NCBI RefSeq assembly: GCF_004138335.1
Contig: NZ_RYFW01000003.1
Coordinates: 434,001-498,000, forward strand
Reading direction: 5' to 3'
Source of the DNA: Peristeroidobacter agariperforans
GTDB lineage: Bacteria; Pseudomonadota; Gammaproteobacteria; Steroidobacterales; Steroidobacteraceae
DNA: 64,000 nucleotides
Shown: positions 1 through 64,000 of the stretch, piece by piece
Position numbering within the stretch: the stretch's first letter is position 1
Layout: each line of letters starts with the position of its first letter
Position numbers and translations under genes: made by a program
Notes under the pieces: generated by a model
Databases searched by the model: none
What the model was told of the DNA's origin: nothing
The model's input: the letters and a program-made list of their open reading frames with translations, nothing else

Positions 1-1699
1 CCGCTTCGTTCATGCCTTCGCCCCGATCGGCGACGGTGAGCTCCAGGTAGCGGCCCGCCGGCAGATTCGGAGCGTTTGTGTGCGACAGCTCGACGACCTG
101 CGTCTGCACGACGATCTCACCACCCGCGGCGCTCGCGTCGGTCGCGTTCACCAGCAGATTCAACATCGACGCTTCGAATTGCGCCGGATCGATCAGCGCG
201 ACGGCTTCGTCGGGGCACAAACGCAGCACCAGCGAGATCGATTCTCCGGTCGCGCGCTTCAACAGCGGCTCGCATTCGCGGATCAGGACGTTGAGATCGG
301 ATGCCTGCGGCTGCAACGGTTGTCGACGTGCGAATGCCAGCAGTTGCGCAGTGAGTCGTTCGCCGCGCCGGGCGGCGGCAAGCGCGGCTTCGCCGAGTCG
401 CTTGCGTCGCGCGGCGTTGTCGGGATGCTTGAGAATGACATCGAGCGCGCCGATCACGACCGTCAGCAGATTGTTGAAGTCGTGAGCGACGCCGCCGGTC
501 AGGCGGCCGAGCGCATCGAGCCGTTGTGCGTGCATCAGCGCAGCTTCCGCCTCCGATTTCGCAGCGATGGCCTCAGCGGCGCGATGTTCGGCAAACAGCT
601 TTGCAGTGACATCCTGGAACGCGGCAACCGTCAGCTGTTCGTGATTGCCAGCGTGCACCGGAGCGGCGGTCGTCTCGAACTGCACCACTTCTCCATCGGG
701 CCGGCGATAGCTCTGCAATTGCGGGCCGACGCGACGGTTCTCCGCCATCGCCTTGTAGAGAACGTATTCCTTGGGCAGCAACTGGTTGCCGGTTTGATCG
801 ACCACGCCGCCCGCGATCTGCTGATCCCAGATCGCCTGCGTGTCGATGCGACGACCGAGCAGCCGTTCCGCTTCGGCATTTGCAAAGCGCACCTCGCCGG
901 CGGGCGCCGCTGCGACCAGGACGCCGATTGGCAGATTGTCGAGGACCGCGCGCAGCTGTTGTTCGCTCTGCAAGGCAGCCCTCAGTGCCAACGCTTCGAC
1001 CCGGCGGTCGTGCAGGGCCGCGATCAACGTCAGTAGTAAGATGAAGAAGGTGCCCGCAGCCACGCCGACGGCCAGCACGATCGAATCGATACCCGCCGGC
1101 TCGATGTCGCGCAGCGAGCTTGTATCGACCTCAACGCCCAGCATCGCGGAGTAGTGCATGCCGACGATGGCAAAGCCCAGCGCGCACGCTCCCAAAGCAC
1201 GTTGCGCACCCGTCGTGTTCTTGGCTGCCATCACCAGCGCGCCGGTGGATGCGCTGACCGCCACGATGAACGCGAGCACTGCATACATTGGCTCATAAGT
1301 GAGAGCGACCCCGGTGATCAACGCCGCCATGCCGACGTAGTGCATGGTGCAGATGCCTGCCCCCATGGTCACGCCGCTGAACAATAGCCGACTGAACGAC
1401 TGCTGCCGGGACGCGAAAAAGAATGCGAAGGCGGTGGTGGCGATCGCCAGTCCCAGCGACAACAGCGTGAGCCCGACCTGGTAGCGCACTTCGTCGCCGG
1501 GATCGAAACCGAGCATGGCGATGAAGTGCATCGACCAGATGCTCAGGCCCATCGCGATGCCCGCCGCAGCGATCCAGGCCATGCGCCATGCGCCGCCATG
1601 CGCTCGCACCCGACGGAACAGATCGAGCGCGGTCCAGGAACCGAACCACGCTGTAAGGATCGATAAAACAACGAAAATAGGGTGATGAGCCGCGTGCAT
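1..1699 (-). CDS. MHYT-PAS sensor histidine kinase (C-terminus beyond the window)
   Basis: Membrane sensor kinase, read on the minus strand and open through the left edge (about 566 residues visible). The N-terminal third is a multi-pass membrane domain with the repeated MHYT signature: SMHFIAM, TMHYVGM and GMHYSAM are all visible, spaced as in MHYT sensors thought to bind metal and sense diatomic gas. A PAS-like domain follows (about 245-350). Then comes a HisKA dimerisation box with GGVAHDFNNLL, whose phospho-accepting His is residue 406. The N box (LLVNATDA) and start of the G1 box (VADRGEGM) of the ATPase domain are present, and the rest is cut off. An in-frame GTG lies five codons upstream of the chosen ATG. 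No response regulator is visible; it may lie to the left or be fused at the missing C-terminus. Confidence 0.88.
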   Translation of the reverse strand, partial: MHAAHHPIFVVLSILTAWFGSWTALDLFRRVRAHGGAWRMAWIAAAGIAMGLSIWSMHFIAMLGFDPGDEVRYQVGLTLLSLGLAIATTAFAFFFASRQQSFSRLLFSGVTMGAGICTMHYVGMAALITGVALTYEPMYAVLAFIVAVSASTGALVMAAKNTTGAQRALGACALGFAIVGMHYSAMLGVEVDTSSLRDIEPAGIDSIVLAVGVAAGTFFILLLTLIAALHDRRVEALALRAALQSEQQLRAVLDNLPIGVLVAAAPAGEVRFANAEAERLLGRRIDTQAIWDQQIAGGVVDQTGNQLLPKEYVLYKAMAENRRVGPQLQSYRRPDGEVVQFETTAAPVHAGNHEQLTVAAFQDVTAKLFAEHRAAEAIAAKSEAEAALMHAQRLDALGRLTGGVAHDFNNLLTVVIGALDVILKHPDNAARRKRLGEAALAAARRGERLTAQLLAFARRQPLQPQASDLNVLIRECEPLLKRATGESISLVLRLCPDEAVALIDPAQFEASMLNLLVNATDASAAGGEIVVQTQVVELSHTNAPNLPAGRYLELTVADRGEGMNEA

Positions 1700-1914
1700 G
1701 TCTTCTGCGCACACTTCCGTGCTGTGGCCGCCAGCATAGAGCCAGAAAAAACGGCAAAACAATAGGACGAGCCGGGTTTCGCGCCCGGGGAGCGGATTAA
1801 GCCGACCAACGGATTACCCGAGGGGGCCTGCGGTAGGCCGGCCGGGGGGCGCAGGGACCGGCCGCGTTGACAAATTCAGTCGGGGCTGTCGCTCAGCGCC
1901 GACAACGGGCCCGT

Positions 1915-4440
1915 TCAGCGTAGCGGCTGCAACTCTTCGTCGCTCCAGGGCTCGTCGCGATGGGCGACGACGCCGCGAATGGATTCGACGGTGCGCGGAT
2001 CGATGGGGCTCGCTTCATTGCCCCACGAGCGACGCACATAGGTGAGGATCGACGCGATGGTCTCATCGTCGAGCGCGCTGCCGAGACCCGGCATGGCGAG
2101 TTGATCCACCTTGCCATTGAGCACGATGCGCACCACTGCCTGCGGCGAGCTGTTGACCCATTGCGAGCCCGCAAGCGCGGGCGCCAGTCCTTTCATACCC
2201 TGGCCTTCTTCTTGATGGCAGGCGGCGCAAACGGCGAAGGCGGTGCGGCCTTTGTCGTAGAGCGCGCGTTGTTCAGGTGTCAGCTTTGCGAGTGAAGCTG
2301 CCACGTCGACCGTGGAGCCACGCCACCGCAAGAATTTCGCCAATTGCGCGGCCCTCGGCGCATCGGTCGCACCGCTGGCTGCATAGGTGAGCAGTGCTTT
2401 GGGCTCGACGGCCAGGTAAGCCATCCGTTTCGAGCCATCGTCCGCGCGAGGAATGAGACGATCGACGCCATCGAGCAAGGCCGTGCGGATCCACGCACTG
2501 GTCTTGGGTTGAGTCAGGCGGTCGAGCAGCGCCTGGCTCTCCTCGATATCGCCTGCCTGCAGCACCGTTGCCACAGCGACGGCGAGCACGGACGATGCGC
2601 CGGAAGTAGCGGTTTCATCGTCCGTCGTCATCAGCGATGTCACAAACGCGGATTCGCGACCAGCGATGCTGCTGACGATGGCATCGGCGACGTAAGGCTG
2701 CGCACCCGCTTGACGGGCGAGTTCTAGCAGCGCGGCGTCTGCCTGATTGCCGATGGCTTCGCCGAGCGACAGTGCAACCTGGCGCACGACTGCCGGCTCG
2801 TTCCATCGCGCGCGATCTAACAATGCCTTGACCGTGCGGTCTGGATCGGTTGTCAGAAATTTTTCTGACACACGAACTGCAGTGGATGCGACGCGAGGTT
2901 CGGCATCGCGCAAAGCCGCAGCTGCGGTGGCCCAATCGACTGCGTCGATGCCCTCGAGCGTCCAGAGCGCATGCACGCGCGACGCAGGTCGAGATGCATT
3001 GGTCGCCAAGCGTCGAAGTGCAGACGCTGTGCTCGCGTCCTGACGCTCGACGAGCAGACGCTGCGCCGTCTCCCTCACCCACGCGCCTTCATGATGGAGA
3101 GCATCGACGAGCTGCGATGACGTTGCTTTCGCCAGATTCGGCGCAGGGTGACGGGCAATATTCTCCGGCACGATACGATAGACGCGTCCCATGCCGAGCG
3201 GCGCCTCGAGGCCACGCTCCTTGATCTGGTTGCGCAGATACGTCGTGAGGAAGATGCGGTGCTGGATGACGCCGCGATACATGTCGACGACATACAGCGA
3301 TCCGTCAGGCCCGTTGTACAAATTCACGGGCCTGAATCGCTCGTCAGTCGAGGCGAGGAATTCGGTTCGCTCGTAAGCGTTGCGCACTCGGGGAATGCCG
3401 TCACGCTCTTCGATCACCAGCCGCTTTACGAGATTGCCGGCCGGCTCGCAGATGAAGGCATCGCCGCGGAAGCTTTCCGGGAACAACGTGCCGCGGTAGA
3501 TCGCAGGCCCGCTGGCAGCAGTGAGGACGGGCAGGGTGCCGTCTTCTCGCAGGATTTTATAACCGCGATTGACGCCGGTCGTCACCCGAGCGGGCCATAC
3601 GGAGATTTCGCTGGCTCGCGCCAGCTGCACATTCGAGCCGCGCGGATTCGGAAGATGGTGATTGCGGAGCAGATATTCGGCAGGCAGCGTTTCGGTGTAG
3701 AGCGCGACGCTGTTGTTGTTGAAGTACAGCTGGCCGAAGTCGTCCTGCGCGATGCCCCATTGACCGCGAAACGCTGTCGGCTCGCGTTGCCACTTTCCGC
3801 GCTGGTAGCGAAAACGGGTCGTGTGATTGGCGCTGTAGATCCAATTGTCGAAGCCCCACAGCAAGCCATTCGCGCTGTGCTCGGGGTTGGACGGATTGCC
3901 GTAATCGTTCGCGACCAGTTGCTTGTCGTCGGCTGTGCCGTCGTTGTCGGTGTCGCGCATGAACCAGAGGTTGGGCGGCTCGGCGACCAGCACGCCGTCG
4001 GCGACGAGCGCCAGCGCGCGCGGCAGCATCAGCCCACCGGCGAACTCGGTGCGCTTGTCCATGCGACCGTCGTTGTTCGTATCTTCGAGTGTGGCGATCG
4101 TGCCGATCGGCGCGTCTTCGCCCACGCCGTCGACATTGGGCATGAAAGCGCGCATCTCGACGACCCACATGCGACCGTCGGGCCCGATGGTCGTGGCCAC
4201 TGGATCGAACAGCAGCGGATCGCTCGCGACGAGCTCCACTCGAAAGCCGGGCGCGACACGCAGTGTTTTCAGCGCGGCTTCTGCATTCAGCGCAGGCGCC
4301 GGAGGCGTTTTGATGTGGGACGGCGGCGGTTGTTGTTGCTCACCCGGCCGGTCGCCGCTCTGCGCCTGCGCGTGCCACGCGGGAATCAATGCCAAGCACG
4401 CGCCCGCGATGGCGCCGAGGCCCACTCTATGAAATCGCAT
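1915..4440 (-). CDS. Exported dehydrogenase-like protein with HEAT repeats and C-terminal cytochrome c domain (PVC-type)
   Basis: An 841-residue periplasmic protein, last gene of its operon. The chosen ATG gives a signal peptide (MRFHRVGLGAIAGACLAL, cleavage near AQA) and lies 17 bases after the previous stop; a longer in-frame ORF would overlap the upstream gene. An N-terminal beta-propeller of the PVC-type membrane-bound dehydrogenase family follows (GPDGRMWVVEMR, DGSLYVVDMYRG), then alpha-helical HEAT-like repeats (about 480-690). A class I cytochrome c domain ends the protein, with heme site CAACH near residue 740 and a likely axial Met in LAMPG. The family is usually seen in Planctomycetes/Verrucomicrobia and associates with sugar-acting oxidoreductases. 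I infer that it passes electrons from a sugar or sugar-derived substrate to the respiratory chain. The substrate is unknown. Confidence 0.85.
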   Translation of the reverse strand: MRFHRVGLGAIAGACLALIPAWHAQAQSGDRPGEQQQPPPSHIKTPPAPALNAEAALKTLRVAPGFRVELVASDPLLFDPVATTIGPDGRMWVVEMRAFMPNVDGVGEDAPIGTIATLEDTNNDGRMDKRTEFAGGLMLPRALALVADGVLVAEPPNLWFMRDTDNDGTADDKQLVANDYGNPSNPEHSANGLLWGFDNWIYSANHTTRFRYQRGKWQREPTAFRGQWGIAQDDFGQLYFNNNSVALYTETLPAEYLLRNHHLPNPRGSNVQLARASEISVWPARVTTGVNRGYKILREDGTLPVLTAASGPAIYRGTLFPESFRGDAFICEPAGNLVKRLVIEERDGIPRVRNAYERTEFLASTDERFRPVNLYNGPDGSLYVVDMYRGVIQHRIFLTTYLRNQIKERGLEAPLGMGRVYRIVPENIARHPAPNLAKATSSQLVDALHHEGAWVRETAQRLLVERQDASTASALRRLATNASRPASRVHALWTLEGIDAVDWATAAAALRDAEPRVASTAVRVSEKFLTTDPDRTVKALLDRARWNEPAVVRQVALSLGEAIGNQADAALLELARQAGAQPYVADAIVSSIAGRESAFVTSLMTTDDETATSGASSVLAVAVATVLQAGDIEESQALLDRLTQPKTSAWIRTALLDGVDRLIPRADDGSKRMAYLAVEPKALLTYAASGATDAPRAAQLAKFLRWRGSTVDVAASLAKLTPEQRALYDKGRTAFAVCAACHQEEGQGMKGLAPALAGSQWVNSSPQAVVRIVLNGKVDQLAMPGLGSALDDETIASILTYVRRSWGNEASPIDPRTVESIRGVVAHRDEPWSDEELQPLR

Positions 4441-4457
4441 TCCGTGGTCGTGGAGTC

Positions 4458-5807
4458 TTACGGGGCGCGGCTGAGCCGATACGCCTGCATGATGGTCGAG
4501 TACTTGGTGAGCATGTTCGGCACTTCCCATGCCGGCAGCTTGCCTGAGCGCAGGTATTTGAGGAAGTTCTCGGTGACCTGGGCGAAGTGTGCTTCGTGGC
4601 CCACGTTGTATTTGTCGGGCACCGTGACTGCCCAGCGTGTGCCGTCGCGGCGCACACCCACGCCTGGATACTTGCTTTGCAAGGATTCGATGGCGCTCTT
4701 CACCGCCGCTTCGTCCTTGGTGCCTTCGATGTAGAGCACGGGCTTGAATTGTTGAGCTGCGCCTTGCTGAATCGTGAGCGAGGCTTTGGTTCCGCGCATC
4801 ACGGAGAAGTGGGTGTCACCAGCGCCGGCCGGCGCTTCGAAGTCCCACTTCACCGAGACCAGCGCGTGTACATCGCGCAAGCGGTAGGTGAACTCGCCGT
4901 TTGCGTAAACATTCAGCACGCCGTTCTGCACATCCGATTTCAGGAAATCCGGAAAGGTGGTCGCGCCCGTGGTCTTCTTGAACTGTTCCAACGTGATCGG
5001 TGTCCGGCTGTGCTTCGCGCTCAGCACCTTCGCGTCCGCGGGTTTGAGTGCCTGCTCCGGAAAGGCCTGCCATTGCACCAGGTCGACCAGGTGCGTCGTT
5101 ACATCGACCAGGCCTTCGCCCTGCTGCCGCACGTCGAAGAACCACTGCGGCCGTTTCAGGGGCGAGCCGGCGACGATCTTCGAGAAGTGGTGCACGCTCT
5201 CTTTACGAATGGCGGGATCGGCAGGCGTGCCTTTCTGCAGCGTGCCGAACAGCTCCGGCCGCTGCGACAGCTCACGCTGCAAGATCGAAGTGATCTCGAA
5301 TCGCTCGGTCATGATGTCGTAGAGCAGCGTGCCTTTCTTCTCGGCGAGCGCGAACGCTTGCTCGAGTTTCTCCAGATCGGCCGGCGTGATCGCCATGGGT
5401 TTGTCGGCGAGCACATTGAAGCCGGCCTGCATGGAGCTCAGGATGTACTCCGCCTTGTGCGCGTTGTTTCCCGAGATGACGACCACGTTGCCGGCGCGAT
5501 CTTCGAGCATGCGCGGCAGGTAGTCGGGGCCGGTGTAGATCTCGGTGCGCCAGCTGGTGGGTTGATCCGCACGCTTGTTGAAGCCTTCGATGCGCTTCAT
5601 GTGCTCGAGCACGTCGTCGCCCTTGGGTGCGTAGACGTGCACCGCCGGGTCGACGCCTTCATACATGAATTTCTGAACCAGCGAGGCGTGGAAGTGACCC
5701 GGGTCGAGCGTGATCAGACGCACCGGGCCCGTGACACCTTCGGCATGAGAGGAGAGGGCAGCAAACATCAGCGTCGCGCCCACCAGCGACTTCAACAGAT
5801 TCCGCAT
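4458..5807 (-). CDS. Exported Gfo/Idh/MocA-family oxidoreductase (divergent nucleotide motif)
   Basis: A 449-residue protein with a Sec-type signal peptide (MRNLLKSLVGATLMFAALSSHA). The ATG was chosen for this signal and for the 8-base spacing to the previous gene. The Rossmann start reads LDPGHFHASLVQKF in place of the usual GxGxxG. The ADKPM segment is the family's EKP-like motif, and DVTTHLVDLVQW supplies a candidate catalytic His. The C-terminal alpha/beta substrate domain is complete. Gfo/Idh/MocA enzymes oxidise or reduce sugars, often with a tightly bound NAD; export fits enzymes that recycle the cofactor internally. It sits between another Gfo/Idh gene and the cytochrome c dehydrogenase. 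The substrate cannot be read from sequence. Confidence 0.85.
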   Translation of the reverse strand: MRNLLKSLVGATLMFAALSSHAEGVTGPVRLITLDPGHFHASLVQKFMYEGVDPAVHVYAPKGDDVLEHMKRIEGFNKRADQPTSWRTEIYTGPDYLPRMLEDRAGNVVVISGNNAHKAEYILSSMQAGFNVLADKPMAITPADLEKLEQAFALAEKKGTLLYDIMTERFEITSILQRELSQRPELFGTLQKGTPADPAIRKESVHHFSKIVAGSPLKRPQWFFDVRQQGEGLVDVTTHLVDLVQWQAFPEQALKPADAKVLSAKHSRTPITLEQFKKTTGATTFPDFLKSDVQNGVLNVYANGEFTYRLRDVHALVSVKWDFEAPAGAGDTHFSVMRGTKASLTIQQGAAQQFKPVLYIEGTKDEAAVKSAIESLQSKYPGVGVRRDGTRWAVTVPDKYNVGHEAHFAQVTENFLKYLRSGKLPAWEVPNMLTKYSTIMQAYRLSRAP

Positions 5808-5815
5808 GGTGCCGC

Positions 5816-7195
5816 TCAGCTCTCCAGCAGGCCGTGCACGCCGTACGGCGCACGCTCCGGACGGGACAGCCATTTGTTGGCTTCGGGGTCGTTGCGGAAA
5901 CTTTCGGATTTCACATCCCAGGTGAGCGGCCGTTGCAGCTTCATCGCGATCCAGCTGACGATGCATGCGCTGCCGCTGCGATGAGCGATGTGCGCGGGGG
6001 CGAGCGGCTCCTTGCGCGAGCGCACGCTTTCCAGCCAGTTCTTGTGATGGCTGTCGCTGCGCGGCAGCTCGACCTTCAAGCCCTTGGGATCGAGCAGGCT
6101 CTTATCGCTCGCGTCGAGCGGCGGCATGGTATTGCCGGAACTGGGATCGCTGGCGGTCGCCATACCGTCGCGCGTCACCCAGATCCAGCGGCCGTCCTCG
6201 CCAATGAACTTCAGGCCGTTGTTGTGCTTGTCGGAAACATGCACGTGAATATCGCCCGGATAAGTGAGCTTCACGTCGTAAGCGCCGTGCACGTTCCAGA
6301 TCTCATTGGTCGGGAACTCTGCCGTGCCTTCGACGCGGGACGGACCGCTGTGTTCCAGGTCGAGCGCCCAATGCATGGTGTCGTAATGATGCGAGCCCCA
6401 GCCGGTGATCATGCCCAGGCAGAACGCTTCGTTACGCAGCCAACCCGGACGTGTTTCGTATCCGACCTTCGGATGCACGCGCTGCTCGGTGTAATACGCG
6501 AACTCGGCGGGGCCGAGCCAGCGATTGTAGTCGAAGCCATTCGGCACGGGCTGCACCGGGTCGTCCGGAGCGGTGGGATCGATGGGCAAGCCGATTTCGA
6601 CGCTGCGCACCTGACCGATGCGGCCCGAGCGGACCAGCTCCGCGGCCTGACGGAACTGGATCCATGAGCGCTGCTGACTGCCGACCTGCAGGATGCGCCG
6701 GTGGCGCGCGACGGCGTCCCGAAGGAGCTTGCCTTCGGCGATCGTCATGGTGAAGGGCTTTTGCAAATAAACATCCTTGCCCGCGAGGATCGCGGCCAGC
6801 GCCGGCTCGGCGTGTTGATGATCCGGCGTGCTGATGACCACCGCATCGATGTCCTTGCGCAGAAGCAGTTCGCGATAGTCCTCATGCACGCTGACCGTCG
6901 GCATCGGTGCGTTGATTTCGCGGTACAGCTCCTCGACGCGCGTCTTGCCCTCGGCCGCGCGCTTCGCGTCGAGATCGCAGACTGCGACGATGTCGGCGAG
7001 CCCGGACTTCAACACGCCCGGCATGTCGTGACCGCGCGCAATTCGGCCGCAGCCGATCTGCCCGACACGAATGCGGTTGCTGGGCGCTTCGGCGCCCAGC
7101 AACCGGCTCGGCAATATCAGCGGCAACGACAACCCCATCAGCGTCTTACCGAAAGTCCGGCGGGAAACGGAGCTCATGGGGTGTCGTGTTCGCAT
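5816..7195 (-). CDS. Tat-exported Gfo/Idh/MocA-family oxidoreductase
   Basis: A 459-residue oxidoreductase with a twin-arginine signal (SVSRRTFGKTLMGLSLPL). The ATG at 7195 is preceded by AGGAAG five bases away; that ribosome site overlaps the stop codon of the receptor gene, which implies translational coupling. An internal ATG six codons in lacks such a site. The dinucleotide motif is canonical (GQIGCGRIARGHD), the EKP motif reads LQKPF, and GWGSHHYDTMHW carries the likely catalytic His. Tat export of a folded enzyme that carries NAD(P) is typical of periplasmic members acting on sugars. The neighbours are a TonB receptor upstream and a second Gfo/Idh gene downstream. Confidence 0.9.
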   Translation of the reverse strand: MRTRHPMSSVSRRTFGKTLMGLSLPLILPSRLLGAEAPSNRIRVGQIGCGRIARGHDMPGVLKSGLADIVAVCDLDAKRAAEGKTRVEELYREINAPMPTVSVHEDYRELLLRKDIDAVVISTPDHQHAEPALAAILAGKDVYLQKPFTMTIAEGKLLRDAVARHRRILQVGSQQRSWIQFRQAAELVRSGRIGQVRSVEIGLPIDPTAPDDPVQPVPNGFDYNRWLGPAEFAYYTEQRVHPKVGYETRPGWLRNEAFCLGMITGWGSHHYDTMHWALDLEHSGPSRVEGTAEFPTNEIWNVHGAYDVKLTYPGDIHVHVSDKHNNGLKFIGEDGRWIWVTRDGMATASDPSSGNTMPPLDASDKSLLDPKGLKVELPRSDSHHKNWLESVRSRKEPLAPAHIAHRSGSACIVSWIAMKLQRPLTWDVKSESFRNDPEANKWLSRPERAPYGVHGLLES

Positions 7196-7204
7196 GTCGT
7201 CTTC

Positions 7205-10042
7205 CTAAAACTGGCCGCGGATGCCCAAAATGAACTGGCGGCCGGGTTTGTTCAATGTATTCGCACGGTTCTCGTAACCGTAGAACGAATATTCCTCTTC
7301 ATCGGTCAGGTTGAGCGCTTCCAGGCTCAGCGTCAGCGCCTGACCGAGCGCCTCGAAGTTTACGCTACCGGAAAAGTCCAGATAGCCCGCCTCGCGCCGA
7401 AAACCGGTTTCCGGCGAAGTCGAGCCGCAGTTGAGCTCGCACTCGACGTAGTCGTCACGATAGTTATACGACAGTCGTAACGCAAAGCGGTCCTGCTCGT
7501 AGTAAGCGATGGCGTTGTAATTGTTCTCCGCCAGGCCGAGGATGGTCTGACTGCCCGAGTCCAGGCGCGTGAAGTTCAGAGTCACGCCCAGGCCCTGCAG
7601 CAGCATGTCCAGGCGCTGTTGATACAGCAGCTCGGCGCCTTTGAGATACGTCACCGCCTCGATGTTCACCGGCGTGTTGAACAGCAGGACGGTGTCCAGG
7701 CCGTTCGGCAGCAGCGCGAGAATGGTCGGGTCGGTGATGGTATCGAGCGCGATGCCGGCATTACGGAACGGCTGCGGAATGTTCTGCCGGGTGACGAAGC
7801 CGGTGATCTCCTTGTAGAACAGGTTGCCGCCCAACACCGCGCCTTCCGTGAAATACCACTCGATGCCGCCGTCGAGCTGATCGGCGATGTACGGATCCAG
7901 GTTGGGATTGCCCTGGGACACGACGCCGCTGGTGCTGATCGAAGTGAACGGCTGCAAGTCGGAAGGGTTGGGGCGCGTCAGCGCTCGAGAGACGGAGAAG
8001 CGCGCCAGCACCGAGTCGCTCACGTCGTAGGCGAGATTGAGCGACGGCAGCGTTTCGGAATAATCGCCGTCGATGGTGTTGCGACCGTAATCTTCCTTGC
8101 GCAGTCCGAACAGGTTGCCGGCGGCCGGCGGCGTCGTGGGGACGCGGATGAAGCCGATCATCTCGTGCTCGGTCTGTACATAGCGCACACCGGCATTGAC
8201 GCGCAGGGTGCGGCCCCACAAGTCGAAAGCGGTGTTGGCTTCGACATACGCCGACAGATTCTCTTCCTCGAAGCTGCCGGAGTTCTGGAAGTCCAGGTTG
8301 GCGGCCGCGTCGAGCGCGTTCGGATTCATCATGCCGCTGAAGGCGTCCAGGTCGCTGACGATCCAGCGGTTGTAGCCCACCACATCCAGGTCCTTGCCAT
8401 AGTTCTTCACCGGCACCACTTCGGCGAAGTTGGTGATGTTGAACTCGTTGAGGTTGGCTCCGCCCGTGTAACCGAACGGGGTCAGCGCCGTGCCTTGCGT
8501 CACACCGACCGATGAGGAGTAGGCGAGGCGTTCACGGTAGTACTTGTTAGCGAGCGCACCGACGCGAATGTTTCGTTCGTCGTCGCCGAACTTCAGGTCC
8601 AGCGACAGGTTCTCGTTCTCCTCCTCGCGGGTGCGAGGCTGCACGCGAACCGTGTCGAACTGCCAGTTGGCCACGTCCGCCAGATCGAGCTGCGGGGTGA
8701 TCCGCGGAATGCCGCCGTTCACGTCGATGTCGACCGTGCCTGGCCGGGACAGGAACAAGTACGTGGTCATGCGCCAGCGGAAATCGGACTCCGCCTTCGA
8801 TGCCTTCACGTCCAGGCCGATGTTATCGGTGATCTGCCACGAGCCGCCCAGGCCCAGGTGCTTGAAGTCGGACTCTTGCTGGAACAGGCGATTCTCCGAC
8901 CAGAACTTCGCGTTGAGCAACGTGCCGTGCGTCAGCGTGTTGTTGCCGTCGATCTGGAAATTGCTCGGCGTGATGTAGCCGAAGCCGGTCACTCCCGCGG
9001 TTCCCGGCGTAGTGTTTCTCACCAGCAGGTTGTTGGTGTAGCGATCGAAGTCCGATTCCAGCTTGGCGTAGATCGCGTCGAGATTGAACAACAGCCGGTC
9101 GTTGGGCGCCCACTGCAGCGCCAGTGTGCCGCCGACGCGATCGCGATCGCCGGTTTGCGTTTCGGGCCGCCCGAGTCGCGGCACCTGCGCGTTGGCGAGC
9201 TGCGCGTTGGTCAATCCAGATTCGTTGACGTAATCGGGGCGCTGATTGGCGGGCGTCGAGTTGACGCTCGGCAGATTCCAATCGAAGCCGCCCGCATAGC
9301 CCGCCGCCGGAGGATTGTTTGGAATGCGGCCGGAGGTCCAGCCTTGCGAGGTCCAGCCGTCGGTGCGGAAGGTGCGCTGGGACATGGACACGCTCAACAG
9401 CGCGCCGAACTTGCCATCCCAATTCTTGCTGACCAGGAAGCTGCCGCGAGGATCGACTTCTTCGGACGAAGATTGATACGCGCCCTGCAGCTGATAGCTG
9501 GCCTGGAAATCGTTGTAATCGAAGGGGCGGGGCGTGCGCAGATCCACCGTGCCGGACAGACCGCCTTCGACGGTGCTCGCTCGTGGCGTCTTCGAGACCT
9601 GCAGCATGCTGAAGATTTCCGAGGGCAGCAGATCGAAATCGAACTCGCGGTTGCGCGCTTGTTGATCGACGCTGCCTTCGGATGCAGCCGAGACCGGCAT
9701 GCCATCGAGCAACACGCGAGCAAAGCTCGGGCCCATGCCGCGCAGTGAGATCTGCTGGCCTTCGCCGTTCGTGCGTGAAATCTGCACGCCCGGCACGCGT
9801 TGTAGCGCTTCGGCGAGGTTGTTGTCCGGCAGCTTGCCGACGTCCTCGGCGGTGATCGAATCGGTGAAATTCACCGAATCGCGTTTGGCGTCCAGGGCGA
9901 CCTCGAGGCTCTCGCGGTAGCCAGTGACGACGACTTCTTCGAGTTGGCCGGTTTCGGCGGTGGATGTTTCTTGCGCCAGAGCGACAGTGCCCAGGCACAA
10001 GCTCAATACTCCCGCGCTGGCCGAAGTAACAAATCTTTCCAT
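7205..10042 (-). CDS. TonB-dependent outer-membrane receptor (Xanthomonas/Caulobacter type)
   Basis: A 945-residue receptor, first gene of a four-gene operon. The ATG was chosen because AAGGAG lies six bases upstream and a signal peptide (MERFVTSASAGVLSLCLG...ALAQ) follows. The mature start carries a TonB-box-like LEEVVVTG, then a plug (KLPDNNLAEALQRVPG, ISLRGMGPSF) and a 22-strand barrel ending in an aromatic residue (GIRGQF). This subfamily commonly imports oligosaccharides or glycosides in proteobacteria. The oxidoreductases translated directly downstream suggest the ligand is their substrate. An inverted-repeat region (10191-10271) lies in its leader or promoter. Confidence 0.93.
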   Translation of the reverse strand: MERFVTSASAGVLSLCLGTVALAQETSTAETGQLEEVVVTGYRESLEVALDAKRDSVNFTDSITAEDVGKLPDNNLAEALQRVPGVQISRTNGEGQQISLRGMGPSFARVLLDGMPVSAASEGSVDQQARNREFDFDLLPSEIFSMLQVSKTPRASTVEGGLSGTVDLRTPRPFDYNDFQASYQLQGAYQSSSEEVDPRGSFLVSKNWDGKFGALLSVSMSQRTFRTDGWTSQGWTSGRIPNNPPAAGYAGGFDWNLPSVNSTPANQRPDYVNESGLTNAQLANAQVPRLGRPETQTGDRDRVGGTLALQWAPNDRLLFNLDAIYAKLESDFDRYTNNLLVRNTTPGTAGVTGFGYITPSNFQIDGNNTLTHGTLLNAKFWSENRLFQQESDFKHLGLGGSWQITDNIGLDVKASKAESDFRWRMTTYLFLSRPGTVDIDVNGGIPRITPQLDLADVANWQFDTVRVQPRTREEENENLSLDLKFGDDERNIRVGALANKYYRERLAYSSSVGVTQGTALTPFGYTGGANLNEFNITNFAEVVPVKNYGKDLDVVGYNRWIVSDLDAFSGMMNPNALDAAANLDFQNSGSFEEENLSAYVEANTAFDLWGRTLRVNAGVRYVQTEHEMIGFIRVPTTPPAAGNLFGLRKEDYGRNTIDGDYSETLPSLNLAYDVSDSVLARFSVSRALTRPNPSDLQPFTSISTSGVVSQGNPNLDPYIADQLDGGIEWYFTEGAVLGGNLFYKEITGFVTRQNIPQPFRNAGIALDTITDPTILALLPNGLDTVLLFNTPVNIEAVTYLKGAELLYQQRLDMLLQGLGVTLNFTRLDSGSQTILGLAENNYNAIAYYEQDRFALRLSYNYRDDYVECELNCGSTSPETGFRREAGYLDFSGSVNFEALGQALTLSLEALNLTDEEEYSFYGYENRANTLNKPGRQFILGIRGQF

Positions 10043-10190
10043 CGTCAGCTCCTTCGTTCTCGTGGATCGTGGGCCGAATCGCAATGGAGGAGCTTGGTTT
10101 TGCTGCGGGCGAGCGCAGCCGTGCCGCCTTGTTCAAGCGGCATCGCAGACCGGATATTCCCCCTGGCCGGCCACCTTCATCGTTGGAAAG

Positions 10191-10271
10191 TGGCCTGACC
10201 AGCAGATTGTTAGATCAGCGCGGGAGCCCTGTCAATGCTGGGTTGTGATCGCTAACAGGGTGGTCAGGCCA
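10191..10271. promoter_or_regulatory. Nested inverted repeats between two oxidoreductase operons
   Basis: Perfect 11-base arms TGGCCTGACCA (10191-10201) and TGGTCAGGCCA (10261-10271) enclose a second, imperfect pair, TTGTTAGATCA (10207-10217) and TGATCGCTAACA (10246-10257). The right edge lies one base from the stop of the oxidoreductase gene at 10273, and the left edge is about 150 bases upstream of the receptor ATG. It could act as a terminator for the upstream gene, or as an operator pair controlling the receptor operon. GGTCAGGCC and GTTAGCGATCA resemble half-sites of GntR/LacI-type regulators. No T-run follows the outer arm. Confidence 0.5.
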
Positions 10272-10272
10272 A

Positions 10273-11421
10273 TTAGCTCAGGATTGGCGGGGTTGCCGCC
10301 TTCTGGGCGGCCAGGACCAGCTCCGCGGCCAGCAGCGCCTGCTTCTGATCCTGCGCAGTTTGCGTGCGTTCGACGATGTCCGTGACGAATTGCGGGCCGA
10401 ACGGCAGCGCCACTTCATTGCAGTCGATGTACCGCGCCTGTTTGCGGTCGACGAGGTACAAGTGATTGCCACCGGACAGTCCGGACGCGACGTTGATGTA
10501 TTTGCGCAGCTCGATGTACCCCTCGGTTCCGAGGATGAATAAACGGCCATCGCCCCAGGTGCTCAAGCCATCGGGCGTGTACCAGTCGACGCGCACGTAA
10601 CCCGTGCCGCCGTTGCCGCTGATCATCATGTCGCCGAAGTCTTCGAACTTCGGATGGTTGGGATGCGCCAGATTGCCGGTCTGCGCAGCCACGACCCGCG
10701 CCTGGGTGCTGTTGGTGTAGTACAGAAACTGATCGGCCTGGTGCGAGCCGATGTCGGTGAGAATGCCGCCATAGCGCGCCTTGTCCCAGAACCAGTCCGG
10801 GCGGGAAGGCGCGTTCACGCGATGGGGAGCGAGGTTGACGGTTTGAATCACGCGACCGATCGCGCCCTGGCGAACCAGCTCACCGGCATAGACGGCCGAG
10901 CGTACTTCGAGCCGCTCGGAATACATGATCGCGAATTTCCGTCCGGTCGACTCGACCGTCTTGCGCACCTCGGCCAGCTGTTCCAGCGTGGTGATGCCGG
11001 GCTTGTCCGCCAGGTAATCCTTACCGGCTTGCATGGCGCGAATGCCTATAGGTGCGCGCTGATCGGGAATGGCCGCGCCCGCGATCAGCTGGATGGACTT
11101 GTCCTGCAGGATCTCGTCCTCGCTGCGCGCGACCTTCACTTCCCCGAACTTGGCGCGAAAATCGGCGATCTGTTTCGGGTCGGACCCGTAAACGGCGACA
11201 AGTTTGCCGCCGCCGCGTTGAAGCGCAGCGGTCATGCCGTAGATGTGCGCGTGATCCAGGCCGATCACGCTGAAGCGGATCGAATGTTTGCTCGCAGGCG
11301 CCTCGGTCTTCGCGTTCTCGTGAGTGGGCGCGCCTTGCGCAACCGCCGCTGATGACATGGCCGAGGCGAGGCCGGCGAGCCCGGCGGATTGCAGGAAAGT
11401 GCGTCGATCGGTGTTGCTCAT
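10273..11421 (-). CDS. Tat-exported Gfo/Idh/MocA-family oxidoreductase (third copy)
   Basis: A 382-residue protein with a twin-arginine signal (TDRRTFLQSAGLAGLASAM) cleaved near AVAQG. The nucleotide-binding start is divergent (VIGLDHAHIYGMTAAL). The family Lys motif is ADKPG, and TDIGSHQADQFLYY carries a likely catalytic His. It follows the DUF1080 gene after 10 bases, so the two are probably co-transcribed. This pairing is known from pathways in which an oxidoreductase makes the 3-keto sugar that a DUF1080 protein cleaves. Which of the three Gfo/Idh proteins makes the 3-keto form and which reduces it back cannot be told from sequence. Confidence 0.88.
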   Translation of the reverse strand: MSNTDRRTFLQSAGLAGLASAMSSAAVAQGAPTHENAKTEAPASKHSIRFSVIGLDHAHIYGMTAALQRGGGKLVAVYGSDPKQIADFRAKFGEVKVARSEDEILQDKSIQLIAGAAIPDQRAPIGIRAMQAGKDYLADKPGITTLEQLAEVRKTVESTGRKFAIMYSERLEVRSAVYAGELVRQGAIGRVIQTVNLAPHRVNAPSRPDWFWDKARYGGILTDIGSHQADQFLYYTNSTQARVVAAQTGNLAHPNHPKFEDFGDMMISGNGGTGYVRVDWYTPDGLSTWGDGRLFILGTEGYIELRKYINVASGLSGGNHLYLVDRKQARYIDCNEVALPFGPQFVTDIVERTQTAQDQKQALLAAELVLAAQKAATPPILS

Positions 11422-11431
11422 CGCTGATTCT

Positions 11432-12763
11432 CTAAAGCGCGCGAATTTTGATGCTGCGGAAACTGACTTCGTCGCCGTGATCCTGCAGCAGAATGCGGCC
11501 CTGTTCCAGCTTGCCGAAGCCGGCGATGTCTTTGAACTTGCTGTCGGCGACGCGGCGCTGGAAATCTTCCGAGCCGCGCTTGAACGTCAGCACCTGCACG
11601 CCGTTGAGCCAGTGTTCGATGGTGCCGTCGGGTTTGGCGACGATGCGCGCGTGCTGCCACTCGCCGACCTTCGGCGCGAGGCCGACATTGGTCATCAGCC
11701 GGCCGCGCGGCTGGATATCGTACAGCGATGCAATCGTGCGATTGCCGTCCTTGCCTTGCTTCGCGTCGGCGTGACGCTCGTCATCCAGCAGCTGATATTC
11801 GAGTCCCAGCGCGTCGCCGGTGCCATAGTCGCCCACGTAGTACTTGATGCCGCTGTTCGCGCCGGGCGTGAGCTTGAAATCGAGCTGCAGCTCGAAGGCG
11901 CGGAAGGTTTTTTCCGTGACGATGTCGCCGCCGCCGCCGCCCGTGACGACCAGCTCGCCATCGTCGACCTTCCAGCCGCGAGTGGGGAACGCATCGCCCT
12001 TGGCGCTGCGCCAGCCGGTGGTCGATGTGCCATCCCAGAGCAATTGCCAGCCCTGTTTGCGCTCGACCTCGCTCAGATCGTTGGGCAGGGTGTTGCGCAC
12101 GAAGATCTTCGCTTCGGCAGGCGAGGCGGCCGGACGTTCCGTGATCCGCAAGTTGCGCCAATGAATCTGGCGGCCCGCTTCCTCGGGCTTGTCGATGGAA
12201 TGCACCTGAAGCGCGATGAAGCCGTCTTGGTAAGTGGCATCGAGCACGTACGCCGACAGCTGGCCGTTGACCCAGGTGCGCATCGACGGACCGATCGCCT
12301 CGATCCGGATCCGGTTCCACTCGTTGAATTTGTACAGGCCGGGCTGCGGGTTGAGCGTGCCGGGATACCACCAGCCGCTCATCGCTTCATCGTACAGGCC
12401 GCCGGTCCATTGGCGCTCGGAAGGGTCCAGATCCATCTGCGGCCCGTGCACGCGGCCTTGCATGATTTCCGGCTTGCTCTGGCTGCGGAACTGCACGCCG
12501 CTGTTGGTCGGCCCGACGGTTTGTTTGGCTTCGAACTCCAGCACGAAATCGCCAAAAGTTCGGTCTGTTGCTAGAAAACTATTGGGCGAGCCTGCAGTGG
12601 TCGTGCCGACGATGGCGCCGTCGACCACTTCGTACTTCGCCGAGCCATTGACGACGCGCCAGCCGTTCAGCGTTTTGCCGTCGAATAACGATTGCGAGTC
12701 GGCCGCGTGTGCGAGTCCGGCCACCCACGGCAAAGTTGCGAGGCAAGTCAGGACAAACTTCAT
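11432..12763 (-). CDS. Double DUF1080 protein, putative periplasmic 3-keto-disaccharide/glycoside hydrolase
   Basis: A 443-residue exported protein; the ATG was chosen for its signal peptide (MKFVLTCLATLPWVAGLAHA) and an upstream GAGGGA. Two tandem DUF1080 (concanavalin-like) domains are visible. The first begins SLFDGKTLNGWRVVNG; the second, near residue 240, begins GWQLLWDGTSTTGWR. Each carries the family's NSGVQFRSQ or NSGIKYYVGDY strand. DUF1080 members characterised elsewhere cleave 3-keto-glycosides. Two copies in one chain could mean two active sites or one binding domain. It is the first gene of the minus-strand block and is divergent from the VOC gene at 12882. Confidence 0.87.
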   Translation of the reverse strand: MKFVLTCLATLPWVAGLAHAADSQSLFDGKTLNGWRVVNGSAKYEVVDGAIVGTTTAGSPNSFLATDRTFGDFVLEFEAKQTVGPTNSGVQFRSQSKPEIMQGRVHGPQMDLDPSERQWTGGLYDEAMSGWWYPGTLNPQPGLYKFNEWNRIRIEAIGPSMRTWVNGQLSAYVLDATYQDGFIALQVHSIDKPEEAGRQIHWRNLRITERPAASPAEAKIFVRNTLPNDLSEVERKQGWQLLWDGTSTTGWRSAKGDAFPTRGWKVDDGELVVTGGGGGDIVTEKTFRAFELQLDFKLTPGANSGIKYYVGDYGTGDALGLEYQLLDDERHADAKQGKDGNRTIASLYDIQPRGRLMTNVGLAPKVGEWQHARIVAKPDGTIEHWLNGVQVLTFKRGSEDFQRRVADSKFKDIAGFGKLEQGRILLQDHGDEVSFRSIKIRAL

Positions 12764-12881
12764 GCAGAGGTCCCTCGTAGTGAGCGCTGTCACCCGGCGC
12801 GCGCCGAGCATAACGAATTTTTCTTGTCTGCTGTCGTAATCGCCGGCTAGGATGAATTTCCTCGAGCCGTGATGACACACG

Positions 12882-13307
12882 ATGAGCCTGGCGCCTTTTC
12901 ACCTTGCCATCCCCGTTCATGATCTGCCCGCTGCGCGCCGCTTCTACGGTGAAGTGTTCGGGCTGGCGGAAGGGCGCTCGAGCGCGCAGTGGGTGGACTT
13001 CGATTTCTTCGGTCATCAACTGGTGATTCACGAACACCCGAAGACGGCGTCGCAGGAGCGCGCTCACACCAATCCCGTGGACGGCCACGATGTGCCCGTG
13101 CCGCACTTCGGCGTCGTGCTCGACTGGGATCGATGGCAAGCGCTCGCCGCACGTCTGCAATCCTTCGGCATCGAATTCGTGATCGAGCCTCACATCCGCT
13201 TTCCAGGCCAAACCGGCGAACAGGCCACCATGTTCCTGCTCGACCCGTGCGGGAACGCGCTGGAATTCAAGGCGTTCAAGGATATCGGACAACTGTTCGC
13301 AAAATAG
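12882..13307 (+). CDS. VOC-superfamily (glyoxalase/dioxygenase-fold) protein
   Basis: A 141-residue single-domain protein. Two beta-alpha-beta-beta-beta modules are evident: [22 protein letters not shown] at the start, and [18 protein letters not shown] then [15 protein letters not shown] in the second half. Candidate metal ligands are the first-module His, the His in HQLVIHEHP or PVPHFGVV, and the Glu of NALEFK. The fold serves glyoxalases, ring-cleaving dioxygenases and resistance proteins, so the substrate is open. It is divergent from the DUF1080 gene and ends 53 bases before the PadR gene, with no firm functional link to either. Confidence 0.85.
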
Positions 13308-13337
13308 CCGAGCTGCGCCTCGAGTTGACGTTCGCTC

Positions 13338-13362
13338 ATTTATTCACTATTTTGGAATAAAT
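13338..13362. promoter_or_regulatory. Candidate PadR autoregulatory operator
   Basis: An AT-rich dyad with arms ATTTATTC (13338-13345) and GAATAAAT (13355-13362), 9 bases apart, overlaps the ATG of the PadR gene in otherwise GC-rich DNA. PadR proteins commonly repress their own genes from AT-rich dyads around the promoter, so this is a natural self-binding site. The spacing differs from the classic ATGT-N8-ACAT consensus, so the assignment is inferred from position and symmetry. Confidence 0.5.
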
Positions 13363-13693
13363 GAAGCGGCAACATCTGAGTCAGACCGAATTGATGGTGA
13401 TGCTGGCGATCCTGCGCCTCGGGCGAGAGGCGTACGGCGTGCCGATTGCCGAGGAAATCAACAAGCGCACCGGCAGAGAGCTGGCGATCGGCGTTGTTTA
13501 TTCGACGTTGGGCCGACTCGAGGAAGACGCCCTGGTGCGCTCCGAAACCGGTGAAGCCACCGCTGCGAGAGGCGGGCGCGCGAAGACTTATTTCGAGTTG
13601 ACTGCCAAAGGATTGAAACAGGTGAGGGAGACGCAGCGCTCGCTGCAAAGCCTCTGGAATGGCATTCCGCAGCTCAGGAGTGACTCGGCATGA
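13361..13693 (+). CDS. PadR-family transcriptional regulator
   Basis: A 110-residue winged-helix regulator of the short PadR (s1) type. Characteristic pieces are LSQTELMVMLAILRLG, the recognition segment YGVPIAEEINKRTG, VVYSTLGRLEEDALV and the wing GGRAKTYFELTAKGLK. The C-terminal dimerisation helix is short. The stop overlaps the ATG of the next gene (ATGA), and the gene starts inside an AT-rich dyad, which suggests autoregulation. PadR genes next to membrane-protein genes usually repress that partner until a ligand appears; the ligand is unknown. Confidence 0.93.
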   Translation: MKRQHLSQTELMVMLAILRLGREAYGVPIAEEINKRTGRELAIGVVYSTLGRLEEDALVRSETGEATAARGGRAKTYFELTAKGLKQVRETQRSLQSLWNGIPQLRSDSA

Positions 13694-14292
13694 CTTCTCG
13701 ACCACCGCTGCGGATTGCGACCTGGTTGTTACAACGATGTCTGCGCGGCCGACACGCCGAATCGTTGATCGGCGACCTGCTGGAGTTGCACCAGGAAGGC
13801 AAGTCGAAGTGGTGGTATTGGCGCCAGGCGCTCGCCGCCGTCAGTGCTGATATAGCGGACGCGGTGCGCGACAGCGGTCGCTCGCTGATCGTCGCCGTGG
13901 TCGCGGGCTGGTGCGCCATCCTGCTCTGGCGGGAATTAAATGCAGTGCTGATCGCTCACATCGGCGACATGTACTGGTTCTTGAGGCATGCCGGCGTCGA
14001 TCGAGGCGAAGGTTACTTTCTCGTCTGGCTGCTCGGTGCGCTGTTGAGGTTCGCTTTCTTCGTCGCGAGCGGCTGGCTGGTGGCTCGTGTGAACGCTCGA
14101 CACCCGGCGCTTGCGATAGCCGTGTTCGTTGCCAGCGTTTTTCTCATCACACTGTCGTGGCAACAGGTTCGACTGCCATGGCACTACGCAGTGTGGCTGG
14201 TTCACTATGGGATGGCTGTGACCGGCATCGTCGCCGGAGCCTGGCTCGCGGCCCGACGGCGGCAGCGTTATTCGATGATCACCGGCTCATGA
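13690..14292 (+). CDS. Membrane protein paired with PadR (permease-prefix-like N-terminus)
   Basis: A 200-residue protein translationally coupled to PadR by a 4-base overlap. The N-terminal cytoplasmic segment (ESLIGDLLELHQEGKSKWWYWRQ) resembles the small prefix domain found ahead of acidobacterial-type ABC permeases in PadR-linked operons. About four hydrophobic helices follow, at roughly 60-80, 110-135, 143-160 and 165-187, and no FtsX/MacB permease domain is present. It may be a stand-alone form of that prefix or a modulator of a permease encoded elsewhere. Its 3' end overlaps the convergent DUF3750 gene by 25 bases. Confidence 0.75.
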   Translation: MTSRPPLRIATWLLQRCLRGRHAESLIGDLLELHQEGKSKWWYWRQALAAVSADIADAVRDSGRSLIVAVVAGWCAILLWRELNAVLIAHIGDMYWFLRHAGVDRGEGYFLVWLLGALLRFAFFVASGWLVARVNARHPALAIAVFVASVFLITLSWQQVRLPWHYAVWLVHYGMAVTGIVAGAWLAARRRQRYSMITGS

Positions 14293-15044
14293 TCGTCCGG
14301 CCCGATGCGGCCGAGCAGCGGTAGTTTGATCGACAAGCTCGCCGGATCGAGGCCGAAAGTCAGTCCCAGCAGATTCAGCTCGACGCCTTCTTCCCAGCCG
14401 GCGGCAACGCCGGCGATGCCGAAGACGTTCACCTGACCGCCGGTGCCGCTCGGCGTGAGAGCAACAGGGCTGAGGCCGAGATAATCCTTGCCGATCGCGG
14501 TGGGCGGCAAATCTACGCGCAGCTCAGGCACGTCGCGAAGAACGAACGCCGTGAACGTGTTCGAGTTCGGGCCGGGCCAGATTCGATATACATCGTTGTA
14601 TGGATAGTTCTGCACCGCCGTCTCGATGCGATCGATCAGTGCATCGACGCCGGCGCCGCGCACATCTTTGAGCAAGTCCGGCTCGGCGCCGAACCAGCGA
14701 CCGTCGGGCGGCCGCACGCGTGAGACGACCGTCGTTCCATCCCGCCGCAATCGATAGCCGATGACTTCGTGCACTGTGAATTCCGGCGCGCCGCTGCGTT
14801 TCACGGCGATCCAGGTGTGCACGCCGAAGTATCCTTTCCAGTTGATGGTGCGTGCCGCGTACACCTGCACGACCGCTTCGGGTGTCTTGACCGGATCGGG
14901 CGCGAGGCCGACGGGCTCGCGGCTCGCGGTCCGCCAATCGTTGTTGCTCAAGCGGCCGGACTGGCCGAGGTAGGTCACCGAGCAGGCCGCATACAGCGGC
15001 ACAAGTAGAATCAGCCAGACGATACGTCGGCGCTTGGTGGTCAT
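14268..15044 (-). CDS. DUF3750 family protein
   Basis: A 258-residue protein. The ATG was chosen at MTTKRRRIVWLILLVPLYAACS, which gives a membrane anchor or a possible lipoprotein signal ending at a Cys; the longer ORF has an unlikely N-terminus. The DUF3750 core is recognisable (YFGVHTWIAVK, YPYNDVYRIWPGPNSNTF, LPPTAIGKDYLG). Its function is unknown; the conserved His, Tyr and Asn residues hint at an enzyme of the envelope. It is convergent with the PadR-linked membrane protein and separated from the receptor gene at 15145 by a terminator. Confidence 0.8.
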   Translation of the reverse strand: MTTKRRRIVWLILLVPLYAACSVTYLGQSGRLSNNDWRTASREPVGLAPDPVKTPEAVVQVYAARTINWKGYFGVHTWIAVKRSGAPEFTVHEVIGYRLRRDGTTVVSRVRPPDGRWFGAEPDLLKDVRGAGVDALIDRIETAVQNYPYNDVYRIWPGPNSNTFTAFVLRDVPELRVDLPPTAIGKDYLGLSPVALTPSGTGGQVNVFGIAGVAAGWEEGVELNLLGLTFGLDPASLSIKLPLLGRIGPDDHEPVIIE

Positions 15045-15093
15045 CGTTCGTGCTCCCGCTGTCGATAGCGTCCAGCAAATCGAACGACATTGC

Positions 15094-15122
15094 AAACAAA
15101 GGCGGGCGCGTCAGCGCCCGCC
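15094..15122 (-). terminator. Intrinsic terminator of the STN-type receptor gene
   Basis: Perfect 9-base arms GGCGGGCGC (15101-15109) and GCGCCCGCC (15114-15122) with a 4-base loop. Read on the minus strand, the hairpin lies 22 bases beyond the receptor stop and is followed by TTTGTTT. This is a standard Rho-independent arrangement that separates the sigma/FecR/receptor operon from the DUF3750 gene. Confidence 0.8.
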
Positions 15123-15144
15123 GAGGCCTCAGCTTACAGCGACG

Positions 15145-18100
15145 TCAGAATTCAGCGCGGACGCCGATGGTGTAGCGGCGTCCGGTTTCCTCCAGCAGCA
15201 GGATCTGGTTGTCGTAGCGACCGACGCGATGCTGGATTTCGTTGCCCAGATTCACGCCTTCCGCGAACACCGAGAGGTGATCGGAGATTGCGAAACTGGC
15301 GCGCGCGTCGATCTGTTGATAGGGCTCGACGAAGGTCGGCTCGCCGCCGAAGCCGACTGCAGTTCGCAGGAATCGCTCACGGCGGTTCCACGCAACGCGC
15401 ACTTCCAGCGGACCGTTCTCGTAAAAGCCGACGACGTTATAAGAGTCGCCCAAGCCTTCGAGGGCGAAGGTTTGTGACACATCGTCGACGTTGAGCTCGG
15501 CGCCGCTCTCGACCAGCGTCGCGTTCGCGCCCAGGCCGAAGCCCTGCCAGAAGCCGGGCAAGTAGTCGAAGCTGTGCTGGGCGCCGATCTCGACGCCCTT
15601 GACCGTGGCGCTCTCCAGATTGTCGAGCAGGCTGACTTCGAACACCGGATCGCCCGCGAACAGATTGTCCGAGTCGGCGATCGGCAGCGCGCGATTCTCG
15701 ACGGTGTTCACCAGGAAGTTCTCGACTTCCTTGTAGAACACGCCCACGGTGATGAAGCCGTTGTCCTGGTAGTACCACTCGGCCGAGAGATCCGCGTTCT
15801 TGGACTTGAACGGCTTCAGGTCCGGATTGCCGCTCGATGCCTGCAAGTTGCCCGGGCGAGTCGTGCCGATGACGAGGCGAGGCGACAAAGCGCCCAACGG
15901 CGGACGGGTCAGCGTCTTCGAGGCAGCAAATCGCAGCACCACGTCGTCGGCGACATTCAAGCGGAAGCTCAAGCTGGGCAGAAAGTCGTTGTACTTGTTC
16001 GTCTGGTTCACGGTGACGGCATCGCCGAGGATCGTCGTGTACAGCGTGGGATCGCCGCTGTTCACCAGATCCTGCAGCGCCTGCGAGATACCGAATGCCG
16101 TCGTCTCGGTGCGCACGTAGCGACCGCCGACTGTGAGATTCCAGGGCATCTGAGCGAGCGAGCCCTCGAAGCTCGCATCGGCATACAGTGCCGCGACCTC
16201 TTCTTCGACTCGCGAAGAGTCCGGCCGTTGATGAATCTCGAAGCCATTGCTCGCCGCGAGCTCGGCCAACGTGCTGCCAGGCGCCAACCCTTGGGCAGCG
16301 TCGCGCGCGCTGGCCGCTTCGGGCGACTCGAGATAGGCGAGCAGGCGGTCGATATCGAAAGCCTGCCAGGTCGAAGGCACGGATACGCGGCCACCGAGGT
16401 AGCCGGAGCCGACGCTGAAGGGCCGCATCAAATTGTCGGGGATGCCCACGAAGTAGCCGCAGTACATGCAAAGGATGTTGTTGTCCGAGAGGCGGGTGTC
16501 GCGGCTCTGTTTCTCTGATGAGTAGTAGCCGCCAACGGTGACGCGTCTCAGCACATCGCTCTCCGGCTGCCATTGCGCTTCGATGCGATGCTCGTAGATT
16601 TCATCTTCGAGATCGGCGCCGCCGCCGAGTGGGCCGCCGCCGGTGCCGCGCAGATTGAAGTGCGCCACCGGCAGGCTTGGGTCGACGTAATCCGCCGAGG
16701 GCACGCCGGTGACCGACGGGATGCCATTGGGCGCGTAGGAGAGCGTGTAAATATCCTTGCGGAAGCCGACGACGGCAACGTTGGTCCCTTCGGCGCCGCC
16801 TGATTTGGCGCGAGACCACGACGAGTCGAGCGACAGATTGACGCTGTCGCTCACGTCCCACTCGAGATTCAAGCCGCCAGCATAGATGTCAGTGGGGCGG
16901 TCACGCTCGGAACGGGTGTAGTCGACTGCGGCATCGATGGTCTGCGTGATGCTCGTTGCCGTTCGATGCTCGTCGAACTGCGCGTTGGTGATGATGGACG
17001 GCGTGACGAAGAAGCCCAGCGAGTTCGCTTCGGTGAACACGTTGAACTTGTCGTACATGCCATCGACGGTCAGGCGCACTTTGTCCGTGATCTGGTACTG
17101 GAAGGTGGCGTTGACGTTGATTCGCTCGCGATCCTCATCGACCGGGCTGACGTTGAGATTCTGCGGAATGAAGAATTGATCGTCGGCCGAATAGCCCTGC
17201 GCGGCGAGGTCATCGGCGATCAGCGTCATGCTGTCGCGAGGCGCGGTGAGGTAGCCGTCGGTGAGGATGCGCTCCGAGCGGTTCTCGCGCTTTTGATAGG
17301 AAGCGGAGGCGAGCAGACCGATGCGTCCGTCGGCGAACGTGTCGCTGATCATGCCGAACACTTCGGGCGTGGTGTTCTCCGAGAGATCTTCGTACAGCGC
17401 CTTGGCGGACAGAATGCTCTTGAAGTCGCCGAGCTCCAACGGGCGGGGAGTGTGCAGCAGGATCGCGGAACCGATGCCGCCTTCCTGAAGCAAGGCTGTC
17501 GCGCTCTTGTAAACATCGACGCGGGAGATCAGTTCGGCGGGCAGCACATCGAAGTTGAATGAGCGCGCGCCGGTGTCGGACGCAAGCCGACGACCGTTGA
17601 GCAGCACCGTGTTGAACTCCGGTCCGAAGCCGCGCACCGTGACGCCTTGACCTTCGCCGCCGCTGCGATCGATGGACACGCCGGTAATTCGCTGCAAGGA
17701 CTCGGCGATGTTGGTGTCCGGAAATTTGCCCAGGCTTTCCGAGGCGATCGAGTCGACGATCTGATCCGAGTCGCGCTTGATCTCCATCGCCTGGCGCAAG
17801 CTGCTGCGAATGCCCGTGACGACGACTTCTTCCAGATCCTGTGGCGCGGCCGCAGACTGCGCGGCGGCGGGCCCACCCGCCACACCGAACATGACGGCCG
17901 ATGCCGCTGAAGCCAGACGAACGTTCTTGACTATCCAAGGTCTGCTGATGCGTGGCACGCGTTGATCTCCGGACTCTGCGTTGATGGGCCGCTCGCGCTC
18001 GGGCGCCGAGGTCGCGACCGGCAAAATCGTGACGGTGTGTTCGTTGAGATATTTGAAGGTGAGACCGGTGCCGGCGAGCAGCTTCGCGAGCGCTTCTTCG

Positions 18101-18315
18101 GGCGTGAACTCACCGACGGCGCCCTGAGTATTCAGCGCGTCGACTTCCTCGGAGACATACACGAGCTGAAAGCTGCGCTCCTTCGCCAGGCTCTGCAGCG
18201 CCAGTCCCAGGCCCTGGGACGGAATATCCGTTTGTTTCCTGACAGCGGCTTGGGATTCCGCGGTGCTGGACAATCCCATCAGCGCCAGGCAAACAGCCGC
18301 TACGCTTACTCGCAT
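15145..18315 (-). CDS. TonB-dependent transducer-type receptor with N-terminal STN domain
   Basis: A 1056-residue receptor. Residues 1-23 form a signal peptide. An STN (secretin/TonB short N-terminal) signalling domain spans about 28-100 (LGLALQSLAKERSFQLVYVS, ALAKLLAGTGLTF). A second hydrophobic, signal-peptide-like stretch lies at 130-153 and ends in AAAQ. The TonB-box-like LEEVVVTG follows at 161-168, then a plug (FPDTNIAESLQRITG) and a 22-strand barrel ending GVRAEF. With FecR and an ECF sigma factor immediately upstream, this is a cell-surface signalling receptor: ligand binding outside would relieve FecR and free the sigma factor. The linked alpha-galactosidase suggests a galactoside ligand. 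Confidence 0.93.
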   Translation of the reverse strand: MRVSVAAVCLALMGLSSTAESQAAVRKQTDIPSQGLGLALQSLAKERSFQLVYVSEEVDALNTQGAVGEFTPEEALAKLLAGTGLTFKYLNEHTVTILPVATSAPERERPINAESGDQRVPRISRPWIVKNVRLASAASAVMFGVAGGPAAAQSAAAPQDLEEVVVTGIRSSLRQAMEIKRDSDQIVDSIASESLGKFPDTNIAESLQRITGVSIDRSGGEGQGVTVRGFGPEFNTVLLNGRRLASDTGARSFNFDVLPAELISRVDVYKSATALLQEGGIGSAILLHTPRPLELGDFKSILSAKALYEDLSENTTPEVFGMISDTFADGRIGLLASASYQKRENRSERILTDGYLTAPRDSMTLIADDLAAQGYSADDQFFIPQNLNVSPVDEDRERINVNATFQYQITDKVRLTVDGMYDKFNVFTEANSLGFFVTPSIITNAQFDEHRTATSITQTIDAAVDYTRSERDRPTDIYAGGLNLEWDVSDSVNLSLDSSWSRAKSGGAEGTNVAVVGFRKDIYTLSYAPNGIPSVTGVPSADYVDPSLPVAHFNLRGTGGGPLGGGADLEDEIYEHRIEAQWQPESDVLRRVTVGGYYSSEKQSRDTRLSDNNILCMYCGYFVGIPDNLMRPFSVGSGYLGGRVSVPSTWQAFDIDRLLAYLESPEAASARDAAQGLAPGSTLAELAASNGFEIHQRPDSSRVEEEVAALYADASFEGSLAQMPWNLTVGGRYVRTETTAFGISQALQDLVNSGDPTLYTTILGDAVTVNQTNKYNDFLPSLSFRLNVADDVVLRFAASKTLTRPPLGALSPRLVIGTTRPGNLQASSGNPDLKPFKSKNADLSAEWYYQDNGFITVGVFYKEVENFLVNTVENRALPIADSDNLFAGDPVFEVSLLDNLESATVKGVEIGAQHSFDYLPGFWQGFGLGANATLVESGAELNVDDVSQTFALEGLGDSYNVVGFYENGPLEVRVAWNRRERFLRTAVGFGGEPTFVEPYQQIDARASFAISDHLSVFAEGVNLGNEIQHRVGRYDNQILLLEETGRRYTIGVRAEF

Positions 18316-18396
18316 GACATCCCCCAGCCCCGCTCGCGGCGAAGCTCGTTCTCAATCCATCGTTCGAGCCGTCGTCTGAGGTGCGACGGGCTCTCG

Positions 18397-19482
18397 TTAC
18401 CGTTGCTTCGTCAGATAGATCGCGCTGTCGCTCTCCACGACGTGCACGCCGGCGCGCTCGCGCAGGAATTGCAGCAGCGCGCCCGGATCGGTCGACGCGA
18501 ACACGCCGCTGATGTGAAACTCGTAGAGCTCCGGGTCCTGCACGATGAGCTGCCGCTGGTTGTACCGATTGAACTCCTCGGCGACCTCGGTCAGCGTCGC
18601 GGCCTTGAACACCAGTTGTTTCTGCGTCCAGGCGATGGCGCGCGCCACATCGGGTTGTTGAATCTTTTCCGCGGCGTTGTCGCTGACCGACATTTGTTCG
18701 CCCGCGGCGAGCAGAATTCCGGCGCCTGCGCCGCTCTCCTGCGGGAGCTGCGGCATCGATTCGGTCACGTTGACGGCGATGGCATCGACGCGGGCGTCGG
18801 ACACATCCGTCAGCACGGAAACTCGACCTTCGACGACTGTCACGACCGTGCCCTCACGTTTCTTGTTCACATCGAACTGCGTTCCCACCGCGCGCACTCG
18901 TGTGCCGTCGCTGGTGACGATGAAAGGTCGGGACGGGTTCTTGGCCACGCGGAACAACGCCTGGCCTTCCAGCAGTTCCAGCGCGCGCTCCTGTTCGGAA
19001 TAGCGAACGCGCACTTTCGAGCGCGAGTTGAGCTCCATCGTCGAGCCATCCGGCAAGGTGATGGAGCGCTGCTCGCCGATCTGCGTGATGTAGATGGGCT
19101 CGCGAAACATATAGACCCAGACGAACGCGGCCAGGCCGATGGCGATACAGGCGACCACCGCCGCCCACCGTGCGTGAGAAATCGTGGCGGGGGCTCGCAC
19201 GGTGGACGGGGTGATCAACTGGGTGACATTGCTCTGATCTGAGAGCGCCTCTGCGATGAGCGTGTCGGTGTCCCAGCGACGTTCTGCATCCAGCGCGGCA
19301 CCTTCGTCCCAGATCGCGGCGAGCTCCAGGTAGGCGCTCAAATGTTGTGGCGACTGACGCAACCAGGCGTCGAACTTGCGGCGCGTGGCGTCGTCGAGCG
19401 CGCCGCTGCGACAGTTCACGAACCACTCCGAAGCTTCGGAGTAGATCTGCGCATTGAGCCTGGCGGATGAAATGCGCGGCAT
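18397..19482 (-). CDS. FecR-family anti-sigma regulator
   Basis: A 361-residue inner-membrane regulator. It has an N-terminal DUF4880-like cytoplasmic region (SEWFVNCRSG, FDAWLRQSPQHLSAYLELAAIWDE), one transmembrane helix near residues 104-125, and a periplasmic FecR domain (GEQRSITLPDGSTMELNSRSK, VRAVGTQFDVNKKREGTVVTVVEG). A C-terminal STN-like segment near 290-350 (DPGALLQFLRERAGVHVV) probably contacts the receptor. It starts 3 bases after the sigma-factor stop, so the two are coupled. The standard role is to hold and process the sigma factor in response to the receptor encoded next. Confidence 0.93.
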   Translation of the reverse strand: MPRISSARLNAQIYSEASEWFVNCRSGALDDATRRKFDAWLRQSPQHLSAYLELAAIWDEGAALDAERRWDTDTLIAEALSDQSNVTQLITPSTVRAPATISHARWAAVVACIAIGLAAFVWVYMFREPIYITQIGEQRSITLPDGSTMELNSRSKVRVRYSEQERALELLEGQALFRVAKNPSRPFIVTSDGTRVRAVGTQFDVNKKREGTVVTVVEGRVSVLTDVSDARVDAIAVNVTESMPQLPQESGAGAGILLAAGEQMSVSDNAAEKIQQPDVARAIAWTQKQLVFKAATLTEVAEEFNRYNQRQLIVQDPELYEFHISGVFASTDPGALLQFLRERAGVHVVESDSAIYLTKQR

Positions 19483-19485
19483 GGC

Positions 19486-20001
19486 TCAACCTCGCTCCAG
19501 CCGCTGGCGCAATTGCACCAGGGCTTGCATGAGGTTCTTTTTCACCATCGGCAGCGAGGTGCCGAGCCGCTCGGCGATTTCATCGAGCGACAGACCATCT
19601 CGACGATGGAGCAGGAACGTGGCGCGCAGCTTCGGTGACAGTCGATCCAGCTCGGACTGCAATTGCTCGAGACATTGTTGCGCGTCGAGGTCGAGCACCG
19701 GATCTACGTCCGGCACGGCGCGTGCGGAATTCAACATCTCGGTCAGCTCGATCGACGGCGGCGCCGCCGATTGTCGCAGCGAGTGTTGTTGAACGACATG
19801 TTGCGCGACCGTGAACAGATAAGCCTCCGGCGATCGGATCGACTCCACGTTCGACACGCGCAACATCCGGAGGTATACCTCCTGCAACATGTCCGGCACG
19901 TCGGCGGCATTGCGCACTCGTAGCAGCAGGAAGCGGCGCAGTTTTACGCCGTGGCTGGCAACCAAGCCGGTAATCAATGCGCGAGCAGCCTCGGCTGACA
20001 T
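19486..20001 (-). CDS. ECF sigma factor, FecI-like
   Basis: A 171-residue sigma-70 factor with regions 2 and 4 only. Region 2 is visible as RNAADVPDMLQEVYLRM and SPEAYLFTVAQHVVQQH. Region 4 is visible as LSPKLRATFLLHRRDGLSLDEIAERLGTSLPMVKKNLMQA, here with the helix-turn-helix at its end. The downstream FecR and STN-receptor genes place it in the iron-starvation/FecI-like group, which is now known to serve sugar receptors as well. An element related to one upstream of the GH27 gene lies 40-93 bases ahead of its ATG. Confidence 0.93.
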   Translation of the reverse strand: MSAEAARALITGLVASHGVKLRRFLLLRVRNAADVPDMLQEVYLRMLRVSNVESIRSPEAYLFTVAQHVVQQHSLRQSAAPPSIELTEMLNSARAVPDVDPVLDLDAQQCLEQLQSELDRLSPKLRATFLLHRRDGLSLDEIAERLGTSLPMVKKNLMQALVQLRQRLERG

Positions 20002-20040
20002 GGTTCTTTCGGATGTCGCCCGTGAAGTCGTAACCGTGTT

Positions 20041-20094
20041 GCAGTCTTAAGAGCGTTCGCCGCGAAATCGGTTACCGCGCCGTCGCACTTTTTT
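20041..20094 (-). promoter_or_regulatory. Shared control element, copy A (upstream of the sigma gene)
   Basis: This stretch aligns with 21486-21537 with only small indels. Shared blocks, given on the plus strand, are GCAGTC, AAGAGCG, GCGAAAT, GGTTACCGC and a terminal T-run. Both copies lie just upstream of minus-strand genes. GCGGTAACC with an adjoining ATTTCGC resembles a LacI/GntR-type operator. A T-run on the plus strand beside GAGCG/CGCAC pairing could also form a hairpin, so a transcript role is not excluded. Confidence 0.55.
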
Positions 20095-20097
20095 GAG

Positions 20098-21471
20098 CTA
20101 CACGGGAGTGAGGCCGTAAAGCAGGCAGGCGTGAGGGGCGAGCGTGGCGGACACGCGTTCACGAACCGCGCCGATGTCACGCTGGGCCCAGAGATCTCGA
20201 ACCTTCACGGATTTCAATCCCAGGCGCGAGAGATCGAAGTGGACGGGCTTGGTGTCGGCCTTGTCGCTGATATTGAACATCGCGAGATAGCGCATCTCGC
20301 CTTGCTCGGCGCGGGCCGTCCATGTGCGGACTTCTTCGATGAGCGCGGCTGGCTTGTTGTCGCGGCTCGCCTGGTTCACCGCAAGCACTTCGCGGTTGGT
20401 CAACAACGCGAGCGTCGCGGGATCGAGGTGTCGCAGATCGCCGCCCATGATCAACGGCGAGCGCGCGATGGACCACAACGTCATCAAGGTGCGTTGCTCG
20501 TCCGGTGTGAAGCGACAATCGCGCTTGCCCATCTGCAGTCGGCCCAGCGGCAGCATGTCCGCGTCCGGCCAGCGCCCGGGCTGTCGAAACATCGACCAGT
20601 TTTCCAGTCGCGTGAACTGCGCTTTCAATTGTGGCCACTCATCCCAGAAGTCATCGCTGATGCGCCACATCTGCGCGAATTGGCGTACATGCTCGCCGCT
20701 CGCAAGCGGCGTTTCGCCGGGTGACAGGCTCAGAATCATCGGCCGGCCGCTGGCTTGGATGGCCCGCTGCGCGGCTTCGATTTCCGGCGCGTTCGCATCG
20801 TAGGGTCGGCTCATGTCGTCCATCTTCACGAAGTCGATGTCCCAAGAGGCGAGCAGCGCGAACACGCTGTTGTAGTACTCCTGCGCGCCGGGCTTGCTCA
20901 TGTCGACGCCGTACATGTCCGGGTTCCAGGGGCAAATGCTGGCTGTGTTCGCGATGTCTCGCGCTTGCCACTTGCCGCCGAGGATGGGCAGATTGCGTTC
21001 CACCGCGAGGCGGGGAATGCCGCGCATGAGGTGCACGCCGAACTTCAATCCGAGGGCGTGCACCTTGTCAGCGATCGGTTTGAACCCTGCACCTTTTACA
21101 CTCGAAGGGAATCGATTCGGCGCGGGCAGCAGTCGCGCGTGCTCATCCATCGTCGGAATGGGCTTGGTGTTGTAGTCGTAGCCCTTGGCGGCGCCTTCGT
21201 ACCACTGGATGTCGATGGTGAAGATGTCGTAACCGAACGGCTTCAGCTCGCGCGCCATGATCTCGGCGTTCGCGATCGCCTGTTCCTCGGTGATGGTCGT
21301 CGCAAAGGAATTCCAGCTATTCCAGCCCATGGGCGGCGTGGGAGCGAGCAGGGGAGCGCTACTCTTCGATGCAGGAGCGGCGCTCGAAGAGGTGCTCTGA
21401 GAGAGCACACCGAACGCACCTGCGGCCGCGAGCAATTCGCGACGATTGATTCCTGTCGACACTTCGTTCAT
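20098..21471 (-). CDS. Glycoside hydrolase family 27 alpha-galactosidase, Tat-exported
   Basis: A 457-residue enzyme. The N-terminus has a twin-arginine pattern (NRRELLAAAGAFGVLSQ). The GH27 catalytic barrel starts with PPMGWNSWNSF. The nucleophile is the Asp in DFVKMDDM and the acid/base is an Asp in RISDDFWDEW. A PLIMGGDLRHLD stretch and a small C-terminal beta domain complete the fold. It should release terminal alpha-galactose, or a related sugar such as alpha-N-acetylgalactosamine or beta-arabinopyranose, in the periplasm or outside. It sits 96 bases upstream of the sigma/FecR/receptor operon on the same strand, which suggests a joint role in galactoside use. Confidence 0.92.
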   Translation of the reverse strand: MNEVSTGINRRELLAAAGAFGVLSQSTSSSAAPASKSSAPLLAPTPPMGWNSWNSFATTITEEQAIANAEIMARELKPFGYDIFTIDIQWYEGAAKGYDYNTKPIPTMDEHARLLPAPNRFPSSVKGAGFKPIADKVHALGLKFGVHLMRGIPRLAVERNLPILGGKWQARDIANTASICPWNPDMYGVDMSKPGAQEYYNSVFALLASWDIDFVKMDDMSRPYDANAPEIEAAQRAIQASGRPMILSLSPGETPLASGEHVRQFAQMWRISDDFWDEWPQLKAQFTRLENWSMFRQPGRWPDADMLPLGRLQMGKRDCRFTPDEQRTLMTLWSIARSPLIMGGDLRHLDPATLALLTNREVLAVNQASRDNKPAALIEEVRTWTARAEQGEMRYLAMFNISDKADTKPVHFDLSRLGLKSVKVRDLWAQRDIGAVRERVSATLAPHACLLYGLTPV

Positions 21472-21485
21472 CCCCCTGTGCTGTC

Positions 21486-21537
21486 GCAGTCAAAGAGCGG
21501 TTGCCAGCGAAATGGTTACCGCCCCGACGCTCTTTTT
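21486..21537 (-). promoter_or_regulatory. Shared control element, copy B (upstream of the GH27 gene)
   Basis: This copy lies 15-66 bases upstream of the GH27 ATG and aligns with the 20041-20094 element. Its core is an imperfect dyad, GCGGTTGCC (21498-21506) and GGTTACCGC (21514-21522), separated by 7 bases. Outer blocks AAAGAGCG (21492-21499) and CGCTCTTTTT (21528-21537) can also pair with each other. The two copies are evidence of common control of the enzyme and of the sigma/receptor operon. Confidence 0.55.
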
Positions 21538-21615
21538 AATTGTATGAGTAATTACGGGAGATGCAAATCGGAGCATGCCGAGCGCCGGGGGCGCAGTGAC
21601 GCGCCGGACCGGGCT

Positions 21616-22122
21616 TCATTTGCCGCGTTTTACCAGGTGCACTTCGACCTCCACCATCATGCCGGGCTGGACCAGGCCGGCGACTTGCACGGTCGAGCGT
21701 GCCGGCAGATTCGGTTGCTCGGCCGTGCCAAAGAATTGCGAGTAGGCGGCCATGAAGCCGTCGAAATCCATGCGGCCGCCCTTGGCGGGATCGCCGACCA
21801 GGTAGACCGTCATCGCGACCACGTCGCCAAAGCCCAGGCCGAGCTGATCGAGCGATTCTTTGATCTTCGCGAACGTGCTCAGAGCCTGAGTCCTGGTGTC
21901 GCCCCAATAGGCCGCGGTGCCCGCACGCGCTTTCGGATCGGCAGGCGCGGGAGTGGTGCCGCTGTGAAAGAAAATGGTCGCGCCCGCGGGGACCTCGACC
22001 GCTCGCGCGATCGGAAACTTCGAGCCTCCGAGCAGTGGATGCCGCACCACTTCAGCGGAGTTTGCACTGCTGGCGAGGAGGCAGAGTGACGCGGCCGTCG
22101 AACAGAGCAGTCGGTTCATCAT
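21616..22122 (-). CDS. Exported RidA-family (YjgF/YER057c) enamine/imine deaminase
   Basis: A 168-residue protein: a signal peptide (MMNRLLCSTAASLCLLASSANSA) followed by a complete RidA fold. The RidA core is visible in AYWGDTRTQALSTFAKI, ESLDQLGLGFGDVVAMTVYLV and LPARSTVQVAGL, with the substrate-binding Arg in PARSTV. RidA enzymes hydrolyse reactive 2-imino or enamine acids to keto acids and ammonia. The signal peptide places this one outside the cytoplasm. It starts 18 bases after the stop of an exported flavin amine oxidase, whose imine product would be its natural substrate. Confidence 0.9.
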   Translation of the reverse strand: MMNRLLCSTAASLCLLASSANSAEVVRHPLLGGSKFPIARAVEVPAGATIFFHSGTTPAPADPKARAGTAAYWGDTRTQALSTFAKIKESLDQLGLGFGDVVAMTVYLVGDPAKGGRMDFDGFMAAYSQFFGTAEQPNLPARSTVQVAGLVQPGMMVEVEVHLVKRGK

Positions 22123-22140
22123 GATTCCTTGTTGTCGAGA

Positions 22141-23706
22141 TCAGAGGGCGCCCGCGCGGACTCGCTCATCGATATCCGCGATTGCGTGGAATGCGGAATG
22201 TAGCGCACCTTCCTGCCAGCCCGGGTGATAGCTCATCTGGTCGCCGATGAGGTAATGGTTGCCGGCCGGCGCCTGCAATGTCTTGAAGCATTGGGACTGC
22301 AGCGGCTCGCTCCATTGCACCGGGCAGCCGAACAGGTGATTCATGCGATGCCAGGCGATGCTGATGCTGCTCTCGACGTAGCGTCCATAGCCGGGGTGGA
22401 TCTTCTCGCCTTGCTGGATCGCCAGCGCGGCTCGCTGCGCCGGCGGCAATCGCGCGAACCTTTCGGCCACCTCATCGCTGAAAGTGTATGCCCCGAGCAT
22501 CACTCCCTTCTGCCGGTGGATGCCGTGCGCCGGATACCACAACTGCATGATGTCCTGCAGGGTCCAGGAGATGCCTCCGTAGATGCCTTCGTTCTCCCAG
22601 AATCGTTGTTTCATCTGCAGCCCGATCTTGAACAGCTTGCCATGGGGTACAGCGGTGAGCGCAGCGGCGTACTCCTTGGGAAAGTTATGCTCGATACGAC
22701 CCAGCAGGTGCATGGGTATGCACGTGAGGCAGAAATCTGCATGAGCATGGACGACATCGCCGGCATGACGATAACGCACGTCGACGCCCGCAGCGCCCAG
22801 GCGGATGGACTCTACCGGCGAGCTCAGCTTCACCAGGCGACCGACCTTAGCCATGAACGCAGTGATGATGCGATCCATGCCGCCGACCGGTTCCATCATC
22901 ATCGCGGATTGGTCATCCAACTCGCTGAAGCTCATGAGATAAACGAAGCCGGAGCGCAGCAGCTCGCTGGCGTTCAATGGTTGTTTGAAAGCAGGCGGAC
23001 TCGTGTAGTCGTGCGTGGCGTAGCCTGCCCGCGAGGAGCTGACGTATTTGAAGCGGCTGTCGAGCTCGCCGAACTGGCGCAGATACTCGAGCAGCTGCTG
23101 GTAGTCGCGCTGGTCGAAGTTCGCCCCGAAACTGTCGGGGCGCACGGTTTTTGCGAGCAGCTCGGCGACGAAGCCGCGCGAGTCGGCGATGTATTCGCGG
23201 TTACGCACCGGGCGGCCGCCGAACATCGCGTCGTCCTGCACCCAGGCGTTGCGGTTCTCGTTGATGAAGGGCGCGAGCGATATGCCCAGCTCCTTGCAGT
23301 ACTGGAGCAATGACGCGTGGTGCCCTGGTATGCGCGCGGGCCCGGCATTGAAGTACAGATCCGGATCGCGATCGAACTCGCAGGTTTGCGGGTACTCTGC
23401 CTCGTCGACCAGATCGCCGCCCCGCAAAGTGAGATTGCGGCCGCCGGCTCGGTGCGACGCTTCGATCACCTGCACGTCATAACCTCTGCGGCTCAACTCG
23501 TAGGCAGCGGCGAGCCCGGAAATGCCGGCGCCGAGAATCAATACCGACTTTCGATCCCCAGTGCGCAGCGGAGCGATGTCGGGTCGAGCAGTGTGTGTGC
23601 CCGGCGGCAGCAATCCCATTCCGACAGCTGCGCGATACACTGCTGTCGAGCCGCCGAATGCGCCGACCAGGTGTAGGAACGTGCGTCGTGAGAGCGGTGT
23701 GTTCAT
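22141..23706 (-). CDS. Tat-exported flavin amine oxidase (monoamine / L-amino-acid oxidase family)
   Basis: A 521-residue enzyme; the ATG was chosen for the Tat signal (LSRRTFLHLVGAFGGS) and an upstream GAGGG. The FAD-binding Rossmann motif is SVLILGAGISGLAAAYELSRRGYDVQVIEA, and the GG-doublet region reads RAGGRN. The substrate domain lies between about 220 and 400. The C-terminal FAD motif region (GNHYLIGDQMSYHPGWQEGAL) is intact. The family oxidises amines or L-amino acids to imines, releasing hydrogen peroxide. The exported RidA gene downstream and the TonB receptor upstream suggest an envelope pathway for an amine or amino acid. The substrate is not identifiable. Confidence 0.9.
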   Translation of the reverse strand: MNTPLSRRTFLHLVGAFGGSTAVYRAAVGMGLLPPGTHTARPDIAPLRTGDRKSVLILGAGISGLAAAYELSRRGYDVQVIEASHRAGGRNLTLRGGDLVDEAEYPQTCEFDRDPDLYFNAGPARIPGHHASLLQYCKELGISLAPFINENRNAWVQDDAMFGGRPVRNREYIADSRGFVAELLAKTVRPDSFGANFDQRDYQQLLEYLRQFGELDSRFKYVSSSRAGYATHDYTSPPAFKQPLNASELLRSGFVYLMSFSELDDQSAMMMEPVGGMDRIITAFMAKVGRLVKLSSPVESIRLGAAGVDVRYRHAGDVVHAHADFCLTCIPMHLLGRIEHNFPKEYAAALTAVPHGKLFKIGLQMKQRFWENEGIYGGISWTLQDIMQLWYPAHGIHRQKGVMLGAYTFSDEVAERFARLPPAQRAALAIQQGEKIHPGYGRYVESSISIAWHRMNHLFGCPVQWSEPLQSQCFKTLQAPAGNHYLIGDQMSYHPGWQEGALHSAFHAIADIDERVRAGAL

Positions 23707-23731
23707 GCGTCTTTTCCCTCGACAGCCAGAC

Positions 23732-23753
23732 GCGGCGTGCCGAGGCACGCCGC
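23732..23753 (-). terminator. Hairpin between receptor and amine-oxidase genes
   Basis: Perfect 10-base arms GCGGCGTGCC (23732-23741) and GGCACGCCGC (23744-23753) with only 2 intervening bases. It lies 23 bases past the receptor stop and 26 bases before the oxidase ATG on the same strand. It has no T-run, so it more likely limits or protects transcript ends within an operon than stops transcription fully. Confidence 0.5.
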
Positions 23754-23776
23754 CCCAGTTCTTTACTCAGCGCGAT

Positions 23777-26365
23777 TCAGAAATCGATGTTGAGTCGCGC
23801 GTACCAGAAGCCGCCGTTGAAGCCCATCGGCGAGCCGGTGGGATAGATGGCGCCGCTGTTGAGCTCGGGATTGGGGAATTGATCGGGCATGTTGTCGAAA
23901 ATGTCTTGTGCGCCCACGGTGAGCCGGTAGCCGTCGGTGATGCGGTAGCTCACTTCCATGTCCACCAGCAGTTCGCCGCCGTACTTGCCATCGAATTCGC
24001 CGCTGGCGTCCGCGCCGATATCCAGCGCGACGATGTACGAGTCGTAATAGCTGGTGCGAGCCATGAAGCTCCAAGGCCCCATGGCGTGAGAGCCGGTGAG
24101 GATCGCGCGATAGCCCGGCAGCTGATCTTCCAGTTGTATCTTGCGGGTCGCGTCGGCCAAGGCGGTGATCTCCTTTAGTTGGGTCTCGGTCCAGTTGAGC
24201 GCCAGGATCAGGCTCGACTGACCGCCGGCGAACTCGAAAGGCAAGGTCGCGACCAGGTCAATGCCCTGCGTTTCGGTCTCGAAGTCGTTGGTGAAGAATT
24301 GAAACGCCGTCAGCGTCGACGCGCCCGGCACGCCGCTCGCGCTCAACTGATTCAGGATGGCGAGTTGGTCCGGATCGGTGCGGTCGATGTCGATCAGGCT
24401 GCTCAGGGCGATGCGGTCCTCCAGCGTGATGTTGAAATAGTCGAGCGTGACGCCGAGCGGACCCAGATCGAACGTCGTGCCAAGGGTCCAGTTGAAGGAC
24501 TCCTCGGGCTTGAGCGGCGCGGCGGAGAATTCGCCGTCGGAAGCGATACTGGCCAACGCGCTGGCGATCGGATTGGTCGGCGGCAGCACACCGGTTTCAG
24601 TCAATTGGCCGTTCACCATCTGCGTAATCGTGCGGACGATGTTTGCTTGTCCCGGCGTGGGAGCGCGAAAGCCGGTGCTGACGGTCGAGCGCACCGCGAA
24701 CGTATCTGTGAGCTCGTAACGCGCCGCCACTTTGAAATTCGTCGTCGTGCCGAAGTCGTCGAAATCTTCCCAGCGCACCGCCGTCCCGAAGATCAGCTTA
24801 TCGGTGACATCAGCCTCGAGGTCGAGATAGAGCGCGATGTTTTCGCGCGCGAACACACCTTCGGACTGCGGACCATAGCCGCTGAAGCCGTTCGAGCCGG
24901 AGCTGAAGCCTTGGGCTGCCAGCGGGCCGATCTGGTACGACTCGAGCTGACCGCGCTCAACTTCGAATTGCTCCTCGCGCCATTCGAAGCCAAAGGCGAC
25001 GTTGAGTGGCGAAGCCAGCGCAGAGATCGCCAGCGGGTAGGCCAGATCGACGTTGAAATTGGTGTCGGTCTGATGATTCACGCCGGGCCTGAAACTAGTC
25101 GGTGTGTTCGGGCCGAGCGAGGCGTTGACCGTGTTGTAGATGAGGAACTCGACCTCGCTGCCGCCATATGCCGCGCTCACGTCATAACGCAGGCCATTGG
25201 CAAAATTGCCGCGCACGCCGGCGACCGCCGACTGATCGATGATCTTGCCGCCGAACCGTGGCGTGAACCCGCCCGGGAACATCTCGTTGAACACGAAACA
25301 TTCCGAATCCAACGTGCCGCCGGACGAGATCGATGCAAGGGCGGCTGGATCGGGCGCGTTGTCGGTAATCGCAACGATTGGGCAGGAGATGGCGTTGCCC
25401 GGATTCAGATCCGCGACCAGCAGGGATTCGCCGCCATCGTTGGAATACACCGCGGCGCGGTTGTTTGGATTGCGATAGAAAAAGCCGCCGTCGACCTCGC
25501 GTGTTGCGTAGTTGCCGAAGAAATAGCCTTCCAGGTTTGCCGTGAACTCATAGCCGGTGTTGGCGAAGAATTTCATGGAGTCCTTGATCCGTGGCTGACC
25601 CCACACTTGCGCTGGAGTCAGGACCGCGGCATTGCCCGCGTCGATCAGCGCCTGGGCATCGGCGCGTTGGGCGCTGCGCGATGTGGGATCCGAATCGCTG
25701 AACTCGAAGCTGAGGTTGGCGAAGCCGGTCGCGCCGAGCGGCAAGCCCATGTTCGCCGCCAGCTGTGATGTGGCTCCGTCGCCTGCGAAGTACTGCCCAT
25801 ATCGGGCTTCGAATGCGGCGCCTTCGACCGAGTCTTTGAGTTGAAAGTTGATAACGCCGGCGATCGCATCCGAACCGTACTGAGCGGCCGCGCCATCACG
25901 TAGCACCTGCACTGCCTTCAGCGCGATCGTTGGGATGGGGCCGACGTCCGGCCCCTGTGCGCCATCGGAAATGCCGTCGCCGAGGAATGTGATCACTCCG
26001 CCGCGATGCCGGCGTTTGCCGTTGACCAGCACGAGCGTGTTGTCGGGTGGCAAGCCGCGCAAGTTTGCCGGCCTCACCAGCGTCGATTCGTCGTTGATGG
26101 GCTGTTGTGCGACGTTGTAGGAGGGCACCAGGCTGCGCAGCATGTTGTCCATGTCCGGAGCGCCGACGCTCTCGAACTGGCCCGCGGAAATCACATCGAC
26201 AGGAGCGACTGTGTCCACGGCATTGGCGCGGCGGGAGCCAACCACTGTGACTTCTTCGACGCTCTCGCCGGCCGGCGCGGCCGGTGCGGGTTGTGATATC
26301 GAGGCGCCAGCGGTCCCCAGCGCGCCGAGAATGGCCAGTCGTAACGAAACCGAGTGCTTGTCCAT
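23777..26365 (-). CDS. TonB-dependent outer-membrane receptor
   Basis: An 862-residue receptor. The ATG was chosen from GGGAGA upstream and the signal peptide MDKHSVSLRLAILGALGTAGASISQ. The TonB-box-like segment is EEVTVVGSRRA. The plug is of the iron/peptide-like class (RGLPPDNTLVLVNGKRRH, GAAAQYGSDAIAGVINF). The barrel ends YARLNIDF. It heads a block with the Tat amine oxidase and exported RidA, so the ligand may be an amine, an amino acid or a peptide. The 361-base region upstream must hold its promoter. Confidence 0.92.
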   Translation of the reverse strand: MDKHSVSLRLAILGALGTAGASISQPAPAAPAGESVEEVTVVGSRRANAVDTVAPVDVISAGQFESVGAPDMDNMLRSLVPSYNVAQQPINDESTLVRPANLRGLPPDNTLVLVNGKRRHRGGVITFLGDGISDGAQGPDVGPIPTIALKAVQVLRDGAAAQYGSDAIAGVINFQLKDSVEGAAFEARYGQYFAGDGATSQLAANMGLPLGATGFANLSFEFSDSDPTSRSAQRADAQALIDAGNAAVLTPAQVWGQPRIKDSMKFFANTGYEFTANLEGYFFGNYATREVDGGFFYRNPNNRAAVYSNDGGESLLVADLNPGNAISCPIVAITDNAPDPAALASISSGGTLDSECFVFNEMFPGGFTPRFGGKIIDQSAVAGVRGNFANGLRYDVSAAYGGSEVEFLIYNTVNASLGPNTPTSFRPGVNHQTDTNFNVDLAYPLAISALASPLNVAFGFEWREEQFEVERGQLESYQIGPLAAQGFSSGSNGFSGYGPQSEGVFARENIALYLDLEADVTDKLIFGTAVRWEDFDDFGTTTNFKVAARYELTDTFAVRSTVSTGFRAPTPGQANIVRTITQMVNGQLTETGVLPPTNPIASALASIASDGEFSAAPLKPEESFNWTLGTTFDLGPLGVTLDYFNITLEDRIALSSLIDIDRTDPDQLAILNQLSASGVPGASTLTAFQFFTNDFETETQGIDLVATLPFEFAGGQSSLILALNWTETQLKEITALADATRKIQLEDQLPGYRAILTGSHAMGPWSFMARTSYYDSYIVALDIGADASGEFDGKYGGELLVDMEVSYRITDGYRLTVGAQDIFDNMPDQFPNPELNSGAIYPTGSPMGFNGGFWYARLNIDF

Positions 26366-26726
26366 GGTCGTCTCCCGTGTGTTTGTATGTTCTGCATTCA
26401 AACCACGAAAACGCCGGCATCGTGCCGACACGACAGGCCACTCCGCACTGAGGCGGCCTACCGCAGCATTGGATCGATCAGGATCTCAAACGCCGTAATC
26501 TCCCTTGGTTGTCGGTTCAGCATCGAATGGCTGGTTGTTGCAACAAGCTGGCCAACCTGCAGAGCGGCCGCTTGCAGGCAACGGCACAGCAGCAATATTC
26601 GTTTGTTCTATCTTTAGTTGGATGAAATGTTTGTTGCTGATGGCGTGCGTGCGGGCAGGCGGGGACGCTGCCCCGGGACGGTGCTTGTATACGAGCAGGG
26701 CACCGCGAATGCGCGCCGCACTAACG
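26366..26726. other. Intergenic region between the receptor and cbbR genes
   Basis: A 361-base gap that must contain the receptor promoter (minus strand) and the end of the cbbR transcript. An AT-richer patch at 26591-26640 is a candidate promoter area. A short, imperfect inverted pair around 26430-26465 (AGGCC/GGCCT) could be an operator or leader hairpin. I see no convincing ORF or RNA gene. Confidence 0.4.
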
Positions 26727-27674
26727 CTAGGCGGATGCGGCCCGCAGAATAGATCTGCTTTCTTCGGCGGTCTTGTGAATGATGGCCGCGCCTCTTTCGA
26801 GCAGGAAGCTGCGGAACGCGACCGCAATCGGGGACAGGCGCTTGTCCCGCATATGGATCACGAACCAGTCGCGGATCAGCGGCAGTCCGGTCACGTTCAG
26901 CATGGTCAGCTTGCCGGCGGCGAGCTCCAGGCCGACGGTGTGGATGGAGATGAAGCCGATGCCCATGCCGGCCATGACGGCTTGCTTGATGGTTTCGTTG
27001 CTGCTCACTTCCATGAAAGCGCGGATCGGCACGCCACGCTGTGCGAACACATGCTCCATCGACGCGCGCGTTCCGGAGCCTTCCTCGCGGATGATGAAAC
27101 TCTCGCTGCCCAATCGTTCCAACGGAATGCGGCGCTTGCCCGCGAGCGGATGATTGGGTGAAGCGATGACGACCAGTGGATGTTTCGCAAACGGCTCGGC
27201 GATGGTGATGAGCTCGCGAGGTGGCCGGCCCATGATGACCAGGTCCGTCTCGTTCGCCGCGAGCTGCTGGATGATCTCTTCACGATTGCCCACCGTGAAA
27301 TGAATCGTGACTTCCGGATACGCGGGTGCGAAGGCGGAGAGCAGCGATGGCGCGAAATATTTTGCTGTGCTCACAGCGCCGAGTTTCAGCACGCCGCGTT
27401 TCAAACCGCGCATCGCGGCGAGCGATTCGCCTGCCTCACGCAGCAGCTCGGTGACTTGCGAGGCATAACGCAACAACTCATCGCCGGCTGCCGTGAGATG
27501 AATCTGCCGTCCGACGTGCTCGAGCAAGGGCAGGCCCACCTCGATTTCGAGCAGCTTGATCTGTTGTGAAATCGCGGGCTGCGTGAGGTGCAGCTCACGC
27601 GCAGCTTTGGTGAAAGAGCGGTAGCGCGCCACTGCCGCGAACACCCGCATCTGCCTCAAGGTGATGTTCCGCAT
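26727..27674 (-). CDS. cbbR: LysR-type regulator of the RuBisCO operon
   Basis: A 315-residue LysR protein. The N-terminal helix-turn-helix is LRQMRVFAAVARYRSFTKAARELHLTQPAISQQIKLLE. The effector domain has typical CbbR features (LKLGAVSTAKYFAPSLL, NREEIIQQLAANETDLVIMGRPP, FIIREEGSGTR). CbbR activates Calvin-cycle genes in response to metabolites such as RuBP or NADPH. It is divergent from cbbL across about 130 bases that hold a LysR-type dyad, and GGAG lies five bases before its ATG. Confidence 0.95.
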   Translation of the reverse strand: MRNITLRQMRVFAAVARYRSFTKAARELHLTQPAISQQIKLLEIEVGLPLLEHVGRQIHLTAAGDELLRYASQVTELLREAGESLAAMRGLKRGVLKLGAVSTAKYFAPSLLSAFAPAYPEVTIHFTVGNREEIIQQLAANETDLVIMGRPPRELITIAEPFAKHPLVVIASPNHPLAGKRRIPLERLGSESFIIREEGSGTRASMEHVFAQRGVPIRAFMEVSSNETIKQAVMAGMGIGFISIHTVGLELAAGKLTMLNVTGLPLIRDWFVIHMRDKRLSPIAVAFRSFLLERGAAIIHKTAEESRSILRAASA

Positions 27675-27701
27675 GGTGACTCCAGCCTCGGGTCCCGTTA
27701 A

Positions 27702-29282
<1,581 letters not shown>

Positions 29283-29302
29283 ACTCATCCGAGAGCACAG
29301 CC

Positions 29303-29719
29303 ATGCGACTTACTCAAGGCACCTTCTCCTTTCTGCCCGATCTCACCGACCTGCAGATCAGCTCGCAGATCGAATACTGCCTGCAACGTGGCTGGGCCGT
29401 GTCGGTTGAGCACACCGAAGATCCGCATCCGCGCAATACCTACTGGGAGATGTATGGAAACCCCATGTTCGACCTGAAGGACGCGGCCGGGATCATGCGG
29501 GAAGTGGATGAATGCCGGCGTACGTTTCCCAATCGATACATCAAGGTCAATGCCTTCGATTCGACCCGAGGTGTCGAGTCGCTGCGACTGTCGTTCATCG
29601 TCGCGCGACCGCAGGAGGAGCCTGGCTTCGAGTTGCTGCGCGAAGAAGGGCCCGGCCGCGAAGTGCGCTACTCGATGCGCTCATATGCGACGCGAAGGCC
29701 GGAAGGGCATCGGTACTAG
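29303..29719 (+). CDS. cbbS: RuBisCO small subunit, red-type
   Basis: A 138-residue small subunit with the family start [20 protein letters not shown], then [28 protein letters not shown]. It has the C-terminal extension found in red-type enzymes ([18 protein letters not shown]), which forms a beta-hairpin in the central channel of the L8S8 enzyme. It starts 20 bases after cbbL and ends 2 bases before cbbX. Confidence 0.97.
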
Positions 29720-29721
29720 CA

Positions 29722-30645
29722 ATGAGTTCTGTGCCTAAAACCGCAGACGACTTCAACCTCGAAGCCGCGTTCCGCGATTCTCACGTCGCCGACGTGCTCG
29801 ATCAACTCGACAGCGAGCTGGTCGGCCTCGCGCCGGTAAAGACTCGCATTCGCGACATCTGTGCACTGCTGCTCGTCGATACCGTCCGTCGACAAGCAGG
29901 CCTCAGCACGGAAGCCCTGTCTCTGCACATGAGCTTCACCGGCAACCCCGGCACGGGCAAGACCACCGTCGCGCTGCGCATGGCCGAAATCCTGTATCGA
30001 CTCGGCTATGTGCGCAAAGGCCACATGGTCGCAGTGACTCGCGACGATCTCGTCGGCCAATACATCGGCCACACCGCGCCGAAAACCCGCGAAGTGCTCA
30101 AGCGCGCGATGGGCGGGGTGCTGTTCATCGATGAGGCTTACTACTTGTATCGCCCGGAGAACGAGCGCGACTACGGTCAGGAGGCCATCGAGATCCTGTT
30201 GCAGGAAATGGAAAACCATCGCGACGACCTGGTCGTGATCCTGGCCGGTTACGAGGACCGCATGGACCGCTTCTTTCGTAGCAACCCTGGCATGTCATCG
30301 CGCATCGCGCATCACATCGCATTCCCGGACTACACCGCCGCGGAATTGCTGGCCATCGCGGACCTGATGCTCGATCAGATGCAGTACCAGCTGAGCGCCG
30401 ATGCCCGGACCGCGTTGGAAGAATACATCGAGCGCCGCCAGGCGCTACCGCACTTCGCGAATGCCAGATCCATTCGCAATGCGCTGGACCGCGCACGTTT
30501 ACGACAAGCCAGCCGCTTGTTCGCCAAGCGCGCCGCGTCGCTTGCGAGGAACGATCTCATGACGATCGAGGCGGCCGACATCAAGGCCAGCCGTGTGTTC
30601 GCCGAGACCCCACCTACAGCACGACAGGGAGAATTGCACTCATGA
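29722..30645 (+). CDS. cbbX: Red-type RuBisCO activase CbbX (AAA+)
   Basis: A 307-residue AAA+ protein that remodels inhibited red-type RuBisCO by pulling on the large-subunit C-terminus. Walker A is [10 protein letters not shown] and Walker B is [11 protein letters not shown]. The pore-loop region and the sensor/arginine segment [14 protein letters not shown] are present. An in-frame ORF extends far upstream into cbbS; the ATG two bases after the cbbS stop is the sensible start. Its stop overlaps the cbbF start (ATGA). Its presence supports a functional form IC enzyme. Confidence 0.96.
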
Positions 30646-31715
30646 CGACGCTCGCGCCCAGAACGTTGACCCGATTCCTGATCGAGGAACAGCGCCGTCA
30701 CGAAAATGCGACGGGCAACTTCACCGCGCTGGTGAACGACGTGCGACTCGCGTGCAAGCGCATCGCGACGCTCATCGGCAAGGGGGCGCTGTCCGGCGCT
30801 TACGGCGACGCCGGTGTGGTCAATGTCCAGCGCGAGGTGCAGAAGAAGCTCGATGTGCTCACCAACGACATCTTCCTTCGCACCAACGAGTGGGGCGGCC
30901 AGCTGGCGGGCATGGTGTCCGAAGAAATGGAAAAGCCATACTCGATTCCGGCGGAGTTTCCCACCGGCAAATATTTACTGTTGTTCGACCCCCTGGACGG
31001 CTCCTCGAACGTGGACGTGAACGTCGCCGTCGGCAGCATCTTCTCCGTGCTGCGCTGTCCTGACGGTGTCACGGACCCGTCCGAGGAGCATTTTTTACAG
31101 CCAGGGACCGAACAGGTGTGCGCCGGCTACGCGATCTACGGACCTTCCACCATGCTGGTGTTGAGCACCGGCCGCGGCGTACACGGTTTCACGCTCGACC
31201 GTGAGATCGGCGAGTTCATGTTGACCCATCCGGATCTGCGTATTCCGGAAACCACGTCGGAGTTTGCCATCAATGCCTCGAATTCACGTTACTGGGAATC
31301 TCCCATCACGCGCTACGTGCGCGAGTGTCAAGAAGGCGCCTCGGGCCCGCGCGGTCGCGATTTCAACATGCGTTGGGTTGCCGCCGTGGTCGCTGAGGCT
31401 CATCGCATTCTCATGCGCGGCGGCGTTTATATGTATCCGCGCGATCGCAGGGACCTGACCAAGCCCGGCCGCTTGCGTCTGTTGTACGAGGCGAATCCGC
31501 TCGGCTTCCTCATCGAGCAGGCGGGCGGACGCGCCAGCACGGGCCGCGAGCCGGTGCTGACCGTCAAACCCGAAAGCTTGCACCAACGCATCGGCTTCAT
31601 CTTCGGTGCGCGTGCGGAGGTAGAGCGCATCGAGCGCTATCACCGCGAATGCAACGATTTCGAGTTCAAGGCGCCGTTGTTCGGCACTCGCAGCGTGCTC
31701 AGAAGTCCCGCGTAG
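30642..31715 (+). CDS. cbbF: Class I fructose-1,6-bisphosphatase
   Basis: A 357-residue phosphatase that makes fructose 6-phosphate in the Calvin cycle and gluconeogenesis. The metal and substrate motif [21 protein letters not shown] is intact, as are [13 protein letters not shown] and [18 protein letters not shown] near the C-terminus. It is translationally coupled to cbbX by a 4-base overlap and followed 9 bases later by cbbP. Confidence 0.96.
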
Positions 31716-31724
31716 GGAGCAGCC

Positions 31725-32654
31725 ATGTCAGCCACTCATCCCATCATCGCAGTCACGGGCTCATCTGGAGCCGGCACGACATCGGTTTCGCGGACCTTCG
31801 AGCAGATCTTTCGGCGCGAAGCGATCACAGCGGCGTTCATCGAAGGCGACAGCTTTCATCGCTACGACCGCGCAGGCATGAAGCAGCAGATGGCCGATGC
31901 GATCGCTCGCGGCGATCAGTACTTCAGCCACTTCGGTCCGGACGCGAACTTGTTCGCGGAGCTCGACGGCTTGTTCAGAGGCTATGGCGACTGCGGGCAG
32001 GGGCGTCGCCGCAAGTATCTGCACGACGATCAGGAGGCGGCGCCGTATGCACAGAAGCCGGGCACGTTCACCGAATGGGAAGACCTGCCCGATTCGACCG
32101 ACTTGCTGTTCTACGAGGGGCTGCACGGTGCGGCCGCTCATGAGGACGTGCAGATCTGGAAGCACGTGGACTTGCTGATCGGCGTCGTGCCGGTCATCAA
32201 TCTCGAATGGATTCAGAAGTTGCACCGTGACCGGTCCACGCGCGGCTATTCGACGGAGGCGGTCGCCGACACGATCCTGCGGCGGATGCACGACTACGTC
32301 CACTACATCTGTCCGCAGTTCTCACGGACGCACATCAATTTTCAGCGCGTCCCGATGGTCGATACGTCCGATCCATTCATCGCGCGTTTCATCCCGACGC
32401 CGGAGGAATCGTTCCTGGTGATCCGCTTTGCGAATCCGCAGGGCATCGACTTTCCCTATCTGCTGGCCATGCTGCACGACTCGTTCATGACGCGCTCGAA
32501 CACCATCGTGTGTCCGGGCGGCAAGATGGACCTGGCGCTGCAGCTCATCTTCACACCGATGATTCTGCGACTGATCGAGCGCCGCAAGGAGTCGCTGGCG
32601 CGCAGGTCGCCGCGTTCAGCTCACTTGCTGTTGGAGCCAGCCCTTTCGAGATGA
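31725..32654 (+). CDS. cbbP: Phosphoribulokinase, class I
   Basis: A 309-residue kinase that makes ribulose 1,5-bisphosphate. The P-loop is GSSGAGTTSVSRTF, followed by FIEGDSFHRYDR with the catalytic Asp. The conserved middle (YEGLHGAA, HVDLLIGVVPVINLEWIQKLHRD) is complete. Its length fits the octameric proteobacterial class. It lies between cbbF and cbbZ with gaps under 10 bases. Confidence 0.96.
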   Translation: MSATHPIIAVTGSSGAGTTSVSRTFEQIFRREAITAAFIEGDSFHRYDRAGMKQQMADAIARGDQYFSHFGPDANLFAELDGLFRGYGDCGQGRRRKYLHDDQEAAPYAQKPGTFTEWEDLPDSTDLLFYEGLHGAAAHEDVQIWKHVDLLIGVVPVINLEWIQKLHRDRSTRGYSTEAVADTILRRMHDYVHYICPQFSRTHINFQRVPMVDTSDPFIARFIPTPEESFLVIRFANPQGIDFPYLLAMLHDSFMTRSNTIVCPGGKMDLALQLIFTPMILRLIERRKESLARRSPRSAHLLLEPALSR

Positions 32655-32661
32655 GGTAACC

Positions 32662-33375
32662 ATGCCGAAGCTCATCGATTGCGTCGCGGCCGTGTCATTC
32701 GATCTGGATGGCACGATCATCGACACCGCTCCGGATCTGGGCGCGGCGGCCAACATGATGCTGATCATGCTGGGCGGCCGGCCGCTGCCTGACGACTGCG
32801 TCCCGGGCCTCATCGGCGCAGGCATCGATGAGTTCGTCAAGCGGGTGCTGACACAAAGCGGCGTGACACCGGATGCACGTTTGCAGGAAACATCGACGAC
32901 GTTGTTTCGCGAACTGTACGGGCAACGCGTGTTTCGACTCAGCCGTATCTATTCCGGCGTCATGATGGCCCTGCACACGCTGCGGGCGGCCGGGCTCACG
33001 TTGTCTTGCGTGACCAACAAAGAGCGCAAGTTCGCGCAGCCGTTGCTGGAGATCGCCGGCATCAGCGGATTCTTCACGTCCGTGCTGTGCCCCGAGCGGC
33101 CCGAGGATCGAAAGCCGAGCCCGTCACTGCTGTACTCGGCTTGTCGTCAAGCTGAGGTCGAGCCCATCGACCTGCTGTTGGTAGGAGACTCGCGTGCTGA
33201 CATCGAGGCAGCCCACGCCGCCGGGTGTCGTGTCGTCGCTGTGGACTATGGCTATCACCGCGGGCAACCGCTGGAGGAGCTGCGCCCCGACGCCATTGTG
33301 AGCAACCTAAAAGAGATCATGGAACTGAGTGTGCGTCCTCGGAGCGGGACTCGAGCCTTGAGGGCCATACCATGA
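32662..33375 (+). CDS. cbbZ: Phosphoglycolate phosphatase (HAD superfamily)
   Basis: A 237-residue HAD phosphatase that removes 2-phosphoglycolate, the product of RuBisCO oxygenation. Motif I is [14 protein letters not shown], motif II is SCVTNKE, and motifs III/IV are [12 protein letters not shown] and [17 protein letters not shown]. Its position inside the cbb operon supports the CbbZ assignment over other HAD roles. The stop overlaps the cbbT start by 4 bases. Confidence 0.94.
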
Positions 33376-35426
33376 GCGCCGAGTTGGACGTGCGAAGGCC
33401 GAAGCCTCGTAACGTGGGGCTGCGGCAGGACGGCGTCAATGTGCTTCGTGCGCTGGCGATGGATGCCGTGCAGAAAGCAAACTCCGGCCACCCGGGCATG
33501 CCGATGGGCATGGCGGAGATTGCCGAGGTGCTGTGGCAACGTCATCTGCGTCACAACCCCGCCAATCCGGAGTGGTTCAACCGTGATCGGTTCGTGCTCT
33601 CGAATGGGCATGGCTCGATGCTGCTCTATGCGCTGTTGCACCTGACCGGTTACGACCTGCCGCTGCAACAGCTGCAGCGCTTCCGTCAGCTGCATTCGAG
33701 AACCCCGGGGCATCCCGAGTACGGCATCACGCCGGGCGTCGAAACAACGACCGGGCCGCTCGGGCAGGGCCTCACCAATGCCGTGGGCATGGCGATTGCC
33801 GAGAAAGTGCTCGCGGCGCAGTTCAATCGACCCGGCTTTGAGGTCATCGATCATCACACCTATGTGTTTCTCGGCGATGGCTGCCTGATGGAAGGCATCT
33901 CGCACGAGGCCTGTTCGCTGGCGGGTACGCTGGGGCTGGGCAAGCTCATCGCGTTCTATGACGACAACGGCATCTCCATCGATGGCCACGTTTCGGGCTG
34001 GTTCACCGACGACACTCCGCGGCGATTTGCCAGCTATGGCTGGCACGTCGTGCCGCATGTCGATGGCCACGATAGCGACGCCATCGACAACGCCATCCGT
34101 GCCGCGAAGTCGGTGGCCGACAAGCCGTCGCTGATCTGTTGCAAGACTGTTATCGCCAAGGGATCGCCGAACAAGGCGGGCACTCACGATGCGCACGGTG
34201 CGCCACTCGGCGAGCAAGAGATCACCGCGGCTCGCGAGGCTCTGGGCTGGAGCTATGCGCCGTTCGAGGTCCCCGCTCATATATATGAGATGTGGGATGC
34301 ACGGCAGGCGGGATCGATCTACGAGGGCGCCTGGCGGCAGACGCTGGCGTCGTATGCCACGGCCCATCCGCAGTTGGGCCGGGAGCTCGAGCGGCGCATG
34401 CAAGGCGAGCTGCCCGAAGGGCTTGCGGAGAATATTCGCAGGCTGATGGCGCGCACTCATGCGAAGGCGGCATCGGTGGCTACACGCAAGGCGTCGCAGG
34501 AAGCGATCGAAGGCATCGCGCCGTTCCTGCCGGAGCTGATTGGCGGTTCCGCCGATCTGGCGAGCTCGAATCTCACGTTGTGGTCCGGGTCGCGCGCCGT
34601 GACCAGCGCGAGCGGCGGCAACTACATCTACTATGGCGTGCGCGAGTTCGGCATGGCCGCGATCATGAATGGACTGGCCTTGCACGGCGGATTCATTCCC
34701 TACGGAGGCACCTTCCTGACGTTCTCGGATTACTGCCGTAACGCGCTTCGCATGGCTGCGCTGATGCAGATCCGTTCGATCTTTGTGTTCACGCACGATT
34801 CGATCGGTCTGGGCGAGGATGGCCCGACGCATCAGCCCATCGAACATGTCGCGACGCTGCGGTTGATTCCGAACATGGATGTCTGGCGGCCGTGCGACAC
34901 GTTGGAGACGATCGTTGCGTGGGCGGCGGCCATCGATCGGGAGAGCGGGCCAACGAGTCTGGTGCTCAGTCGACAGAATGTTCCGTATCAAAACCGCGAT
35001 CCGGACGCGATGGCAAACGTCTGTCGTGGCGGCTACGTGCTGGCCGAGCCGGAAGTCGAGCCGCGCGCCATCATCATTGCGACTGGTTCGGAAGTGGCGC
35101 TCGCCATCGAGGCGAAGAAGCTGCTGGAAGGTGAGGGCGTACCAGTTCGAGTCGTATCCATGCCTTCGACCAACGTGTTCGATCGCCAGGACGCGGACTA
35201 TCGCCAGCAAGTACTGCCATTCGAGTTGCCGTGCGTCGCCGTCGAAGCCGGCGTGCCGGACATCTGGCGCAAATATGTCGGTCGCCGCGGCGTCGTGCTC
35301 GGCATCGATCGGTTTGGCGAGTCGGCGCCCGCCAAAGATCTGCTGCGGTATTTCGAGTTCGTGCCTGAGCGCGTCGTCGCGGCCGTCAAATCGCTGCTCG
35401 CAGTGAAAGCGAGTGACGGCGGCTGA
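33372..35426 (+). CDS. cbbT: Transketolase
   Basis: A 684-residue thiamine-diphosphate enzyme of the regenerative phase. The start inside the cbbZ stop (ATGA) was chosen over an upstream in-frame extension, which lies within cbbZ. Motifs include [19 protein letters not shown] and the ThDP/metal motif [18 protein letters not shown] with DDNGISIDG. The pyrimidine domain (about 350-520) carries [19 protein letters not shown] and [16 protein letters not shown]. It is the last gene of the operon; cbbA, cbbE, cbbG and cbbK are not in this window. Confidence 0.96.
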
Positions 35427-35437
35427 CCGTCACTCGC
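35409..35437. terminator. Terminator hairpin between cbbT and the convergent receptor gene
   Basis: Perfect 11-base arms GCGAGTGACGG (35409-35419) and CCGTCACTCGC (35427-35437) with a 7-base loop that contains the end of cbbT. The convergent receptor gene ends at 35444. The symmetric stem with no clear T-run suits a bidirectional barrier between the two transcripts. Confidence 0.75.
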
Positions 35438-35443
35438 ACTTGC

Positions 35444-37726
35444 TCATTGGAATCCGTAGCGCAACTCGACGCCGACTTCTCGCGGACGAATCAGCGTCTC
35501 CCTGGCGCCGAGCGACGGTTGGCCCGTATCGATGACGCCGCGTTCGTCCGCGAGATTGCGGCCGAACAGCTCGATCGACAGGTCCTGCCGCTGGAAGGCG
35601 ATGCGCAGGTTCGCCGTATTGAACGATTCCTGGGTGAGCACCTCGTCCACGCCAAACTTCAAGCGCAGCTCACCGACGTAAACGTAATCCGCACGCACGT
35701 ATCCGGACCATTCCGGCCCCATGACGAAGCTGTACTGCGCGCCGGCGCTGCCGTTCTTTTCAGGTGCGTCCGGCAGGCGCTCGCCTTTGGAGTAGATCGT
35801 GCCCGGCTCGACGCGCTCGAACTCCGCCTGGGTGTAGGAGGCCGCAAAATTGAAGCGCCATGCATCGCTGGCTTGCGCCACCATCTCCAGTTCCACGCCG
35901 TCGTTGGTCACATCGCCGGCATTCGCCAGCACGCTGAAGCCGCAGGGGAGCGACACGCCGAGTTGGACGCCTTCCCAGTCCTGTCGGTACACCGCTGCAT
36001 TGAGGCCAAGGCGACCGTCCGCGAACTGCGATTTCACGCCCAGCTCGTAATTCCACAGCGTATCCGGATCGGTGAACGCACCTGCGCCTACCGCGTCGGC
36101 CGCCGCCTGACAGGCGTCGGGCAGACGCTGATTCACCACGCCGCTGCGAAAGCCGCGACCGGCCTGCAAATAGAGCGTCAGGTCCTCGGCGGGCTCGTAA
36201 CGCAGATAAGCCGACGGGTTGAACTCGCTCGATGAGCCTTCTTGATCGGGCGCGCCAGGCTGCGCGCCGCCGATCAGAAAGCCATCCGACGGCGGCGTGA
36301 GACTGGTCAGATCGTCTTCGAGATAGCGCGCCCCGACACCGACGGTCCACTGCGACGCGAAGGTGTAACTGACTTGGGCGAACGCGGCGCGCTGCTCTTC
36401 TTCGGAGAAGCGGGCCATCGGTGCGTCCGCGGCGAAGTCCTGGCCGGCCAGCACCTCGGACAAACAGGTGGGGCACGAGTAGTCCGGCACGAACTGTGAG
36501 AAGTCCGCGGTCTGTTTCAAATAGAACAAACCGGCTAGCCATTGAAACGGACCCTCACCGAGCGACTGCACTCGCAGCTCCTGCGTGAACAGCTTGCCCA
36601 CGCTGCGATCTCGCAGCGGCCAGGGGATGGGCGCGCCGAAGTTGCCTTCGGCGAGATAAGTGATGTCCTGGTTGGTGAAGCGCGTCATCTTCGACCAGTT
36701 GCTGGCCGAGGTGAGCGACACGGCGTCCCAATCGTACCTGGCGACGATGGTATTGATCTCGAGTCGCTCGCCGGCGCCGCCTTCCTCGAAGTAATCCAGC
36801 GCGCGGCTCTGCTCGTACTCACCGAAATCCGGCATGGTGAACGGCTCGCTGTTGAGCGTGACGTCCTGCGTGGCGTGCGTCAGATCGATCTTCAGAGCAT
36901 CCGTAACTTGCCAGCCGAGCGCGGCGCGAACGCCCCAGGTGTCTTCGGAATTGATGTCTTTGCGTGTGAACGCCGGGACCGCCGGCGTGATCAGCAAGCC
37001 GTCGGGCAGCCCCAGCGCAGCACCGTAGTCGACGGACGGCTGGCCGGCGAACTTGTTGTCGATGTAACCGGCGATCTCGTCTTGATAGCCGACCACTCGC
37101 AATGCCAGGCGGTCGGTGATCAATGGAATGTTGACGGTGCCCTCGACGTGGTAGCTCGCATCGCTGGAGTGTGCGGTCGTGAAGCCACGTGCGCCGACGT
37201 GGGCTTCGAAGCCCGATGCGTCGGGCGCGGCAGGCAGGATCCGAACCACACCGGCCAGCGCGCTGGCGCCGAACAGCGTTCCTTGCGGGCCGCGCAAGAC
37301 CTCTACTCGATCGATGTCGACCAATCGCAGGTTCGGCTTGCCGCCGAAGTTGGTCAGCACGCTGGTCACTGTCTCGCCGAAATAGGTCGCGGTGGTGGAG
37401 GGCAGGCCGCCTTCGCTGCCGCTGATGCCACGAATGCGAATCTGCGAGACGCCGGGTCCGCCGTCCTCGAAGAACACGCCCGGCACGGTGTTGAGATAGT
37501 CCGCGTAGTTGGTGAAGCCGCGCGTCTGGATGTCTTCGGCAGTGATCGCCGAGATGGCCACCGGCACGTCCTGCAGCTTCTCCTCACGCTTGGTCGCGGT
37601 GACGATGATTTCCTGCAGAACCTGCGTGTCGCGCGGAGTATCTGCGGCGCTAGCCGGAACTGCCAAGGCGCAGGTCTGTAAAAAGGCAGCGGACAGGGCC
37701 GCTCGCGACAAGCCGTTCATGCGCAT
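35444..37726 (-). CDS. TonB-dependent outer-membrane receptor
   Basis: A 760-residue receptor. GAGG lies five bases before the chosen ATG, and the signal peptide is MRMNGLSRAALSAAFLQTCALAVPASA. The TonB-box region is LQEIIVTATKREEKLQDVPVAI, a pattern common in receptors of Sphingomonas/Steroidobacter-like bacteria. A plug (FEDGGPGVSQIRIRGISG) and a barrel ending LRYGFQ follow. It is divergent from an Lrp-type regulator across 167 bases holding a strong inverted repeat, so that regulator probably controls it. Confidence 0.92.
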   Translation of the reverse strand: MRMNGLSRAALSAAFLQTCALAVPASAADTPRDTQVLQEIIVTATKREEKLQDVPVAISAITAEDIQTRGFTNYADYLNTVPGVFFEDGGPGVSQIRIRGISGSEGGLPSTTATYFGETVTSVLTNFGGKPNLRLVDIDRVEVLRGPQGTLFGASALAGVVRILPAAPDASGFEAHVGARGFTTAHSSDASYHVEGTVNIPLITDRLALRVVGYQDEIAGYIDNKFAGQPSVDYGAALGLPDGLLITPAVPAFTRKDINSEDTWGVRAALGWQVTDALKIDLTHATQDVTLNSEPFTMPDFGEYEQSRALDYFEEGGAGERLEINTIVARYDWDAVSLTSASNWSKMTRFTNQDITYLAEGNFGAPIPWPLRDRSVGKLFTQELRVQSLGEGPFQWLAGLFYLKQTADFSQFVPDYSCPTCLSEVLAGQDFAADAPMARFSEEEQRAAFAQVSYTFASQWTVGVGARYLEDDLTSLTPPSDGFLIGGAQPGAPDQEGSSSEFNPSAYLRYEPAEDLTLYLQAGRGFRSGVVNQRLPDACQAAADAVGAGAFTDPDTLWNYELGVKSQFADGRLGLNAAVYRQDWEGVQLGVSLPCGFSVLANAGDVTNDGVELEMVAQASDAWRFNFAASYTQAEFERVEPGTIYSKGERLPDAPEKNGSAGAQYSFVMGPEWSGYVRADYVYVGELRLKFGVDEVLTQESFNTANLRIAFQRQDLSIELFGRNLADERGVIDTGQPSLGARETLIRPREVGVELRYGFQ

Positions 37727-37749
37727 CTCATCCTCTTGCCTGGTTCTTC

Positions 37750-37772
37750 TAGTGTTGGAGGGACCGACACTA
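37750..37772. promoter_or_regulatory. Inverted repeat between the receptor and the divergent Lrp-type regulator
   Basis: Arms TAGTGTTGG (37750-37758) and CCGACACTA (37764-37772) match at 8 of 9 positions with a 5-base centre. It lies 24 bases upstream of the receptor ATG and 122 bases from the regulator ATG. Position and symmetry suit an operator for the Lrp-type protein; a leader hairpin of the receptor transcript is the alternative. Confidence 0.5.
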
Positions 37773-37893
37773 CGAATATGCAGCCCGGCGTGCGTGAGTT
37801 GTGTTCGTTTTTGCGCAAGCCGGCGGAGGAATCGTTTGCTGGGAGCGACGCGGGCCATGCGGCATACTGCGTTCCATTACCGGGGAGTGAAGC

Positions 37894-38421
37894 ATGGCGC
37901 AGAATTCATCGCGGCCCAGCCGCATCGATCGCATCGACTTGAGCATCCTGACGGCGCTGTTCAGTGAGGCGCGCATCAGCAAGGTGCAGATGAGCGAGGC
38001 CGTCGGGCTGTCCGCCAGTCGCTGCTACGAGCGGATGCGGCGCCTCGAGCAAGCGGAGATCATTCGCGGCTATCACGCCGACATCGACATCGCACGCCTC
38101 GCCAGTTGCCTGCAATTCCAGGTGCAGATCAAGCTGTTGAATTACACGAGCGCGCGCGCCAGGCAATTCGAAAAGACGCTGTTGAAGATCCCCGAGATCG
38201 TCTCCTGTCACGGCGTGCTCGGGCACGTGGATTACGTCATGACCGTCGTCGCGTCCACCGTCGAGCGCTACCAGGAAGTCATTGCCGAACTGCGCAACCA
38301 GAGCGAGAACGAGTTCGACTTCGTGACCTTCCCGATCTCCAAGGCGATCAAGTCGCACGGTCACAGCGACCTGAAGCAGATCGTCGGCCGGCTGACCCGC
38401 GAGGAACCGAGCGCGGGCTAG
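37894..38421 (+). CDS. Lrp/AsnC-family transcriptional regulator
   Basis: A 175-residue regulator. An N-terminal helix-turn-helix (IDRIDLSILTALFSEARISKVQMSEAVGLSASRCYERMRRLEQA) is followed by an RAM-type ligand domain (LKIPEIVSCHGVLGHVDYVMTVVA). Proteins of this family sense amino acids or related compounds. It stands between a divergent TonB receptor and, on the same strand, DgcN-like and amino-acid-permease genes. That makes amino-acid-derived ligands likely here. Confidence 0.92.
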   Translation: MAQNSSRPSRIDRIDLSILTALFSEARISKVQMSEAVGLSASRCYERMRRLEQAEIIRGYHADIDIARLASCLQFQVQIKLLNYTSARARQFEKTLLKIPEIVSCHGVLGHVDYVMTVVASTVERYQEVIAELRNQSENEFDFVTFPISKAIKSHGHSDLKQIVGRLTREEPSAG

Positions 38422-38498
38422 AGCAGAACCGAAGAATCGTCCGCGCAGCTTCCCTAAAACGAACACTACTGGCGCGAGCCGGACGGCATATTCCTGGC

Positions 38499-39518
38499 AT
38501 GAGTATTCTCACCCTGCCGCAACCCTACCTCCTGTTCCTCGGCGATTCCGTCGATGAGCGTGACGCCAAGACCGCGATGGGGCTGCGCGATTGGGCCGGC
38601 GACCGGTGCGTCGGCGAATTTGCGTTGGCTACAGCCACGATCACTACCGGCCTTCCTAGACTCACGCCAGCCGCCGCGCGCGCTCGAGGCGCTCAATCGT
38701 TGGTTATCGGCGTGGCGCCCGCTGGCGGCATCGTCCAGCCGAATTGGGTTCCGGCGTTGCTCGAAGCGCTCAGGGCAGGACTGGATCTGGTCAGCGGCAT
38801 GCACACCAGACTCGAAGATGTGCCAGTGCTTCGCTCGGCTGCGCTAGAACTGGGCCGACGCCTCATCGATGTGCGCAAACCGCGGCAGACGTTTCCCGTC
38901 GGTACGGGCCGGCGACGCAGCGGCAGACGGCTGCTTACCGTCGGGACGGATTGCGCGCTTGGAAAGAAATACACCGCATTGGCGCTGGCGCGTGCGTTCA
39001 ATGAACGCGATGTACCCGCAACGTTTCGCGCGACCGGTCAGACCGGGATCATGATCTCGGGCTCGGGCGTCGCGATCGATTCGGTCGTTGCCGATTTCAT
39101 CGCGGGCGCCGCCGAAGAGCTCACCCCGGACGCAGCGGCCGATCACTGGGATGTGGTTGAAGGGCAGGGATCGTTGTTTCATCCGGCGTATTCCGGCGTC
39201 TCGCTCGGGTTGCTGCACGGGACGCAGCCGGACGTAATCGTGATGTGTCATGAGGCCGGTCGCGAATCGGTGCATGGCCTGCCCGATTTCGAGTTGCCCA
39301 GTCTGAAGGAAGCGATTGAGGTGACGCTTACACTCGCTCGCCGCACCAATCCCGGCGTTCGCTGCGGCGGCGTGAGCCTGAACACCGTGACGCTGTCGGA
39401 AGAAGCAGCGAATGCGCTGCTCGAACGACACAGCGCCGAGCTGGGCATGCCGTGTGCAGATCCGATTCGCGGCGGCCCTCGCTTCGACGAACTGGTGAGT
39501 GCGTGCTTGGGCGCTTGA
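38499..39518 (+). CDS. DUF1611 family protein, DgcN-like
   Basis: A 339-residue protein; the ATG at 38499 begins MSILTLPQPYLLFLGDSVDE, and in-frame sequence upstream overlaps the regulator gene. The P-loop-like VGTDCALGKKYTALALARAF is the family hallmark, and EGQGSLFHPAYSGVSLGLLHG and GGVSLNT follow. DUF1611 includes DgcN, which N-acetylates D-glutamate in a marine D-amino-acid pathway; related members await assignment. No DgcA-type epimerase gene follows, and the next gene is an amino-acid permease. The D-amino-acid role here is inferred from family and context. Confidence 0.8.
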   Translation: MSILTLPQPYLLFLGDSVDERDAKTAMGLRDWAGDRCVGEFALATATITTGLPRLTPAAARARGAQSLVIGVAPAGGIVQPNWVPALLEALRAGLDLVSGMHTRLEDVPVLRSAALELGRRLIDVRKPRQTFPVGTGRRRSGRRLLTVGTDCALGKKYTALALARAFNERDVPATFRATGQTGIMISGSGVAIDSVVADFIAGAAEELTPDAAADHWDVVEGQGSLFHPAYSGVSLGLLHGTQPDVIVMCHEAGRESVHGLPDFELPSLKEAIEVTLTLARRTNPGVRCGGVSLNTVTLSEEAANALLERHSAELGMPCADPIRGGPRFDELVSACLGA

Positions 39519-39540
39519 CCAACGCATCGCTGGCGGAGTC

Positions 39541-40884
39541 ATGACACAGACCACGCTGCCGCGCCTGTTGGGATTCCGCGATCTGGTCCTGCTGACGCTG
39601 GGATCCGTGATCGGCTCGGGAATCTTCATCGTGCCGGCCAGCGTGCTGCAATCGACGGGCGGGCAATTGGGACCGGCGCTACTGGTCTGGCTGGCCGGCG
39701 GCGTGCTCTCGGTGCTCGGTGCACTGACTTATGCCGAGCTCGCGGCGATCAAGCCAGATGCGGGCGGAATCTACGTTTACATTCGCGACGCGTACGGCAG
39801 TTTCATCGCTTTCCTCTACGGCTGGGCGCTGTTCTTCGTGATTTCCAGCGCGACCATTGCGACGCTCGCGGTCGCATTTGCGGGCTACCTCAGTCAGTTC
39901 ATGCCGCTCTCGACCTGGGGCGCTCGCGTCGTCGCGGTCGGCATGGTGGTGGTGCTGGCCGTCGTCAATGTCATTGGCACTCGCCAAAGCGCGAACCTGC
40001 AGAACTGGACGACGGCGATCAAAGTCGGCGCGATCCTGTTGATGAGCGCATTCATGCTCACGACCGGCGGTGGATTGTCGGAGGCCCGCTTATTCGCTTC
40101 GAGTGGCGAGTCTTCGTTGCTGCTGGGGATGGGCGCGGCGCTGATCGGTGTGATGTGGGCGTACGAAGGCTGGCACTGCATCACGTACTCGGCGGGTGAG
40201 GCGATCGATCCACAACGCACGGTCGGCAAAGCCATCATTATCGGCACGGCGACGCTGATCGGCATTTATCTGCTGGCGAATATCGCGTATGTCGCCGCGC
40301 TCGGTGCGGAGCGGAGTGCGCACTCCGAGCGAATCGCAGCGGAGGCGATCGAAGCCGTGCTCGGGCCGCAGGCAGGCAAGGCGCTGGCTCTCGTGATTCT
40401 CATCTCAATTTTCAGCGCGGCCAATGCAAGCGTTCTAACATCGACACGCGTGTACTTCGCCATGGCGCGCGACGGGATCTTCTTCGAGCGAATGGGCGAG
40501 GTTCATCCTCGTTGGCAGACGCCTGCGTTCGCAGTGACCGTAAGCTGTGCGTGGGCTGCCGTCATGGCGGCGTGCGGTGGCTTCGAGGAACTGCTGACGT
40601 ACGTCGTCTTCGCGGGCTGGATTTTCTACGCGTTGGGCGCGGCCAGCATCTTCCATTATCGGCGCCGGCAAACGCAGGCACGGCCGGTGTTTCAAACGCC
40701 CGGCTATCCATGGACGCCGCTCGTGTTCGTGCTCGCTGCCGGCGTCCTGGTGTTGAACACCGTCGTCCTGCAACCGGGAAGGGCTTTGGTCGGCGTAGCA
40801 CTGATCCTGCTCGGCGCGCCGGCGTTCTGGTTCTGGCGCAGGCAGCGTACCTCCCAGGAAAATCTAGGCCGGGTGAATCCGTGA
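39541..40884 (+). CDS. APC-family amino-acid permease
   Basis: A 447-residue inner-membrane transporter with about 12 hydrophobic segments. The family start is FRDLVLLTLGSVIGSGIFIVPASVL, with the conserved glycine-rich helix 1. LTYAELAAIKPDAGGIYVY and the helix 6 region (WAYEGWHCITYSAGEAIDPQR) also match. It resembles the LAT/amino-acid exchanger branch. The stop overlaps the GTG of the next gene (GTGA), so it is coupled to the serine hydrolase. The substrate may be an amino acid released by the two downstream hydrolases. Confidence 0.9.
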   Translation: MTQTTLPRLLGFRDLVLLTLGSVIGSGIFIVPASVLQSTGGQLGPALLVWLAGGVLSVLGALTYAELAAIKPDAGGIYVYIRDAYGSFIAFLYGWALFFVISSATIATLAVAFAGYLSQFMPLSTWGARVVAVGMVVVLAVVNVIGTRQSANLQNWTTAIKVGAILLMSAFMLTTGGGLSEARLFASSGESSLLLGMGAALIGVMWAYEGWHCITYSAGEAIDPQRTVGKAIIIGTATLIGIYLLANIAYVAALGAERSAHSERIAAEAIEAVLGPQAGKALALVILISIFSAANASVLTSTRVYFAMARDGIFFERMGEVHPRWQTPAFAVTVSCAWAAVMAACGGFEELLTYVVFAGWIFYALGAASIFHYRRRQTQARPVFQTPGYPWTPLVFVLAAGVLVLNTVVLQPGRALVGVALILLGAPAFWFWRRQRTSQENLGRVNP

Positions 40885-42599
40885 ATACATCGTTGATTCG
40901 CGCACTCCCTGCGTTTGCAGCGGCGGTGCTGACCGTTGGGGTTGCGTCGGCGTCATCCGAAGGCATCAGCGCGACCCAGGGACAACAGATCGATGCGCTG
41001 TTCGCACAGTATGCAGATCCGGCAAGGCCGGGTTGCGCTGTCGGCGTGATGCGCAATGGTCAGGTGGCTCATGCGAAGGGGTATGGGCTCGCGGATGTGG
41101 AGCGAGGCGTGCCCATCACGTCTGCGACCGTGTTCGATATCGGCTCGACGTCGAAGCAGTTCGCGGCGGCAGCTGCGATCTTGCTGGAGCTGGATGGCAA
41201 GCTGTCGCTGTCGGACGATGTGCGCAAGTACGTGCCGGAGCTGCCGGACTACGGCCGAGCGATCACGATCGATCATTTGCTGAGGCACACCAGCGGGCTG
41301 CGCGACTACACAGCGTTGTTGTCACTATCCGGCTTGGAAGTCGAGGAGGTGACGACGGATGAACAGGCGCTTGCCGTCATCGCGCGTCAGCGTGCGCTCA
41401 ATTTCCCCACCGGCACGCGCTGGGAGTACTCGAACAGCGGTTTCTTTCTGCTGGCCGTCATCGTCGAACGGGTGAGTGGCAAGCCTCTAGGAGAGTTTGC
41501 TCGCGAGCGCATCTTTCAGCCGCTGGGCATGAAGAGCGCGCAGTTCCGCGACCAGCATGCCGAAGTCATCCCAGGTCGAGCGCTCGGTTATGCAGTCGAT
41601 GGCGAGGCGCCGGAGGGAACGGTTCGTTTCAAGAATGCGCTGTCGAACTGGGAGCAGACCGGAGACGGCGCGCTGCACTTATCCATCGAAGACCTGGTGA
41701 AGTGGGATGAGAACTTCTACCAGCCGCGAGTGGGCGGCCAGTCGCTGATTGACCGTCTGACTCAGCGGGGCCAACTGGATAACGGCGAGAAGGTCGTTTA
41801 TGGGCGCGGCCTGTTCCTAGACGAGTACCGCGGCCTGCCTCGTGTGCATCACGCCGGCAACTGGGTCGGATACAACGCGATGCTCGCGCGATTCCCCGAG
41901 CAGCACACCTCAGTGGCGGTCCTATGTAATTTCGAAGGTGCGGAGGCGTCGGATTTGTCGGAGAAGGTTGCCGATGTCGTTCTGGCCGATGTGTTGAAAC
42001 CTGCTGTTGGCGCGCCGACGACGGCCGCCAAGAAGACGGCGGCCAAGCCTGTGCCGCCGCAACGTTTCGTTGGCAGCTATTTCGCGGCAAAGACCGAGAC
42101 CATTCTGGAAGTGATCGAGCAGCAGGGTGCGCTGATTCTGAAAATTGGCGCGATGCCGCTGCCGCTCGTCGCCACCGGACCGGCGAGCTTTGAAGTGCAG
42201 GGCTATCCGGTGAAGGTGGCGTTCTCGATCACCGGCAAGCAGGCGGCGAACGAGCTGAGGCTCCGCATCGGTGACGACGATGAAATGCCGGCCACGCGTT
42301 TTACGGCGGCCGTGCCCAGCGCCGAAGAGCTGCAGGGTTACGTCGGCACGTTCCATAGCCCGGAGCTGGATGTGACCTGGCCGCTGGTGATCGACGAGGG
42401 GAAGCTTGCAGTCCGCGATGAGCGCCGCAAGTTCGAAACAAGGATTCAGCCGCTCGCACCGGCGATGAAGGATGCCTTCAGCGGCGAGGCAGGGTTGTTG
42501 CGCTTCTCACGCGACGCGTCGGGCAAGGTCACAGGCTTCGAGCTGAGTGCGTCGAGAATGCGTGGCATCCGTTTCGAGCTGCGCCCGACAAATCGATAA
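40881..42599 (+). CDS. Exported serine hydrolase, beta-lactamase/S12 (D-aminopeptidase-like) family
   Basis: A 572-residue protein with a signal peptide. The GTG at 40881 was chosen because it overlaps the permease stop; the long upstream ORF lies in a different frame of the permease. Active-site motifs of class C/S12 enzymes are intact: SxxK as Ser89-Thr-Ser-Lys92, YxN as Tyr183-Ser-Asn185, and HHAG near residue 318. A linker rich in Ala and Lys (about 375-390) leads to a C-terminal beta domain, as in D-aminopeptidase DAP and related peptidases. It may hydrolyse D-amino-acid peptides or esters. Confidence 0.88.
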   Translation: MNTSLIRALPAFAAAVLTVGVASASSEGISATQGQQIDALFAQYADPARPGCAVGVMRNGQVAHAKGYGLADVERGVPITSATVFDIGSTSKQFAAAAAILLELDGKLSLSDDVRKYVPELPDYGRAITIDHLLRHTSGLRDYTALLSLSGLEVEEVTTDEQALAVIARQRALNFPTGTRWEYSNSGFFLLAVIVERVSGKPLGEFARERIFQPLGMKSAQFRDQHAEVIPGRALGYAVDGEAPEGTVRFKNALSNWEQTGDGALHLSIEDLVKWDENFYQPRVGGQSLIDRLTQRGQLDNGEKVVYGRGLFLDEYRGLPRVHHAGNWVGYNAMLARFPEQHTSVAVLCNFEGAEASDLSEKVADVVLADVLKPAVGAPTTAAKKTAAKPVPPQRFVGSYFAAKTETILEVIEQQGALILKIGAMPLPLVATGPASFEVQGYPVKVAFSITGKQAANELRLRIGDDDEMPATRFTAAVPSAEELQGYVGTFHSPELDVTWPLVIDEGKLAVRDERRKFETRIQPLAPAMKDAFSGEAGLLRFSRDASGKVTGFELSASRMRGIRFELRPTNR

Positions 42600-42612
42600 G
42601 TTCCCAAGACGA

Positions 42613-44979
42613 ATGAACAGTCACCACATTTCGATTCTGGCCGTAGCATCGCTGGGCTTGTCGTTTGCCGGCCTGGCGTCGGCAGCGCCGCGCGCGGAGA
42701 TCCGCACGACGTCCTATGGCGTGCCTCACGTGCTGGCCGATGACTTCGAAGGCGTCGGTTTCGGTCTGGGTTACGCGTTCGCTCAAACCGCCATCTGCGA
42801 TGTCGCCGCGCGCTGGGTGACCGTGAATGCCTTGCGATCGCAGTATTTCGGCCCCGACGAGCCGAGCACGGATGCCTACCCGTCCGGGCCGGAGCCTTTC
42901 ACCAATGTCCAAAGCGATTTCTTCTGGAAGAGTGTGCTGGACCGCGACCTCGTCGGTAAGGAATTGCGATCGAAGCCGCCGCTCGGGCCGACAACCGAAG
43001 TGAGGCAGCTCGTGCGTGGCTACGCCGCCGGCTACAACCATTACCTGGCGAAAACCGGCGTCAAGAATATTCCCGATGCACGTTGTCGCGGCGCTGAATG
43101 GGTTCGGCCCATCACCGAGCGAGATGTCTATTTGCGCGCCCTGCATTGGAGCTCGTTCCTCAGCTCCGGCGCGCTCATGCAGGACTATGTCAGAGCGGCG
43201 CCGCCCGCTGCGGGCGCCAGGAGCAAGAGTGTGCAGCCGAAGCCTGGCTCCAAGGACCTCGAGTCCAGTATCACCTCGCAACCTCAAGGTCCTGGCAGCA
43301 ACATGATTGCCCTGGGCAAGGAAGCGACCGACAACGGCCGGGGCATGCTGTTCGCCAATCCGCATTGGGTGTGGCACGGGCCGGAGCGCTGGTTCGAGGC
43401 GCAGTTGACCGTGCCGGGCAAGTTGAATGTTTACGGCGGCGGCGTGCTCGGCGTGCCCGTCGTGCTGTTCGGTCACAACGAGAATGTGGCCTGGAGTCAC
43501 ACGCTGGCGACGCCACGACGGTTCACTGTGTATCAGCTTCGATTGGCGCCGGCTTCCGCTACCACCTATCTATATGACGGCAAGGCGAGAGCCATGACCC
43601 AGCGGACCGTGACCGTGGACGTTCGCGGCGCCGACGGCAAGCTCCAGAAGCGCAGCCACACGTTCTGGGAAACGCACTACGGCACCGTGCTGCAAAGTGC
43701 CGAGTTCGGCTGGACTGAAGACACGGCGTACGCGGTGCGCGATGTGGCGATGAACTTTCGCTGGTTGAATCAGCAGCTGGACATGAATCGCGCGCAGTCG
43801 GTCGAGCAGCTGGATGAAGCAGGGCGCAAGTATCTGGGCATCGGCTGGCTCAACACCATGGCTGCCGACTCCGCAGGCAACACGTACTACGCGGATCGAA
43901 CGGCCGTGCCGCATGTTACGAACGCGCAACTCGACAAGTGCGTGAACTCAGACCTCGGGCGCCGCATGCTGGAGCGCCGGCAAATGGTCCTCGACGGGTC
44001 ACGCTCGGAGTGCGAGTGGGGCAGCGATGCCGACGCGATTGTGCCGGGAACATTCGGAGTCGCCGCGCTGCCGAAGTTGATGCGCACTGACTATGTCACG
44101 AACTCGAACGACAGCTACTGGACCAACAATCCCCGCCAGCTACTGGAAGGCTATCCGTCGATCGTCGGCGATGAGCGTACAGCACGCTCGCTGCGCACCC
44201 GCAACGGCCTATTGAAGATCGAGCGCCGGCTGAAGGGCGAAGACGGTTATCCAGGGAAGCGTTTCACACTCGATCAGCTCGAAGCGATCACGATGGACAA
44301 TCGCGTGCTCGCAGCCGAGCTCTGGCGCGACTCCCTGGTGTCGTTGTGTCGAAAGATGCCGGCGCGGGCCGGCTTGCCGGGAGCGTGCGATGTGCTCGAG
44401 CATTGGGATCAGACGGAGAATCTGGATAGTCCGGGCGCAGTGTTGTGGCGTCGATTCTTCGAGAATCTCGACTACAAGGCGCAAAAGGAAGTGTTCGCCG
44501 TCCCGTTCGATCCCGCGGATCCATTGAATACGCCAAAGGGCTTGAACAGCGACGACCCACGCGTCGCGAAGGCGCTCAACGCGGCAATTTCAGATTTGCT
44601 GGATTCCGGTGTGCCGCTCGACGCGACCTATCGCGACTATCAATATGAGACACGCGGCGACGTTCGTATTCCGATGCACGGTGGCCTGGCCGATGCCGGC
44701 CAATACAACTTCATGCACAACAAGACCGGCTGGGTGCCGGGCAAGGGCTGGCCGGAGATGTATCTGGGCTCGACCCTGATCCTGTGGATGCAGTTCACCG
44801 ATCAAGGGCCGAGGGGGCGCTCGATCATGACCTATGCGCAGTCGGACAACCCGAGCTCGCCGTACTACCTCGATCAGGTGAAGCTGTATTCGGAAAAGAA
44901 ATCCAAGCCCATTCTGTTCAGCGAGCGGGAGATACTCGCGGATCCGAACCTCGAGATCACGCGGGTTCGTGCGCCCTAG
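42613..44979 (+). CDS. Penicillin acylase family (Ntn) amidohydrolase
   Basis: A 788-residue exported precursor (signal peptide MNSHHISILAVASLGLSFAGLASA). The autocatalytic cleavage site is GPG|SNMIAL, making Ser229 the nucleophile of the beta chain. The first ~200 residues form the alpha chain (TSYGVPHVLADDFEGVGFGLGYAFAQ). The beta chain has FANPHWVWHGPERWFE and FGHNENVAWSHT, as in acyl-homoserine-lactone, cephalosporin and penicillin acylases. The substrate may be a quorum signal, an N-acyl amino acid or another amide. It follows the S12 hydrolase by 13 bases in the same operon. Confidence 0.9.
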   Translation: MNSHHISILAVASLGLSFAGLASAAPRAEIRTTSYGVPHVLADDFEGVGFGLGYAFAQTAICDVAARWVTVNALRSQYFGPDEPSTDAYPSGPEPFTNVQSDFFWKSVLDRDLVGKELRSKPPLGPTTEVRQLVRGYAAGYNHYLAKTGVKNIPDARCRGAEWVRPITERDVYLRALHWSSFLSSGALMQDYVRAAPPAAGARSKSVQPKPGSKDLESSITSQPQGPGSNMIALGKEATDNGRGMLFANPHWVWHGPERWFEAQLTVPGKLNVYGGGVLGVPVVLFGHNENVAWSHTLATPRRFTVYQLRLAPASATTYLYDGKARAMTQRTVTVDVRGADGKLQKRSHTFWETHYGTVLQSAEFGWTEDTAYAVRDVAMNFRWLNQQLDMNRAQSVEQLDEAGRKYLGIGWLNTMAADSAGNTYYADRTAVPHVTNAQLDKCVNSDLGRRMLERRQMVLDGSRSECEWGSDADAIVPGTFGVAALPKLMRTDYVTNSNDSYWTNNPRQLLEGYPSIVGDERTARSLRTRNGLLKIERRLKGEDGYPGKRFTLDQLEAITMDNRVLAAELWRDSLVSLCRKMPARAGLPGACDVLEHWDQTENLDSPGAVLWRRFFENLDYKAQKEVFAVPFDPADPLNTPKGLNSDDPRVAKALNAAISDLLDSGVPLDATYRDYQYETRGDVRIPMHGGLADAGQYNFMHNKTGWVPGKGWPEMYLGSTLILWMQFTDQGPRGRSIMTYAQSDNPSSPYYLDQVKLYSEKKSKPILFSEREILADPNLEITRVRAP

Positions 44980-45007
44980 CCGTTAGGGCAGCGCAACGGC
45001 TGCTTTT
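44978..45007 (+). terminator. Probable intrinsic terminator after the acylase gene
   Basis: Arms AGCCGTT (44978-44984) and AACGGCT (44995-45001) overlap the acylase stop codon and are followed by GCTTTT. A competing pair, GCCCTA/TAGGGC (44973-44978 and 44984-44989), is also present. The layout separates this operon from the K+ channel gene. Confidence 0.55.
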
Positions 45008-45039
45008 GAAGGAGCGGCCCAAGCCAGTACCATAGCGGT

Positions 45040-46128
45040 ATGGCCGTTACCGCAGGACGTTCCGACAGGCCCGCCGATCCGGCGGGCGATGCGCTGAGCC
45101 GCCGGCTGCAGATTCCCGGTCACCGGCTATTTGTCGGCGGCGAGCGCAGCGTGCGCAAGACGCTGTTGGTCCGTGCCGCTGCGGTGCTGGTCATGTTCGC
45201 GCTGGTCATCGCCGTGTTCTGGTTCGATCGCGATGGGCTGCACGACAATCACGACGGCGCGATCTCGTTCGCGGACGTCGTCTACTTCACGATGGTCAGC
45301 GTGACGACGGTCGGCTATGGCGACATCGTGCCGGTGACGCGCCAGGCGCGGCTGGTCGATGCGTTGTTGGTCACGCCCATCCGTTTGTTCATTTGGTTGA
45401 TCTTTGTCGGCACGGCGTATCAGCTGGTGTTACAGCGTCTGATCGAGGACTTTCGTATGCGACGACTGCAGGCGCGATTGCAAGGCCACGTGGTGTTGTG
45501 CGGCTTCGGGCACGCGGGCCGATGCGCCGCCGCCGAACTGGTCGCGCGAGGCCTGGACAAGCAGCACATCCTGATCGTCGATCTCGATCAAGGGCGGATC
45601 GAAGAGGCGGCGGAGCTGGGTTACATCGGCATCCTCGGCGACGCCAGTCGCGAGCACACGTTGAGCGAAACGATGCTACAGCAGGCGCGGGCTCTGCTGG
45701 TTTGCACGGACCGGGACGACACCAACGTACTGATCACCTTGACCGCACGCAATCTCGCCCCGAACGTTCGCATCGTCTCGCGGGTCGAGGAGGCGGAGAA
45801 CGATAAGTTGTTGCGACAGAGCGGCGCGAGCGCGACGGTGTTGCCCTCGCGAGTGGGTGGCATTCTGATGGCCGATTCCATCGAGTCCTCGCACCTGGCG
45901 ACCTATGTGATGGACCTGATCAGCGCCGGCGGCCAGGTGACTCTGGTCGAGCGCACTCCGCACCCCGACGAAATCGGCCGTCGGCCGTTCGAGAACCGGG
46001 CTTCGATCTTGCGCGTGGTGCGCGACCGACGCAGCTACGGATTCTGGGAAGACGACCTGCGCATTCAAGCCGAAGACAAGCTCATCGTGATCGGTCCTTC
46101 CGTCGCACCTCCTGACCAAAGACAGTAG
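45040..46128 (+). CDS. Two-TM-type potassium channel with cytoplasmic TrkA (RCK) domain
   Basis: A 362-residue channel. A transmembrane helix at about 43-62 precedes a pore loop with selectivity filter TTVGYGD (residues 89-95), and the second helix is at about 107-128. The TrkA-N (RCK) Rossmann domain starts HVVLCGFGHAGRCAAAEL, with VDLDQGRIEEAAELGYIGILGDASREHTL binding a nucleotide or ion. A TrkA-C-like region closes the protein (ILRVVRDRRSYGFWEDDLRIQAEDKLIVIG). It should set K+ permeability in response to ligand. No partner is seen nearby. Confidence 0.93.
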   Translation: MAVTAGRSDRPADPAGDALSRRLQIPGHRLFVGGERSVRKTLLVRAAAVLVMFALVIAVFWFDRDGLHDNHDGAISFADVVYFTMVSVTTVGYGDIVPVTRQARLVDALLVTPIRLFIWLIFVGTAYQLVLQRLIEDFRMRRLQARLQGHVVLCGFGHAGRCAAAELVARGLDKQHILIVDLDQGRIEEAAELGYIGILGDASREHTLSETMLQQARALLVCTDRDDTNVLITLTARNLAPNVRIVSRVEEAENDKLLRQSGASATVLPSRVGGILMADSIESSHLATYVMDLISAGGQVTLVERTPHPDEIGRRPFENRASILRVVRDRRSYGFWEDDLRIQAEDKLIVIGPSVAPPDQRQ

Positions 46129-46163
46129 TAGCAACGCGGGTTGCATTCTCGAGCGCAGGCGCA

Positions 46164-46186
46164 TCTACTCGGGCGGACCGAGTAGA
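46164..46186. terminator. Terminator-like hairpin after the K+ channel gene
   Basis: Perfect 9-base arms TCTACTCGG (46164-46172) and CCGAGTAGA (46178-46186) with a 5-base loop. It lies 36 bases after the channel stop and 35 bases before the next ATG. No T-run follows, so it may be Rho-assisted or a leader structure of the next gene. Confidence 0.5.
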
Positions 46187-46220
46187 AGAACGAATGTGCT
46201 GCGCATCAACCGGGGGTGCT

Positions 46221-47717
46221 ATGAAACGCCGCGAGTTCGTCAGTTCCGCGATCCTGGCCGCTGCCACGCTGCCGACCTTCAGATTCGTGCCGGCGTTCGC
46301 TCGCTCCGGGCCCATTGCCGATATTTCCGCAGTCACTGCCGATGGGCGGGCAGTCACGCTCAGCAGTGCAGAGGTTCGTGAGTTTGCAGAAGCGCTGCAA
46401 GGTCAGCTGCTCCTGCGAGGCGATGCCGGATACGACGAAGCGCGTTTGTTGTTGAATCCTTCTTTCGACAAATATCCCGCACTCATCGTACAGCCAACCG
46501 AGGCCGCCGATATTCAAAAGGCGGTGAGCTTCGCGCGGCAACACAATTTGTTGCTGGCGGTGAAATGCGGCGGGCACAGTCATTCCGGGCAGTCGACCTG
46601 CGAGCGCGGCATGCAGATCGATCTCAAGAGCTATCGCGGCGCGACGGTCGATGCAACGGCCAAGCGTGTGTCGGTGAAGGGTGGCAGCCTGCTGGGATTG
46701 GTCGACCGTGAGTCGATGGCTCAAGGCCTGGTCACGCCGCTCGGCACCGTCTCGCACACGGGCGTAGGAGGGCTGACGCTCGGTGGCGGGTTCGGACGCA
46801 TTGCGCGTCGCTATGGAATGGCGATCGACAATCTCAACTCGATGGATGTGGTGACGGCCGACGGTCAGTTGCGTCACGCGAGCTCGCGTGAGAACCCGGA
46901 TTTGTTCTGGGGCTTGCGCGGCGGCAGCGGCAACTTCGGCGTCGTGACGAACTTCGAGTTCAACCTTCATCCGATGCAGCGTCAGGTGATTGCCGGCAAG
47001 TTGACGTTCCCCGTCGAGAGGGCACGCGACGTGCTCTCGATGTATGCGGACTATGCGTTGGCGGCGCCCGACGCTCTTTACTTCGATCCCATCCTCGTGC
47101 TGCCGCCCGGCGGTGCTCCGGGCGTCGCGCAACTCGATGTTTGCTACAGCGGAGCGGCGAAGGATGCCGATCGCGCGCTCGCGCCGATTCGCAAGGTCGG
47201 AACCCCCATGAGCGATACGGTCAAAGCCATGGATTATGTGGAGGTGCAGCGGTCGGGCGATTGGGCCGATGCGCGCATGCTTGGCACTTATATCAAGGGC
47301 GGGTTCATCTCGGCGCTGCCGGCAGACTTGATTGCAGCGTTGATCGATGGACTCAAGGGCGATCCGCGCCGAACCACGGCAGTGTTCTTCCAGCACTGCG
47401 GCGGTGCTTGCGGCCGAGTGCCCGAGGACGCAACGGCTTTCGCCAACAGGTACGCGATGGCCAATATGATGGTCATGGCCGGCTGGCGGCATGGCGACGA
47501 TCCGTCGGATCACATTGAAGCGACGCGCCGTCACTGGTCGACGCTGGAGAAGTTCACGCGCGGTTTCTACATCAACGACATGCCACGCGAGGCGACGGCC
47601 AAAGACATCAACGCCAACTATCGCGGCAACTACCAAAAGCTGGTGGCGCTGAAGACCAAGTACGATCCGTCGAACTTGTTCCGTCTGAACGCCAATGTGC
47701 AGCCGGCGCGCGCGTGA
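46221..47717 (+). CDS. FAD-linked oxidase with BBE domain, Tat-type signal
   Basis: A 498-residue oxidase. The ATG follows GGGGG and begins with an arginine-pair signal (MKRREFVSSAILAAATLPTF). The PCMH FAD-binding domain is clear, including KCGGHSHSG with the His used for covalent flavin attachment in related enzymes, and HTGVGGLTLGGGFGRIARRYG. The Cys used for the second covalent bond in berberine-bridge and gluco-oligosaccharide oxidases is not seen at the usual place. The C-terminal BBE segment (NYRGNYQKLVALKTKYDPSNLFRLNANVQP) is complete. Substrates of such oxidases range from sugars to alkaloids, so none is assigned. Confidence 0.9.
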   Translation: MKRREFVSSAILAAATLPTFRFVPAFARSGPIADISAVTADGRAVTLSSAEVREFAEALQGQLLLRGDAGYDEARLLLNPSFDKYPALIVQPTEAADIQKAVSFARQHNLLLAVKCGGHSHSGQSTCERGMQIDLKSYRGATVDATAKRVSVKGGSLLGLVDRESMAQGLVTPLGTVSHTGVGGLTLGGGFGRIARRYGMAIDNLNSMDVVTADGQLRHASSRENPDLFWGLRGGSGNFGVVTNFEFNLHPMQRQVIAGKLTFPVERARDVLSMYADYALAAPDALYFDPILVLPPGGAPGVAQLDVCYSGAAKDADRALAPIRKVGTPMSDTVKAMDYVEVQRSGDWADARMLGTYIKGGFISALPADLIAALIDGLKGDPRRTTAVFFQHCGGACGRVPEDATAFANRYAMANMMVMAGWRHGDDPSDHIEATRRHWSTLEKFTRGFYINDMPREATAKDINANYRGNYQKLVALKTKYDPSNLFRLNANVQPARA

Positions 47718-47743
47718 GAAGCGGCCACGCCATGCGGCGCTTC
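47718..47743. terminator. Weak hairpin between convergent genes
   Basis: Arms GAAGCG (47718-47723) and CGCTTC (47738-47743) are followed on the plus strand by CCTTATTT. The site lies between the convergent FAD oxidase and STAS-like genes. The stem is short and the loop is 14 bases, so this is a tentative terminator. Confidence 0.35.
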
Positions 47744-47753
47744 CCTTATTTAC

Positions 47754-48119
47754 TCACTCTGCGCAGAGCCAGTTCACGGCGGCGAGCCTGTCTTCATAAA
47801 AGACCCGATAGTCGCCCTCGCCGAACGCCAGGCGCGCAAGAAATGCCAGCTTGGCGTTTGGAACAACGATGGCGCGACGGAGTTTCACATCGACCAGCTG
47901 CTCGTCCAACGCCCGCTGCACCCAGGGAATGCTCACCGGCGGCGGCTCCATATCGAGCGCGTCGTAGAGAACTTTCCTGATGCCGCTCTCACGAACGAGC
48001 GACAGCACCTCTGCTTGACATTTCTGCAACACCGCTTCGGTGGGGCAACCCCGGACCCGAGCGACGATGAGACTGTCGGTTAGATTCACAGCGACCTGAT
48101 TTTGATTCGCCTCGCTCAT
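47754..48119 (-). CDS. Small SpoIIAA/STAS-like protein
   Basis: A 121-residue cytoplasmic protein. The alternating strand-helix pattern (VNLTDSLIVARVRGCPT, EVLSLVRESGIRKVLYDAL, RRAIVVPNAKLAFLARLAFGEGDYRVFYEDRLAAVNWL) matches the SpoIIAA-like/STAS-related fold. The usual phospho-accepting Ser at the helix start is not evident, so partner-switch function is uncertain. It is divergent from the receiver-like protein at 48209; shared control is possible. Confidence 0.65.
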   Translation of the reverse strand: MSEANQNQVAVNLTDSLIVARVRGCPTEAVLQKCQAEVLSLVRESGIRKVLYDALDMEPPPVSIPWVQRALDEQLVDVKLRRAIVVPNAKLAFLARLAFGEGDYRVFYEDRLAAVNWLCAE

Positions 48120-48208
48120 GATGCGCAGATTCTACAGCGATCGTCGCAGGTGCAACCAGTTTCCGCAGTCGCTCGTGTACTCAGTATGTGAGATATCGAT
48201 GAGCCATC

Positions 48209-48664
48209 ATGAATATCAATGTACTCGTTGCAGAACCCAGCGGCAGTGACTGGACGGCGATCGCGAAGGGTGTCCGACGACATCTGCCCGATGCGTCGAT
48301 GCTCCGTGTAAAAGACGGCGAGCAGGCGCTGCGATTTCTGTTTCATCGCGGCTTGCTCACGGCGGAGCCGCCCATCCCCGATCTGGTGTTGTTGGCGGAG
48401 GAGCTGCCGCTGATCCCGGCGGCCGGCGTCATCGCCCGCATGCGCATCGATCCTCGCACGCGCCAGACGCCCGTGATCGTGTTACGCCGGGACTTCGAAG
48501 AAGAGGCGCTGGATCCCTACTGGGACGGTGAACTGCGGGCTTCGATGATGACCGTCTGCGTCGCCGACGGCCTCGAGAAGCAGGTCGCCGCAGCGGTGAA
48601 CGATCTCTGTCATCGGCACGGCCCGTTGCCGGAACGTCAAAAGGAGCTGTCGTTTCGTCAATAA
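48209..48664 (+). CDS. Stand-alone receiver-like protein lacking the phospho-acceptor Asp
   Basis: A 151-residue protein with a CheY-like fold: MNINVLVAEP, AIAKGVRRHLP, DGEQALRFLFHRG and PVIVLRRDFEEEAL fall in the usual order. The segment that normally ends in the phosphorylated Asp reads PDLVLLAEELP, with Ala63 at that position. The conserved Lys late in the domain is not evident, and the acidic pair is reduced to Glu9. It most resembles the two-component receivers of the Rcp1 type, with a long alpha4 region. Phosphorylation is unlikely, so any signalling role would rest on another input. Confidence 0.8.
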   Translation: MNINVLVAEPSGSDWTAIAKGVRRHLPDASMLRVKDGEQALRFLFHRGLLTAEPPIPDLVLLAEELPLIPAAGVIARMRIDPRTRQTPVIVLRRDFEEEALDPYWDGELRASMMTVCVADGLEKQVAAAVNDLCHRHGPLPERQKELSFRQ

Positions 48665-48760
48665 ACCGGGCGCCGCCGGGCAGCTTGCCTGCTTCTGCGT
48701 GACATCGGGCCTTCCTACCATAACTGCTTGCCTGACAAGCATTTGGACGAGGAAAGGACA

Positions 48761-49828
48761 ATGGTCGACTACGTCGGCATCGCAGACATTCAGCGGCTGG
48801 TGAACCAGATCGGGCCGGGCGAGTTCATGGAGCGTCTCGCCGCTCAGATCGAGGCGGACTATCGGCGCTGGGGCCAGTTCGAAAAATCGGCGCGCCTCGC
48901 GAGCCATTCCGAGGTGGGCGTGATCGAATTGATGCCGATCAGCGATGGCGATCTGTACTCGTTCAAGTATGTGAACGGTCATCCCAAGAACACCAGCCTG
49001 GGCCTGCTCACCGTCACTGCGTTCGGCGTGTTGGCGGAAGTGTCGACGGGTTATCCGGTGCTGCTCTCGGAGCTCACCGTCACGACTGCGCTTCGGACCG
49101 CCGCGATGTCCGCGCTCGCCGCGAAGTGGATGGCTCGACCGAACAGCAAAACGATGGCGTTGATCGGCAATGGCGCGCAGAGCGAGTTTCAGGCGATCGC
49201 GTTCCATCGCATGCTCGGCATCACTGAGCTGCGGCTCTACGACGTCGATCCGCGCGCGACCGCGAAGCTGGCTGAGAATCTTCGTGCTATGCCGGAGCTG
49301 CGAAGCATTTCATTGGTACATGCGACGTCGAGCGCGGAAGCCGCACTCGGCGCCGACATCATCACGACCGTCACCGCTGACAAGCGCAACGCTGTGATCG
49401 TGACGCCGTCGATGGTTGCTCCTGGCATGCACTTGAACGCAGTCGGCGGCGACTGCCCGGGCAAGACCGAGTTGCACGCGGATATTCTGCGTCGGGCGGA
49501 TGCACGCGTCATCGTCGAGTACGAACCTCAGTCGCGCATCGAAGGCGAGATTCAACAGATGCCGGCGGATTTCTCCGTCACCGAGTTCGCCGACGTCGTC
49601 AATGGCGTGCAACCGGGACGGGGCAGTGATGGCGAGATCACGGTGTTCGATTCGGTCGGTTTCGCGCTGGAGGACTATTCGGCGCTGAAGTTCCTGCACG
49701 ATCTGACGCGTGAGCATCGCGAGTTCTGTCGTCAGATCGATCTGGTGCCCGACCTGGAAGATCCGAAGGATTTGTTCGGCGGGACGCTGGGCTCGAGCAA
49801 GCGCGGTCGGATGCGACGCGTCGCCTAG
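48761..49828 (+). CDS. Ornithine cyclodeaminase/mu-crystallin family protein
   Basis: A 355-residue NAD(P)-dependent enzyme. The ATG has GAGGAAAGG upstream; the TTG 33 bases earlier is not needed. The Rossmann motif is MALIGNGAQSEFQAIAF, and substrate residues lie in YSFKYVNGHPKN and in SELTVTTALRTAAMSALAA. The long insert and the ending LVPDLEDPKDLFGGTLG match the ornithine cyclodeaminase branch, which converts L-ornithine to L-proline and ammonia. Other family members reduce ketimines or act on alanine. It is convergent with an AsnC-type regulator (4-base overlap). Confidence 0.88.
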   Translation: MVDYVGIADIQRLVNQIGPGEFMERLAAQIEADYRRWGQFEKSARLASHSEVGVIELMPISDGDLYSFKYVNGHPKNTSLGLLTVTAFGVLAEVSTGYPVLLSELTVTTALRTAAMSALAAKWMARPNSKTMALIGNGAQSEFQAIAFHRMLGITELRLYDVDPRATAKLAENLRAMPELRSISLVHATSSAEAALGADIITTVTADKRNAVIVTPSMVAPGMHLNAVGGDCPGKTELHADILRRADARVIVEYEPQSRIEGEIQQMPADFSVTEFADVVNGVQPGRGSDGEITVFDSVGFALEDYSALKFLHDLTREHREFCRQIDLVPDLEDPKDLFGGTLGSSKRGRMRRVA

Positions 49829-50289
49829 GTCCTGAATGTTTGCAGATGGATGCTGGTCTCGGTGTTGCCGATGCCTTTGATCTTCCGGATCCGCTCCAGC
49901 ACTTCGGAGAGCTCGGCGATCGAGGCGGCGTGCACTTCGGCCAGCAGATCCCATCGACCGTTGGTGTCGTGAAGCGAGCTCACCGAGGGCTCGCCGAGCA
50001 GCCGCGTCACCACCTCGCGAGTCTTGTCACCTTCCACCGCGATACTGATCCAGGCCCGGATGCCGCTCGGCTGAGAGTGGGCGTGGATCTGCACTGAATA
50101 CCCGGCGATGACGCCGTTGGCTTCGAGCCTGGCGATGCGGTTTGCGATGGTGCCGCGGGAGACGCCCAGTTTCCGCGCCAACGTCGCCGTCGGCGTCCTG
50201 GCATTCACGCGCAACAAGCCCAGCAGCTGCTGGTCGAGCGCGTCCAGCGCTGCGGTCCTGTCCTTGATGGGCTTGGGCTCGCTCTGCAT
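49825..50289 (-). CDS. Lrp/AsnC-family transcriptional regulator
   Basis: A 154-residue regulator. Its helix-turn-helix is LDALDQQLLGLLRVNARTPTATLARKLGVSRGTIANRIARLEANGVIAGY, and the RAM domain carries VVTRLLGEPSVSSLHDTNGRWDLLAEV. It overlaps the ornithine cyclodeaminase gene tail to tail, so the two are a natural regulator/enzyme pair for ornithine, arginine or proline metabolism, though no operator is evident. Upstream sequence is shared with the divergent chimeric ORF at 50366. Confidence 0.92.
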   Translation of the reverse strand: MQSEPKPIKDRTAALDALDQQLLGLLRVNARTPTATLARKLGVSRGTIANRIARLEANGVIAGYSVQIHAHSQPSGIRAWISIAVEGDKTREVVTRLLGEPSVSSLHDTNGRWDLLAEVHAASIAELSEVLERIRKIKGIGNTETSIHLQTFRT

Positions 50290-50365
50290 GACACAATAGA
50301 TTATCCGATTACGGTCTGCGTTATCATCCGGTCAGTTCAGCTCACCGCAGAGCGGCCTACTAATA

Positions 50366-50932
50366 ATGATCAAGCTCACGCCCCCGGCCTCGGACGGCGT
50401 CTACCCGCGGCGGCGGCTTCTCAAAGAGCTCGACCGGCTGCGTCGTCATGGCGCCGTCTGGCTGGCGGCCCCGGGCGGGGCCGGCAAAACCACCCTCATC
50501 GCCAGTTATCTGCAAGAGCGCCGGCTGGCGCCTCGACAACCCGCCGCCGTCGCCGCCGGCGCGGGCTGCGCCCCCGCCACCCCCGCTCCCGTGTTGCGGG
50601 TTCTCGTGAATGGAGCCATCACGAACGCCGGTCGCATCGAAGCCAACGGCGGCGGCGGCTCCGGCGGCGGAGCCGGCGGCATCGTAGTGTTTGCCTCGCC
50701 ATCCGTAGAGAACACCGGAACAGTCGATGTTTCTGGCGGCCAGGGTGGAGTAGTGACACGACTGGTGAATGGCACAGGCGTTCGGGCTGGAGGCGGCGGC
50801 GGAGGTGGCAGTGGCGGCGCGGGCGGTTCCGGCGCGTCGTTGAGCGACGGTGAAAATTCCAGCGGCGGATTTACCGGGCAACCAGGTTTCACTTTGACGT
50901 TACAGCAGGATCCGCTGTTCGTCGTGCATTGA
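50366..50932 (+). pseudogene. Chimeric remnant: regulator P-loop head fused to glycine-rich secreted-protein tail
   Basis: A 188-codon open frame with two unrelated halves. Residues 1-53 (VYPRRRLLKELDRLRRHGAVWLAAPGGAGKTTLIASYL) match the start of large AAA/BTAD or MalT-like regulators, including Walker A. At about residue 55 the frame passes through a low-complexity Ala/Pro stretch into a tail with VLVNGAITNAGRIEANGGGG, VENTGTVDVSGGQGG and long Gly/Ser runs, typical of large bacterial surface or secreted proteins. The rest of both parent genes is missing, and there is no signal peptide. The simplest reading is an internal deletion that joined two genes. Whether the fused product is made is unknown. 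Confidence 0.65.
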
Positions 50933-50950
50933 GGCGCTTCGGGAGCTGCA

Positions 50951-51889
50951 ATGAAAACGATGTGTGTAGTGTTGTCGATGGTTGCTCTGGGTTCGGTGGC
51001 GCACGCCGCCGACGTATCCGGCTCGAAGGACCATCCGGTCGTATCGCGCTATGCCGGCTCGGAGATCCTCAAGTACGAGGTGAAGGACTTCGACAGCTTC
51101 TCGGTGCCCACCGGCCAGGTGCGTGACCGCCGCAGCGGCGCGTCGTCGTCTCAGGCGCTCGAAGGCCGCATCACTCGTCTTCACTATCGAGCGCCGGAAG
51201 GCCGTAGCGCTCTAGAGGTGTTCCGAAACTACCAGCAGTCGTTGCAAGCCGGCGGCTTCACACCGTTATATCAGTGCGAGAACCTGGCTTGCGGCAACGA
51301 CTTCAGCTATGCGCTGAATCCACCGAGCGTCATGCACTTCAGCGGCAAGGATCAGAAATATCTCGGCGCGCGACTGGCGCGGCCGACCGGCGATGTCTAT
51401 GTGTCCGTCTACACGACGGCGGCCTACGGCGTCGGCGGCGCGAACAAGAATCGAGTGTTCACGCTGCTCGATGTCGTCGAAGTGAAGCCGATGCAGACCG
51501 GGCAGGTGGCGGTCGATGCTAACGCAATGGCTCGCGAGATTGCCGCCTCCGGGCGCGTCGCGTTGTATGGTATCTACTTCGACTCTGGCAAAGCGGATGT
51601 CAAACCGGAATCTCAGGATGCGCTGGGCGAAATCGCGAAGCTGATGAAACAGGACGCCGCACTCAAGTTGCTCGTCGTGGGCCACACCGACACGGCAGGC
51701 ACGTTCGATTACAACATCGATCTTTCACGGCGGCGCGCGCAGTCGGTTGTTCAAGCGCTCGTCGCGAGTCACAGCGTCGAAGCGGCGCGTCTCAAGCCTT
51801 GGGGGGTCGGCTACGCCTCGCCGGTGGCATCCAATCGCGCCGAAGACGGTCGCGCGAAAAACCGTCGCGTGGAGTTGGTGGCCTGGTAG
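50951..51889 (+). CDS. OmpA-family envelope protein with DUF4892-like N-terminal domain
   Basis: A 312-residue protein with a signal peptide (MKTMCVVLSMVALGSVAHA). The N-terminal region (RYAGSEILKYEVKDFDSFSVPTGQV, FRNYQQSLQAGGFTPLYQCEN) resembles DUF4892. The C-terminal OmpA peptidoglycan-binding domain carries GIYFDSGKADVKPESQDAL, VVGHTDTAGTFDYNIDLSRRRAQSV and NRAEDGRAKNRRVELV. It probably links the outer membrane to the wall. It begins 18 bases after the chimeric ORF and is closed by a strong symmetric hairpin. Confidence 0.9.
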   Translation: MKTMCVVLSMVALGSVAHAADVSGSKDHPVVSRYAGSEILKYEVKDFDSFSVPTGQVRDRRSGASSSQALEGRITRLHYRAPEGRSALEVFRNYQQSLQAGGFTPLYQCENLACGNDFSYALNPPSVMHFSGKDQKYLGARLARPTGDVYVSVYTTAAYGVGGANKNRVFTLLDVVEVKPMQTGQVAVDANAMAREIAASGRVALYGIYFDSGKADVKPESQDALGEIAKLMKQDAALKLLVVGHTDTAGTFDYNIDLSRRRAQSVVQALVASHSVEAARLKPWGVGYASPVASNRAEDGRAKNRRVELVAW

Positions 51890-51894
51890 AACGA

Positions 51895-51924
51895 GGGGCT
51901 TCACAAGTTGCCCTGTGAAGCCCC
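51895..51924. terminator. Bidirectional terminator between OmpA-like and peroxidase-like genes
   Basis: Perfect 11-base arms GGGGCTTCACA (51895-51905) and TGTGAAGCCCC (51914-51924), with an 8-base loop. The site lies between two convergent genes, 6 bases past one stop and 7 bases before the end of the other. It lacks a T-run on either strand but is a strong stem. Confidence 0.75.
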
Positions 51925-51931
51925 GTGGACT

Positions 51932-53209
51932 TCAGTCGTCAAAGCGATGGTGGTGTTCGATCGGCAGCAGGAAGTGATTGAACGTCCACTCGGCCACTCG
52001 GGTGCCCTGCGTACGCCCGGCTTCATCGGCGAAACGGAAGTGGATTCCGAGGTAGACGCGTGCATCTACTGTGTCACGCACGGCATCCGAGAATCGCCTG
52101 TACGTGCGCGTCTTCTGCACCACATTAGGCGCCAGGCTGGTCACTTCGAACGTCATCCAGTCCCGCCCGAAGAACAACGATAGCGTGCGCGTCATCGCGG
52201 CGGTGACGTTGTTCACCCCCGAGGTGTAGTCGGGATAGTTCGGGGTGTTCACCAGCGGCTGCCAATTCACATCACCCGCGGTCTGCGGATTGGGGTCGTT
52301 ATCGCCTTCGCGAATGGCCGTCAGCGGACGCCAGAAGGCGTAATACTTCTTGCTGTCCCAGCCGGCGATGACGGCGTCGGCCGTTGCGACGTTTGCTAGC
52401 GCGAACAGCCGCGCGTTGTCGCCAATCCGATTGATGTGTTTCGCAGAGATCGCCCGGAGCGCGCGATTCCACTGCGCGAAAATGTTGTCGTTATAGAAAT
52501 ACGCCAGATCCGTCTGCTCGGCCGTGCGAGCACTGTTGAGCAGCGCGCCCAGCCTCTTCACTTCGTTGTAGTCCTTCTTGTAACGCTCGCTGGTGAGGGC
52601 CGGCGGCGGATCTGCCCGGAATCGTTTCGGGCCAGTCAGCGTGAAAGGATCGGTTGCGGCCATCCAGGGCGCCACCATCGGCGAGAACGGCGCCGGTGCA
52701 GGCGGCGAGCCTAGAAACGAATCGGTGGGACGCCAGACGCCGAGTTCCGTGCTGCCGACGAACGGCGGCGGCAATGGCTCGGGCGCCAGACGACGTAGCG
52801 GCAGGATGCCGGCAGCGACCTTTTGGCCCACGGTCAGGCCGGGGTCGCCTGTGAGACCATTGTTTGCAAGATAGTTGTAATACGTGGCGTCGAGGGATGC
52901 GGCCTGGGTCGGATACATACCGACGAGCACGTCATGAGCCGCCGCCGCGACCGCCGCCGAGCGGCTGCCTTTAGCGCCAAGAACCTCCATGTGATAAGGC
53001 TCGAAGCGCTTCTCGATGGCTTGAACTGCATCGTGCACGGCGATCTGCACCAGCGCGGTATCCAGCGATCCCACCGGACCGGGCCGGCCGGAGGCCACTG
53101 CGGTGAGGGTGATTTCGTTCCAATCGGTCACTGCGTCGGCGGCCGCCGGGCCGGTCCACGCAGCGAACACACAGGCGCTCACGGCCAGCAGGCCTTGGAT
53201 TGTCTTCAT
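51932..53209 (-). CDS. Vanadium-haloperoxidase-like (PAP2 superfamily) exported protein
   Basis: A 425-residue protein with a signal peptide; the second ATG was chosen because AGGAG lies six bases before it and touches the first. The PAP2/haloperoxidase helices are visible. The first anion-binding motif KKYYAFWRPLTAIR is intact. The second motif, normally PSGH, reads YTSGVNN, so the catalytic His of vanadium chloroperoxidase is Val332. The third motif is present as ARVYLGIHFRFADEAG. Haloperoxidase chemistry is therefore doubtful, and a phosphatase-like or structural role is possible. It is divergent from a BTAD/TPR regulator. Confidence 0.82.
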   Translation of the reverse strand: MKTIQGLLAVSACVFAAWTGPAAADAVTDWNEITLTAVASGRPGPVGSLDTALVQIAVHDAVQAIEKRFEPYHMEVLGAKGSRSAAVAAAAHDVLVGMYPTQAASLDATYYNYLANNGLTGDPGLTVGQKVAAGILPLRRLAPEPLPPPFVGSTELGVWRPTDSFLGSPPAPAPFSPMVAPWMAATDPFTLTGPKRFRADPPPALTSERYKKDYNEVKRLGALLNSARTAEQTDLAYFYNDNIFAQWNRALRAISAKHINRIGDNARLFALANVATADAVIAGWDSKKYYAFWRPLTAIREGDNDPNPQTAGDVNWQPLVNTPNYPDYTSGVNNVTAAMTRTLSLFFGRDWMTFEVTSLAPNVVQKTRTYRRFSDAVRDTVDARVYLGIHFRFADEAGRTQGTRVAEWTFNHFLLPIEHHHRFDD

Positions 53210-53333
53210 TGGCATCTCCTGAAAGTTTGTTTCGAGGTCTCACGTTGGGAAGTGCAGGTGCAGCGGACGTCTTTTCGGCCGTCCTTGGTTTGGAAATTAG
53301 GCTCGGCGCGTGGGAGCGGGCGTGGTAAAAACC

Positions 53334-55343
53334 ATGGGAAATGGAGGCCAGGTGACCGACCATTCCATCCAGGTGCGGCTTTTGGGGCGGCTGACGCTTT
53401 GGAAACAGGGCGCGGAACGCCCGCTGCCGTCTTCGCGCAAGGTACGCGGGTTGCTGGCTCTTCTCACCGTGACGCCTGAAGCGCTGTCTCGCAGTCGGAT
53501 CTGCGAGTTGTTGTTCGATACTTCGACCGATCCGCGCGGTGAGTTGCGATGGTGCCTCAGTAAGCTCAGGGCAGTGCTGGACGACGCATCCAAACAACGC
53601 GTCAATGCTGCCGGCGATAGTGTCTCTCTCGATCTCTCGGATTGTTCTGTCGATACCAACGACATCGCCCGCTTGCGGGCAGGTGGCCTGGAAACATTGG
53701 ATGTTGCTCGGCTGCGTGAGTTGAGCGAGCTGTACGCAGGCGACTTCGCGGCCGGGCTGGAGCTGGATCGCAATCCGGAGTTCGCAAGCTGGCTCGGGGC
53801 GCAACGTCGGCAGTTCCGTGCCGATCACGTCGCAGTGATCGAGCAACTCGTCGATCGCGTCGGCGAGCAAGATCAAAATGACGCCTTCGCGTATCTGGAG
53901 AAATGGCTGCAGCTCGCGCCGTTCGAGCGTCGAGCCCACGAACTGCTGCTACAACGCCTGCTACGCACAGGGCGGGTACGCGAAGGAGAGGAGCACCTCG
54001 CCGCGACGATCCGCCTCTTCGAAGGCGAAGGATTGGATTGGATGCCGATCCGTGAATGCTGGCGGGCGGCGAGGGGACGGACGCCGCAGATCATCGTCCA
54101 GCCGCCCGCGAAAGCCGAATCTCAACGCCCGGTTGCCGAAGCGCTCGGTGCAGCTCAGCGGCGCGCATCGATCTGTGTCATGCCCTTTACCGAGCGCACG
54201 CCGGATGTGACTTCGGGCGGCGGCTTGGCCAATTGGCTCACCGAGGACATCATCACCCGGCTCGCCAAGCTCCGAGTGCTGTTCGTCATCGCGCGTGGCA
54301 GTGTGTTCGCGCTGACCGAAAGGAACGTTCCACCCGACGAAGCGGCGCGCTTGCTCAACGTCGACTACGTCGCCAGCGGGTCAGTGCGTGAACAGCGCGG
54401 ACGTCTCATGGTCATGGCGCAACTGGCTGAGGCATCGACCGGGAGGATCGTCTGGGCCGACGAGTTTAGTTACAGCCGCGATGGCGCCTTCGACGCGCTC
54501 GATGAGATTGGCAATCGCATCGTGCTCTCGCTCGCCGGACAGATCGAGATTGCCGAGCGCAATCGCGCGGTGCTCAAGCCGCCCAACAGTCTCGATGCCT
54601 GGGAAGCCTACCATCGTGGTTTGTGGCACATGTATCGCTTCAACGACGAGGACAATCGCCACGCCGCGCATTATTTTCAGCGCGCCGTGCAGCAGGATCG
54701 TACCTTTGCGCGCGCCCACGCCTGCTTGTCGTTCACTCATTTCCAGAATGTGTTTTTGCACTGGAGCGCGAACCGCGATCGTGAAATCGAGCGTGCCTAC
54801 GCGACGGCCGCCGACAGTATCGTCGCGGACGATCTGGATCCCGCGGCTCACTGGGCGATGGGCAGGGCGCAGTGGCTGCGCGGCCATCTCGACGATTCCG
54901 TGCACGAGCTGCGCCGCTCGGTGTCCTTGAGTCCAAACTTTGCGCTAGGGCACTATACGCTCGGATTCGTCCAGTCTCAGGAAGGCGATGCCCACGCTGC
55001 TATCGAAGCGAGTGACATTTCCCGTCAGCTCAGTCCTTTCGATCCGTTGATGTTCGCCATGCTCGCATCGCGCGCCATCGCGCTGTTTCGCCTGCAGCGA
55101 TATGAAGAGGCGGCGGAGTGGGCCAGCAAAGGGGCGGTGCGCCCGAACGCGCATGTGAACGTACAAGCCGTCGCGGTCAATTGCCTTGCTGCAGCGGGCA
55201 GGGTCGACGAGGCGCGTTCGCTGCTGACGCTGTTACGGCGGAATTCGCCAGACTACTGCGTGGACGACTTCTTCCGGGCGTTTCGTTTCTCACCAGACAC
55301 GCAAGCCTCGTTCCGCAGATCGGCGGCAAGAGTGGGGTTTTGA
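53334..55343 (+). CDS. BTAD/TPR transcriptional regulator with CadC/cyclase-like middle domain
   Basis: A regulator of about 669 residues. The N-terminal winged helix is of OmpR/SARP type (QVRLLGRLTLW, LLFDTSTDPRGELRWCLSKLRAVL), followed by a bacterial transcriptional-activator (BTAD) helical domain to about residue 250. A TolB/FlgO-like module follows (ASICVMPFTERTPDVTSGGGLANWLTEDIITRLAKL, NVDYVASGSVRE), then TPR repeats up to the end. The start is uncertain: ATG 53334 was chosen, GTG 53352 has GGAGG four bases ahead, and GTG 53310 is also in frame. It may control the divergent peroxidase-like gene or be a global regulator. Confidence 0.82.
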   Translation: MGNGGQVTDHSIQVRLLGRLTLWKQGAERPLPSSRKVRGLLALLTVTPEALSRSRICELLFDTSTDPRGELRWCLSKLRAVLDDASKQRVNAAGDSVSLDLSDCSVDTNDIARLRAGGLETLDVARLRELSELYAGDFAAGLELDRNPEFASWLGAQRRQFRADHVAVIEQLVDRVGEQDQNDAFAYLEKWLQLAPFERRAHELLLQRLLRTGRVREGEEHLAATIRLFEGEGLDWMPIRECWRAARGRTPQIIVQPPAKAESQRPVAEALGAAQRRASICVMPFTERTPDVTSGGGLANWLTEDIITRLAKLRVLFVIARGSVFALTERNVPPDEAARLLNVDYVASGSVREQRGRLMVMAQLAEASTGRIVWADEFSYSRDGAFDALDEIGNRIVLSLAGQIEIAERNRAVLKPPNSLDAWEAYHRGLWHMYRFNDEDNRHAAHYFQRAVQQDRTFARAHACLSFTHFQNVFLHWSANRDREIERAYATAADSIVADDLDPAAHWAMGRAQWLRGHLDDSVHELRRSVSLSPNFALGHYTLGFVQSQEGDAHAAIEASDISRQLSPFDPLMFAMLASRAIALFRLQRYEEAAEWASKGAVRPNAHVNVQAVAVNCLAAAGRVDEARSLLTLLRRNSPDYCVDDFFRAFRFSPDTQASFRRSAARVGF

Positions 55344-55404
55344 ACCTGCCACGACGGCATCGAGCAACGGCGCGACGATCGACTGCCTGAACCGAACGCT
55401 CGAG

Positions 55405-56355
55405 CTAGTTCTTTCTAATCGCGATGTCCAGGTACGGTTCAAACCAGGCGCTGTGCATATCTGGTCTGATGCTGCGCAGGAGTTTATGAAAAGCTCGATC
55501 TCGCCTGGAGCGACGAATCGAGTAGCGCCAGCCCTGGTACTCTCGCAAGCCACTTATAACTTCCAGGTTTGGGCCGATCGCCAAGTCAAACTCGTGGAAG
55601 CTCGCGCCGCGGCCTTGGCGAATAAAGTGCTCCATCTTCTCGCAGCGGTCATCCAGGAAGTTTTCCCTGAAGTTCTCGCGATTGCTGAAGCGGGAATACC
55701 GGTACGCCAGTTCGTGCGGCAGCCAGTTGTAGAACGGCATTACCGAGGTGTGATCGTCCAGCCACCACAAGCGGTTCGGTGTCTCGACGACGACCAGGAT
55801 TGCCCCCTTCTTCATCTGCTGCCATACGCTCCGCAGCGCATTGAGGCGCTCTTCGTGCGTCATGTGTTCGACGCAGGCGAAGAAAATCACGAAGTCATAC
55901 GGCTGCGGGAACTCGAAGCCATCGATGTTTCCGTGCAGGATGTCCGCTGTGACTTCATGCGCATTGCAGCGGTCACGAGCAACCGTCAAAGCTCCCTCAT
56001 CTATATCCAGCCCCGTTACGACAGCGCCCTGTTCAGCGAAGGCCACGGTCGACGACCCGGTTCCGCAGCCGACCTCCAGCACGTATGCGTCTTCGAGCGG
56101 CTTGATGCTGTTCAGCCATGGTACGACCGTTTTGCGATCTGTTTGGATGCGCCGGTGAAGATGAGCAGCCAGATCGTTCGCGAAAGCAGCATCGGAATAC
56201 TTGTCCTTCGACCGCCATCCCGTATGGTAGTTTTTCTGGATGGATTCACGAACGAAGGCGATGCCGTCCGCGGTCAGCATGGAGTGCCGTTGCTTCAGGT
56301 CGGTCGGCACCGGATACAGAATGCGGCTGGTAAAATCCTTGACTCCTGTTTTCAT
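55405..56355 (-). CDS. Class I SAM-dependent methyltransferase
   Basis: A 316-residue enzyme. SAM motif I is VLEVGCGTGSSTVAFAEQG, with an acidic motif II end (GLDIDEGAL). A PYDFVIFFACVEHM motif and an LVVVETPNRLWWLDDHTS segment are also present. The N-terminal ~90 residues and a C-terminal region rich in Arg and aromatic residues could contact a lipid or glycan substrate, as in UbiG-like or cell-envelope methyltransferases. It is not clearly linked to the tRNA-Sec gene 119 bases away. The substrate is unknown. Confidence 0.85.
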   Translation of the reverse strand: MKTGVKDFTSRILYPVPTDLKQRHSMLTADGIAFVRESIQKNYHTGWRSKDKYSDAAFANDLAAHLHRRIQTDRKTVVPWLNSIKPLEDAYVLEVGCGTGSSTVAFAEQGAVVTGLDIDEGALTVARDRCNAHEVTADILHGNIDGFEFPQPYDFVIFFACVEHMTHEERLNALRSVWQQMKKGAILVVVETPNRLWWLDDHTSVMPFYNWLPHELAYRYSRFSNRENFRENFLDDRCEKMEHFIRQGRGASFHEFDLAIGPNLEVISGLREYQGWRYSIRRSRRDRAFHKLLRSIRPDMHSAWFEPYLDIAIRKN

Positions 56356-56473
56356 TCTTCATCTCCAGGAACCCCCGTTCACTCTACATCCGTCTGGCGA
56401 CAATCTCGTTGTGTTTCTTACCTACTTTGGTGATGGGCCGGGTCCATGGTGCGGCGCAGATAGCGAGGGTCGG

Positions 56474-56564
56474 CGGAAGAGGCAGGAGTCGAACCTACCG
56501 AAGATGCATGGCACCTCCCTCCGGGTTTGAAGTCCGGGCACCCCGCCGGGGATGTTTCTCTTCC
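56474..56564 (-). tRNA. selC: tRNA-Sec (anticodon UCA)
   Basis: A 91-base gene for the UGA-reading selenocysteine tRNA. The anticodon UCA (plus-strand TGA at 56528-56530) sits in loop CUUCAAA, as in Escherichia coli selC. The acceptor GGAAGAG pairs with CTCTTCC, the T arm is GTAGG/CCTGC around TTCGACT, the D arm has six pairs with a 4-base loop, and the long extra arm has GGTGC/GCATC. CCA is not encoded (CCG follows the discriminator G). The last anticodon-stem pair is A-C, and the eighth acceptor pair is A-C. It lies 5 bases downstream of the decayed selB, transcribed in the same direction. Confidence 0.9.
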
Positions 56565-56568
56565 AGGG

Positions 56569-57047
56569 CTATGGTGCCGTCGATCGAACGGGCCTGTCCA
56601 GCGAGCGTTGGTAGGGCGAGGCAGGGCCGACGATAAGAAAATAATCCGGGCGCACCTTGCGTCGATCGCCGTCGCGACGGGTCACGCCGATGCTGTCGAG
56701 GAACTCGAGGATGCGAATCACCTGATTGCGGCCGATGCCGGTCGCGTCTCGATGTTGGCAGCGGTAAAGCCTGTGCCGCCAACTTCATAACCGGGCAGCT
56801 TCACGACCGCGCCGCTCGTTTCGATCACGTGCTGCTCGGTGAGTTGCTCTTGCGGCATCACTCCGTCATCGGCCGCTACCAATCCTCGGGCCCGCATCTG
56901 GTTGCCAGCAGGCAAAGCCGAGGCCGATGGGAATGCCCCGGGGGCGCGCTCTTCCGGCAGACGGTCGGTCGCTACGCCCGTGAGCGCACGGATGAGCGAG
57001 GTCAGTATGACGAGGCGTTGTCGGCGTTACCTAAGGCCAACGATATG
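56569..57047 (-). pseudogene. selB: Decayed selB (selenocysteine-specific elongation factor) relic
   Basis: About 160 codons in place of the ~620 of a normal SelB. Recognisable pieces appear in the right order on the minus strand in different frames. They are LIRALTGVATDRLPEER of the G domain near 56946-56999; after a one-base shift, GIPIGLGFA near 56913-56939; then LVAADDGVMPQ near 56844-56880. Next come GAVVKLPGYEV of a C-terminal winged helix and, in another frame, RDATGIGRNQVIRILEFLD and GVTRRDGDRRKV near 56640-56750, the final winged helix. The P-loop GHVDHGK is destroyed by a stop (57027-57029), and most of domains I-IV is missing. It cannot make a working SelB. Confidence 0.85.
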
Positions 57048-57095
57048 ATAGGCAGTGCGTGCTAGGCTACAGTGAGGCATCGCGGATTCGCATCC

Positions 57096-58502
57096 ATGGC
57101 AACGCAGCCTACCCGTCCTTTTCCTTCCGTCGATCGGATCGCGCGTTTCGCGGCCGTTGCAGGCCTGTGCGAGACATATGGGCGCAGCGCCGTGATCGAT
57201 GCGATCAGAGCCGTGCTCGACGCGCATCGCGAGCGCCTGGGTGAGCGGGATTATTTGTCGCCAACGGATAGTGAATTGTCGCGTCAGATCGCCGACCGCC
57301 TGAAAGAACGCGCGACGCCGCGACTGCGTCGAGTATTTAATCTGACGGGCACGGTGCTGCACACGAACCTGGGACGCACTCAGCTCTCGTCGCGAGCCAT
57401 CGAGCATGCCTCCATGGCCATGCGCGAGGCGTGCAATTTCGAGTTCGATCTCGACAGCGGCGGGCGAGGAGAGCGCGACAACCTGGTCGAGGACCTTCTC
57501 ATCGAGCTGACCGGGGCGGAAGCAGCCACGGTCGTGAACAACAATGCGGCCGCCGTGCTGCTCGTTCTTGCGACGTTAGCCCACAAGCGCGAAGTCGTTT
57601 TGTCTCGTGGCGAGTTGATCGAGATCGGCGGCGCCTTCCGGATTCCCGACGTGATGCGCAGCGCGAACACCCGATTAATCGAAGTCGGCACGACGAATCG
57701 CACGCACCCCGCTGACTACGAGCGTGCGATCGGTCCCAAGACCGCCGCGCTCATGAAAGTGCACTTGAGCAACTACAAGATCAGTGGATTCGTGGCTCAT
57801 GTGCCGGAGCCGGAAGTCTCTCGAATCGCGCACGAGCATCAGTTGCCGCTGATCGTCGACTTGGGCGCCGGCAGTTTTATCGATCTCGCCGCGTATGGTT
57901 TGCCCAAGGAACCCGTGGTGCGAGAAACGATTGCGAGCGGCGCCGACGTTGTCACGTTCAGCGGCGACAAATTGCTCGGCGGGCCGCAGGCAGGGTTGAT
58001 CGTGGGCAAGAAGGCATTGATCGACAAGATCAAGCGTCATCCGCTGAAGCGGGCGCTGCGCGTGTCGAAGCCCGTGCTCGCGGCCCTCGAAGGAACATTG
58101 CTGGCGTATCGCACGCCCGATTTGCTGATGCAGGAACTGCCGACGTTGCGATTGTTGACGCGACCGCTCGCTGACATCGAAGCGCTTGCCAACCGATTGC
58201 GGCCGCTCGTGTCCGCCGCGCTGGGTGCGCAATGGCAGGTGAAGGTGACGCCGGTGTCAAGTGAGGTCGGCAGCGGCTCGTTGCCGGTCGAAATCATTCC
58301 GAGCATGGCGCTGACGTGTCGGCCGACGAGCGCGAAGGCGGGCTCGGCGCTGAAACGTCTGGCGGCCGAGTTCCGTCGTTTGCCGGTGCCTGTGATCGGG
58401 CGCATTGCCGATGACGCTCTGGTGCTGGATTTGCGCTGTCTGGAAGACGAGCGAGCGTTCATTGCTCAGCTCGATCGGCTTGCCGTGAAGGGGTCGTCAT
58501 GA
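57096..58502 (+). CDS. selA: L-seryl-tRNA(Sec) selenium transferase
   Basis: A 468-residue PLP enzyme that converts Ser-tRNA(Sec) to Sec-tRNA(Sec) with selenophosphate. The family start PSVDRIARF, the RVFNLTGTVLHTNLGR region, NNNAAAVLLVLATLA and the PLP Lys292 in TFSGDKLLGGPQAG are all intact. Length matches other bacterial SelA (about 460). The ATG at 57096 gives the usual short N-terminus; GTG at 57072 is an alternative with AGG five bases upstream. It is divergent from the decayed selB and overlaps selD by 4 bases. Confidence 0.95.
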   Translation: MATQPTRPFPSVDRIARFAAVAGLCETYGRSAVIDAIRAVLDAHRERLGERDYLSPTDSELSRQIADRLKERATPRLRRVFNLTGTVLHTNLGRTQLSSRAIEHASMAMREACNFEFDLDSGGRGERDNLVEDLLIELTGAEAATVVNNNAAAVLLVLATLAHKREVVLSRGELIEIGGAFRIPDVMRSANTRLIEVGTTNRTHPADYERAIGPKTAALMKVHLSNYKISGFVAHVPEPEVSRIAHEHQLPLIVDLGAGSFIDLAAYGLPKEPVVRETIASGADVVTFSGDKLLGGPQAGLIVGKKALIDKIKRHPLKRALRVSKPVLAALEGTLLAYRTPDLLMQELPTLRLLTRPLADIEALANRLRPLVSAALGAQWQVKVTPVSSEVGSGSLPVEIIPSMALTCRPTSAKAGSALKRLAAEFRRLPVPVIGRIADDALVLDLRCLEDERAFIAQLDRLAVKGSS

Positions 58503-59587
58503 GTCCAACCGACATATCCGTGGAGCCGCGGCTCAGCTCTTTGTCTCACGGTGGCGGCTGCGGCTGCAAGATCGCCCCCGGCCTGCTGTCGCAGATTCTT
58601 GAAGGCACATCGGCGCTGCCGGTTCCGTCGCAGCTGATGGTCGGCATCGAAACATCCGACGATGCCGCCGTGTATCGGCTCAACGACCAGCAGGCGCTGA
58701 TCGCGACCACCGACTTCTTCATGCCGATCGTCGACGATCCTCACGACTTCGGCCGCATCGCTGCCACCAATGCGATCAGCGATGTCTATGCGATGGGCGG
58801 GCAGCCGATCATGGCGCTTGCCATCGTGGGTATGCCGATCAATGTGCTGTCGCCGGCAACGATCGGGCGAATCCTCGAAGGCGGCGCGGCGGTTTGTCGG
58901 GCGGCCGGCATTCCGATTGCGGGCGGACACAGCATCGATTCCGTCGAGCCGATTTATGGATTGGTGGTCATGGGACTCGCTCATCCCAGCCGCATCAAAC
59001 GAAACGCCGACGCACAGTCGGGCGATGCGCTGGTGCTGGGCAAGCCGCTGGGCGTGGGTGTGCTGTCGGCTGCCCTCAAGAAGGGCGCGCTGGATGCGGC
59101 GGGCTACGAGCGGATGATGGCGACCACGACAAAGTTGAACACCGCCGGTCCCGAACTTGCGGCCCTTTCGGGCGTGCACGCGCTAACTGACGTCACGGGC
59201 TTTGGCCTTGCCGGCCACGCGCTCGAGTTGGCGCGCGGCGCGCGATGTGACTTACAAATCGAGTGGTCGAGTGTTCCGTTGTTGAGCGGCGTTCGAGCGC
59301 TGGCGGCGCAAGGATTCGTGACGGGGGCGTCGGGTCGCAATTGGTCCGGTTACGGCGCTGAAGTGACTTTGCCGCCGACGTTTGCGGCCGAAGACAAAGC
59401 TCTGCTCAGCGATCCGCAAACCAGCGGTGGGCTCTTGGTATCGTGCTCACCGTCGTCCCTCGATGAAGTCCTCGCAGTGTTCCGGCGTCACGGCTTTGAG
59501 CATGCTGCCAGGATCGGCTCGGTGACCGCGCGAAACAACAAGCCCACTTTGGCGGTGAGCTTCACGCCACCAGCCGGATCGGCTTGA
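58499..59587 (+). CDS. selD: Selenophosphate synthetase
   Basis: A 362-residue AIR-synthase-fold enzyme that makes selenophosphate from selenide and ATP. The N-terminal motif GGGCGCKIAPGLL has Cys21, Cys23 and Lys24, equivalent to the E. coli Cys17 motif; no selenocysteine codon is used there. DDAAVYRL, GGQPIMALAIVGMP, IAGGHSIDS and DVTGFGLAGHALELARGA complete the fold. It is coupled to selA by an ATGA overlap. Selenophosphate can also feed tRNA 2-selenouridine (SelU), so it may be needed without SelB. Its end overlaps the M48 gene by 26 bases. Confidence 0.95.
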   Translation: MSPTDISVEPRLSSLSHGGGCGCKIAPGLLSQILEGTSALPVPSQLMVGIETSDDAAVYRLNDQQALIATTDFFMPIVDDPHDFGRIAATNAISDVYAMGGQPIMALAIVGMPINVLSPATIGRILEGGAAVCRAAGIPIAGGHSIDSVEPIYGLVVMGLAHPSRIKRNADAQSGDALVLGKPLGVGVLSAALKKGALDAAGYERMMATTTKLNTAGPELAALSGVHALTDVTGFGLAGHALELARGARCDLQIEWSSVPLLSGVRALAAQGFVTGASGRNWSGYGAEVTLPPTFAAEDKALLSDPQTSGGLLVSCSPSSLDEVLAVFRRHGFEHAARIGSVTARNNKPTLAVSFTPPAGSA

Positions 59588-61991
59588 TGCCCTGAGTCTT
59601 TTCCGCCGCTTCGCACAAGCCAAGCAGCTCGCCGAGCGCCAGCATGTAGAACTGATGAAACACGTCAGGGATGGGCCAGGCGGCCTCTGCGACGCGCTTG
59701 GCGTCCCACTTGCGATCGGGCGGTGGCAGAGATGGGCAGCGGCTGCGAATGTAACCGCCGACGGTGCCGCCGACAGTGATGGTCTGTGGGATGCGATCCA
59801 CCTTTGCCAGCACGTGGGCAGCGAGCTCGGCGATCTTCTGCAGCCAGCCATCCGACAGTCGATCCTGCTCGCCTTCCTCTAGTGCATCCTGGTGGATGCT
59901 GATGGCGCCGGTCAGTTCTTCGATGCCCGAAATTTCACGTTCGAGCGCACACAACTCGACTAACACGGCGCGTGCAGCCATAGCCTTCTGACGTTCGGCG
60001 GCTGGCATCGACGCAATCGCATGTTTGATGCGCAAGGCGTACAGGCCGAAACCTTCGGCCAACACGCGGTGGCTTTCCATACTTCGCCCAACCACGAGCT
60101 CGAGCTCGCGGCTCAGCTCTTGCGCCGTGCGGGGCGGACCACCGACTGCGACTTCCTGTGTGCTCAGGTTCAGCGTTGCCGCGATCCGCAGCAGAGGGCG
60201 GCTTTCCTCGGCCATGTTGGCTTTCTGCCAGGCGCGCGTCAGATCCGGTGAGCGTTTGCGAATTTCATCGATGGCAGTCTGCCAATCCGTGGGTAGCTTG
60301 GGGCTGGCGGCGGGTTCGACCAGGCACAGCAGAGGCCACGGCTGAAACTGTCCGTTGAAGAAGCGAACCAGCTGCTCGCGCTGACCGTCGCGTCCTTGCA
60401 CCAGCCCGAGAACTTCTTCTTCAGAGCGTAGCATCGATTCTTCGAACTCGACTCCTGCCTCGCGATAGAAGATCCGTGTCGCCCGTTCGCACCACCCGCG
60501 GAAATCACGGAACATGAGCGCGGCGGGCGCCGCCTCACGATACAACCCGGGCGAGCGCTGCTGCTCGGCGTTTTCGATACGCGCGTTATCCGGTGGATGT
60601 GAATCCCAGTAGCGCGTCGTCGTTTCTTCCTGCAACTCCTCCTGGATTTCAGCGAGCCGCTTCGGGTCGAACGCGGCGAAGTGCGCAGCGACGGCTTTCG
60701 GCATGTCGCGCAACAGACGTTTCTCGCGCCATGCGGCGATGTTCTTGCGATTGATCTCGCCGAACGCACGATTCAGCCCACGCAGATTGCGTGCGGTCAC
60801 GCGAAACGTGTCACTGCCTGCGAGCAGGGCTTCGTAACGGTCGGCATCGAATTCCATCTGTCGCGACATGTGTTGGGTCAGTCGGAAACTGACCTGGAAC
60901 AGTCCGGCCATCAGGAACCGTGTCCCGGCAATTGCCAAGCCGGTCGCTCCGGCGCACGCGCCGATAAGCGAGGAGAACATGCCATCTTCGTTCTTGTCTG
61001 CCGCATCGCTCCAGCGCCGCATGCGTTGCTCCCACGGGTCCTCACCATGAGCGCAGCGCTCCAGCCATGCGTTCACGGAGTTGACGATAAAAGAGCACGT
61101 CATGCCAATGCGTTGGGCGAAATGGCCGAACTCATGGGCCAGTACGCCGACGAACTGCTGAGCATTGAGGCCGGCGACCAGCGACATGCCGATCGTGAGC
61201 ACCTTGCGTCCTGTGAGCAGACCGCGCCAGCCGTCGCGGAAGTGCACCGAGGCGTTCGCATCCCAAGTAACGTGAATTTCGTGAGGCGCCGAAACGCCGA
61301 TCGCGCGACACAGCGCGCGTACGCCATCGACGAGTCCTGGCTCCTTGGTTGCATCGATCGTCAGCGCGTCGCCTTCGCGCGGACCGCGAGCGAATATTGG
61401 CCTGAGCAGGAACAGCAAGAGCACGGCGCCCGCCAGCCCGGGAACAGCGTAGGCGAGCAGGATCAAATGAATGCTTCGTGGCAGGTGCAGGTGAATGTGC
61501 GTGAGATACCAGACCCAGCCGGCTGCAATGCTGGCGGTGAAGCACACATAGATCGTCGGTATCGCCACGCAGAGTAGAGTGACGACCAGCAAGCTGAGCA
61601 CATATCCGGGGCTGGCGCGCGGCTTTGGCAGATTCTGAACTGCGACCGCCTGCAAAGCTACGAGCGGATTGCGCTGTTCGGGGGCGGGCGGCCGATTTTC
61701 TTCCTTGACGATCGGCTTCGCCGGCGCTGCGGCGCGTGGCGCTGGCGCCGGCATATTCTCGACGACCGCCTTCAGCCCGATCTGCGTGAATATTCCAACG
61801 AGGCGCTGAGCGGCGGCAATGTCGACGCCGCGCTTGACTGTGCGTCGCCCGGTGAGCAGAGAGCCCGCTTGCTCCGGGGAAAGTTTGAGTTTCGCGCGCA
61901 GCTCAGCAATCAGTTGCGCATCGCTGATCTCTTTAAGTCGCGTGCCGAGGAGCGTGACCTGAAACGCTTGGGTGGGCGCGGCTTGTGTCAT
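59562..61991 (-). CDS. M48-family membrane metalloprotease with N-terminal accessory domain
   Basis: An 809-residue protein. Residues 1-85 form a small domain with GTRLKEISDAQLIAELRAKLKLSPEQAGSLLTGRRTVKRGV; this pattern recurs at the N-terminus of other proteobacterial membrane proteins. Two hydrophobic segments (about 128-160 and 170-200) follow. The M48 core has zinc motif HEFGH (His286, Glu287, His290) and the third ligand in MEFDADRYEAL, about 90 residues on. The last 400 residues are helical and unassigned. M48 proteases cleave damaged or regulated membrane proteins. It is far longer than HtpX (about 290 residues). Confidence 0.88.
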   Translation of the reverse strand: MTQAAPTQAFQVTLLGTRLKEISDAQLIAELRAKLKLSPEQAGSLLTGRRTVKRGVDIAAAQRLVGIFTQIGLKAVVENMPAPAPRAAAPAKPIVKEENRPPAPEQRNPLVALQAVAVQNLPKPRASPGYVLSLLVVTLLCVAIPTIYVCFTASIAAGWVWYLTHIHLHLPRSIHLILLAYAVPGLAGAVLLLFLLRPIFARGPREGDALTIDATKEPGLVDGVRALCRAIGVSAPHEIHVTWDANASVHFRDGWRGLLTGRKVLTIGMSLVAGLNAQQFVGVLAHEFGHFAQRIGMTCSFIVNSVNAWLERCAHGEDPWEQRMRRWSDAADKNEDGMFSSLIGACAGATGLAIAGTRFLMAGLFQVSFRLTQHMSRQMEFDADRYEALLAGSDTFRVTARNLRGLNRAFGEINRKNIAAWREKRLLRDMPKAVAAHFAAFDPKRLAEIQEELQEETTTRYWDSHPPDNARIENAEQQRSPGLYREAAPAALMFRDFRGWCERATRIFYREAGVEFEESMLRSEEEVLGLVQGRDGQREQLVRFFNGQFQPWPLLCLVEPAASPKLPTDWQTAIDEIRKRSPDLTRAWQKANMAEESRPLLRIAATLNLSTQEVAVGGPPRTAQELSRELELVVGRSMESHRVLAEGFGLYALRIKHAIASMPAAERQKAMAARAVLVELCALEREISGIEELTGAISIHQDALEEGEQDRLSDGWLQKIAELAAHVLAKVDRIPQTITVGGTVGGYIRSRCPSLPPPDRKWDAKRVAEAAWPIPDVFHQFYMLALGELLGLCEAAEKTQGIKPIRLVA

Positions 61992-62018
61992 GTGCTGGCT
62001 TTCCAGAGCCTGGGAAAT

Positions 62019-62040
62019 CGGTGGGCAACCCTGCCCACCG
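62019..62040. terminator. Hairpin after the right-edge receptor gene
   Basis: Perfect 8-base arms CGGTGGGC (62019-62026) and GCCCACCG (62033-62040) with a 6-base loop. It lies 69 bases past the receptor stop and 28 bases before the M48 ATG on the same strand. No T-run follows, so it may be a Rho-type end or a leader hairpin of the protease gene. Confidence 0.5.
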
Positions 62041-62108
62041 CCAGCGATTGTGGTGATTTATGTCGTGACGGGATGACGACCGCTTCACAGAATCATCGTT
62101 CCGGCACT

Positions 62109-64000
62109 TCAAAGACGATAGTCGAGCCCGATGAGAAACGCCCGGCCGCGCAAGTCATATTGCGTGAAGTCATACGGAGCGCGAATACCCGGAAACGAAG
62201 CGTCGTACGGCGGCTGTTCATCGAACAGGTTTTCGACCTTGGCGTACACCGTCAGATTGTCCGAGCCCGAGGACCAGCCGGTATAGAGATCGAACTGTTC
62301 GTAAGCGTCGACGCGAGTTTGCGCAGCAGACGCGGCGGCGCTGGCTTTCTGATCGTAGCCGCCGGTGTGATACCAGGTGAGCGCGGTCCTGACGCTGGCG
62401 ATGTTCCATTCAACCGTCGTCGTCGCCTTGTCCTGCGGCAAGGAAAACGATGCGCCGAGGTTGCTGCCGGCATAGTCGACCAGCGGCCCACCGGTGGTTT
62501 GCGGGCGCCGATAGTCGAGCACGTGGGTATAGACGGCGGTGACGCCAAACTCGCCGATGTTTTGAGTCTGCCAGCGCCGGCGCAGCTCGACGTCGATGCC
62601 GGACGTCGTCAGCTCGCTCAGGTTCTGATAGCGGTTGTAGACGGCGACCAGCTTGCCGCGAGCGTCACGAACCACGTCGCCGGGACGATTGTTCTGCACG
62701 ATCGTGCTGGTGTTGTCGGTGCCGATCAGGTTGTCGAGCTCGATGCGATACCAATCGACGCTCAGGCTCGAGCCCTGCCACGGCGTCAGCACGACACCGA
62801 AGTTATAGCTGTGGGTGCGCTCCGGATCGAGGTTGGAGTTGCCGACGGTAAAGAACGTCGGATTCTGTCGCGAGCCCGGCACGTCCGGATCGTAGGGATC
62901 GACGACGGAGCCATAGGAAATATTGGTGCTGGCCGAGTTCTCCGACAGGGAGGGCGCCCGGAAGCCACGCGAAGCCGCGCCACGCACGGCCAATACATCC
63001 AAAGGCTGCCACCGCAAGCTGGCCTTCGGTGAGAAGGCGCTGCCGAAGTCGCTGTAATGATCGCCGCGACCGGCCAGCTGCAACTCCAGAGTGGCGAGCA
63101 CAGGAACGTTCAACTCGGCGTAGGCGGCGGTGACATTGCGCTTGCCGTCTACTTCCGCAATCGCAGGACGGATCTGCAAGCCAGCATCGATTTGCCACGG
63201 GTTGCGTGACACCACCTCTTCCTCGCGCCACTCGACGCCCGCCGCAAATCCAACCGAACCCGCTGGCACATCGAACAGGTTGCCGGTGATCTTGAAGTCT
63301 GCGCCGTGCAAGCGCGAGTCCGCCGGACGCACCGTGCTCAGGCGGATCGAATCGATGACGGATAGCGGCGTGCTCGAAGGATCGTGCAGGTTGTAGCTGC
63401 CGTTGGCCAGCGCTGCAAACAATCCCCACCGGTTCGCGAAACCGCCGGAGACTGTTTCTTCCTCTTTGCTGCGTGCCGAAAAGGCTGAGGCTTCCCAGTC
63501 CCAGCGCTCGCCGCGACCGCGCACGCCGGCGACGACTCGATACGCATCCGAGCGGTTCGTCTTCACCGACTGGCCCAGATCGAAGAACGTGTATTCGATC
63601 TGCGTGTTGACGCCGTACGGATTATAGGGATTGCCGGCGGGCAGAACGGCGGGCACGGGCTCGGCGAGGCCGCTGTCGGCGTTCAGCGCAAACCGTCCGC
63701 CTTCCAAAGTGAAATAGGGACTCGAGCCGAAGATCGAAGCGCCGCGAATGTGGCTGTAGATCACTTCGCCGAAGGCGTCGATGTTGTCATTGATCCGCAG
63801 CGTGCCGTTGATGTAGCCCTGGTAGCGCTCGGTGGACGGAATCAATGTGGTATAGGGCGCGAGGTTGATTGCGCAGGTGTTGCCAGGCAGGCCGTCGATC
63901 GGTGCGCTGGCGGTCAACTCCATGCCGTCAGGGCAGTTGCCTTGCGCATCGAGCAGCGGCACGGAAGCGCCGTTCACCAGAAAGCGCGCGCCCTTGGCAG
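62109..64000 (-). CDS. TonB-dependent receptor, C-terminal part (start beyond the window)
   Basis: About 630 residues of a receptor barrel, open through the right edge; the frame reads AKGARFLVNGASVP at the edge, so the apparent start at 63977 is not real. Barrel strands with long extracellular loops are visible (RYQGYINGTLRINDNIDAFGEVIYSH, GVEWREEEVVSRN, LQLAGRGDHYSDFGSAFSPKASLRWQP, ASRGFRAPSLSENSAS). The protein ends DLRGRAFLIGLDYRL, giving a terminal aromatic/hydrophobic pattern. The RGFRAPSL motif and the SSSLSVDWYRIEL-type loops resemble receptors for catecholates, oligopeptides or oligosaccharides. Plug and signal peptide are outside the window. Confidence 0.88.
   Translation of the reverse strand, partial: AKGARFLVNGASVPLLDAQGNCPDGMELTASAPIDGLPGNTCAINLAPYTTLIPSTERYQGYINGTLRINDNIDAFGEVIYSHIRGASIFGSSPYFTLEGGRFALNADSGLAEPVPAVLPAGNPYNPYGVNTQIEYTFFDLGQSVKTNRSDAYRVVAGVRGRGERWDWEASAFSARSKEEETVSGGFANRWGLFAALANGSYNLHDPSSTPLSVIDSIRLSTVRPADSRLHGADFKITGNLFDVPAGSVGFAAGVEWREEEVVSRNPWQIDAGLQIRPAIAEVDGKRNVTAAYAELNVPVLATLELQLAGRGDHYSDFGSAFSPKASLRWQPLDVLAVRGAASRGFRAPSLSENSASTNISYGSVVDPYDPDVPGSRQNPTFFTVGNSNLDPERTHSYNFGVVLTPWQGSSLSVDWYRIELDNLIGTDNTSTIVQNNRPGDVVRDARGKLVAVYNRYQNLSELTTSGIDVELRRRWQTQNIGEFGVTAVYTHVLDYRRPQTTGGPLVDYAGSNLGASFSLPQDKATTTVEWNIASVRTALTWYHTGGYDQKASAAASAAQTRVDAYEQFDLYTGWSSGSDNLTVYAKVENLFDEQPPYDASFPGIRAPYDFTQYDLRGRAFLIGLDYRL

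Follow-up and report, generated by a model that had tools for sequence, protein, structure and literature searches.

The genes for selenocysteine (Sec) use are believed to travel together, with selA, selB, selC and a selenoprotein gene as one set (PMC1794560), and in Proteobacteria this set is found as a fdo/fdnGHI-fdhE-selA-selB-selC cassette (Zhang et al. 2006, PMC1794560; Mukai 2021, PMC8124441). Two complete Sec operons are reported from Photobacterium profundum 3TCK, and the genes of tRNA-Sec with a 12-bp AT-stem (7/5) are, with few exceptions, near neighbours of selA and selB within a selABC operon (Santesmasses et al. 2017, PMC5330540). A second SelB, selB*, is encoded beside a selC* tRNA-Cys in Syntrophobacterales and Desulfobacterales and is thought to serve that second tRNA (Mukai et al. 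2017, via PMC7609411). Finally, Yersinia pestis CO92 and Mediaevalis have a frameshifted selB with selA, selC and selD present, which the authors interpreted as Sec decoding having been lost recently (Romero et al. 2005, PMC1273633). The literature already describes selB pseudogenes, tRNA-Sec with a 12-bp stem and genomes with double Sec operons, each on its own.

The selC-selA-selD locus and its selB remnant

The window, a 64,000-nt stretch of the Peristeroidobacter agariperforans genome, contains selC, selA and selD and, between selC and selA on the selC strand, the pieces of a decayed selB (Table 1). A preliminary description of this DNA had judged selC, selA and selD to be apparently intact, which was borne out by family matches for all three. 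The covariance model scored selC at 63 bits against an RF01852 gathering score of 47, and a G follows the acceptor strand (G73); its acceptor/T-stem has 12 bp (7/5) rather than the 13 bp (8/5) of the canonical bacterial tRNA-Sec. Genome-wide, it is the sole match above the RF01852 cut-off that ARAGORN calls tRNA-Sec, the other match above that cut-off being a tRNA-Ser. A search within the window for a duplicate of the selC 3' end, the mark of an integration, found none.

Table 1. Features of the selC-selA-selD locus (window positions) and of the second selB locus
Feature	Position	Strand	Remarks
selC, tRNA-Sec (UCA)	56472-56564	-	ARAGORN and Rfam RF01852
selB remnant piece 4, codons 582-635 (C-terminal winged helix)	56626-56786	-	one base missing vs G101
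selB remnant piece 3, codons 477-498	56791-56853	-	match to G101 selB
selB remnant piece 2, codons 81-91 (VAADDGVMPQ)	56851-56881	-	match to G101 selB
selB remnant piece 1, codons 14-51	56886-57002	-	directly after lost P-loop; two extra bases vs G101
11-nt block CTATCATATCG	57041-57051	-	upstream of selB; unchanged between the window, G101 and P. soli
selA	57096-58502	+	full length, TIGR00474 572.8 bits; single copy in genome
selD	58499-59587	+	full length, TIGR00476 427.6 bits; only genome copy above TIGR00476 cut-off
Full-length SelB, second locus	G000:C15:64052-65929		about 446 bits (445.8-446.1), TIGR00475 cut-off 242.25

Four stretches of the remnant match the intact selB of the same locus in the congener G101, in the correct order but in differing frames, as the preliminary description had reported; piece 4 is 93% identical to G101 SelB over 45 aa (E 7e-22), far beyond chance. 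The large loss reported earlier was likewise real, although its extent was understated: 370 of 1905 nt are left and the start codon is lost, which means that some 510 of the 635 codons are absent instead of 450, and the P-loop has been removed altogether instead of being just disrupted. The gaps measure about 30, 87, 1158 and 250 nt and are accompanied by small indels. Without a P-loop and with its domains not in one frame, the remnant falls outside the SelB family (TIGR00475), while the intact orthologue in a close relative (G101 C3:427937-429817), at the same locus with both flanks in common, marks it as a pseudogene. The broken selB next to selC is a genuine leftover.

Peristeroidobacter soli also has the selC-remnant-selA-selD arrangement, but its remnant keeps codons 1-56 and about 551-635 as against the four stretches kept in the window. 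A further P. soli blastn piece, at G101 nt 983-1013, was included in the first count of that remnant and removed in a recount as a chance match, its query stretch being contained in the query range of the 1652-1905 piece. Because the window species and G101 are sisters in both the SelA tree (99/95) and the tree of the operon SelB described below (100/99), and because the kept stretches differ from those of P. soli, the selC-side selB appears to have been lost in two independent events, one in this species and one in P. soli; decay common to the two is ruled out by the different kept stretches and the intact G101 copy.

Both species lost most of the selB interior and kept pieces near both ends, a pattern that would fit a remnant still in use, its ends being kept as a leader or promoter region of selC while the interior was trimmed by deletion. 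In G101 selB ends 4 nt before selC, and the upstream 11-nt block is invariant in all three species; CTATCATATCG is possibly part of a putative selB-selC promoter, as a lead only. However, promoter consensus scans found no sigma-70-like site, and the ends may survive by chance. We therefore regard a leader role as tentative, with the odds somewhat against it; it is compatible with the remnant being the relic of a redundant selB.

A second SelB in a Sec formate dehydrogenase operon

Besides a recent loss of Sec decoding and another use of selenium, the preliminary description had considered that a second selB might exist elsewhere, which by its own account would refute its view of a failing Sec system; this option proved to be the correct one, the gene being present on contig C15. 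The protein is full length, scores above the curated TIGR00475 cut-off and has the domains GTP_EFTU, D2, SelB beta-barrel, SelB-wing_2, SelB_WH_2nd and SelB-wing_3, which places it in the SelB family. Family matches identify the genes of its operon as fdhG, fdhH, fdhI and fdhE, then selB (FDH-N). The selB start overlaps the fdhE stop in this strain and likewise, read by eye as ATGA, in P. soli, whose intact SelB (456.4 bits) stands behind fdhE.

The genome search for Sec-containing genes that had been proposed earlier yielded fdhG, which matches TIGR01553 (FDH-N alpha) at 1515.4 bits and has one in-frame TGA, at residue 197, the next stop being at 1034. The UGA sits in an Rfam SECIS_3 element (82.6 bits), although the folding energy of the hairpin alone was no better than that of shuffled sequences (z 0.35); by family, single UGA and SECIS, the product is a Sec-containing formate dehydrogenase N. 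The single internal TGA recurs in fdhG of 6/6 Sec genomes searched, and no fdhG match at E 1e-80 was found in the 4/4 selA-less congeners searched. The C15 SelB is predicted to deliver Sec-tRNA to the fdhG UGA. The operon carries neither selA nor selC, and a search for relics of these genes adjoining the operon selB gave only matches of E 0.07 or worse.

SelB lineages, tRNA-Sec stem classes and a proposed origin of the probable pairing

The two intact SelBs that G101 keeps are 41% identical to each other and belong to separate lineages, which rules out a recent selB duplication. We call the SelB of the formate dehydrogenase operon lineage A and the selC-side SelB lineage B. Operon SelBs fall in a 13-row clade (support 100/100), and forcing the G101 selC-side SelB into that clade was rejected (AU p 0.007), as was grouping it within the five SelBs from the window species, P. 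soli, G101, G103 and G005 (p 5e-6). In the tRNA tree (93 columns; 25 of the 27 tRNA-Sec of the stem survey, with G314 and G357 left out), forcing selC with A-type selCs was also rejected (p 0.019). For SelA, AU tests rejected neither a placement among A-type SelAs (p 0.52; 0.33 with G103 alone) nor one with 12-bp kin (p 0.07 and 0.09), so that SelA favours neither lineage; the SelA of G005 (a fragment), the SelA of Cupriavidus (a broken ORF) and the two SelB remnants were left out of the SelA and SelB trees.

Among the 27 tRNA-Sec surveyed, a 12-bp stem occurs in the window species, P. soli, G101 and three others. A 13-bp acceptor/T-stem was found in 9/9 selCs linked to A-type SelBs; in the Sinorhizobium tRNA of this survey the script left the 5' strand unpaired, and the 3' strand has 13 nt. 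Stem class and SelB lineage are not one-to-one, since four members of the selC-side SelB clade (G465, G370, G190 and G314) have a 13-bp selC. Among A-type relatives, fdhE stands directly upstream of selA in 10/10 examined and selC lies downstream of selB in all nine with selC found in the stretch; no selC was found downstream of the operon selB in the window species, G101 or P. soli. As the operon SelB lineage goes with a 13-bp tRNA and the only tRNA-Sec found has 12 bp, parts of two Sec systems seem to be combined in one hybrid machinery. A search for adaptation of the operon SelB to the 12-bp tRNA gave no sign of it: of four changes confined to the trio at sites that are fixed elsewhere, none recurs in at least two of the four 12-bp SelBs.

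From these sequence comparisons we consider it probable (roughly 0.8) that the remnant is the residue of a redundant selB and that the lineage-A operon SelB now works with the lineage-B 12-bp tRNA-Sec. The common ancestor of this species, G101 and P. soli would have had a lineage-B SelB, encoded by a selB-selC unit that faced selA-selD (here with the 12-bp tRNA-Sec), as well as a lineage-A SelB, whose kin use 13-bp tRNA-Sec, encoded in an fdhGHIE-selB operon that may once have included A-type selA and selC. Because one SelB suffices for one selenoprotein, the lineage-B selB would have been lost by separate decay in this species and P. soli, with G101 keeping both, and co-expression with the only known client may have decided which SelB stayed. 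Today SelD and SelA would turn the lineage-B tRNA into Sec-tRNA, and lineage-A SelB would bring it to the fdhG UGA at the SECIS hairpin, a cross-lineage pair presumed to function in the cell. The narrower proposition, that Sec is decoded by a re-paired hybrid in which a SelB of the 13-bp lineage reads a 12-bp tRNA-Sec whose own SelB decayed twice independently, is favoured with less assurance. If it is true, SelB was retained for its link to the client gene (operon and SECIS), and the tRNA can be exchanged, even for one of another structural class.

The lineages would not truly be re-paired if a canonical 13-bp selC for the operon SelB were hidden in assembly gaps. The assemblies are drafts (17 contigs and 97.9% complete for this genome, about 30 contigs for G101), and G103 has selA and selB but no selC in a 75% complete assembly; the gene would, however, have to be missed in three genomes, and in none of them was it found downstream of selB, the position it takes in all nine A-type relatives with a selC found in the stretch. 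We consider such a gene unlikely. The first option of the preliminary description was a recent loss of Sec decoding, a selenoproteome caught mid-loss with selA and selC as future fossils. The selB next to selC is indeed dead, and the Y. pestis strains provide a printed precedent for a factor lost while the tRNA remains (PMC1273633). Against this stand the full-length C15 SelB, the UGA-containing fdhG with its SECIS and the dN/dS check proposed earlier, which gave values versus G101 of 0.13 for selA and 0.14 for selD, like those of the operon selB (0.15) and fdhG (0.09). All four genes are under purifying selection, which together with the family matches identifies SelA and SelD as the respective enzymes, and loss of Sec decoding with selA, selC and selD as fossils in waiting is very improbable. 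An assembly or sequencing error as the source of the broken selB is scarcely credible, since gaps as large as those listed, together with small indels, are unlike base-call slips and the separately assembled P. soli likewise has a broken copy of its own at this locus.

Comparison with known Sec systems

No prior report of such a SelB/tRNA-Sec re-pairing was found in the open-licence literature. The Y. pestis case is alike in its broken selB with selA, selC and selD remaining, but the window genome has an intact, distantly related second SelB (PMC1273633); a selB pseudogene beside selC is accordingly not evidence of lost Sec decoding. With the proteobacterial cassette the clade shares the operon SelB, the FdhG with UGA and SECIS and the adjoining fdhE, whereas its operon has selB but no selA or selC, which lie at another locus (PMC1794560, PMC8124441). 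The window selC has the 12-bp (7/5) form described in PMC5330540; unlike the pattern reported there, the selB beside it has decayed, and the SelB that is still intact comes from a lineage whose partner tRNAs have 13 bp. Like the selB*/selC* genomes, this clade shows two SelBs within a genome, but only one tRNA-Sec and one selenoprotein are known in the window genome (PMC7609411). G101, with its two SelBs, resembles P. profundum 3TCK, whose genome holds two Sec systems (PMC5330540), although in G101 selB is the only one of these genes found in two copies, one of which is decayed in both of its relatives. The clade looks like two Sec sets meeting, in which one SelB became redundant and was dropped twice, the survivors forming a hybrid. 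With both SelBs in G101 and one each in P. soli and this strain, the three species form a natural series for asking whether SelB discriminates between tRNA-Sec of 12 and 13 bp and what determines the elongation factor that is kept.

The selC locus and its selB remnant

The preliminary description placed SelB fragments between tRNA-Sec and selA, and this observation was right: pieces of selB sit between the two genes on the selC strand, with selA and selD following on the plus strand, each matched full length by its equivalog model. The decisive comparison was with a congener (G101) whose SelA is 92% identical to that of the window and which carries an intact selB at the same place in the same layout (selC and selB on the minus strand, selA-selD on the plus strand). 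Because the flanks are shared, the remnant represents the same locus as the selC-side selB of G101; of the 1905 nt of that gene it retains four stretches, nt 40-154, 242-272, 1431-1493 and 1744-1905 (minus one). Small indels are present, and both the P-loop and the start codon are gone. Judged from its sequence, the selB beside selC in the window is a dead gene. The unmatched segment that begins at the G101-shared left flank stops at the selC 3' end and encodes a methyltransferase and a TPR protein that matches BTAD weakly. A search of the window for another copy of the selC 3' end turned up none.

Features located in the window, on contig C15 and in two further stretches
Feature	Sequence	Positions	Strand	Basis or remark
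tRNA-Sec (selC)	window	56472-56564	minus	ARAGORN and Rfam concordant
Segment from G101-shared left flank to selC	window	51894-56471		~4.5 kb, unmatched in G101 stretch
Corresponding place in G101	L077 (G101 stretch)	3625-3760
Overlap of selD end and convergent M48-peptidase-like ORF end	window	59562-59587		26 nt
Operon fdhG, fdhH, fdhI, fdhE, selB (in this order)	C15			gene order and family matches
Full-length SelB	C15	64052-65929		TIGR00475, 445.8 bits, free of internal stops
napA and NapC/NirT-type cytochrome gene, adjoining fdh-selB operon	L018	4734-8424		divergent from operon

A second SelB and the state of Sec decoding

A second selB elsewhere in the genome, one of the possibilities raised from the sequence alone, turned up in a genome-wide TIGR00475 search. 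Among the 12 matches were the full-length protein on contig C15, with SelB domains along its whole length, and the window remnant (21 bits); the remaining ten fell under the cut-off, as matches to other translation GTPases would. The start of this operon selB overlaps the fdhE stop as ATGA in this genome and in G101, and the same overlap was read by eye in Peristeroidobacter soli. Neither a tRNA gene nor selA was found near it, and the genome holds a single SelA and one SelD over the cut-off, plus two weak SelD matches under it. The napA and cytochrome neighbours in L018 would fit formate-to-nitrate respiration.

The fdhG gene has a single in-frame TGA (residue 197 of 1033), which lies inside an Rfam SECIS_3 element (82.6 bits), and the 48 nt starting at this codon vary by no more than two bases across the seven family genomes where they were read. 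In a search of ten genomes (six with Sec genes, the other four picked from ten congeners that lack selA), one fdhG copy with one internal TGA was present in all six Sec genomes (this one, P. soli, G101, G103, G094 and G033, the G103 gene being cut off by a contig end), and fdhG was absent at E 1e-80 in all four selA-less congeners; a TAG also counted in three genomes is the ordinary gene end. SelA exceeded the cut-off in 3 of 100 family genomes, besides a contig-end fragment (G005) and a weak match (G096), and was present in 4 of the 14 genomes of the genus. Between the window species and G101, dN/dS was 0.13 for selA, 0.14 for selD, 0.15 for operon selB and 0.09 for fdhG, and the values against P. 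soli were 0.08-0.13. The earlier suggestion, one of three readings, that Sec decoding has been lost is very unlikely in view of the C15 SelB, the TGA-containing fdhG with SECIS_3 and the low dN/dS, and nothing in these sequences suggests ongoing loss of the trait in this species.

SelB, tRNA-Sec and SelA lineages

The operon SelB of this genome is 40% identical to the selC-side SelB of G101, whose own two SelBs share 41% identity. In the SelB tree (35 rows), the operon SelBs of three species (the window species, G101 and P. soli) group with those of G103 (same genus) and G005 (same family; 100/99), nested in a 13-row clade that also includes Burkholderia, Caballeronia and Cupriavidus (100/100). 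The selC-side SelB falls outside that clade and groups with eight others (99/94). Forcing it into the 13-row clade was rejected (AU p 0.007), as was forcing it together with the five nearest operon SelBs (AU p 5e-6), although these p values are generous, the constraint groups having been chosen after the tree was viewed.

In the tRNA tree (25 rows), selC of the three species joins G196, G418 and OFTM202 (97/100), and its placement with nine selCs of the operon SelB lineage (A-type) was rejected at p 0.019, the constraint set being taken from the SelB tree, although tRNA identities had been viewed beforehand. The nine are not exclusive in the best tree, where P. putida joins them; exclusivity is not in conflict (p 0.37). 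The split in this tree follows from a difference in stem structure: among 27 tRNAs examined, the acceptor/T-stem is 12 bp in six (the three species, G196, G418 and OFTM202) and 13 bp in every one of the nine selCs that accompany A-type SelBs. The four SelBs whose partner is a 12-bp selC all belong to the 9-row clade of the selC-side SelB, a one-sided match, since the selC is of the 13-bp form in four other members. SelA constraint tests rejected neither grouping (p 0.52 with A-type, p 0.07-0.09 with the 12-bp kin). The genomes, this one included, are drafts, and no selC was found in the G103 assembly, which is 75% complete.

Two probable losses and a proposed mixed machine

P. soli JW-3 (NZ_ML142848.1) has selC, a selB remnant, selA and selD arranged as in the window, with the operon SelB intact. 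Codons 1-56 and about 551-635 survive in its remnant, and the frame shifts close to the P-loop. The window remnant is without codons 1-13 but has 81-91 and 477-498, which are missing in P. soli. In the SelA and operon SelB trees the window is sister to G101, where selC-side selB is intact. Because the kept stretches differ and the intact G101 is the sister of the window, the simplest account of these sequences is that selC-side selB was lost twice, separately in the window species and in P. soli. Over the alignable pieces only, changes at codon positions 1, 2 and 3 numbered 8, 5 and 31 for the window remnant against G101 (dN/dS 0.12) and 7, 13 and 53 for the P. soli remnant (dN/dS 0.11); both losses look recent, since the pattern of these changes is still that of a coding gene.

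Ten A-type relatives were examined, and in each of them fdhE lies directly upstream of selA; selB follows selA in nine, the G005 contig ending within selA. The three species have no selA between fdhE and operon selB and no selC after selB. Two Sec sets probably came together in an ancestor, and the selC-side set would then have shed selB alone. The present machine would thus combine SelD, SelA and a 12-bp tRNA-Sec from one locus with SelB and its client from the other. Operon SelB may have been kept through its placement for co-expression with the one client known for it; a search for adaptive traces in this SelB revealed none. Its pairing with a 12-bp tRNA-Sec is a real question, because SelB binding in bacteria depends chiefly on the long acceptor stem according to PMC7609411.

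Sec genes were also seen on other replicons. A 46-kb Pseudomonas putida WBC-3 plasmid typed as conjugative (L120, NZ_CP142112.1) carries an fdnG-fdxH-gamma-fdhE-selA-selB-selC cassette near a Tn3-family transposase, and is a case of the Sec trait on the move. On Cupriavidus sp. EM10 plasmid p352-1 (L118), selA and selB each fall in two BLAST pieces with shortened ORFs, being either pseudogenes or sequencing errors in the record. Methylobacterium radiotolerans pNYY1_1 (L126) has an annotated selB close to an IS3 transposase, with neither selA nor tRNA-Sec found within 5 kb of it.

In the open-licence literature we met no report of a twofold loss of one of two distant SelBs that leaves a mixed-lineage SelB/tRNA-Sec. 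Papers already in print do describe selB pseudogenes (PMC1273633), double Sec operons and 12-bp tRNA-Sec (PMC5330540), second SelBs (PMC7609411) and Sec cassette transfer (PMC1794560).
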